26,689 bases of DNA. It comes from a virus. The stretch spans positions 1 to 26,689 of IMG/VR virus record IMGVR_UViG_3300025030_000374, one strand, 5' to 3'. The notes below the pieces were generated by a model. It was not told the DNA's origin, did not search any database, and saw only the letters and a program-made list of their open reading frames with translations. Shown piece after piece: positions 1-26,689 of this stretch (position 1 is its first letter; the number at the start of each line of letters is the position of its first letter). The translations under genes and the position numbers were made by a program.

Positions 1-241
1 CCCCGTTAAAATCAATCGTGATTTGCTTTGCTATTGTACCCAACGACCCTAAAGTGTATCTCTTTCCAGATTTAAACTGTACAGTTCCACCGATAGGACA
101 AGCGTTAATTGCCCCTAGTGCGGTACCTGTATCGGTTAATCCTAGTATATAATGAGCTTCTACCTTTGTCGGATTATCTGCCAACTCCGACGTATGAACA
201 TCAACTAATTCCTGTAAGATTTTAATTTTTGGTTTTCCCAT
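1..241 (-). CDS. Partial phage protein, C-terminus beyond the left edge
   Basis: A reading frame opens at ATG 241 behind a strong AAAGGAGG site and runs through the left edge without a stop, giving 80 visible residues. It begins MGKPKIKILQELVDVHTSEL and continues with a glycine- and threonine-rich stretch (LGLTDTGTALGAINACPIGG, then GGTVQFKSGKRYTLGSLG). No transmembrane helix or catalytic motif is visible. It directly follows the receptor-binding protein gene, so a tail-fibre accessory or a second tip component is plausible from position alone. I do not recognise the family. The clean start, good ribosome binding site and continuous frame make the gene itself likely. Confidence 0.7.
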   Translation of the reverse strand, partial: MGKPKIKILQELVDVHTSELADNPTKVEAHYILGLTDTGTALGAINACPIGGTVQFKSGKRYTLGSLGTIAKQITIDFNG

Positions 242-265
242 TGATTAACCTCCTTTTATTTCGTA

Positions 266-286
266 TAATGCGTCAACTACGCATTA
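266..286 (-). other. Short hairpin at the stop of the fibre gene
   Basis: An 8-bp perfect inverted repeat (TAATGCGT at 266-273 and ACGCATTA at 279-286, 5-base loop) begins at the TAA stop of the fibre gene and lies just ahead of the next ribosome binding site. On the minus strand it is followed by TACGAAAT rather than a T run, so it is at best a weak terminator. It may instead be an RNA-stabilising or processing hairpin. Confidence 0.4.
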
Positions 287-3067
287 AGTTAATGCACAAA
301 CAGTACCCGTCTTTATGGTTGCCCCATCCGAATATAAGGCAACAACCTTTAAATTATTAGTTGCTTGATCAATCCAAAATGCCGCTTGACTTGCTCCCAT
401 ATCCGCTAAGACTGAGGCTGCTTTTGCATCAAAGATAAATTTTTGATCCCAAGTCAACCGCAACCCATCATGTGGGACTCCATTCGCCATAACCTGCATT
501 ACAAAACCGCTTTTTTCACCCCCTCCCGCTAGGCTGCTTCCTTTTATTTTTAGTGCCGCTATTTCCGTCTTTACTAATGCACCATTTCTCTTGTAAAAAC
601 TAATACGATCATTTGTGGCATCCCAATTGTCATACGGAAGAGTTTCGAGCTTTAAACCACCCCTCACCCTAATATCACCCACATTACTAAAGTGATCAGT
701 ATTATAGGGGGTGTCACATAATGTTATATCGTTGCTATTCACATTATTGAGTATCATGTCTATACAATAAATACCATAACGCGGCCGTTGCGTATGGCCC
801 ATCGTTTGACCAATTATAGTATTATTTTTTACGCTATTGCCAGTCTTTCCATCGTTGACATGAATTCCATCATAAGTGCTACCGGTATACATATCACAAT
901 CAATAATGGTATTATTTTTGACTTGGTTATACAAACCATTAATGAGTATTCCATGCCCAAAGATATTACCTAGTGTATTATTATTGATTGCCACCCTTGA
1001 TGAATTACAAACAATACCATGCCCTCCGACATTCGGTTTATCAGATAAATCAGACCACCAACGACCGATAATAGTATTGTTACAAACAGAGGCTTCGCCA
1101 GTTCCAGATGTTGTACCATAAGCTAAAATCTCAATTACTGTATTTGCAGTATGTTGCATATAGTTGTCATTTATTTTTCCTGAGTTTAGAGAACCATAAT
1201 AGAATTTCCTTGAATCGTCCATATGGTTATCAGATATATCGATGCCTATGGATTCTAGAGAGTTATTAAGTATTGCACAAGAGTCAGTGACCCCGGCGCC
1301 AAACCCACCGTTTGAGTGAAATCTGTTATCGTGGATTTCGTGACCTCGACATTCTGCCCAAGTGCCATCCAACACATTGTTAATGACGATACTAAAGGCA
1401 CAACTCGAGAAGGTATTATTTCTCATTTTCATATTTCGGCCATAATAATCAATAGCCTTGTTAAACTTCATAAAGAAATTACCTTCAATCCATGAATCTA
1501 AATCAGCTATAGCACTAGGGCGTTTTAAACGAATAGCTGTTTGTGTTGAACTTTCGCCATAATTTTTACCGTCAGAACTAGTAAAATACAGATACTTAGA
1601 TCTAAACTCACTACCTTGAACGTCTATAAATATTGAATTGGGCTTAGTAAATATCAACTTAGCGTTATAGTGCCCATTTGCTTCTGCAACGAATGAAATA
1701 TTATCCTTTGTCACCGTGACCGTATCTGCAAAAGCATAAAAACGCAAATCGCCCGTTGTTGGGAATTTAACAATAGTTCCAGGTGGAGAATTAGTTAACA
1801 GTTGATTCAAGATTGTTGCACAATCATAGACAACACCTACTAATGTATATGATCCATCAGGATTAAAACTATATGATGTTAATTGTGGTCTTGTATATGG
1901 GGCAGGTAATTTATCAAAGTTTATTACATATTCGTTCGTAGTTTCAGCCTTATACGTCTCAAACCGTTCTTTAATGTTACCGCTAACGTTGGATAATTCA
2001 ACGTCAGTGACGCCACCGGCTTGTATTTGCGATCCAGCAATCGCTCCAGAGGTAGAGTCGACGATGGCTTTATGTACTCTAAAAACAACAATATCGTCGA
2101 GATCAAGCGTCCAACCTAACAAATCAACACCTAAACCGTTTTCATTCTCAGCATACTCCATATCCTTGGTTAAAAACTCGCCATTATAAATAACATCAAA
2201 ATAGTCGGAATCAGGATTATATGACGGTAAATTAATAGGTACAAACGACTCATTCCCGACACCAATATATGTCGATGTCATTATGGCATCCCTACCAAGA
2301 CTTAATGTGCTAGCTACATTATCTACGGCGGTTTGTATTACTTCAAATCGTTCTTCGCGCAAGTCTTCAGATACGTCCCTCAATCCTTCTGCTGTATTAA
2401 ACACAGATGATCTTGATGCTTCGCTGGCGTTGAAGGTCGTAGTTCTATCGTTCTGACTGGTCGAGAAAGTGTTGGCTCTGGCGGCTTCATTGACGGCGAA
2501 AGTCGTTTCCCGTCCGTCCTCAGCCGTTATTCTGGAAGCTTCGCTAATCTCTCTCAATTCTTCTGCGGTGTTAAACACCAAGGATCTAGAAGCTTCGCTG
2601 GCGTTGAAGGTCGTAGTTCTATCGTTCTGACTTGTTGTGAAAGTGGTCTGCCACTCTGCCAACGCACTAACAATACTGGATATATACTTGATGCTTAAAA
2701 AGCCGATACTAGCATCTACATAAAAGACAAATGTTGTGGAGGATAAAACGTTAACCCCATCGGTAAAAACTATTTCTGCTTCAACTTTACCATCTATAGC
2801 CAGCGTGGCGGCTTTTAATACACATTCAAACTTACCGGTTAATGCGTCCAAAATAGTTACACCTGTTGTGCTATCTTGGGATACGACCGCATTATCCGAA
2901 CGTAAAAAATTGAATTGTACAGTTTGACCCGTTATGTTTACAGGCAATCCTTCATCGACTATAGTTATCTCCAAAACAGACGTACCCGCATTACCTTGTT
3001 TAAACAAAGTGTTATTAGTAAGCATTTTACTTTTTAAATCGATTGTAAGTTTGTATCTATTTTCCAA
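284..3067 (-). CDS. BppU-type upper baseplate / beta-helix tail fibre (receptor-binding protein)
   Basis: A 927-residue protein, read here from TTG 3067, seven bases after GGGAGG; the in-frame ATG at 3082 overlaps that ribosome binding site and is unlikely to be used. Residues about 1-120 look like the BppU N-terminal domain of Gram-positive phage baseplates, which docks fibres on the tail tip. Residues about 140-250 hold a repeated polar heptad-like stalk (two copies of TSQNDRTTTFNASEASRS, 58 residues apart). Residues about 455-800 are rich in short NNT, DN and G-H-G turns with alternating hydrophobics, typical of a right-handed beta-helix of the pectate-lyase or NosD type that binds or cuts cell-surface glycans. 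The last about 120 residues form a separate tip domain. It is probably a trimeric adhesin or depolymerase; enzymatic activity is inferred only. Confidence 0.8.
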   Translation of the reverse strand: MENRYKLTIDLKSKMLTNNTLFKQGNAGTSVLEITIVDEGLPVNITGQTVQFNFLRSDNAVVSQDSTTGVTILDALTGKFECVLKAATLAIDGKVEAEIVFTDGVNVLSSTTFVFYVDASIGFLSIKYISSIVSALAEWQTTFTTSQNDRTTTFNASEASRSLVFNTAEELREISEASRITAEDGRETTFAVNEAARANTFSTSQNDRTTTFNASEASRSSVFNTAEGLRDVSEDLREERFEVIQTAVDNVASTLSLGRDAIMTSTYIGVGNESFVPINLPSYNPDSDYFDVIYNGEFLTKDMEYAENENGLGVDLLGWTLDLDDIVVFRVHKAIVDSTSGAIAGSQIQAGGVTDVELSNVSGNIKERFETYKAETTNEYVINFDKLPAPYTRPQLTSYSFNPDGSYTLVGVVYDCATILNQLLTNSPPGTIVKFPTTGDLRFYAFADTVTVTKDNISFVAEANGHYNAKLIFTKPNSIFIDVQGSEFRSKYLYFTSSDGKNYGESSTQTAIRLKRPSAIADLDSWIEGNFFMKFNKAIDYYGRNMKMRNNTFSSCAFSIVINNVLDGTWAECRGHEIHDNRFHSNGGFGAGVTDSCAILNNSLESIGIDISDNHMDDSRKFYYGSLNSGKINDNYMQHTANTVIEILAYGTTSGTGEASVCNNTIIGRWWSDLSDKPNVGGHGIVCNSSRVAINNNTLGNIFGHGILINGLYNQVKNNTIIDCDMYTGSTYDGIHVNDGKTGNSVKNNTIIGQTMGHTQRPRYGIYCIDMILNNVNSNDITLCDTPYNTDHFSNVGDIRVRGGLKLETLPYDNWDATNDRISFYKRNGALVKTEIAALKIKGSSLAGGGEKSGFVMQVMANGVPHDGLRLTWDQKFIFDAKAASVLADMGASQAAFWIDQATNNLKVVALYSDGATIKTGTVCALT
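2418..2632 (-). repeat. Two exact 41-bp direct repeats in the fibre stalk
   Basis: The same 41 bases occur at 2418-2458 and 2592-2632, a period of 174 bp (58 codons). They encode the duplicated stalk motif NDRTTTFNASEAS. The sequence between the copies is a diverged version of the same heptad-like unit, so the stalk seems to have grown by tandem duplication. Exact identity at DNA level suggests a recent duplication or ongoing homogenisation. Confidence 0.85.
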
Positions 3068-3085
3068 AATGACACCTCCCATTTT

Positions 3086-3129
3086 TTAATAAAAACTACC
3101 ACGCAAATTCTTTGACTTGCGTGGTAGTT
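3086..3129 (-). terminator. Rho-independent terminator overlapping a stop codon
   Basis: A perfect 14-bp inverted repeat (3092-3105 with 3116-3129, 10-base loop) is followed on the minus strand by TTTTTATT. The stem contains the last codons and the TAG stop (3096-3098) of the upstream 184-residue gene, so the terminator is built into the coding end. It separates the tail tip genes from the receptor-binding protein gene, whose ribosome binding site follows within 20 bases. Confidence 0.85.
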
Positions 3130-3650
3130 TGTGCAGCCATGATTTGGTTTCTCATTTCATAATAACGAGCCATTTTTGTATCGATATGCAATTTTGACTC
3201 GGCATAAAGAATAATAAACTGCTCTCTCGTGTGGAGTATAACCCCGGCATCCTTAGTGGTCCAATTCAAAGACAATACGGCTGGGTTTAAGAGTAAAGAG
3301 TTCATTTCTCGATTGAAGTTTGTCTGCCATTCTTCATTGAACTTGTAAGAATGCTCAACGCCCGTACAGGCAGAAGTAAACCCGTTAAGAATATCGAGGT
3401 TGCAAGCGATATTAATTTCTTCAATTTTAGATTGTTGAACATGCGGAAGATTAACCGAATCTGGAATTGGCGTATAGATCGGATCTCCATCCACAAACGT
3501 GTAATTGGGATAATTTTCTATGATATGTTTATCGACGACGTCGTCGAGATATAAGCCGGTCAATTTTCCACGCTTAACTAGACCCGCTATTGGATAAGGG
3601 GCCTCACAGGAATAGATAAACTTTCCATATTCATCGTAAAACAAATACAT
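3096..3650 (-). CDS. DUF4376-like tail fibre-associated protein
   Basis: A 184-residue protein between the tail tip and the fibre genes. The C-terminal half (about residues 76-184) has the pattern of DUF4376-type phage proteins: EEINIACNLDILNGF, a T-G-V-E-H-S-Y-K-F-N strand, a central W-T-T-K-D-A-G turn, then HTREQFIILY and a helical end that closes on V-K-E-F-A-W. Such proteins sit near tail fibres in many Gram-positive phages and are thought to be tip or fibre-assembly components; no biochemical role is visible here. The N-terminal about 70 residues are a compact strand-rich domain I do not recognise. It starts at ATG 3650, 13 bases after the tail tip stop, and its 3' end forms half of a terminator. 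Confidence 0.65.
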   Translation of the reverse strand: MYLFYDEYGKFIYSCEAPYPIAGLVKRGKLTGLYLDDVVDKHIIENYPNYTFVDGDPIYTPIPDSVNLPHVQQSKIEEINIACNLDILNGFTSACTGVEHSYKFNEEWQTNFNREMNSLLLNPAVLSLNWTTKDAGVILHTREQFIILYAESKLHIDTKMARYYEMRNQIMAAQTTTQVKEFAW

Positions 3651-3662
3651 TCCTACGTCCCC

Positions 3663-6600
3663 CTACCAAGGCTTAATCACTAAGTCAACTCTACTGATAT
3701 AGCAAGTCCCTATAGTAGCTTTAACCGCCACATATATGTCCTGCCCTGGAAATATAACGAAGTCTATAACCGTTCTTTGCTTTATGAACTCTGTCGATTG
3801 AGTTGTCATATGTGGTAGAGATTGGTCATAAGGTTCCATGTAGACATATGGTAGACCGTTAGAACCAAATATGTCGATCTCGCCCTTTCCACCACTTGAA
3901 ACTTTCCAAGTTACTTCAAGGGCCATCCAACCCAATTCCGATTCAGCACTCATAGTGTGCAGAAGAGACGCTGTAGTAAGAGCTGAGAATAACGTCATAG
4001 TAGATTGACCCATGGTTAACGCTTTATACTCGTCAGACGCCGTCGATACATATGATTTATGGTCTGGATAATATAAAGCAGTGTAAACTTCTTTAACCAC
4101 CGAACCGTCTTCTCCTGGAACTCCATCTGTTCCCTGGAATATTTTCCAAGAGTAATGAATATAGTTCGAACTCTGAGAAGAACTAAAGTCCGTATAGGTG
4201 CCGATGTATTTACCACTTGTATAGTTGAATCCAGTGCCAGAAGTGTCTTCGGCATACGCTATGTGTAGATACGTCGTCTGACCGTCATCACCTTTAATTA
4301 AGCTCCAAGCATAGTCGGATGGAGTCGAACTCTCAGTAATGACCAACTTATTAACCGCAATACCTACATATCTTTTTCCGGTAGGATTATCACTCATATT
4401 AGTACCAGCAGAATCGTCCGCATATTTAATCCAAGTATACCCACTTACTCCAGGTATTCCTTGATCGCCGACGACTTTAACCCATGTATATTTTGTATAG
4501 TCGTCCGAATCATCTAATATGTTGTCTACGTACGTCCCCATGTATATACCAGAGGCCTCACCATTATTGACTGTGAAAGGTGTTCCACTACTACTATCCG
4601 AATATTTAATGTGAAAGTACGAAGCTTTAGTGTCGGCATAGGTTTTTGATGCTGATACAATAAGTTGCCATAGTATCCCACGCTGGGCATAGTAAGTTAT
4701 AAATTTTGTATCGAATTCGACCCTAGAAACAAGGGAGGTCGATGTGGTACTCAAAATTGGAAGCGTGTTACCAACCAGAACTGTGACATTTAAATAATCG
4801 TTTAAAGCGTTATACGCAGACGTATATGTACCAGCGTTTACGCCATATAGTCCAGCTTGGTTAATCAGACTTTGATAATCCAAGACTATGGCGTCCCATA
4901 TAGGTTTTAAGGTCTTTACTTTTTCGTTCTTAGTTATTTTATTATCGTCCGCCATCTCATCCAAATCAAACATGGCTTCCTCGGCCGCTATTTGGGCATT
5001 TTCAGCAGCGAGTTGGGCTTTCGCCGCAAGTAGAGAACTACCCATAGCTATACCCTGAGGAACCCCATCCGTTATTTTTGTAAATATGTCGGCATACGAA
5101 TCCGTTGTAGTACTACCATGAAGTACCTCCAAAGCACATCCTTGGAATAATCCAGGTATACCGATAAATGCGTACGGATATTCACCAATCCCTGTATCTA
5201 CTCCAGATCCGCCGCATCTCACAACTGCGTCTAACAATGTAGGATTCCATCCAATTGAATCGTTAGAAGTAAGCACTACGATAACAGTATCATCCCACGA
5301 ATTCAGATTTGTGGCTAACGCGTTTCTTGTCGTGTCATCCAAAAATGTGTCGTACAATTGAGCAAAAACGACATCTAAAGTTTCCCGACTAAGAACCGTT
5401 AACATTAACCCTCTACCGGATATACTACAGGCTTCGATTTTCTTTTTGTTGAGCTTTAAATAACGCTGTCCACTCTTCGCGCCAGTTCCTCTAATAGATA
5501 ATTCTCCATCTATTGTAAATTCTGGGGTTTTGATGGTGATGGCGTTTTCCAAAGTCAATTTTGTACTCATTACCAATGCAAATTTATCAAGCAAAGCCTT
5601 TTTATCTATTGTCTTCATTTTTTTAGGATAACTATCTAACGATAAATCGACCCACTTGTTTAATTCCACTTGTAATCCTGTTGTACCCGTTAGTGAATCA
5701 CGATATTTAGTCACCAGTTCAGGCGTAACCGCCATATCCTCAGCAATAGCAATTACATGATCACTTTCCACGAGTATGTTATCAAAAGAGGCCTTAAGTG
5801 AAACTGATTCTGAATAATCAATAAACCCGTTTTTAGCGAACATTGTTATATCCGTTTGCATGCTTATTATGGCGATACCTAACTCGAAGGCTTGTTCGTC
5901 CGTATAAGTTAATAGGTTGTCAATTTTTATACGGGTCATAACATCATTCAAAGCGGTTTTGGTTGTTTCAACGCGTTTAAGTTTACTATTTAGGGTTTTA
6001 CCCTTATATACAGAAATGGTGATAGGATAATTTGGTTGGCCTATCCAATCGTTCATCGCCGATAACGCGTCTGTCATGGAACTTTTGAAAGTGCTTTCCG
6101 TCGTCGTTAGACTGGTTAAATCAGCACTAGGATCATCGAGTAATAATTTCAATCCATCAGCAATCGTAATTATATCGTTCGACTCTGTTTCGACGGCTAC
6201 GAATAACGTATTTAAAGTAACCGATTCTGGTTGCTGAATCTCTCCATTTTCAATATAGATATTGGCCTGAGTTTGAAACGCGCTTAACGCGGTATTTAAC
6301 TCGGCTACTTGGTTCTCCACATATCTCTTTCCGTCATCTTGTCGATTTTTACTGATTGCATCATTGAGTAGCGACTTGGTATTTTGGACGTTCTTGAACA
6401 GCGTACTAATCGCGACCATATCCCCTGCTAGGACCGGTATCGGATATTTAATCTGGTCAATCCACTTGCTTCTCAATTCCGTGTCGAGAGCCGTCAACGC
6501 GCTTGAATAAGCCTCTTTTTCTGTGATAATTTCTAGAGTTCCAGCGATACGAATGATATCTTCCGACTCAGCTGTAAGTTGCTCCAAATCAAGTTTCAAC

Positions 6601-7790
6601 GCTCTAGCCTCGGTTAATGTAATCCAGCCATCAGATGAGAATTTATCTACATCAGTAATCAATTCGGACAATTCGGTATCTAACTCCTGAATTTGAAGGT
6701 CCAGATAATTTGATGCTTTAATCAGATCCTGTTTTACAACTTGTATAACATCGGCTACGCTTTTGGCTATATTAGATTTAAAATTTCCTAATTCAATCTT
6801 TTCAATTCGATTCGTCAAGCAGTTCTTTACTGTTTTTATGACTTTTGCGTTGAGATTAATGTTCATTCTTGAATGTTTTATGGTGACTAGATCTCCGAGT
6901 TCGACGGTTTCTAATATCGCATAATTCTTGTATTCCTCGGTCTTAGATAACTCAACCAAGTCTATCTTGTAATTGAACGTTGGTATATCGATCTTAGAAT
7001 CGATCAAAAAGTTGGTTGCTGCGAGTCTCAATTGTGCAATCGCCATCTCTTCAGTAATCAACAGACTTTCGTCAACGCCAATGTCGCTAAAATCCAGAGT
7101 TTTAATAACTGGATTTGGATAGTTGTCAATATATGGACTGTCGACGTACTTCTCAGGTAGTAGCAGTTCATTATTACCAATTGGCATCAGGCGCGTACAA
7201 AGGCCCTCTGTGGTGAGTGTTTCTTCTATACCTTCTATATTCTTCCCATAAGCGATTAGGACGCCTCTATCAAGCCCTCTGGCCTCTAAGAGCTTAACTG
7301 AGTAGTTATCCATAACGAGTTCTCCACCCCATGTGGCTATAATCCCTTCAGAACCTAGAATTGCCTCAACCGGATTCATACGAGTAATCGTTTTAGTGTT
7401 GACTCCAGCAACATCGCTAGTGGCCTCAAAATTATGAGTATACTGAGTTGCGCCTAAGACTGAAGTAAGTGCTGATGCGCCGGACGCTTCGGTCAAAGTT
7501 AAACTTTCAATTAAATTTCCAAGTAGATCGTAGAAAATATGACGAGCATTAACTTTAACATCAGTCAACGTCTTTACTTTGCGATAAATCCTAAATAATT
7601 GACTATCAGCTTTTATGATGTTATCCTCTAATAGATATTTCCACTTACCTCGCGCATCTAATGGATGGGTTAATTCAAGTTCGTACATACCATTTAAACC
7701 TTCGGTTAATGGTGCAGAAATAGTTTCAGACAATACAACCAAACCGTTATTATTAAAGTCTGCGCATTTACTACCATACACGTTAATCAT
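3663..7790 (-). CDS. Tail tip / tail-associated endopeptidase-like protein (Tal) with ILEI-like domain
   Basis: A 1375-residue protein starting at ATG 7790, where TAATG joins it to the stop of the Dit gene (translational coupling). Residues 1-345 match the general pattern of prophage endopeptidase-tail (gp44/gp27-like) hub proteins that cap the tail under Dit. Three helical modules follow with period about 130-140 residues; their anchor motifs SDGWI, ENGEI and KNGFI sit near 385, 515 and 656, and each module has an E-S-x-x-I-I-x-I-A helix and a W-I or Y-P turn. Residues about 770-890 resemble an ILEI/PANDER domain (GRGLMLTVLSRETLDV, then YAFIGIPGL). A fourth helical unit lies at about 917-1050. 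Three H-I-K-Y-A-D-D-S-S-G-T strand repeats (about 1057-1220) carry short collagen-like G-x-x-G bits, and a C-terminal beta domain follows. No peptidase catalytic residues could be assigned, so host-wall digestion is uncertain. Confidence 0.85.
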   Translation of the reverse strand: MINVYGSKCADFNNNGLVVLSETISAPLTEGLNGMYELELTHPLDARGKWKYLLEDNIIKADSQLFRIYRKVKTLTDVKVNARHIFYDLLGNLIESLTLTEASGASALTSVLGATQYTHNFEATSDVAGVNTKTITRMNPVEAILGSEGIIATWGGELVMDNYSVKLLEARGLDRGVLIAYGKNIEGIEETLTTEGLCTRLMPIGNNELLLPEKYVDSPYIDNYPNPVIKTLDFSDIGVDESLLITEEMAIAQLRLAATNFLIDSKIDIPTFNYKIDLVELSKTEEYKNYAILETVELGDLVTIKHSRMNINLNAKVIKTVKNCLTNRIEKIELGNFKSNIAKSVADVIQVVKQDLIKASNYLDLQIQELDTELSELITDVDKFSSDGWITLTEARALKLDLEQLTAESEDIIRIAGTLEIITEKEAYSSALTALDTELRSKWIDQIKYPIPVLAGDMVAISTLFKNVQNTKSLLNDAISKNRQDDGKRYVENQVAELNTALSAFQTQANIYIENGEIQQPESVTLNTLFVAVETESNDIITIADGLKLLLDDPSADLTSLTTTESTFKSSMTDALSAMNDWIGQPNYPITISVYKGKTLNSKLKRVETTKTALNDVMTRIKIDNLLTYTDEQAFELGIAIISMQTDITMFAKNGFIDYSESVSLKASFDNILVESDHVIAIAEDMAVTPELVTKYRDSLTGTTGLQVELNKWVDLSLDSYPKKMKTIDKKALLDKFALVMSTKLTLENAITIKTPEFTIDGELSIRGTGAKSGQRYLKLNKKKIEACSISGRGLMLTVLSRETLDVVFAQLYDTFLDDTTRNALATNLNSWDDTVIVVLTSNDSIGWNPTLLDAVVRCGGSGVDTGIGEYPYAFIGIPGLFQGCALEVLHGSTTTDSYADIFTKITDGVPQGIAMGSSLLAAKAQLAAENAQIAAEEAMFDLDEMADDNKITKNEKVKTLKPIWDAIVLDYQSLINQAGLYGVNAGTYTSAYNALNDYLNVTVLVGNTLPILSTTSTSLVSRVEFDTKFITYYAQRGILWQLIVSASKTYADTKASYFHIKYSDSSSGTPFTVNNGEASGIYMGTYVDNILDDSDDYTKYTWVKVVGDQGIPGVSGYTWIKYADDSAGTNMSDNPTGKRYVGIAVNKLVITESSTPSDYAWSLIKGDDGQTTYLHIAYAEDTSGTGFNYTSGKYIGTYTDFSSSQSSNYIHYSWKIFQGTDGVPGEDGSVVKEVYTALYYPDHKSYVSTASDEYKALTMGQSTMTLFSALTTASLLHTMSAESELGWMALEVTWKVSSGGKGEIDIFGSNGLPYVYMEPYDQSLPHMTTQSTEFIKQRTVIDFVIFPGQDIYVAVKATIGTCYISRVDLVIKPW

Positions 7791-8494
7791 TATTTCCACC
7801 GCCAATTAGGTATAATTTCAATTTTACTAACTGACCCAATCCAACTAATAGTATTTGTATCGACAGTAAGTTTAGGAAAGTCTCCACTCATATCAGAATT
7901 TTTAAGAACATTATCCTTAAAACAATCCATTATATCACTGTCAATAGTTACATATTCTGAGACGTTCGTGAGAGTTATCAAAATGCCATTCACCATAAGA
8001 TAAATAGTTCCGTCACCGTAAACTTTGATAACGGGATCACTCTCATGCGTCCCACGTCCATAGATAGTTCCGTCACCATACATAGTCTCTTGAGGTATGA
8101 GAGTGATCTTTGAATTATCAAGCATTTTTGCAAACGGTTGACAATCAAAGACCACTACAAATTTATACCATTGACGTATTATACGACTGAATGGTATTTG
8201 ATTCATTATACTAGCTTGATATTTACGATCTGGTTGGTTTGAGAAAATAACTTCTCCAGATCTGTCTAACCAAGCTAGAACTCTATCCACCAATGCGATA
8301 TCTAACAACGTACATTCGCAGGATTTGATCACGCTACCGTAAGTCCCAAAATCCTCGGTTAGGAAACCATTTCTGCCAGGTATAAATACCTTATTTATAT
8401 CTCGATTAACCTTAATGATTGGGGGTAACTCGGTTACCAAGATCCCCATATCTTTACTAGAAATGTCTTTGTATATAAAATACGGTTCGCCCAT
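7790..8494 (-). CDS. Distal tail protein (Dit)
   Basis: A 234-residue protein placed between the tape measure and the tail tip, the standard Dit position. The start MGEPYFIYKDISSKDMGILV, followed by paired prolines (ELPPI), V-F-I-P-G-R-N-G and a strand-rich first domain, is typical of Dit (SPP1 gp19.1 type) from Gram-positive siphophages. The second half has the usual galectin-like pattern around DPVIKVYGDGTIYLMVNG. Dit forms the hexameric hub joining the tail tube to the tip complex. The start ATG overlaps the tape measure stop as TAATG, and its own stop overlaps the next start in the same way. An extra YGDGTIY copy just upstream of the normal one looks like a small local duplication. Confidence 0.88.
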   Translation of the reverse strand: MGEPYFIYKDISSKDMGILVTELPPIIKVNRDINKVFIPGRNGFLTEDFGTYGSVIKSCECTLLDIALVDRVLAWLDRSGEVIFSNQPDRKYQASIMNQIPFSRIIRQWYKFVVVFDCQPFAKMLDNSKITLIPQETMYGDGTIYGRGTHESDPVIKVYGDGTIYLMVNGILITLTNVSEYVTIDSDIMDCFKDNVLKNSDMSGDFPKLTVDTNTISWIGSVSKIEIIPNWRWK

Positions 8495-11400
8495 TAGTTA
8501 CCACCCCTTCCCATTATTATTTGTTGTCTGTAGAATTCTAACTCCTCAGCGAGGGCTTGAACGTCCTGTGTTCGGTTATTTATAAAATTAGTTACGGTTA
8601 CGGCTAGACCGCCACCTTGATTTGAACTGGGTGTGCCATTTGGTGTCTGTTTAGCGATGGTGGAACTTAGACCAACCCTTCGATTCGCGTCCATACTGGA
8701 AATAGACGCGGTCTTACTTCTAATATCATCCACATTGATGGCTTGTGATCTGTTAAAGACTGAGTTTAGACCTTTATTGATATTTGTAAGGTCTATTACC
8801 GGACGAATTGTTGGCGTAATATCCATATTTCTACTAACGATGTCGACAATATTAGATACAGCGCTTCTTAAAGATTCCTTTGCGGTTACGGCAACATTTG
8901 AAACTTCGTTAACGACAACTCCAGTGAATTGTCTTAATCCACCAGCGAAACCTTCCATAGCGTATCGTCCGACTTTAGCGAATTCTTTTGATGGAGATTG
9001 TATACCGAGTGTATCATTGGCCGCATTTAATGCTTGTTTAGCTGCATCTGCGGTGGCCTTAGCCAATAATACAGCCTGACGTTTAACTCCTTGTGTTATA
9101 CCGTCTATAATGTTTACACCAACGCTTACCCAATCGGGTTGTTTAAATATGTTTTGCGTATCAGTAACGATCTTTTTGAAGTCGTTGTTGGTTTGGGTAT
9201 TCAAATCTTTGACTTTTGTCTCCCATTTTGAATTGAACTCGGTTAGTTGTGTTTCGGTATTAGTCGTTATGGCGGCAAGTTGAGTCTGGTATACGTCTTT
9301 AAGCTCAACCAATTGAGTATCGGTTTGAGTATTCAACTGTGTGATTTTCTTGTCGGACTGTTCTCTCATATCACCAAGTTCTCTTACGGCTTCACCTTTT
9401 GATTGCTTATGCTTGTCTTTCCATAAAGCCACGTACTTATCCAATTCAGGTTTTAGTAACGAGTTTAGGGCTTTGACTTTTTCAAGCGCGGTTGGACCCA
9501 TCTCCTCGAGTTCTTTAATTAAGCCGTCACTAATACCCTTCTTGGATAATGACTTTATGTTTTTCTGCCATTCGTCAAAAGCCGCGACTTGCGTTTCTAA
9601 GTTTGTAACTAGTTCTTCGCCAGTTACAGCTTCTGATTCGCTAAGTTCGTCGAATAGTCCGTACGTCTTATACAAGGAATCGGCACGAGATTTAACGGCC
9701 TGTCTATACTCATCATTTACAGAGCGTGTGTCTTGTTTTAGCTTTTCATTAATACCTTTCGTTTTAGCGTAGTAATCATCTTCCAATGTTTTTTGCTTTT
9801 CGAGTATTTCCTTTTTAAGACGATATACCTCTCGATCGACTTTCTCTCGTTCCTCTGTTCCAGCAGCATATTTACTTTGTATGTTTTGCCAAGCAGAGAG
9901 TTCTTCCATCAAACTAAGTTGATTGTAATATTTCCGATCGTCAATTAACTTGATCGATTTGTCAAATTCTTCTTTACTTATTTGTTGTCTCGTCTTGGAT
10001 GCTTCGCGATTAGTTTTATCACTCTTAGTGATCTCTTTGTTACTCGCATCCGAAACTTTCGTAGCCATAGTCTTTGATTCTTCGACCGCTTTTGGCGTGT
10101 CTTGTTTTATTCCGTTTTTTAAACCAGCAACAATGTTCGCTCCATAATCTTGGAACACTTTACTTGGTGAGGCGATACCTAAGGCGTTTGCCGCCGATTC
10201 GTTTACCGCCTTTCCTAAATCACCAGCCGTCCTACTGGCTTCCGATTGGGTGCTCTTTAATCCGTCAATTAATTGTTCACCAGAACGTAGTCCCATCTCA
10301 GTAAATACTTTTGACGGAGACTTTATACCTAAGAATCTTTCAGCGCTGTCTACGGCTTCGCCAACTATTCCGGTTATAGCTTTAGATAGTGATCCAGCCA
10401 TATTAACAACGCCTTTGACTAGACCTTTAACAATGTTACCGCCAACGTCTATGATTTTAGGAAGTAAATCAATAACCGCGTCAACAATGGCAGTTATAAG
10501 ATTACCGACCGCATCATATAATTGTTGATGGTTATTTCTAATGGCGTCGGCTAATCCGTTGATAAATGCAATAATGACTTTGAATGCTGCGTCTACGATG
10601 GCTGGGAGTTTGGACACTACTCCTGCAATGAACTGTAAGATTACGTCAATACCGGCCTCTACTACGTCCCTAATGCGTTCAGTTACGCCCTTAAGGATTC
10701 CCAATATCAGTTTCATTCCAGAATCAATCATTTTTGGAACTGCTGCTACGAGTGTATCTAGTATTGATAATGTAAGAGTTGCAATTGTGGTTATGATTTG
10801 TGGGCCAACTTCCACAATTATTTGATGCATAGCCATCATTACGTCTTGCATAGCTTTTGCTATTGTAGGTGCGCCTTCACCAATAATCCTAGCAAAATCG
10901 ATAATGCCTTTGGCTAGCGTTTGAAATATGAATGGTATTAGACCAACGATGCTGCTAACCACTGCGACTAATGCGACGGCTCCGGCGGTGCCAGATACGG
11001 CTAAGGCCGCGAGTCCAGCTGAGAAAGCTAATAATCCAACACCTACCGCCAAACAGCCAACCCCTAATATTGCTATGGCTCCGGCCAGTGATAATATTGC
11101 GGGAGTTAGTGGTGCTAAAAGTAAACCGGCTAATCCGATAACTCCAAATGCGCCAGCCAAAGCAAGTAGACTTGTTCCGATCGCGGGCAATGACATGGAA
11201 CCAAGAGTCTGTAATACTTGCGCTAAAATTAGAAGCGCCCCAACAAGGATAAACAAGGCCGTTGCATCAAGTATTTTATTTTTCATTAGAGCAAAAGTAG
11301 CTATGATGATTCCTAGAGATCCGGCCATAGCTAATAAACCTTTTAATATTTCTTCCCATGACATTTTACCAAGCGTGGATAAAGCTTTCGCTAATATGGT

Positions 11401-14253
11401 TATCGTTGTGGCAATATCGAGCATGGCTAATGATTGGAATAATATATTCTTCGGTAACGCTTTAAATGTTAAAACTATGATCCCTAAAGCCCCAGCTAAC
11501 GTTGTTAACCCTCTTGCGATTTCGTCCCATGACAGTTTTCCCATATTGCCAATCGCTTTTGCGAATATAATCATAGCTGCGCCAAGAATGGTTAACGATA
11601 ACGCTGTGGAAATTACATTTTTAACGTTACCCGTGAGATTTACAAATATGCCAACTTCGGCCAACACAACGCCGACACCAAGCAGTCCTTTGATCAGAGC
11701 TACAGTATCTATTTCGCTGAACTTTTTGACGGCAACACCTAACACGTTTATAGCTATAGCCAGAACCACAATACCAACACTTTTGATCACGCCCATGCCA
11801 CTTAGATCCGCGACTTTCATAAATAACGCTAGTTCAGCCATCAATACACCAACGCCGATTAGACCATTGGTTAACCCAGCTTTATCGACAGTGCTTAAAC
11901 TCTTTACCGATGAAACAAGAACTCGTATTGCTGTGCCGAAAATGATAAAGCCAATTGATGCTCTTATTAGACTTCCAGATATACCACTTAGAACTTTTGA
12001 TGACACTAACAATATACCGGTTAAAGCCGCAACAGCAGTGAGGCCTTGTTGCATGCCTTCTTTGTCTATTTTGGATAAGACGGTCATTGCGTGAGCGAGA
12101 ATAAGAATTGCTACAGATAAACCAAGCATCGCGGTCGTAATTCTAGCCATTACCATGAACCCTAAACCGCCAGAGACCTTCTCGAATAAAGCCATTGCTC
12201 CAAAAAGTTGTAGAAACATCGTGGTCATAGCAGCTAGTGAGGATGCAAGTTTATTAGAATCGATCGAGGCTATAGCTACAAGTGCCACCGCTAATATACC
12301 AATGGCAATGGCTATTTTCAATAGGATCGCGGCTTTTAATGACGATTGATATGCTTCGAGACTACCTCTAACATCACCGAGAATTCCGGTGATGTTTCCG
12401 AGGAAATCTCCTGTGTCATCAGCTATCGATGTTATCGATTTCACGAATCTACGTAATCCCAGTAAGATGGCTGCGAATACACCACCGTTTATCATATTGG
12501 CTATCGAATTGAAGTCTGAGTTATCAATGGCGCTGGCGATACCACTACCTAGTTTCGAGAACGCCCCGCCGATAATGTCTGCTATTTTATAGAATGTTGG
12601 AGCTACAGCTTTTAGTCCGGCCAATATACCAGCGAATACAGCATCTACCATTTCCCCAAGCTTTTCAAATGGTTTAAATTTGGTAGTAACATGATCGGAG
12701 AAAGAATCAAGACCGGTTGTGTCAACATCACCAAGCGATGTAAATGCCTTAGTTATAGTATTTATCGCGGATTTAATTCCGTCAGCAATAGGTTTAATAA
12801 GATCTCCTATTTTTTGAATAACCACATTAAACGAATCCGAAGATTTTATTGCCTTATCAATCGACGTTAGAAACTCTCCGATACTACCTGTCACGGCAAG
12901 AAAGCCGCCACCTACCGGAATCAAATACTGAATAACTGAACTAAGGCCGCCAGCGATCGCGAACAACGCCTGCTTACCAATATCGAGTATAGCAAACAAA
13001 CCCTTAAAAGTACTCTTTATGTTAGCGGCTGTTTCTTCTCCTATTTTGAAGTTCCTCGACAAATCTCTTATTGATTCGGAAATCTTAACGAGTCTTTCAC
13101 CAGTCATCGGCGGAAAAATGTCACTGAAGGCTTGACCTATTGGATCTAAAACCTCTTTAATTCCTTTGAAGGAGTTGAATAGCGCCTCTATGATAGCGTA
13201 TCGTCCGTCGTTAGCCTTCCAGAAAATAAGCATCTCGTTTCTAGCCTCGGCAGATGCTCCAGCGATAGCTCCAAACCCGTCATTGATCGCCGTAAAGAAA
13301 CCAGCAGCTTCTTCTCTGTCACCTATGACGTGCTCCCATGTTTGAGCCCATCCAGATTGTACGGACTCTTTCATTGTGCTAAGTAGTTGAGTTAAAGTTT
13401 TAACTTGTGTGGCCGCTTTAATTAAAGACTCGTCCGCAGCAAACTTAGCAAGTGTCTTGGTTAATACTTCGGTCGTCATCCAACCAGATTCCAACGACTC
13501 TCTGAATGATATAGCCATGTTTCGACCATGACCAAGTTCCTTTGCGGTCTTCTCCAAAGCTTTCTGGAAAAGTTCTCCGCCCATACCAGCATTAACTACA
13601 GAGTTCCAGTCCATAAGTTTAACTGCGCCGGACGCTATAGCCTGGGAGAGCTGATACATAGCTGTGGATGCTTGTAATGCGCTTGATCCGGAACCAGCAG
13701 CAAGGTTAGCTATGCCTTTGATCGAGGTCGTTGATGTTTTAAGGTCGACGCCAGCAGCTGTAAATGTTCCTATATTTCTTGTCATTTCAGCAAAATTGTA
13801 AATGGTTTTATCGGCATATATATTCAACTCGTTGAGTGCTTTGTTTACGTCATCAAGGGTTGTGCCTTTACTTGCGGTGTTAGTTAAGACCGTTGTGATG
13901 GCGTTCATTTTAGTTTCGTATTCTTCTAAACCAGTCTTTATCGGGTTGATAGTAAGTGACGCTAATAATTGTTTACCACTATAGATGGCTGAATTAGTAA
14001 TGTTTTGGAGAGCAGTAACCCCGACAATGCCCAGCGTCGAGAACCTATTGGATAAATTATTAACGCCTTCAGCTATACCAGCTAGAGAAAACGATTTTCC
14101 AGCTCTATCTAAATTCGATAAACTTCTAGTTGCGCCATCTAGATTTAGACCGGCCTTCAAGTTATTAAGCGATGCCACACTCGAACGAATCCCATTTTCA
14201 AACTGTTGATTATAGAGTCGTAATTCAACAACTCGTTCATCGACACTATGCAT
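8494..14253 (-). CDS. Tape measure protein
   Basis: A 1919-residue protein, the longest gene here, read from ATG 14253 (MHSVDERVVELRLYNQQFE), about 10 bases after GGAGG. Residues about 100-250 carry the phage tape measure N-terminal domain (GLEEYETKMNAITTVLTNTA, then an NIGTF-x-AAGVD segment). Residues about 640-1120 are a long series of hydrophobic helices, as expected for the part that inserts in the host membrane during ejection. Residues about 1395-1700 are highly charged and coiled-coil-like. A G-I-x-S-P-S-K-x-F unit recurs near 1311, 1363 and 1751. At 0.15 nm per residue the length implies a tail of very roughly 290 nm if all of it is extended helix. No lytic transglycosylase or peptidase domain was seen. 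It is coupled by TAATG on both sides. Confidence 0.95.
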   Translation of the reverse strand: MHSVDERVVELRLYNQQFENGIRSSVASLNNLKAGLNLDGATRSLSNLDRAGKSFSLAGIAEGVNNLSNRFSTLGIVGVTALQNITNSAIYSGKQLLASLTINPIKTGLEEYETKMNAITTVLTNTASKGTTLDDVNKALNELNIYADKTIYNFAEMTRNIGTFTAAGVDLKTSTTSIKGIANLAAGSGSSALQASTAMYQLSQAIASGAVKLMDWNSVVNAGMGGELFQKALEKTAKELGHGRNMAISFRESLESGWMTTEVLTKTLAKFAADESLIKAATQVKTLTQLLSTMKESVQSGWAQTWEHVIGDREEAAGFFTAINDGFGAIAGASAEARNEMLIFWKANDGRYAIIEALFNSFKGIKEVLDPIGQAFSDIFPPMTGERLVKISESIRDLSRNFKIGEETAANIKSTFKGLFAILDIGKQALFAIAGGLSSVIQYLIPVGGGFLAVTGSIGEFLTSIDKAIKSSDSFNVVIQKIGDLIKPIADGIKSAINTITKAFTSLGDVDTTGLDSFSDHVTTKFKPFEKLGEMVDAVFAGILAGLKAVAPTFYKIADIIGGAFSKLGSGIASAIDNSDFNSIANMINGGVFAAILLGLRRFVKSITSIADDTGDFLGNITGILGDVRGSLEAYQSSLKAAILLKIAIAIGILAVALVAIASIDSNKLASSLAAMTTMFLQLFGAMALFEKVSGGLGFMVMARITTAMLGLSVAILILAHAMTVLSKIDKEGMQQGLTAVAALTGILLVSSKVLSGISGSLIRASIGFIIFGTAIRVLVSSVKSLSTVDKAGLTNGLIGVGVLMAELALFMKVADLSGMGVIKSVGIVVLAIAINVLGVAVKKFSEIDTVALIKGLLGVGVVLAEVGIFVNLTGNVKNVISTALSLTILGAAMIIFAKAIGNMGKLSWDEIARGLTTLAGALGIIVLTFKALPKNILFQSLAMLDIATTITILAKALSTLGKMSWEEILKGLLAMAGSLGIIIATFALMKNKILDATALFILVGALLILAQVLQTLGSMSLPAIGTSLLALAGAFGVIGLAGLLLAPLTPAILSLAGAIAILGVGCLAVGVGLLAFSAGLAALAVSGTAGAVALVAVVSSIVGLIPFIFQTLAKGIIDFARIIGEGAPTIAKAMQDVMMAMHQIIVEVGPQIITTIATLTLSILDTLVAAVPKMIDSGMKLILGILKGVTERIRDVVEAGIDVILQFIAGVVSKLPAIVDAAFKVIIAFINGLADAIRNNHQQLYDAVGNLITAIVDAVIDLLPKIIDVGGNIVKGLVKGVVNMAGSLSKAITGIVGEAVDSAERFLGIKSPSKVFTEMGLRSGEQLIDGLKSTQSEASRTAGDLGKAVNESAANALGIASPSKVFQDYGANIVAGLKNGIKQDTPKAVEESKTMATKVSDASNKEITKSDKTNREASKTRQQISKEEFDKSIKLIDDRKYYNQLSLMEELSAWQNIQSKYAAGTEEREKVDREVYRLKKEILEKQKTLEDDYYAKTKGINEKLKQDTRSVNDEYRQAVKSRADSLYKTYGLFDELSESEAVTGEELVTNLETQVAAFDEWQKNIKSLSKKGISDGLIKELEEMGPTALEKVKALNSLLKPELDKYVALWKDKHKQSKGEAVRELGDMREQSDKKITQLNTQTDTQLVELKDVYQTQLAAITTNTETQLTEFNSKWETKVKDLNTQTNNDFKKIVTDTQNIFKQPDWVSVGVNIIDGITQGVKRQAVLLAKATADAAKQALNAANDTLGIQSPSKEFAKVGRYAMEGFAGGLRQFTGVVVNEVSNVAVTAKESLRSAVSNIVDIVSRNMDITPTIRPVIDLTNINKGLNSVFNRSQAINVDDIRSKTASISSMDANRRVGLSSTIAKQTPNGTPSSNQGGGLAVTVTNFINNRTQDVQALAEELEFYRQQIIMGRGGN

Positions 14254-14627
14254 TATCCAATTACCTCCTCCCACATCGTGTTTGCCATTTTATCAAATAT
14301 ATGCCGTAATGCTGGGTTTATATAATCCCTACCTTGGACATAACCGCCATTTCGTGTTGCGTGACCGTATTGAATTATGATCGCTATCGGTACACCGTTA
14401 ACTACGTTTGAATTAGTCCACATGATTGATAAAGAAGTTCCTTCTCGATGAACTTCATATTTCCACGAAAGTGCCGTTAGTCCAGAATCTAACGGTGTAT
14501 TTAAAGCAAGGGCTCGCACGCCTTCTTGCCCGTATCTTTCTAAAATTGCCGCGTAGTTAATTTTTGGAGCTCGCGTAAGCATCCGTTCTAATCGTCTGAA
14601 ACTTCCACGATGATGTATTTTTATCAT
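14253..14627 (-). CDS. HK97 gp10-like neck/tail protein
   Basis: A 124-residue protein resembling the HK97 gp10 family of minor structural proteins: an N-terminal basic helix (RRLERMLTRAPKINY), then EGVRALALNTPLDSGLTALS, a W-x-Y-E-V strand, and the signature IIIQYGHATRNGGYVQGRDY before a helical C-terminus. The family usually acts at the neck or tail completion. Here the gene lies between the second chaperone-like gene and the tape measure rather than beside the other neck genes. The start overlaps the upstream stop as ATGA and the stop overlaps the tape measure start as TAATG, so three to four tail genes look translationally coupled. Confidence 0.75.
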   Translation of the reverse strand: MIKIHHRGSFRRLERMLTRAPKINYAAILERYGQEGVRALALNTPLDSGLTALSWKYEVHREGTSLSIMWTNSNVVNGVPIAIIIQYGHATRNGGYVQGRDYINPALRHIFDKMANTMWEEVIG

Positions 14628-15163
14628 CCCTTTGTACCTAGCGATTCTCTACGGGACGCGTTTAACGCCGCGTTTCGACTCATGAGTTCCTTCTTACTAC
14701 GCTTCTTTGGAGATTGGTTCTTAACACCACATACGTTTATGAGTGTTAATAATCTATTAAGATGCCATTTTTGGCACTCAAAAGGGATATTCATCGATAT
14801 CATCCAATAATAAATTATCTCAGCAGTTATGATTTCTCGGTTGGTTGTTTTATTTTCGTTGTGGAAAGTTGTAGCCGTCATTGCGGCTTCTATGTAATCT
14901 CTTACTTGTTTAATGTTGTCGTTGGATATGAGATTAAAGATATCATGATCGACATTTTTAGTTATTGTCATACATCTTATGTAATCAATAGTTTCCTCTA
15001 TCGTTTTTTCCACTTTTGATAAAAACGGTTTAAGCCACTTTGACTCCCATTTTGAAATGGAGACCAGCGAATGCTCCAGGCATAATGTTTGTTCTTTAGA
15101 TGTGAAGAACTTATCGTTTACTTCGTCGTATTGTTCAGTAGCCAATATTGTAATGTTGAGCAT
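14624..15163 (-). CDS. Conserved tail assembly protein, second chaperone position
   Basis: A 179-residue, helix-rich protein with a good site (GGGGAGG, 8 bases before ATG 15163). Visible landmarks are a K-E-Q-T-L-x-L-E-H-S-L-V-S-I-S-K-W-E-S-K-W segment near residue 25-45, the stretch IIYYWMISMNIPFECQKWHL near 120, and a basic C-terminal tail with SRNAALNASRR. I recognise it as a conserved protein of Bacillota siphophages found between the first chaperone and the tape measure, consistent with the gpGT-type tail assembly role. It has its own ribosome binding site and is 23 bp away from the previous gene, so it appears to be independently translated rather than a frameshift extension. Confidence 0.65.
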   Translation of the reverse strand: MLNITILATEQYDEVNDKFFTSKEQTLCLEHSLVSISKWESKWLKPFLSKVEKTIEETIDYIRCMTITKNVDHDIFNLISNDNIKQVRDYIEAAMTATTFHNENKTTNREIITAEIIYYWMISMNIPFECQKWHLNRLLTLINVCGVKNQSPKKRSKKELMSRNAALNASRRESLGTKG

Positions 15164-15186
15164 ACGTCTGGCCTCCCCTATTAACT

Positions 15187-15561
15187 TTACTTAATCGAAA
15201 TGGGACTTGACGGCACAATACCGTTTACGAAAGCGGATGCGGCTTCTGGATTTGTAGCCAGTTCTAGGAATAATTCGCTATAGGCTTCAGTCTGTGAAAA
15301 CGCGTCTCTTAGTTCCTGGTTCTTAACAAATCGTTTACCATCCGGAGACTTCTCACCGTAAGATTTTAGGATTAAATCTTTAAACACCTCAATGATTCGT
15401 TTTGTGTCTTGAGACGCTACAATTTTTTCAAGCATAGCAGCGAGACCACCGGTCGTAGACATCTCCATCTCGATGACCTCGGCTTTTGTGAGATTGAAAT
15501 AGAACTCTTCGGTTCTTTTGTTACCATCGAAATCGACATAAGGAATGGTTTTTTTCATCAT
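15187..15561 (-). CDS. Tail assembly chaperone (gpG-like)
   Basis: A 124-residue protein between the major tail region and the tape measure, the usual chaperone position. The start is the first of two ATGs (MMKKTIPYVDFDG) after GAAGGGAG. The sequence has the pattern of Gram-positive tail chaperones: a short beta N-terminus (F-Y-F-N-L-T-K-A-E-V-I-E-M-E-M), a G-G-L-A-A-M-L-E-K-I helix, then LKSYGEKSPDGKRFVK and an acidic helix E-A-Y-S-E-L-F-L-E-L-A. These proteins coat the tape measure and recruit tube subunits. I found no convincing slippery heptamer near its end. Confidence 0.7.
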   Translation of the reverse strand: MMKKTIPYVDFDGNKRTEEFYFNLTKAEVIEMEMSTTGGLAAMLEKIVASQDTKRIIEVFKDLILKSYGEKSPDGKRFVKNQELRDAFSQTEAYSELFLELATNPEAASAFVNGIVPSSPISIK

Positions 15562-15639
15562 TTGGTTTTTAACTCCCTTCAAATTTTAAGTAGCGTTTAG
15601 ACTGTGTTATTAGCACAGGGCCGATTAAGAGGGCGATGT

Positions 15640-15903
15640 TTATTTTACAAGAACATTTTTCCATTTCTTGTAGGCGTCGAGATAACCCTCGCACTTGTCA
15701 CCGTTCCAAGTAAACTCGTAATACATACCATCAGAGACAGTTGTGCTGAGCATGGCTTTGTTGTTCTGGAGAGTTTTACATTGCCACACAATGAAGACGT
15801 TATCTTGTACAATTTTCCCGTTCTTATCCGTCGAGTCTACCTGCGAGTTAAAGTAATCAACCACTGCTCCAACGGCTTTTGCTCTAAAATCTTGTTCTTG
15901 CAT
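15640..15903 (-). CDS. Small conserved phage protein (DUF6275-like)
   Basis: An 87-residue protein, MQEQDFRAKAVGAVVDYFNS followed by V-F-I-V-W-Q-C-K-T-L-Q-N-N-K-A and an alpha-beta end with GYLDAYKKW. The W-x-C-K-T-L-Q-N-x-K motif and overall length fit the DUF6275 family of small phage proteins, whose function is unknown. It starts two bases after the previous TAA and has no clear ribosome binding site, so it is probably translated by coupling. It lies between the major tail protein and the first chaperone. Confidence 0.65.
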   Translation of the reverse strand: MQEQDFRAKAVGAVVDYFNSQVDSTDKNGKIVQDNVFIVWQCKTLQNNKAMLSTTVSDGMYYEFTWNGDKCEGYLDAYKKWKNVLVK

Positions 15904-15904
15904 T

Positions 15905-16123
15905 TTAATTAACTATGGTTATATCTATATAGTATTCCTTGTCTACTTTGAGTGATTTGGCGACTTCGGCGTTAACCGAGTAAAGAGTAATCTGACCGGC
16001 TGGAATATGAGTAAAGAATTTATCGTTTTCAGAACCTTCTTCCGTCACAGCTTGTAAAGTGATATCGGAACTTCCTCGCACTATTAGATTTTTGACGCAT
16101 TTGAATTTAGCTCGGGCTATCAT
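15905..16123 (-). CDS. Small conserved beta protein after the major tail gene
   Basis: A 72-residue protein starting MIARAKFKCVKNLIV at ATG 16123 behind AAAGGGTG. It is strand-rich, with D-I-T-L-Q-A-V, then FFTHIPAGQITLYSVNAEVA, and ends LKVDKEYYIDITIVN. Short proteins of this pattern (AKFKC near the start, E-Y-Y-x-D at the end) are common beside tail tube genes in Bacillota phages; no function is assigned that I know of. It is the first gene after the terminator-like hairpin that follows the major tail gene. Confidence 0.65.
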   Translation of the reverse strand: MIARAKFKCVKNLIVRGSSDITLQAVTEEGSENDKFFTHIPAGQITLYSVNAEVAKSLKVDKEYYIDITIVN

Positions 16124-16143
16124 ACAATCACCCTTTCAAATTA

Positions 16144-16177
16144 CGAAAACGGAGCTCTCATATTTCAGAGAACCCCG
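16144..16177 (-). terminator. Terminator-like hairpin after the major tail gene
   Basis: On the minus strand CGGGGTTCTCT pairs with AGAGCTCCG across an 8-base loop. Four perfect inner pairs and an outer GC clamp are separated by a small internal loop, and TTTTCG follows. It lies 21 bases after the major tail stop. Partial termination or 3'-end protection here would raise major tail protein mRNA relative to downstream tail genes. Confidence 0.6.
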
Positions 16178-16197
16178 CCTACAAATTGGTTTATCTA

Positions 16198-16854
16198 TTA
16201 ACCAGCGGCGAACATGGTCGCAATTTCGTCAGGTAGAGGTAATTCTGCTGGGGTTGCAGTGTCTCCAAATAACAATTTCTCGAGTGCGACAAGTTTTACA
16301 GCATCTACTTTCGTTGAGTCAATTGTTAAGGACGCTGTCGGTCTCTTTCCAGTGACAGCGACCGGCGTGGTGGTAATTTCCCACGAGAAGGTTATTGCTT
16401 CTGGAGAATCATTGATCGTTGAATATGCCTTTTCTGTAGGGGCAGCAAGACAACCATAAATCAGATGTAATTTATAACCATGATCGGCCCCTTCGGTGTC
16501 ATTTCCAAGCGTGGTCTTATATGCTAAACCGAAAGTTTTGCGATCTTGCTGGCCGATTGAAACCCCGACAGCTAAATCAGCAGAACCATCGCACTCAGCG
16601 AATTCATCGGGATATGTGTACGCTTCGATCGTTGCACCGAACTCCTCAGCGGATAAGAGATTTAAATATTTGATATCGTCGGCGTAAATCGGTGTTGGTT
16701 CCGCACCAGATGGACTTTCGGTTACGGCGGTTAAACCATTCCAAGCAACGCCTAAAGGATATGCGCCAGTATTGTCCATAACATAGAGAACTCCATTTTT
16801 TACACCGGTTTCATATAGACGTTCTCCAGAAGCATCCCAAATAAGTTTAGCCAT
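16198..16854 (-). CDS. Major tail tube protein
   Basis: A 218-residue protein from ATG 16854 behind AAGGGGG. It shows the pattern of Gram-positive siphophage tube proteins: N-terminal KLIWDASGERLYETGVKNGV, the A-W-N-G-L-T-A-V-T-E-S-P-S-G-A-E strand and loop, GATIEAYTYPDEFAECDGSA, a central Q-Q-D-R-K-T-F-G-L-A-Y-K-T strand, a K-L-H-L-I-Y-G-C strand, and a strand F-S-W-E-I-T-T-T-P near the end. It polymerises as stacked hexameric rings around the tape measure. It has a terminator-like hairpin right behind it, fitting the need for high expression. It follows the tail terminator gene directly. Confidence 0.88.
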   Translation of the reverse strand: MAKLIWDASGERLYETGVKNGVLYVMDNTGAYPLGVAWNGLTAVTESPSGAEPTPIYADDIKYLNLLSAEEFGATIEAYTYPDEFAECDGSADLAVGVSIGQQDRKTFGLAYKTTLGNDTEGADHGYKLHLIYGCLAAPTEKAYSTINDSPEAITFSWEITTTPVAVTGKRPTASLTIDSTKVDAVKLVALEKLLFGDTATPAELPLPDEIATMFAAG

Positions 16855-16866
16855 TTCTTTTCCCCC

Positions 16867-17172
16867 TTAATAATAAAGATTGTATACGTCATGATTAAGA
16901 TTATCGGACGTATAGTGCCTATCAAAAACGCACATAGGCAAGGACTTGATTTTGTCTGGAAGTAAGCTATCAGGATTTTTATCAACCACCGTTACGGTAT
17001 ACCCGACTTGATGGTTATACGGTTTGTCGTTTGCAAATTTAGTTTTATTTAGACTACGTGAGTAAATGATACAAGGATAACTCAACTTGACGGTCTCAGG
17101 TGGTTGAAAATAGACATTGGACGAGCCGATTAGAGTCTCAAGGAGTGTTTGAAGTTGGACCCTGCTCGCCAT
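16867..17172 (-). CDS. Tail terminator / tail completion protein
   Basis: A 101-residue protein from ATG 17172 (MASRVQLQTLLETLIGSSNV), four to ten bases after AGGAGG. It has the alpha-beta pattern YFQPPETVKLSYPCIIYSRS, then YTVTVVDKNPDS and the ending R-H-Y-T-S-D-N-L-N-H-D-V-Y-N-L-Y-Y. Position (between the head closure candidate and the major tail gene) and pattern fit the tail terminator family, whose hexamer stops tube growth and joins the tail to the head. It overlaps the upstream gene by 35 bp in another frame, indicating tight coupling. Confidence 0.75.
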   Translation of the reverse strand: MASRVQLQTLLETLIGSSNVYFQPPETVKLSYPCIIYSRSLNKTKFANDKPYNHQVGYTVTVVDKNPDSLLPDKIKSLPMCVFDRHYTSDNLNHDVYNLYY

Positions 17173-17479
17173 TATAAACGCCTCCTATATTTAATATTAG
17201 ACGAGGTCTCTGAACATCAATTTTAGTAATCTTCCAAGAGGCTCCCATCCATTTGATGTATCGCATGGTGTGGAAATTCTGATAAGCAAAGGGATCGGCT
17301 ACAATACTGATCTCGTTATTTATAGTCAGATCATCATTCAGATTCTCCCCTGCCTGCCAGCGTCTTGATAGCTTTACAACGTCACCTGAGTAGTTTCGCT
17401 CTGTTATAACCTCCTCCCACACACCAGGCGCCGTTTCACTAGTTTCCGCATAGCCGATTGCTCCATAGAATTTTGCCAT
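17138..17479 (-). CDS. Head closure / head-tail joining protein candidate
   Basis: A 113-residue protein read from ATG 17479 (MAKFYGAIGYAETSETAPGV) behind GAAGGAG; upstream in-frame codons to 17533 lack a ribosome binding site. It is a small beta protein with W-E-E-V-I-T-E-R-N-Y-S-G-D-V, NNEISIVADPFAYQNFHTMR, W-x-K-I-T-K-I-D-V and a P-R-L-I-L-N-I-G-G-V-Y-N-G end, a common conserved phage pattern. Placement directly after the capsid gene and before the tail terminator supports a stopper or head-closure role (as for SPP1 gp16), which is inferred from position. Its 3' end overlaps the next gene by 35 bp. Confidence 0.65.
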   Translation of the reverse strand: MAKFYGAIGYAETSETAPGVWEEVITERNYSGDVVKLSRRWQAGENLNDDLTINNEISIVADPFAYQNFHTMRYIKWMGASWKITKIDVQRPRLILNIGGVYNGEQGPTSNTP

Positions 17480-17504
17480 TTTGAATCTCCTTCTATAAGA
17501 AGCG

Positions 17505-17548
17505 TGATAAGTCTTATACGCATGATGCCACACATAAAAGACTTATCA
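17505..17548 (-). other. 11-bp inverted repeat after the capsid gene
   Basis: TGATAAGTCTT (17505-17515) is perfectly complementary to 17538-17548 around a 22-base loop. It sits between the capsid stop and the ribosome binding site of the next gene. On the minus strand it is followed by ACGCTTCTTATAG, not a T run, so it is not a classical terminator. It could stabilise the capsid mRNA 3' end or attenuate read-through. Confidence 0.55.
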
Positions 17549-17557
17549 ACTTATTAT

Positions 17558-18616
17558 TTAACCAGCGGTGACTTCCAAGAACTCGAGCGCAATTGCGGCG
17601 TAAGGCTTAATTAGCGCCCCAGAACAACGTGTTTCAATAAGATACTTCTGGGCGTTGTAGTCAATGTCAAAGTCGTCGAACATGTTGACAGCTCCACCCT
17701 TATCGGCACCGACGTTGTAGTCCGACAGGTTGACGACAATCGCGGCAAGAGTGTAGACTTTACCATCTGTCGCTGTTCGGGATAAACTTTCCATTACTGG
17801 AACGGTGATGATTTCTTTAACCCGTAAAGCCGTGGCTAATTTGTCCACCGAATCGTAAATAATACGACCGGTCGTATCTTCCATTAGCAAGCAGTCGGTA
17901 AGAATGTCCTCGGTAGCATATAGAGTCGGCGAACCAGAACCTTTATAGTTCTTTCTGGACTTAACGGCCGCACGAATGAATGCCTTTGCCTTTTGGTCAG
18001 CAGTAGCGTTAGCGACATGCTCAACTGGAGTTTTGATGGTGTACAAATCGGCGTCTGTCCAAATGGGTCGGATGTTTCCTTCGTTGACTTTGTCGTCGGA
18101 AGAAGAAAGACGACCGTCCCCAACAAGAAGTGCGCGAGCGATTTCTTCGTCCAGCATAACTCTCATTTCAGATTTTAGCCACGCCACCACATCGAAGTCG
18201 GTAATATCAACAACATCGTCGCGATCGAGTTTCTGTTTCTTGTAAATGGTTGTCGGGGTAGTGCTTCGCTTAAGTAAGGAGAATACTTCTTCCACCTTTA
18301 GTTTACCTTTGATGTAACCTTTGGCTCGAGCATCGGCCTCAGTGATATCTGCATAGATAGATTTAATGCGAGAGAATGGGGTATTGTGCACGTTAGTCAT
18401 TACTTTCTGCACCCAGCCCATCTCTCTTTGGATGAACTGTGGGGTATTGGTAACGTTTTTCGCATCTGGGAATAGGTAATCGATATTGTCAATACCGTGT
18501 GCTAGAGTTGCATCTTTCAAGCTGCCATATCGTTTAGCATCTGCGATAATAGCCTCCATATCGGAATGGCTAAGGACGTCCTTCTCTTTGTCTTTGTCGA
18601 ATACGTTTTGTTTCAT
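17558..18616 (-). CDS. Possible nested start: free major capsid protein
   Basis: Inside the protease-capsid gene, GAAGGAG lies eight bases before an in-frame ATG at 18616 (Met212, MKQNVFDKDKEKDVLSHSDM). Initiation here would give a 352-residue capsid protein with no protease or linker, close to the usual size of the family. The site falls precisely at the junction of the acidic linker and the capsid domain. Hundreds of capsid copies but few protease copies are needed per head, so such a start would solve the dosage problem. This is a prediction from sequence; cleavage of the full fusion is the alternative. Confidence 0.5.
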   Translation of the reverse strand: MKQNVFDKDKEKDVLSHSDMEAIIADAKRYGSLKDATLAHGIDNIDYLFPDAKNVTNTPQFIQREMGWVQKVMTNVHNTPFSRIKSIYADITEADARAKGYIKGKLKVEEVFSLLKRSTTPTTIYKKQKLDRDDVVDITDFDVVAWLKSEMRVMLDEEIARALLVGDGRLSSSDDKVNEGNIRPIWTDADLYTIKTPVEHVANATADQKAKAFIRAAVKSRKNYKGSGSPTLYATEDILTDCLLMEDTTGRIIYDSVDKLATALRVKEIITVPVMESLSRTATDGKVYTLAAIVVNLSDYNVGADKGGAVNMFDDFDIDYNAQKYLIETRCSGALIKPYAAIALEFLEVTAG

Positions 18617-19249
18617 ATCATCGTCTCCTTCGTCATCTTGATTATTGTTTCCGTCGAGAGCTTGACCGATCATCGCGTACACCACTGTTTTCTGTTTTTC
18701 AGAAAGAGTGTTAAACACGTCGGCAACAGTTTCATCATCTTCCGGTGGGTCGGTTTTTGGCGCTTCTTTTTTGGGTTCTTCTTTTGGCGGATCGGCATGA
18801 AATAATTCCACTTTTTCGCTAGTATAAATCACGGCTTCTTCGTCAGATTCTTCGCCGTGAATCATAACCGAATCAATGAATGCTCCGGGGTTTGCGCCAG
18901 AGAGCACCAAACTTAACTCGCGAATCGCCCCATGAACAACGTTATCGCCCTTCTGTCTTAGTTGGTTTGCGTATATTGACAGAGCTGAAACATCGCCATG
19001 TTTAACTAATAGTTTTGCGTTCTTTCCGGCTTCTGTTTCGTTAAAAACACAATAAGCGTAGACCCCCTCTTTTCGATTCTCCAATAATGCGTGACCAAGC
19101 ACGTTCATCGGACCATCGTGCTGGTGATTCCACACCATAGGGACCGTTTGGCCGTCGTTATGTTTAAACGCGTCTTGTAGAATTGTTCGACCGTCGGAGC
19201 ATTTAAGGTTGTTCCGAGTCGCCCATCCACTAAAATCATACTTTTCCAA
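17558..19249 (-). CDS. Prohead protease fused to HK97-type major capsid protein
   Basis: A 563-residue fusion, starting at TTG 19249, nine bases after AAGGAG. Residues 1-135 are an S78/U35-type prohead protease: His42 or His44 in WNHQHDGP, the likely nucleophile Ser91 in DVSALSIYA, and the conserved IRELSLVLSGANPGA after it. Residues about 150-215 are proline- and acid-rich with a helical segment (LSEKQKTVVYAMIGQAL), resembling a scaffold or delta domain. From about 212 on it is an HK97-fold capsid protein (G-I-D-N-I-D-Y-L-F-P-D-A-K, then an RTTTPTT-like strand, KLDRDDVVDITDFDV and LDEEIARALLVGDGR). The protease presumably cuts the scaffold during maturation. Met212 has its own ribosome binding site, so free capsid protein may also be made. 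Confidence 0.92.
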   Translation of the reverse strand: MEKYDFSGWATRNNLKCSDGRTILQDAFKHNDGQTVPMVWNHQHDGPMNVLGHALLENRKEGVYAYCVFNETEAGKNAKLLVKHGDVSALSIYANQLRQKGDNVVHGAIRELSLVLSGANPGAFIDSVMIHGEESDEEAVIYTSEKVELFHADPPKEEPKKEAPKTDPPEDDETVADVFNTLSEKQKTVVYAMIGQALDGNNNQDDEGDDDMKQNVFDKDKEKDVLSHSDMEAIIADAKRYGSLKDATLAHGIDNIDYLFPDAKNVTNTPQFIQREMGWVQKVMTNVHNTPFSRIKSIYADITEADARAKGYIKGKLKVEEVFSLLKRSTTPTTIYKKQKLDRDDVVDITDFDVVAWLKSEMRVMLDEEIARALLVGDGRLSSSDDKVNEGNIRPIWTDADLYTIKTPVEHVANATADQKAKAFIRAAVKSRKNYKGSGSPTLYATEDILTDCLLMEDTTGRIIYDSVDKLATALRVKEIITVPVMESLSRTATDGKVYTLAAIVVNLSDYNVGADKGGAVNMFDDFDIDYNAQKYLIETRCSGALIKPYAAIALEFLEVTAG

Positions 19250-19275
19250 TTTTAATTTCTCCTTCCATTTTGAGG

Positions 19276-20478
19276 TTATACAAGGGTAATATCTTCAGCC
19301 GGTTTACTTATGTTCTTGTTTTTAAGTTCGTCGGCCTTTGGATCATCGGAGGGTTTCATACCGATAATTTGTCTAAATTCATTCGACGATAAGATCTCGT
19401 TTCGAGTGAACTTATCGGCAATCTCTGCCAAGTCGTTAACCGGTACAAGTTTGAATGGATCTTTAAACACTAAGATTGACTGAAACTGGGATCTTGCGGT
19501 TTTGGTCAAGAATTTTCGTTTCATTTCGTCAACTATGGCGGAGACAATTGGTTCGATGGTTCGATTGTAATAATTAAGCATCGTCTTCTCGTCAGCCGTA
19601 CCATCTAATATGCTCTGAGTGATTCCTAATTGGCTATACAGCATACTCATTAGAAATTCAATCTGACCCATTAGATTGTTCTCTACTGACCGATTCAACT
19701 GTGTGATGCGCTCTGTTCCATCAGTATAAGCTATACCATACTTAGACCCAGCCAACTGATTCTCTATATCGGCGCGTCGAAGTTCGGCTTGTTCTCGCCT
19801 AGCTGTCGTCTTGATGACGTACGGCAATTGAATTATTAAATCTAGTTTTCCAGAACCGCTTTGAATGTCTATTGCGTCTAACAAATTCAACTTCGAGATC
19901 AAGCGTTTTAAAGTTGAATTTGGCTCATTCATAATAGCATATAAAGGATTCTCAATAATCGCCACAGTATTTTTAGGTAATGGAATATCCTCTTTTAAGC
20001 CGGTTTTCTCGTTATAAACTTGGACGCGTATGGAGTTCGGATACCACTGTAGAATCTTGCCAGTTCGAACCGAGTTAATATCGTACGAACCCGTAATTGT
20101 CGGGTTAAACGTCGTATCTGTCGGGACAATGGCGATGCATCCTTCATCCAAAATAGACATAACGGCGTCTTGAATAAATGCGCGTCCTGTCTGATCAACA
20201 TTGGCATCTGAGGTTAAACAAGTATTCAATCCAGACTCGATAACCGATATGAACCGGTTGTTCTGGTCTAGTCGAACATGCTGTATACTTAATGCAGCGG
20301 CGTCAATAGCGATGCGATTGTACACGGCAGTAATGATTGACCGCTCATTTCCGCGAGTAAGTCTTGGTCTATCGGGCCTATTAGAATATCCCATACCATT
20401 GGTTCCGTAATATGGATCAGGGTCTTTATTAAAGAAGACGTTCCATGCATGTTTTAATCTGGAACCAACTGATTCCAA
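19276..20478 (-). CDS. Portal protein
   Basis: A 400-residue HK97-family portal. It starts at TTG 20478, about ten bases after AAAGGAGG; no ATG is nearby. Supporting segments are the N-terminal VYNRIAIDAAALSIQHVRLD, an I-L-D-E-G-C-I-A-I-V-P strand, ILQWYPNSIRVQVYNEKTG, the stem-like helical part with LMSMLYSQLGITQSILDGTA and MLNYYNRTIEPIVSAIVDEM, and the C-terminal F-T-R-N-E-I-L-S-S-N-E-F-R clip segment. Twelve copies form the channel at one capsid vertex through which the terminase pumps DNA and to which the neck binds. It precedes the protease-capsid gene, the standard order. Confidence 0.92.
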   Translation of the reverse strand: MESVGSRLKHAWNVFFNKDPDPYYGTNGMGYSNRPDRPRLTRGNERSIITAVYNRIAIDAAALSIQHVRLDQNNRFISVIESGLNTCLTSDANVDQTGRAFIQDAVMSILDEGCIAIVPTDTTFNPTITGSYDINSVRTGKILQWYPNSIRVQVYNEKTGLKEDIPLPKNTVAIIENPLYAIMNEPNSTLKRLISKLNLLDAIDIQSGSGKLDLIIQLPYVIKTTARREQAELRRADIENQLAGSKYGIAYTDGTERITQLNRSVENNLMGQIEFLMSMLYSQLGITQSILDGTADEKTMLNYYNRTIEPIVSAIVDEMKRKFLTKTARSQFQSILVFKDPFKLVPVNDLAEIADKFTRNEILSSNEFRQIIGMKPSDDPKADELKNKNISKPAEDITLV

Positions 20479-20519
20479 TATCTTTTCACCTCCTTTGAAT
20501 GGTCTTGATTATACGGCGG

Positions 20520-21167
20520 TTATCGTCTTCGATTATCAATAATGGCCGTCTTCAAATCACTAGACTGCCAAACGACATTATCGACCCTTTGTGGAAGAAT
20601 ATTCGCGCCCCAACGTTTAAAGTTTGCTTCGTTTTTTGCTCGTGTAGCATTGACTTGTTTTGCTTTCATTCCAAGTGCCCATTTGCCAATATACGCGGCC
20701 TTTACGGCGAAGACTACACCTGCTTCTATACCGTCTTCTTTAGTTGTTATTCTGCGTTTACTTCCAGGTTTTAGTTTACCTTCGTCGGTATATCGAGTGG
20801 CAGCAGACTTAGCAAGGCGGTCTTTAAGGACCACTTTTCCCGCGGTATATGCCGATATTTGAGCAATCCTGATGGCGATATCTTTTTTATTTGCTGGAAA
20901 TTTACCAGTTAGGACATCTTTAATGATCATTTGAGAAGTGGCATTAACTGCGGTTTTTGCTACACGCATACCAACGCCTCGACTTCGATAATTAAATCTA
21001 GCGGCGTCAGATGTTCCTTGGAGACTCTTATTGTTATTTAAAGCGGTTAATTTTTTCTGAAATTCCTTTTCTTTTTGTTTCGACGACGATTTACTTTTTG
21101 AAGACGCGCCTCGTTTTCCCCAATGCATACCGAGGACTCCAAAATGCCGTAGATAATTATCTTCCAT
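20520..21167 (-). CDS. Tagged basic protein 3 (N-terminal HFG-GM-WG motif)
   Basis: A 215-residue basic protein from ATG 21167 behind AAGGAGG. The first 19 residues hold the motif MEDNYLRHFGVLGMHWGKRG, shared with two other proteins of this window. A Ser/Lys-rich linker (about 20-35) follows, then a largely helical body with two hydrophobic stretches, IRIAQISAYTAGKVV (about 103-117) and AGVVFAVKAAYIGKWALGM (about 148-167), and a basic end. No catalytic motif was seen. It sits directly before the portal gene. Such tagged proteins are frequent next to terminase and portal genes in Bacillota phages, but I know of no proven function. A virion-internal or ejected role is inferred from charge, hydrophobic segments and position. 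Confidence 0.75.
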   Translation of the reverse strand: MEDNYLRHFGVLGMHWGKRGASSKSKSSSKQKEKEFQKKLTALNNNKSLQGTSDAARFNYRSRGVGMRVAKTAVNATSQMIIKDVLTGKFPANKKDIAIRIAQISAYTAGKVVLKDRLAKSAATRYTDEGKLKPGSKRRITTKEDGIEAGVVFAVKAAYIGKWALGMKAKQVNATRAKNEANFKRWGANILPQRVDNVVWQSSDLKTAIIDNRRR

Positions 21168-21184
21168 TTTGAACCGACACCTCC

Positions 21185-22171
21185 TTAGTAAGCTGAGCCA
21201 AGCGAAATACGACGCCAGTTCTTATCAGAGGTCGTGTTGGCAGCTACGCATTTGTATAGATACGACGCGTCAACCATTATAGCATCTATGTCGCCGACCG
21301 TGCCGTTAACCCCTCCAGACAACGCGACAGCTCCTTCTGTAAACGCACCGTTGGCCATGGTTTCGCTAACGATAATGGCGTTACCAATGGTTCCAGCAAC
21401 ATCGGCGGTAAGGTCTATACTATCGCCAGTACCATCAGCAGCACCGACTCCTTGTGTGTCAGACATAGTGATGGCAGCTACTAGCGCTGTCACAGCATTC
21501 GTAGCTGTACAATTCGCGCCAGTCGCTAATGTTACTCCAGCAAATACATTTGTTACATCCGTGAACGTTTCTGTGGTAACAATTGCATCGCCAGAAACAC
21601 CCCCGATTAAAGCTGTAATCACGCAATCGTTTACTACAAAATTAGAAGCTGTAACTAGAGGATGTGGATCGTTAACCTCATCGACACCATTGATGGCGGC
21701 TACGATCGCTAGTTTCGAAGTGGCTAAATCTGTTGCGATTGAGATTTCACCGTCAGCATTGTTAGTTCCAACGGGAACAAATGTGTACACTTTCTCACCA
21801 ATAGTCATAGTGTCACCACTGGTTGGTCGAGCAGCGATCGTTAAGGCTATGGACGATTTGGTTGTGCTGGCGGTGATATTGACCGCTATGTTTGTTGATA
21901 CCGTTTTTATTTGAGCAGTGTCTGATAGAAATTCATACACATCGGTTCCTGCTACGGCTGGGTTATTAATGGTCACGGTCTCGCCATGAATTACAACTCC
22001 TGATATCGCAAGGTTTTTTGAGGCATTCACGGCATTCACGGCTGTTCCAGAGACAACTATGTTGTTAATGGAATCGATGATGGATTTTATTTTACCACCT
22101 AATTTCATTCGCTGAGTGTTTACGTTAATGTTATCTAAGTCTAGGACTTCCACGGCGGTAAGATTATTCAT
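21185..22171 (-). CDS. Repetitive head decoration / fibre-like structural protein
   Basis: A 328-residue protein from ATG 22171 behind AAAGGAG. It is poor in charged and aromatic residues and rich in Ala, Thr, Val, Gly and Asn. It is built of related beta modules: about 60-115, a full one at about 115-215 (GDTMTIGEKVYTFVP, then VAAINGVDEVNDPHPLVTAS, C-V-I-T-A-L-I-G-G-V-S-G-D-A-I), and a partial one at about 250-290 (DSIDLTADVAGTIGNAI). The C-terminus (YLYKCVAANTTSDKNWRRIS) resembles the attachment end of phage decoration or fibre proteins. Its location in the head module argues for a capsid-surface protein rather than a tail fibre. I cannot tell decoration from head fibre. Confidence 0.7.
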   Translation of the reverse strand: MNNLTAVEVLDLDNINVNTQRMKLGGKIKSIIDSINNIVVSGTAVNAVNASKNLAISGVVIHGETVTINNPAVAGTDVYEFLSDTAQIKTVSTNIAVNITASTTKSSIALTIAARPTSGDTMTIGEKVYTFVPVGTNNADGEISIATDLATSKLAIVAAINGVDEVNDPHPLVTASNFVVNDCVITALIGGVSGDAIVTTETFTDVTNVFAGVTLATGANCTATNAVTALVAAITMSDTQGVGAADGTGDSIDLTADVAGTIGNAIIVSETMANGAFTEGAVALSGGVNGTVGDIDAIMVDASYLYKCVAANTTSDKNWRRISLGSAY

Positions 22172-22187
22172 AATTAATTCGCTCCTT

Positions 22188-22646
22188 TTATTTTATAATC
22201 ATATTAATTACTTTAGTGAGATGTTTATACAAAAACGCATCAACGGTCGGTTTATTTCTCTGATAGGCATAAGATGCCGCCGCTATTGTTAACGGCCCAG
22301 TAATTCCCATAAATTGTTTTACCGTAACTCGTGCTCGGTATGAGGTGTCCTTTATTTTACGTGTTCGAACTGCTTTTTTTGCAGCGTTGCTATAATCAAC
22401 TTTTCCCAGAGCCTTGTTAAATTCACTTTCATAATTAGGAATTATTTTCTTTTTTTTATCCAATTCCGCCTTTAATAGTTTACGATTTGTTCCAGCTGTT
22501 TTTCCATAAAACATTTTAGCTTCGGCATGTCGCTTAGCATCTTTTTCAGCCAAACGCGTTGTAGATCTGTCTACTCCATTCTGTGATTTTCTTCTACCCC
22601 AATGCATGCCAATAATGCCAAAATGCTGTAACTGATTTTTATCCAT
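22188..22646 (-). CDS. Tagged basic protein 2 (N-terminal HFG-GM-WG motif)
   Basis: A 152-residue protein read from ATG 22646 (AAGGGGG upstream), ten bases after the large terminase stop; the longer frame to 22694 would overlap the terminase and lacks a ribosome binding site. It starts MDKNQLQHFGIIGMHWGRRK, the tag shared with two neighbours. The body is strongly basic, with A-K-M-F-Y-G-K-T-A-G-T-N-R-K-L-L-K and paired Lys/Arg helices, followed near 115-130 by a short hydrophobic helix (FMGITGPLTIAAASYAY). The Y-G-x-x-A-G-T-x-R-K-L pattern is familiar from similar conserved phage proteins of unknown role. No enzyme motif is visible. Confidence 0.75.
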   Translation of the reverse strand: MDKNQLQHFGIIGMHWGRRKSQNGVDRSTTRLAEKDAKRHAEAKMFYGKTAGTNRKLLKAELDKKKKIIPNYESEFNKALGKVDYSNAAKKAVRTRKIKDTSYRARVTVKQFMGITGPLTIAAASYAYQRNKPTVDAFLYKHLTKVINMIIK

Positions 22647-22656
22647 AGTCGCCCCC

Positions 22657-24402
22657 TTATTCAAACGCGTCTTTATTTGCTTTATATGAGACATAAGCGT
22701 CCATCAAAGCAGAAACGCTATCGATCTTTTGTGCGTAACGTTTCTTTAGCAATTTACGATTACCATTAGTGTCCTCGAGGGTTATGGAATTTCCCATAGC
22801 AAACGTCATAAGCGCTTGATCGAAAACCAACATTCGTTCTTCGGCTAGTATTTTCAATTCACCTAATGGTACCGATTCGGTTTTTGTTCCCTGTATAACC
22901 TTGTCTATACCGTAAGGTCCATTTTCAGTTTCCCACCTAGTTACGAATTCTTTAGCGTTATATGGGTCGAATCCAAAGCAACGTACGTCGTAACTCGAAT
23001 CGAGTATGTACTTGTCGAGATCTTCGTACACTTCCATCGTGTCAAGGACCGTACCTTCCAGTACAATCAAACTACCCTCTTCTAGGAACTCGTTATATTT
23101 GATACGCATGGCCCCTGGTAGTTTCATAAGGGTTAGAGAGGTAATATAACATCTAGTCTTTACGCCAAACATTCCGTTTTGTAGAGGGAATAAGAATGTG
23201 AACGCACAGAAGTCGTCGCCTTGTGATAAGTCTCCACCCATCGCGCATGGCATAGACCAAAAGTTACGCTTACGATGTGGTAATGTATCTTCGTAGGCGA
23301 AGAAGTAAGTATAACCCTCCATGGGTATTCCAAATCGTTTTGCCAGAATATCGTTTCTTGCGGCTGGAGCTTTTTCAGCTCTTTCGACATCTAATTGATA
23401 GGTTTCGTACGTCACAGTTTGTCCGAGATTCGGATTAGCTTTCTGCCACGTTGCTGGATCGCTAATTTCTTTGATGTCGTCTAATTTATACCACCAAATG
23501 GAAACGTGAGGGTTAATGTACTCTCCTTTCAAGATGTCTGCTAGTTCCATTTTGATGGTGTCACCACTACCGTTTCGCACAGTGCCTTCTGAACTTGTGG
23601 CAATGATTATATAGTCATCTAGTTTGGAGGCTCCTTGTTCGATGGCTCCTACTACGTCTTCTCGGATGTCACCGGAAAGCCACTCATCGACTGTTGAGAC
23701 TTTTGGTCTAAGACCCTGAAGCTTATCGATACTCATTGGTCTGACTTCGATGATGGAGCCTGTTAGAAAGTTCTCAACGCCCTTTTTGGTAGAGGCTAGT
23801 TTGACTCGATTGGCTCGCGAACCGGTAGTGTTCTGTAATGAACCCTCAGTCAAGAACTTAAAGAGTGGTCCGCGTGATCGAATGATGGCAGTTCGTATTG
23901 GAGACATAACTTCATCCGCTTGTTTCATCGTCGGGGCTGTGGTAATCTGATGAGTCGTAGTAGTATCCACATTGTGAAAGTATGATTGGATGCATGAATC
24001 GTATAATGACTTAGCCGCGCCCCTACCGACGATCAAGTACTGTTTATTGATAAGACGTTTCTTAATCATTTTACGAACATACTTACCGCCATGATTGTCT
24101 GGCGACGGTTCGTATATACTTCGTTCGACAAAGTAGTACCATCCGAATACTTGTTCCGCCCATAACTTAAATGAGTCGAGTAATCTTAAATCCGCGCCAT
24201 CGGTGAGGGTTAGTTCGTTCTCGCAGTAATCGACAAAACCGTCAACAGCTCGATCGTCATAATAAATTCCAGGATTTGCTATCAGATCGTCAATTCGATT
24301 CATCTCCATGGAGATTTCTTTACAAACTGGTATAATTCGGTTTAATACGTCACTGCGAAATTTACCATAATATTTTGGAGTTGCCGTGTTTGATAACGCC
24401 AT
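22657..24402 (-). CDS. terL: Terminase large subunit
   Basis: A 581-residue packaging motor and nuclease. The ATPase part shows a Walker A-like loop VGRGAAKS near residues 125-132, a Walker B VSTVDEW near 235-241 with Asp239 and Glu240, and a likely coupling motif IIIATSSEGT near 264-273. The nuclease part shows the expected acidic residues: MGGDLSQGDD near Asp390, CFGFDPYN near Asp478, and KIDSVSALMDAY near Asp560 or Asp567. The protein binds the portal, drives DNA into the prohead and cuts concatemers. The start ATG 24402 follows AGAGG. It is preceded and followed by two tagged small proteins, and the portal lies two genes further on. Confidence 0.95.
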   Translation of the reverse strand: MALSNTATPKYYGKFRSDVLNRIIPVCKEISMEMNRIDDLIANPGIYYDDRAVDGFVDYCENELTLTDGADLRLLDSFKLWAEQVFGWYYFVERSIYEPSPDNHGGKYVRKMIKKRLINKQYLIVGRGAAKSLYDSCIQSYFHNVDTTTTHQITTAPTMKQADEVMSPIRTAIIRSRGPLFKFLTEGSLQNTTGSRANRVKLASTKKGVENFLTGSIIEVRPMSIDKLQGLRPKVSTVDEWLSGDIREDVVGAIEQGASKLDDYIIIATSSEGTVRNGSGDTIKMELADILKGEYINPHVSIWWYKLDDIKEISDPATWQKANPNLGQTVTYETYQLDVERAEKAPAARNDILAKRFGIPMEGYTYFFAYEDTLPHRKRNFWSMPCAMGGDLSQGDDFCAFTFLFPLQNGMFGVKTRCYITSLTLMKLPGAMRIKYNEFLEEGSLIVLEGTVLDTMEVYEDLDKYILDSSYDVRCFGFDPYNAKEFVTRWETENGPYGIDKVIQGTKTESVPLGELKILAEERMLVFDQALMTFAMGNSITLEDTNGNRKLLKKRYAQKIDSVSALMDAYVSYKANKDAFE

Positions 24403-24414
24403 AGTAGAACCTCT

Positions 24415-24768
24415 TTATTTAACTTTACTTTTAACTCCTTTAATAATATCTTGAGCTAGTGGTGTTTTTGAAAGAGCGTAGAATGAGGCAAGGGTTGTTC
24501 CGGCCGCAGTTACGGTTTTAACGACATTTAGACCTTTTTTAACATGGCCGGGATTTAGATCTCTGACTTGTTTTTCGAGTTGGATTCTAGTTGTCAATTC
24601 TCTAAGCTGCTCATTGCTCATTTCATGGATCTTTTTACCTTTTAGTAGTACTTTCTTTTTATGATCGTCGCTGGTAATACGTGGTTTCGACTTGGACGAG
24701 GTCCCTCGAGCTTTCTTCTTTCCCCATTTCATTCCTGGAATTCCAAAATGGGTTAAATCATTACGCAT
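24415..24768 (-). CDS. Tagged basic protein 1 (N-terminal HFG-GM-WG motif)
   Basis: A 117-residue protein from ATG 24768, with GGAGGTGGTGAT upstream. It starts MRNDLTHFGIPGMKWGKKKA, the first of three copies of this tag in the window. A Lys/Ser-rich linker follows, then a helix with KIHEMSNEQLRELTTRIQLE and a hydrophobic stretch near 85-100 (VVKTVTAAGTTLASFYALS) before a basic end. The M-S-N-E-Q-L-R-E-L segment is typical of small phage proteins of this kind. It lies between the connector and the large terminase. The function is unknown; a membrane- or portal-associated virion role is only inferred. Confidence 0.75.
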   Translation of the reverse strand: MRNDLTHFGIPGMKWGKKKARGTSSKSKPRITSDDHKKKVLLKGKKIHEMSNEQLRELTTRIQLEKQVRDLNPGHVKKGLNVVKTVTAAGTTLASFYALSKTPLAQDIIKGVKSKVK

Positions 24769-24769
24769 C

Positions 24770-25129
24770 TTATATCACCACCTCCACAATTGGCATAGCG
24801 TTCTCAATTTGCACATTTAGACGCCATTCGAATTCTGTTATTTGTCTCTCCATTGCTTCTAGAACAAACGAACTTGTCGGGGGATCAAATAATAGTCGAA
24901 CCTTCAAATATATTAGAGTCTTTACAGCTTCAAGATCGATTCTGGTTCCAAGTAGATCTGTCCATTTTTCGTCACTACCCGTTATCGAGAAACCAGTATT
25001 CGGACCGACCCCAATTTGGTTTAGAGATAGGAGTACCGAGTTAACGTTTAATATAATGTCGGGGTCAAAGTGCGTGTATTCAGGTTCGATGCCTAACATT
25101 TTCTTAACAGACGTAAGAATGCTATCCAT
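24770..25129 (-). CDS. gp6-like head-tail connector protein
   Basis: A 119-residue protein from ATG 25129 (MDSILTSVKKMLGIEPEYTH), eight to nine bases after AGGAG. The pattern, an N-terminal helix I-L-T-S-V-K-K-M-L-G-I, then HFDPDIILNVNSVLLSLNQI, a G-V-G-P turn, LEAVKTLIYLKVRLLFDPP and a final amphipathic helix ERQITEFEWRLNV, fits the gp6/gp15-like connector family of Gram-positive phages. These form the ring under the portal. In most phages the gene follows the capsid gene; here it precedes the terminase. It is one base from the next gene. Confidence 0.7.
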   Translation of the reverse strand: MDSILTSVKKMLGIEPEYTHFDPDIILNVNSVLLSLNQIGVGPNTGFSITGSDEKWTDLLGTRIDLEAVKTLIYLKVRLLFDPPTSSFVLEAMERQITEFEWRLNVQIENAMPIVEVVI

Positions 25130-25140
25130 TAGCAACGCTC

Positions 25141-25491
25141 CTATTCATACCAGGTTGGTCCGATATATTCTCGCATGACGTAGCCGATAAATCCCGAGTT
25201 AGTTTGCACAAACGCCCAACCATCATGAATATCGGTGTCTGCTACGATAAGGACGTCGCCTCGGTTTACGACGCATAGTACGTCGCTTAATTTGTCTGGG
25301 GATTCTCGAACGTTTAATTTACCGCTACTTATAACGGTAGCCATTAGCGGGGCTTGAGTTGATGAGACCTCTTGTTCTGGAGGAACGTCTTGACACCATT
25401 TCGTGGATAATCCATCAATAGTTTGATCTAAGGGGATTGATAAGTCTTTTTTAGTTTTTGATTTTCTAATTGATACATCATTGTAATCCAT
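25141..25491 (-). CDS. SH3b domain protein
   Basis: A 116-residue protein read from ATG 25491, six bases after AGGAGG; the ATG at 25497 abuts the site and is less likely. Residues about 50-112 form a bacterial SH3 domain: G-K-L-N-V-R-E-S-P, L-S-D-V-L-C-V-V-N-R-G-D-V, then D-G-W-A-F-V-Q-T and GFIGYVMREYIGP. SH3b domains usually bind peptidoglycan or cell-wall peptides. No signal peptide or enzyme domain is joined to it, and the first about 45 residues are polar. Its place among packaging genes is odd for a lysin; it may be a virion protein or an accessory wall-binding protein. A Cys is present near residue 33 and another inside the domain. Confidence 0.75.
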   Translation of the reverse strand: MDYNDVSIRKSKTKKDLSIPLDQTIDGLSTKWCQDVPPEQEVSSTQAPLMATVISSGKLNVRESPDKLSDVLCVVNRGDVLIVADTDIHDGWAFVQTNSGFIGYVMREYIGPTWYE

Positions 25492-25508
25492 ATTCATCCT
25501 CCTAATGG

Positions 25509-25919
25509 TTATTTCCAAGGACAAGTGTCGTTTTTATACCGTTCATTCGGTAACTGCGGCAATAACGATTCGTCTCCATAATGTATTGCGTTGTGGGTGT
25601 TGTGGGTTGTGCATATCAGTCCTTCTGGATCATATATTAAGTCTCGATCAAGTTCGACGTCTTCGAGCGATATTGGGTTCATATGATGTATTACTATACG
25701 TCCATAAATTCGATAATCATCTATACCAAGATCGCAACCTTCATCTCGGATAATGATATTATCTCTTGTTCTTTTCCATTGATCAGATCTATACAGTAGT
25801 TGATTTAAATAACGATCACCGCCAAAGGTGGATTGACCGACAGCGGCTTTTAGTTGCAGATACAAATAACGTTCTTCAAAAGTTTTTAGCCTTGTTAATT
25901 CGCGAAACGTTCTAATCAT
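25509..25919 (-). CDS. HNH endonuclease next to terminase
   Basis: A 136-residue protein read from ATG 25919 (MIRTFRELTRLKTFEERYLY), whose start overlaps the stop of the preceding small gene (ATGATTAG) and so may be coupled; an ATG at 25934 is the alternative, and neither has a good ribosome binding site. The HNH motif is I-V-I-H-H-M-N-P-I (His78 and His79, Asn81), with T-T-H-N-T-H-N-A-I-H-Y-G providing Asn110 and His113. No CxxC zinc pair is present. HNH proteins encoded beside terminase genes are known to assist cos cleavage and packaging in several phages (for example HK97 gp74). The C-terminal N-D-T-C-P-W-K is typical of this phage subfamily. Confidence 0.88.
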   Translation of the reverse strand: MIRTFRELTRLKTFEERYLYLQLKAAVGQSTFGGDRYLNQLLYRSDQWKRTRDNIIIRDEGCDLGIDDYRIYGRIVIHHMNPISLEDVELDRDLIYDPEGLICTTHNTHNAIHYGDESLLPQLPNERYKNDTCPWK

Positions 25920-26129
25920 TTTCCCCAAATCCATCCATGTAAATTTTTGCTAGATCGTGCAAGGTTAACTGACCAATAACCCTATGTCTCGGATAGGCTC
26001 GTTTGCGTCCATCATCCTCTCGTCTAATTATGGTAGTCCAGGCATCACAAGTATGACGATAACATATCCATTACACAGACGAGGAGATGACACTAAATAT
26101 ACTCGACCCTTGAATTTTATAATTTTCAT
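25912..26129 (-). pseudogene. Frameshifted small Cys-containing phage protein
   Basis: ATG 26129 follows a very strong site (AAGGAGGGCGGT). The first frame reads MKIIKFKGRVYLVSSPRLCN and GY, then drifts and stops at 26030-26028. The -1 frame carries on with YRHTCDAWTTIIRREDDGRK, then A-Y-P-R-H-R-V-I-G-Q-L-T-L-H-D-L-A-K-I-Y, and ends at TAG 25912, overlapping the HNH gene start. Adding one T next to 26063/26064 would restore a 72-residue protein with C-N-G-Y-C-Y-R-H-T-C, a possible metal-binding Cys cluster. No slippery heptamer is visible there, so a natural one-base deletion or a sequencing error is likelier than programmed frameshifting. The function is unknown. Confidence 0.65.
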
Positions 26130-26152
26130 ACCGCCCTCCTTATCGGTACATT

Positions 26153-26488
26153 CTAATCATCAACGCTCCCTTGTCCACTGTACGTTCTCATTGCAGAAAG
26201 GGCATTTGCATATAGTTCTTCGGTTTTCTTTGCCGATTGAATGGCTTCGGTTTTGGCTTGTATTAATTCTTTTTGTAATACGAGAATCTCTTTTTCAACT
26301 CGGTCCTTGGTCGAACCGATCTTTAGAAAATGGGCTATAACCTGAGACGAAGCCGTTCCTTTAGAAAGTTGAGCCTCAGCCAAGTCGACAGCGAGAGCTA
26401 CCAATTGATTTTCGCGAGCTTCTGGAGTTTTAGCCGGAGGACGTCGCCTTTTGATTGGAGCATCATCTCTCTTAGAAACGGCCATCAA
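26153..26488 (-). CDS. Putative terminase small subunit
   Basis: A protein of about 110 residues. TTG 26488 lies nine bases after AAGGAG and ATG 26485 is next in frame; either may be used. The basic, proline-rich N-terminus (KRRRPPAKTPEARENQLVAL) leads into helices with AVDLAEAQLSKGTASSQVIA, H-F-L-K-I-G-S-T-K-D-R-V-E-K-E, a long charged coiled coil, and ends E-E-L-Y-A-N-A-L-S-A-M-R-T-Y-S-G-Q-G. This is a well conserved phage protein pattern found at the head of packaging clusters in Gram-positive phages. The T-A-S-S-Q-V-I segment could be a small helix-turn-helix. As first gene before HNH and terL it is the best candidate for the DNA-recognition subunit, but the family assignment is inference. 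Confidence 0.6.
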   Translation of the reverse strand: MMAVSKRDDAPIKRRRPPAKTPEARENQLVALAVDLAEAQLSKGTASSQVIAHFLKIGSTKDRVEKEILVLQKELIQAKTEAIQSAKKTEELYANALSAMRTYSGQGSVDD

Positions 26489-26689
26489 ATATTCATACTC
26501 CTTTCTTGTATAGTTGTTAGTTATTCAAGATAGTTTTCTACAAACTTTTAAGTGTAGCGAAAAGACTTTCAACCGTCTTTTACAACGACTCTTGAAGGGA
26601 GAACAGGATCACCACAACCTGTTTTTAAAAAGAACTTGCCGCTACACTTAAAAGTTTGTAGAAAATATACCGCCGGAGCTTTTTTTGGG
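26489..26689. other. Gene-free leader upstream of the packaging genes
   Basis: No reading frame with a ribosome binding site is visible in these 200 bases except the start signals of the small terminase candidate (AAGGAG at about 26499-26504). The region is dominated by a 132-bp inverted-repeat element. The last bases contain GCCGGAGC followed by seven T on the plus strand, which may be part of a structure extending past the window edge. A cos or pac site would be expected near here, but none can be identified by eye. Confidence 0.6.
26534..26665. repeat. 132-bp element with perfect 26-bp inverted ends and internal hairpins
   Basis: Bases 26534-26559 and 26640-26665 are perfect reverse complements over 26 bp. 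The 80 bases between them contain further hairpins: 26560-26566 with 26575-26581 (7 bp), 26602-26607 with 26618-26623 (6 bp), and a weaker one at 26589-26602. The whole folds as a long closing stem with a multi-arm junction, as RNA or as a DNA cruciform. It could be a structured RNA in the leader, a terminase or replication recognition structure, or a small inverted-repeat mobile element. No clear target duplication flanks it. Confidence 0.8.

Follow-up and report, generated by a model that had tools for sequence, protein, structure and literature searches.

Three basic genes around the terminase (terL) and portal genes of virus record IMGVR_UViG_3300025030_000374 encode proteins that share an N-terminal tag and are otherwise dissimilar, and this tag probably directs proteins into the virus particle in the manner of an address label. 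In its specific form, the reading that we favour, and consider reasonably probable, takes the tag as a capsid-targeting (cargo-loading) peptide, short and linear, which serves the internal virion proteins of one lineage of siphoviral heads, that of Lactococcus phage 1706 with its S78-protease/HK97-capsid fusion.

The tag and its genes in the window

A six-frame search of the window (the whole stretch of 26,689 nucleotides analysed) for L-x-H-F-G-[IV]-x-G-M-[KH]-W-G-[KR]-[KR] found three copies and no more, each at the start of a minus-strand gene; 200 shuffles of the window gave no occurrence. The tagged genes, W1, W2 and W3, and their neighbours are as follows.

24415..24768, minus strand: W1, tagged protein, 117 aa, net charge +18; PF23847 above cut-off; phrog_7021 (5e-24)
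24715..24756, minus strand: tag of W1, LTHFGIPGMKWGKK; motif and PF23847 matches
22657..24402, minus strand: terminase large subunit, anchor of the block; phrog_9 (7e-103), PF20441
22188..22646, minus strand: W2, tagged protein, 152 aa, net charge +22; PF23847 above cut-off; phrog_6291 (8e-28)
22590..22631, minus strand: tag of W2, LQHFGIIGMHWGRR; motif and PF23847 matches
21185..22171, minus strand: untagged acidic 328-aa protein in the terL–portal slot, net charge −17; no family match
20520..21167, minus strand: W3, tagged protein, 215 aa, net charge +28; PF23847 above cut-off; PHROGs match mainly in the tag region
21111..21152, minus strand: tag of W3, LRHFGVLGMHWGKR; motif and PF23847 matches
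19276..20478, minus strand: portal protein, closing the tagged-gene block at its downstream end; phrog_12 (6e-41), PF04860
17558..19249, minus strand: S78 head-maturation protease fused to an HK97-type major capsid protein; phrog_3270 (6e-223), PF04586, PF05065 (just under cut-off)

All three tags belong to the sequence family of Pfam PF23847 (DUF7211), a model of 25 residues whose curated cut-off of 27 bits they exceed (30.2, 32.7 and 30.9 bits), and they also matched it in a nucleotide scan. The entry has no assigned function, and a literature search for the motif or DUF7211 found nothing relevant and no paper describing the cargo, head specificity or gene layout of the tag, in line with the original statement that the motif has no established function. 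Pairwise BLASTP alignments of the three proteins were confined to the tag and its immediate flank, the shared signature being about 18 residues long. The DNA of the window copies is only 60–69% identical, indicating that the peptide has been conserved rather than the DNA recently duplicated. The original observation of three basic genes with a common tag, dissimilar in all else, is therefore upheld by the six-frame search, PF23847 and BLASTP; the motif itself was correctly described, with the spacer before it being M-x(3-4)-L rather than the x(4-5) claimed.

W1 lies directly upstream of terL and comprises the tag followed by a conserved helical domain (LS[ND]xEL....R..LE.QY). AlphaFold placed its tag at ∼61 pLDDT without secondary structure and its helical domain at 92–95. 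The tag, although the most conserved part of tagged proteins, is left unfolded in the AlphaFold predictions, which agrees in silico with the prediction of a separable element rather than part of one common fold. The W1 family has 94 members and accounts for 69 of the 93 tagged ORFs that adjoin TerL upstream. Its position suggested a small terminase subunit, an assignment we set aside because the family has basic charge, bears the tag and frequently follows an enzyme in fused proteins. W2 sits between terL and the untagged 328-aa gene, the acidic product of which contrasts with the basic tagged genes of the same slot, while W3 lies directly upstream of the portal gene and has a body with two homologues among 120 contigs. 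A good ribosome-binding site precedes each tagged gene. For W2 the true start is probably the ATG at 22646, with AAGGGGG upstream, which yields 152 residues and a tag at the extreme N-terminus; a longer ORF from 22694 overlaps terL. With this correction the predicted extreme N-terminal position holds for all three window genes. It does not hold elsewhere, since tags also occur internally and in tandem in relatives.

Net charges of +18, +22 and +28 for W1, W2 and W3, against −26 to +3 for their neighbours, bear out the claim of Lys/Arg-rich bodies. The short hydrophobic helix claimed for each body is weak, however: the best 19-residue Kyte–Doolittle means (1.06, 0.98 and 1.23) fall short of the level usual for transmembrane segments, and a best window above 1.6 is seen in only 17% of related bodies. 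Transmembrane function was accordingly rejected as a general property of the bodies, and their proposed action in the host membrane is unsupported as a general feature.

Distribution, head type and cargo

Of 50,697 phage records, 247 contain the tag and 246 the S78-protease/capsid fusion, the two agreeing in their counts per genus; the tag was found in none of 72,556 plasmids. The fusion is present in 47 of 47 tagged loci with enough room, and the two occur together in 41 of 42 records. A sheath gene was found in none of 42 records, so all look siphoviral and association with the head is inseparable from association with the tail. Isolates are dominated by Arthrobacter, Gordonia, Streptomyces, Rhodococcus, Microbacterium and Curtobacterium phages, a wider range than the other Bacillota phages in which the motif had been placed.

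Within these phages the location of the tag is narrow. Of 267 placed tagged ORFs, 265 fall within the stretch from the genes immediately preceding TerL to the portal gene (including 23 after TerL whose portal lies beyond the contig), the other two following the portal, and in nine complete phage genomes (44–114 kb) all 36 tag matches fall inside the terL–portal block. The bodies are diverse, 251 tagged ORFs resolving into ∼200 families (about 197 by greedy clustering), so that both halves of the prediction, clustering near terL and portal and unlike bodies, were borne out. A tagged gene stands directly upstream of terL in 86 of 121 loci, and this position was rejected as an invariable rule; most exceptions are contig ends, GQKWG variants outside the pattern or untagged genes. 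A W1-family member adjoining terL is near-universal in tag-bearing phages, W1 being a core member of the tagged system, and each phage seems to need one tagged protein or more.

Each phage encodes one to nine tagged proteins, and 23 proteins carry two to four tags in one polypeptide. Body charge is positive in 97% of cases (mean +0.10 per residue) and separates tagged from untagged genes (p = 2e-8). The linker that joins the S78 protease to the capsid part is acidic (residues 126–262, net −23, in the window; median −32), and its length shows no correlation with tag number (rho 0.03). Cargo enzymes among 120 comprise six 2H/LigT, four GNAT, three papain-fold deamidases and one ADP-ribosyltransferase, Foldseek confirming the folds by matches to LigT and GNATs. 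One and the same GNAT unit appears both on its own, as a tagged protein, and joined to tag–W1 units that follow it.

Proposed loading into the head and its alternatives

Six tag residues (H, G, G, M, W and G) are near-invariant across very deep divergence, which requires purifying selection. Tag identity is 0.63 within a phage, 0.52 on homologous cargo of other phages and 0.47 overall (permutation 0/500; Wilcoxon 9e-14); tags track the phage rather than the cargo. Intragenomic recombination could also produce this within-phage similarity. The idea that the tags are a non-functional relic, 5′ remnants of genes that were duplicated and then given other bodies, would account for the likeness of tags within one phage, yet it is extremely improbable given residues held so constant and the 60–69% DNA identity in the window.

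From these patterns we infer binding, receptor, loading and ejection as follows. Basic internal proteins made late in infection would carry the tag, usually at the N-terminus, and during prohead assembly the tag would bind a head-assembly component specific to the lineage. Our first guess for this receptor is the protease/acidic-linker portion of the capsid fusion, which would face inward, and our second is the portal vertex. Cargo trapped inside the head in this way, its positive charge keeping it among the DNA, would then probably enter the next host cell along with the genome. The W1-family helical protein would be the core component and the other tagged proteins exchangeable accessory cargo, including enzyme kinds that phages use against host defence or metabolism. 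Modularity, location, head type, predicted disorder and tag-by-phage similarity, together with a tagged protein of phage 1706 annotated as structural, are best read as the docking or loading signal on diverse cargo that was originally proposed. They do not tell portal, capsid fusion and terminase apart as receptor: when tag distances were compared with those of TerL, portal and capsid, Mantel and partial Mantel values were all weak and much alike (0.15–0.18), from which no receptor can be inferred, and joint inheritance of head, terminase, portal and tail means that co-occurrence does not single one out. A PDB search with the capsid fusion and tag found no relative.

Lactococcus phage 1706 ORF7 carries two tags and has the GenBank annotation 'structural protein', a label that reportedly stems from mass spectrometry in the original Garneau paper of 2008 in Virology. 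This virion-resident annotation argues against an assembly-factor role, in which the tag would let helpers dock at the portal or terminase while the prohead assembles or DNA is being packaged, the helpers acting there as connector plug, packaging cofactor or scaffold with no delivery to a new host. Such a role would suit the position of tagged genes flanking terL and portal and almost never following the capsid gene, as well as the near-universal W1-family member beside terL, as expected of an essential factor; an obligatory tagged protein per phage suits it as well as it suits cargo. We nevertheless regard it as unlikely, since bodies with enzymatic domains (2H, GNAT, ADP-ribosyltransferase, deamidase) and as many as nine distinct tagged proteins in one phage are hard to fit with packaging cofactors. 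The capsid fusion is a candidate processing enzyme as well as a candidate receptor, and the motif might mainly be a recognition site through which its S78 protease matures tagged proteins and splits multi-tag polypeptides. The constant company of protease and tag, and the resemblance of multi-tag proteins to strings of tag–cargo units, are consistent with this. However, a scan of the fusion, the expected main substrate, found no tag-like sequence, internal tags are preceded by no extra conserved residues relative to N-terminal ones, leaving no cleavage motif apparent, and a cut at the very start of a protein would take off next to nothing, making processing quite improbable. Action in the new host cell instead of in loading, through a channel, membrane or host factor, would match the similarity of the cargo to injected effectors. 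This is very improbable: tags follow the head lineage over hosts as different as Actinobacteria, Lactococcus and Clostridia, transmembrane-strength segments are uncommon, and the motif is absent from plasmids, though some of these deliver similar effectors. Retention of a second tag in fused proteins is a feature that a loading peptide would not explain, if one tag suffices.

Known cargo-loading systems and implications

In phage T4, internal proteins IPI–III and Alt, mostly basic and unrelated, carry a short N-terminal capsid targeting sequence, are packed into the head and are injected; the proteins bearing it include one ADP-ribosyltransferase, and the peptides are removed by the gp21 protease. 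The DUF7211 tag is likewise a single short peptide shared by several proteins of one phage that have nothing else in common, although it can also be internal or in tandem and accompanies HK97-type siphoviral heads with a capsid-fused protease. We know of no sequence similarity between the two. Encapsulin cargo-loading peptides, which are short and linear and load diverse enzymes into an HK97-fold shell, offer a further apparent analogy; they differ in being usually C-terminal and of other sequences, and encapsulin shells, unlike the heads of DUF7211 phages, lack portal, DNA and tail.

Polyvalent proteins and MuF/portal fusions, predicted to be packaged and injected, share with the tagged cargo a catalytic repertoire of 2H, GNAT and ART (Iyer et al. 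2017, PMC5512222); the paper also treats T4 Alt, and its passages on these proteins contain no mention that we found of the DUF7211 motif. Polyvalent cargo is described there as fused to large multidomain proteins or MuF/portal domains, whereas here single domains sit on a tag of ∼18 residues. W1–W3 lack the two or more effector domains on one long polypeptide that define polyvalent proteins; some relatives, such as one that combines 2H and GNAT, come part of the way.

More tentatively, HK97-type siphoviral heads may have a general portable cargo-loading peptide, with an unfolded 18-residue tag, read by the protease–capsid fusion or portal, packing as many as nine interchangeable proteins into each virion, either one by one or strung together like beads, including injected counter-defence and host-modifying enzymes. 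If true, sequence alone would be enough to predict as virion cargo hundreds of proteins now called hypothetical in gut phages and well-studied actinophages, and the tag would be a simple marker for finding injected effectors. Encapsidation in siphoviruses would also become open to experiment in harmless laboratory phages, and a short peptide would be at hand with which reporter proteins of choice might be packed into phage heads.

Tagged proteins of the head and tail module

In this 26.7-kb virus record the head and tail module lies on the minus strand, in the order HNH endonuclease, connector protein, W1, TerL, W2, an untagged gene, W3, portal, protease-capsid fusion and tail genes, W1, W2 and W3 being the tagged proteins.

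26153-26488 (-): phrog_4259 protein (111 aa, unknown function), at the module start
24415-24768 (-): W1
22188-22646 (-): W2
21185-22171 (-): untagged acidic 328-aa protein, rich in Thr, Val and Ala
20520-21167 (-): W3
17558-19249 (-): capsid fusion (S78 head-maturation protease, acidic linker, HK97-type major capsid protein)

A six-frame search of the whole window found exactly three copies of the motif, at the starts of W1, W2 and W3, and none in 200 shuffled windows; all three tags scored above the Pfam DUF7211 cut-off. BLASTP similarity among the proteins was limited to the tag and its flank. These data bear out the original observation of one N-terminal tag on three proteins whose bodies then diverge completely. 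The bodies had also been described as basic, each with a hydrophobic helix; their net charges (+18, +22 and +28, against -26 to +3 for all other measured module genes) uphold the first part; the claim of a helix in each body is weak. W2 most likely starts at 22646, with the ribosome-binding site AAGGGGG.

The 328-aa protein between W2 and W3 has no family match; judged by its amino-acid composition, it may be a head fibre or a decoration protein. From its position at the module start, the phrog_4259 protein may be a regulator or a small terminase subunit.

Spread, position and conservation of the tag

Judged by sequence, the tag is DUF7211, a family without assigned function. A degenerate DNA pattern for it matched at least 120 IMG/VR contigs and 50 stretches of bacterial genome assemblies, chiefly Clostridia and Bacilli; a protein search of 72,556 plasmids found none. 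The consensus is [DE]-[DE]-[EFY]-L-x-H-[YF]-G-[VI]-[KL]-G-M-[KRH]-W-G-V-R-[RK], with H, G, G, M, W and G close to invariant and occasional GQKWG variants. Among the matches listed, the median distance from the first possible start codon to the first tag is 15 residues; 2-4 tags, spaced 95-318 residues apart, occur in 23 of the 251 tagged ORFs; net charge is positive in 97% of bodies, and the bodies of these 251 group into about 197 greedy families.

Positions were assigned to 267 tagged ORFs with HMMs for TerL, portal and capsid fusion. Of these, 122 precede TerL, 115 lie between it and the portal, 23 follow a TerL where no portal was seen, 5 precede a portal where no TerL was seen, and only two lie past the portal (one before the capsid, one after it). 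In nine complete phage genomes (44-114 kb) all 36 DUF7211 matches fell inside the terL-portal block.

The association extends to one head type. Compared as totals and genus counts, the tag occurs in 247 and the capsid fusion in 246 of 50,697 phage records, with identical counts in Arthrobacter (95), Gordonia (55), Streptomyces (54), Lactococcus (13), Curtobacterium (7) and Microbacterium (4); at low identity, searches with TerL and portal extend to 1,934 and 622 phages, far above the tag's number. The fusion was present in 47/47 tagged loci with at least 3 kb past the portal and in 41 of 42 whole records, none of which had a sheath gene.

From 64 aligned sequences, AlphaFold gave W1 a confident helical domain (pLDDT 92-95), preceded by a tag that it predicted to be unstructured (about 61). 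In the predicted structure of L117, a tagged protein of a relative, residues 189-214 and 363-390, which overlap two tags between folded domains, are among the least confident segments. Best conserved yet predicted to be unfolded, the tag looks like a partner-binding linear motif. At variable positions tag identity is 0.63 between unrelated bodies of one phage, 0.52 between homologous bodies of different phages and 0.47 overall, and no permutation reached the observed within-phage likeness. This pattern fits adaptation to a phage-specific partner, although intragenomic recombination is an alternative source of it. In alignment A2 of the W1 family (window 24415-24768) a second conserved motif follows the tag, LS[ND]xEL....R..LE.QY, with R and E invariant.

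Putative cargo domains and virion annotations

All 120 diverse tagged proteins scanned contained DUF7211, accompanied by 2H/LigT phosphoesterases (6), GNAT acetyltransferases (4), papain-fold glutamine-deamidase toxin domains (3) and single cases of ADP-ribosyltransferase, barstar, P-loop NTPase and helix-turn-helix protein; Foldseek confirmed the LigT-like and GNAT folds. L117 reads [2H]-[tag-GNAT]-[tag-W1 unit], the tag-W1 unit being the tag plus the W1 helical domain, and both HxT motifs of its 2H domain are intact. The layout of gp6 in Streptomyces phage Bilo is [tag-GNAT]-[tag-W1 unit], and relatives of the GNAT unit occur as stand-alone tagged proteins (L018, L089). Iyer and colleagues (PMC5512222) also list the 2H, GNAT and ADP-ribosyltransferase kinds among those of polyvalent phage proteins, whose packaging and injection are predicted, and note that 2H is fused to MuF and to portal proteins.

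Two relatives encode tagged proteins with papain-fold deamidase and ADP-ribosyltransferase domains (L038:10765-11553 (-) and L064:12118-13014 (-)), both candidates for effectors that are injected and act against the bacterial host. In L027 and L075 a stand-alone, apparently untagged 2H phosphoesterase-like ORF lies directly upstream of TerL, in the slot of the 2H fused to tag-W1 in other phages.

Lactococcus phage 1706 ORF7, which has two tags and adjoins terL, is annotated 'structural protein', and structural annotations in this phage are reportedly based on mass spectrometry. The tagged family PHROG 35934 bears the label virion structural protein. The source paper for phage 1706, as cited in PMC4110766, is Garneau et al. 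2008.

A proposed loading route

The linker of the capsid fusion is acidic (median net charge -32). The prohead of this lineage is assembled from a capsid protein carrying its own S78 protease and acidic linker, both presumably pointing inward by analogy with other HK97-type proheads. Basic tagged proteins made beside the fusion could be recruited through the tag and retained by charge, and maturation, in removing protease and linker, would leave the cargo among the DNA. Recruitment at the protease or acidic linker, the candidate receptor, is in our view the likeliest route; docking at the portal comes close to it in plausibility, and the two were not separated by a Mantel test. Within the linker of the window's fusion (17558-19249), residues about 225-265 form a conserved block before the capsid domain, LsH.d...I..dAk..GSlK....hGi..Id.LFPdak, a candidate cleavage or docking region.

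In its probable way of working the tag resembles the T4 capsid targeting sequence and encapsulin cargo-loading peptides, and we think it somewhat probable that it is a variant of such loading peptides. The near-universality of the W1 unit points to a core role in the head for one or more tagged proteins; the rest act like exchangeable cargo.
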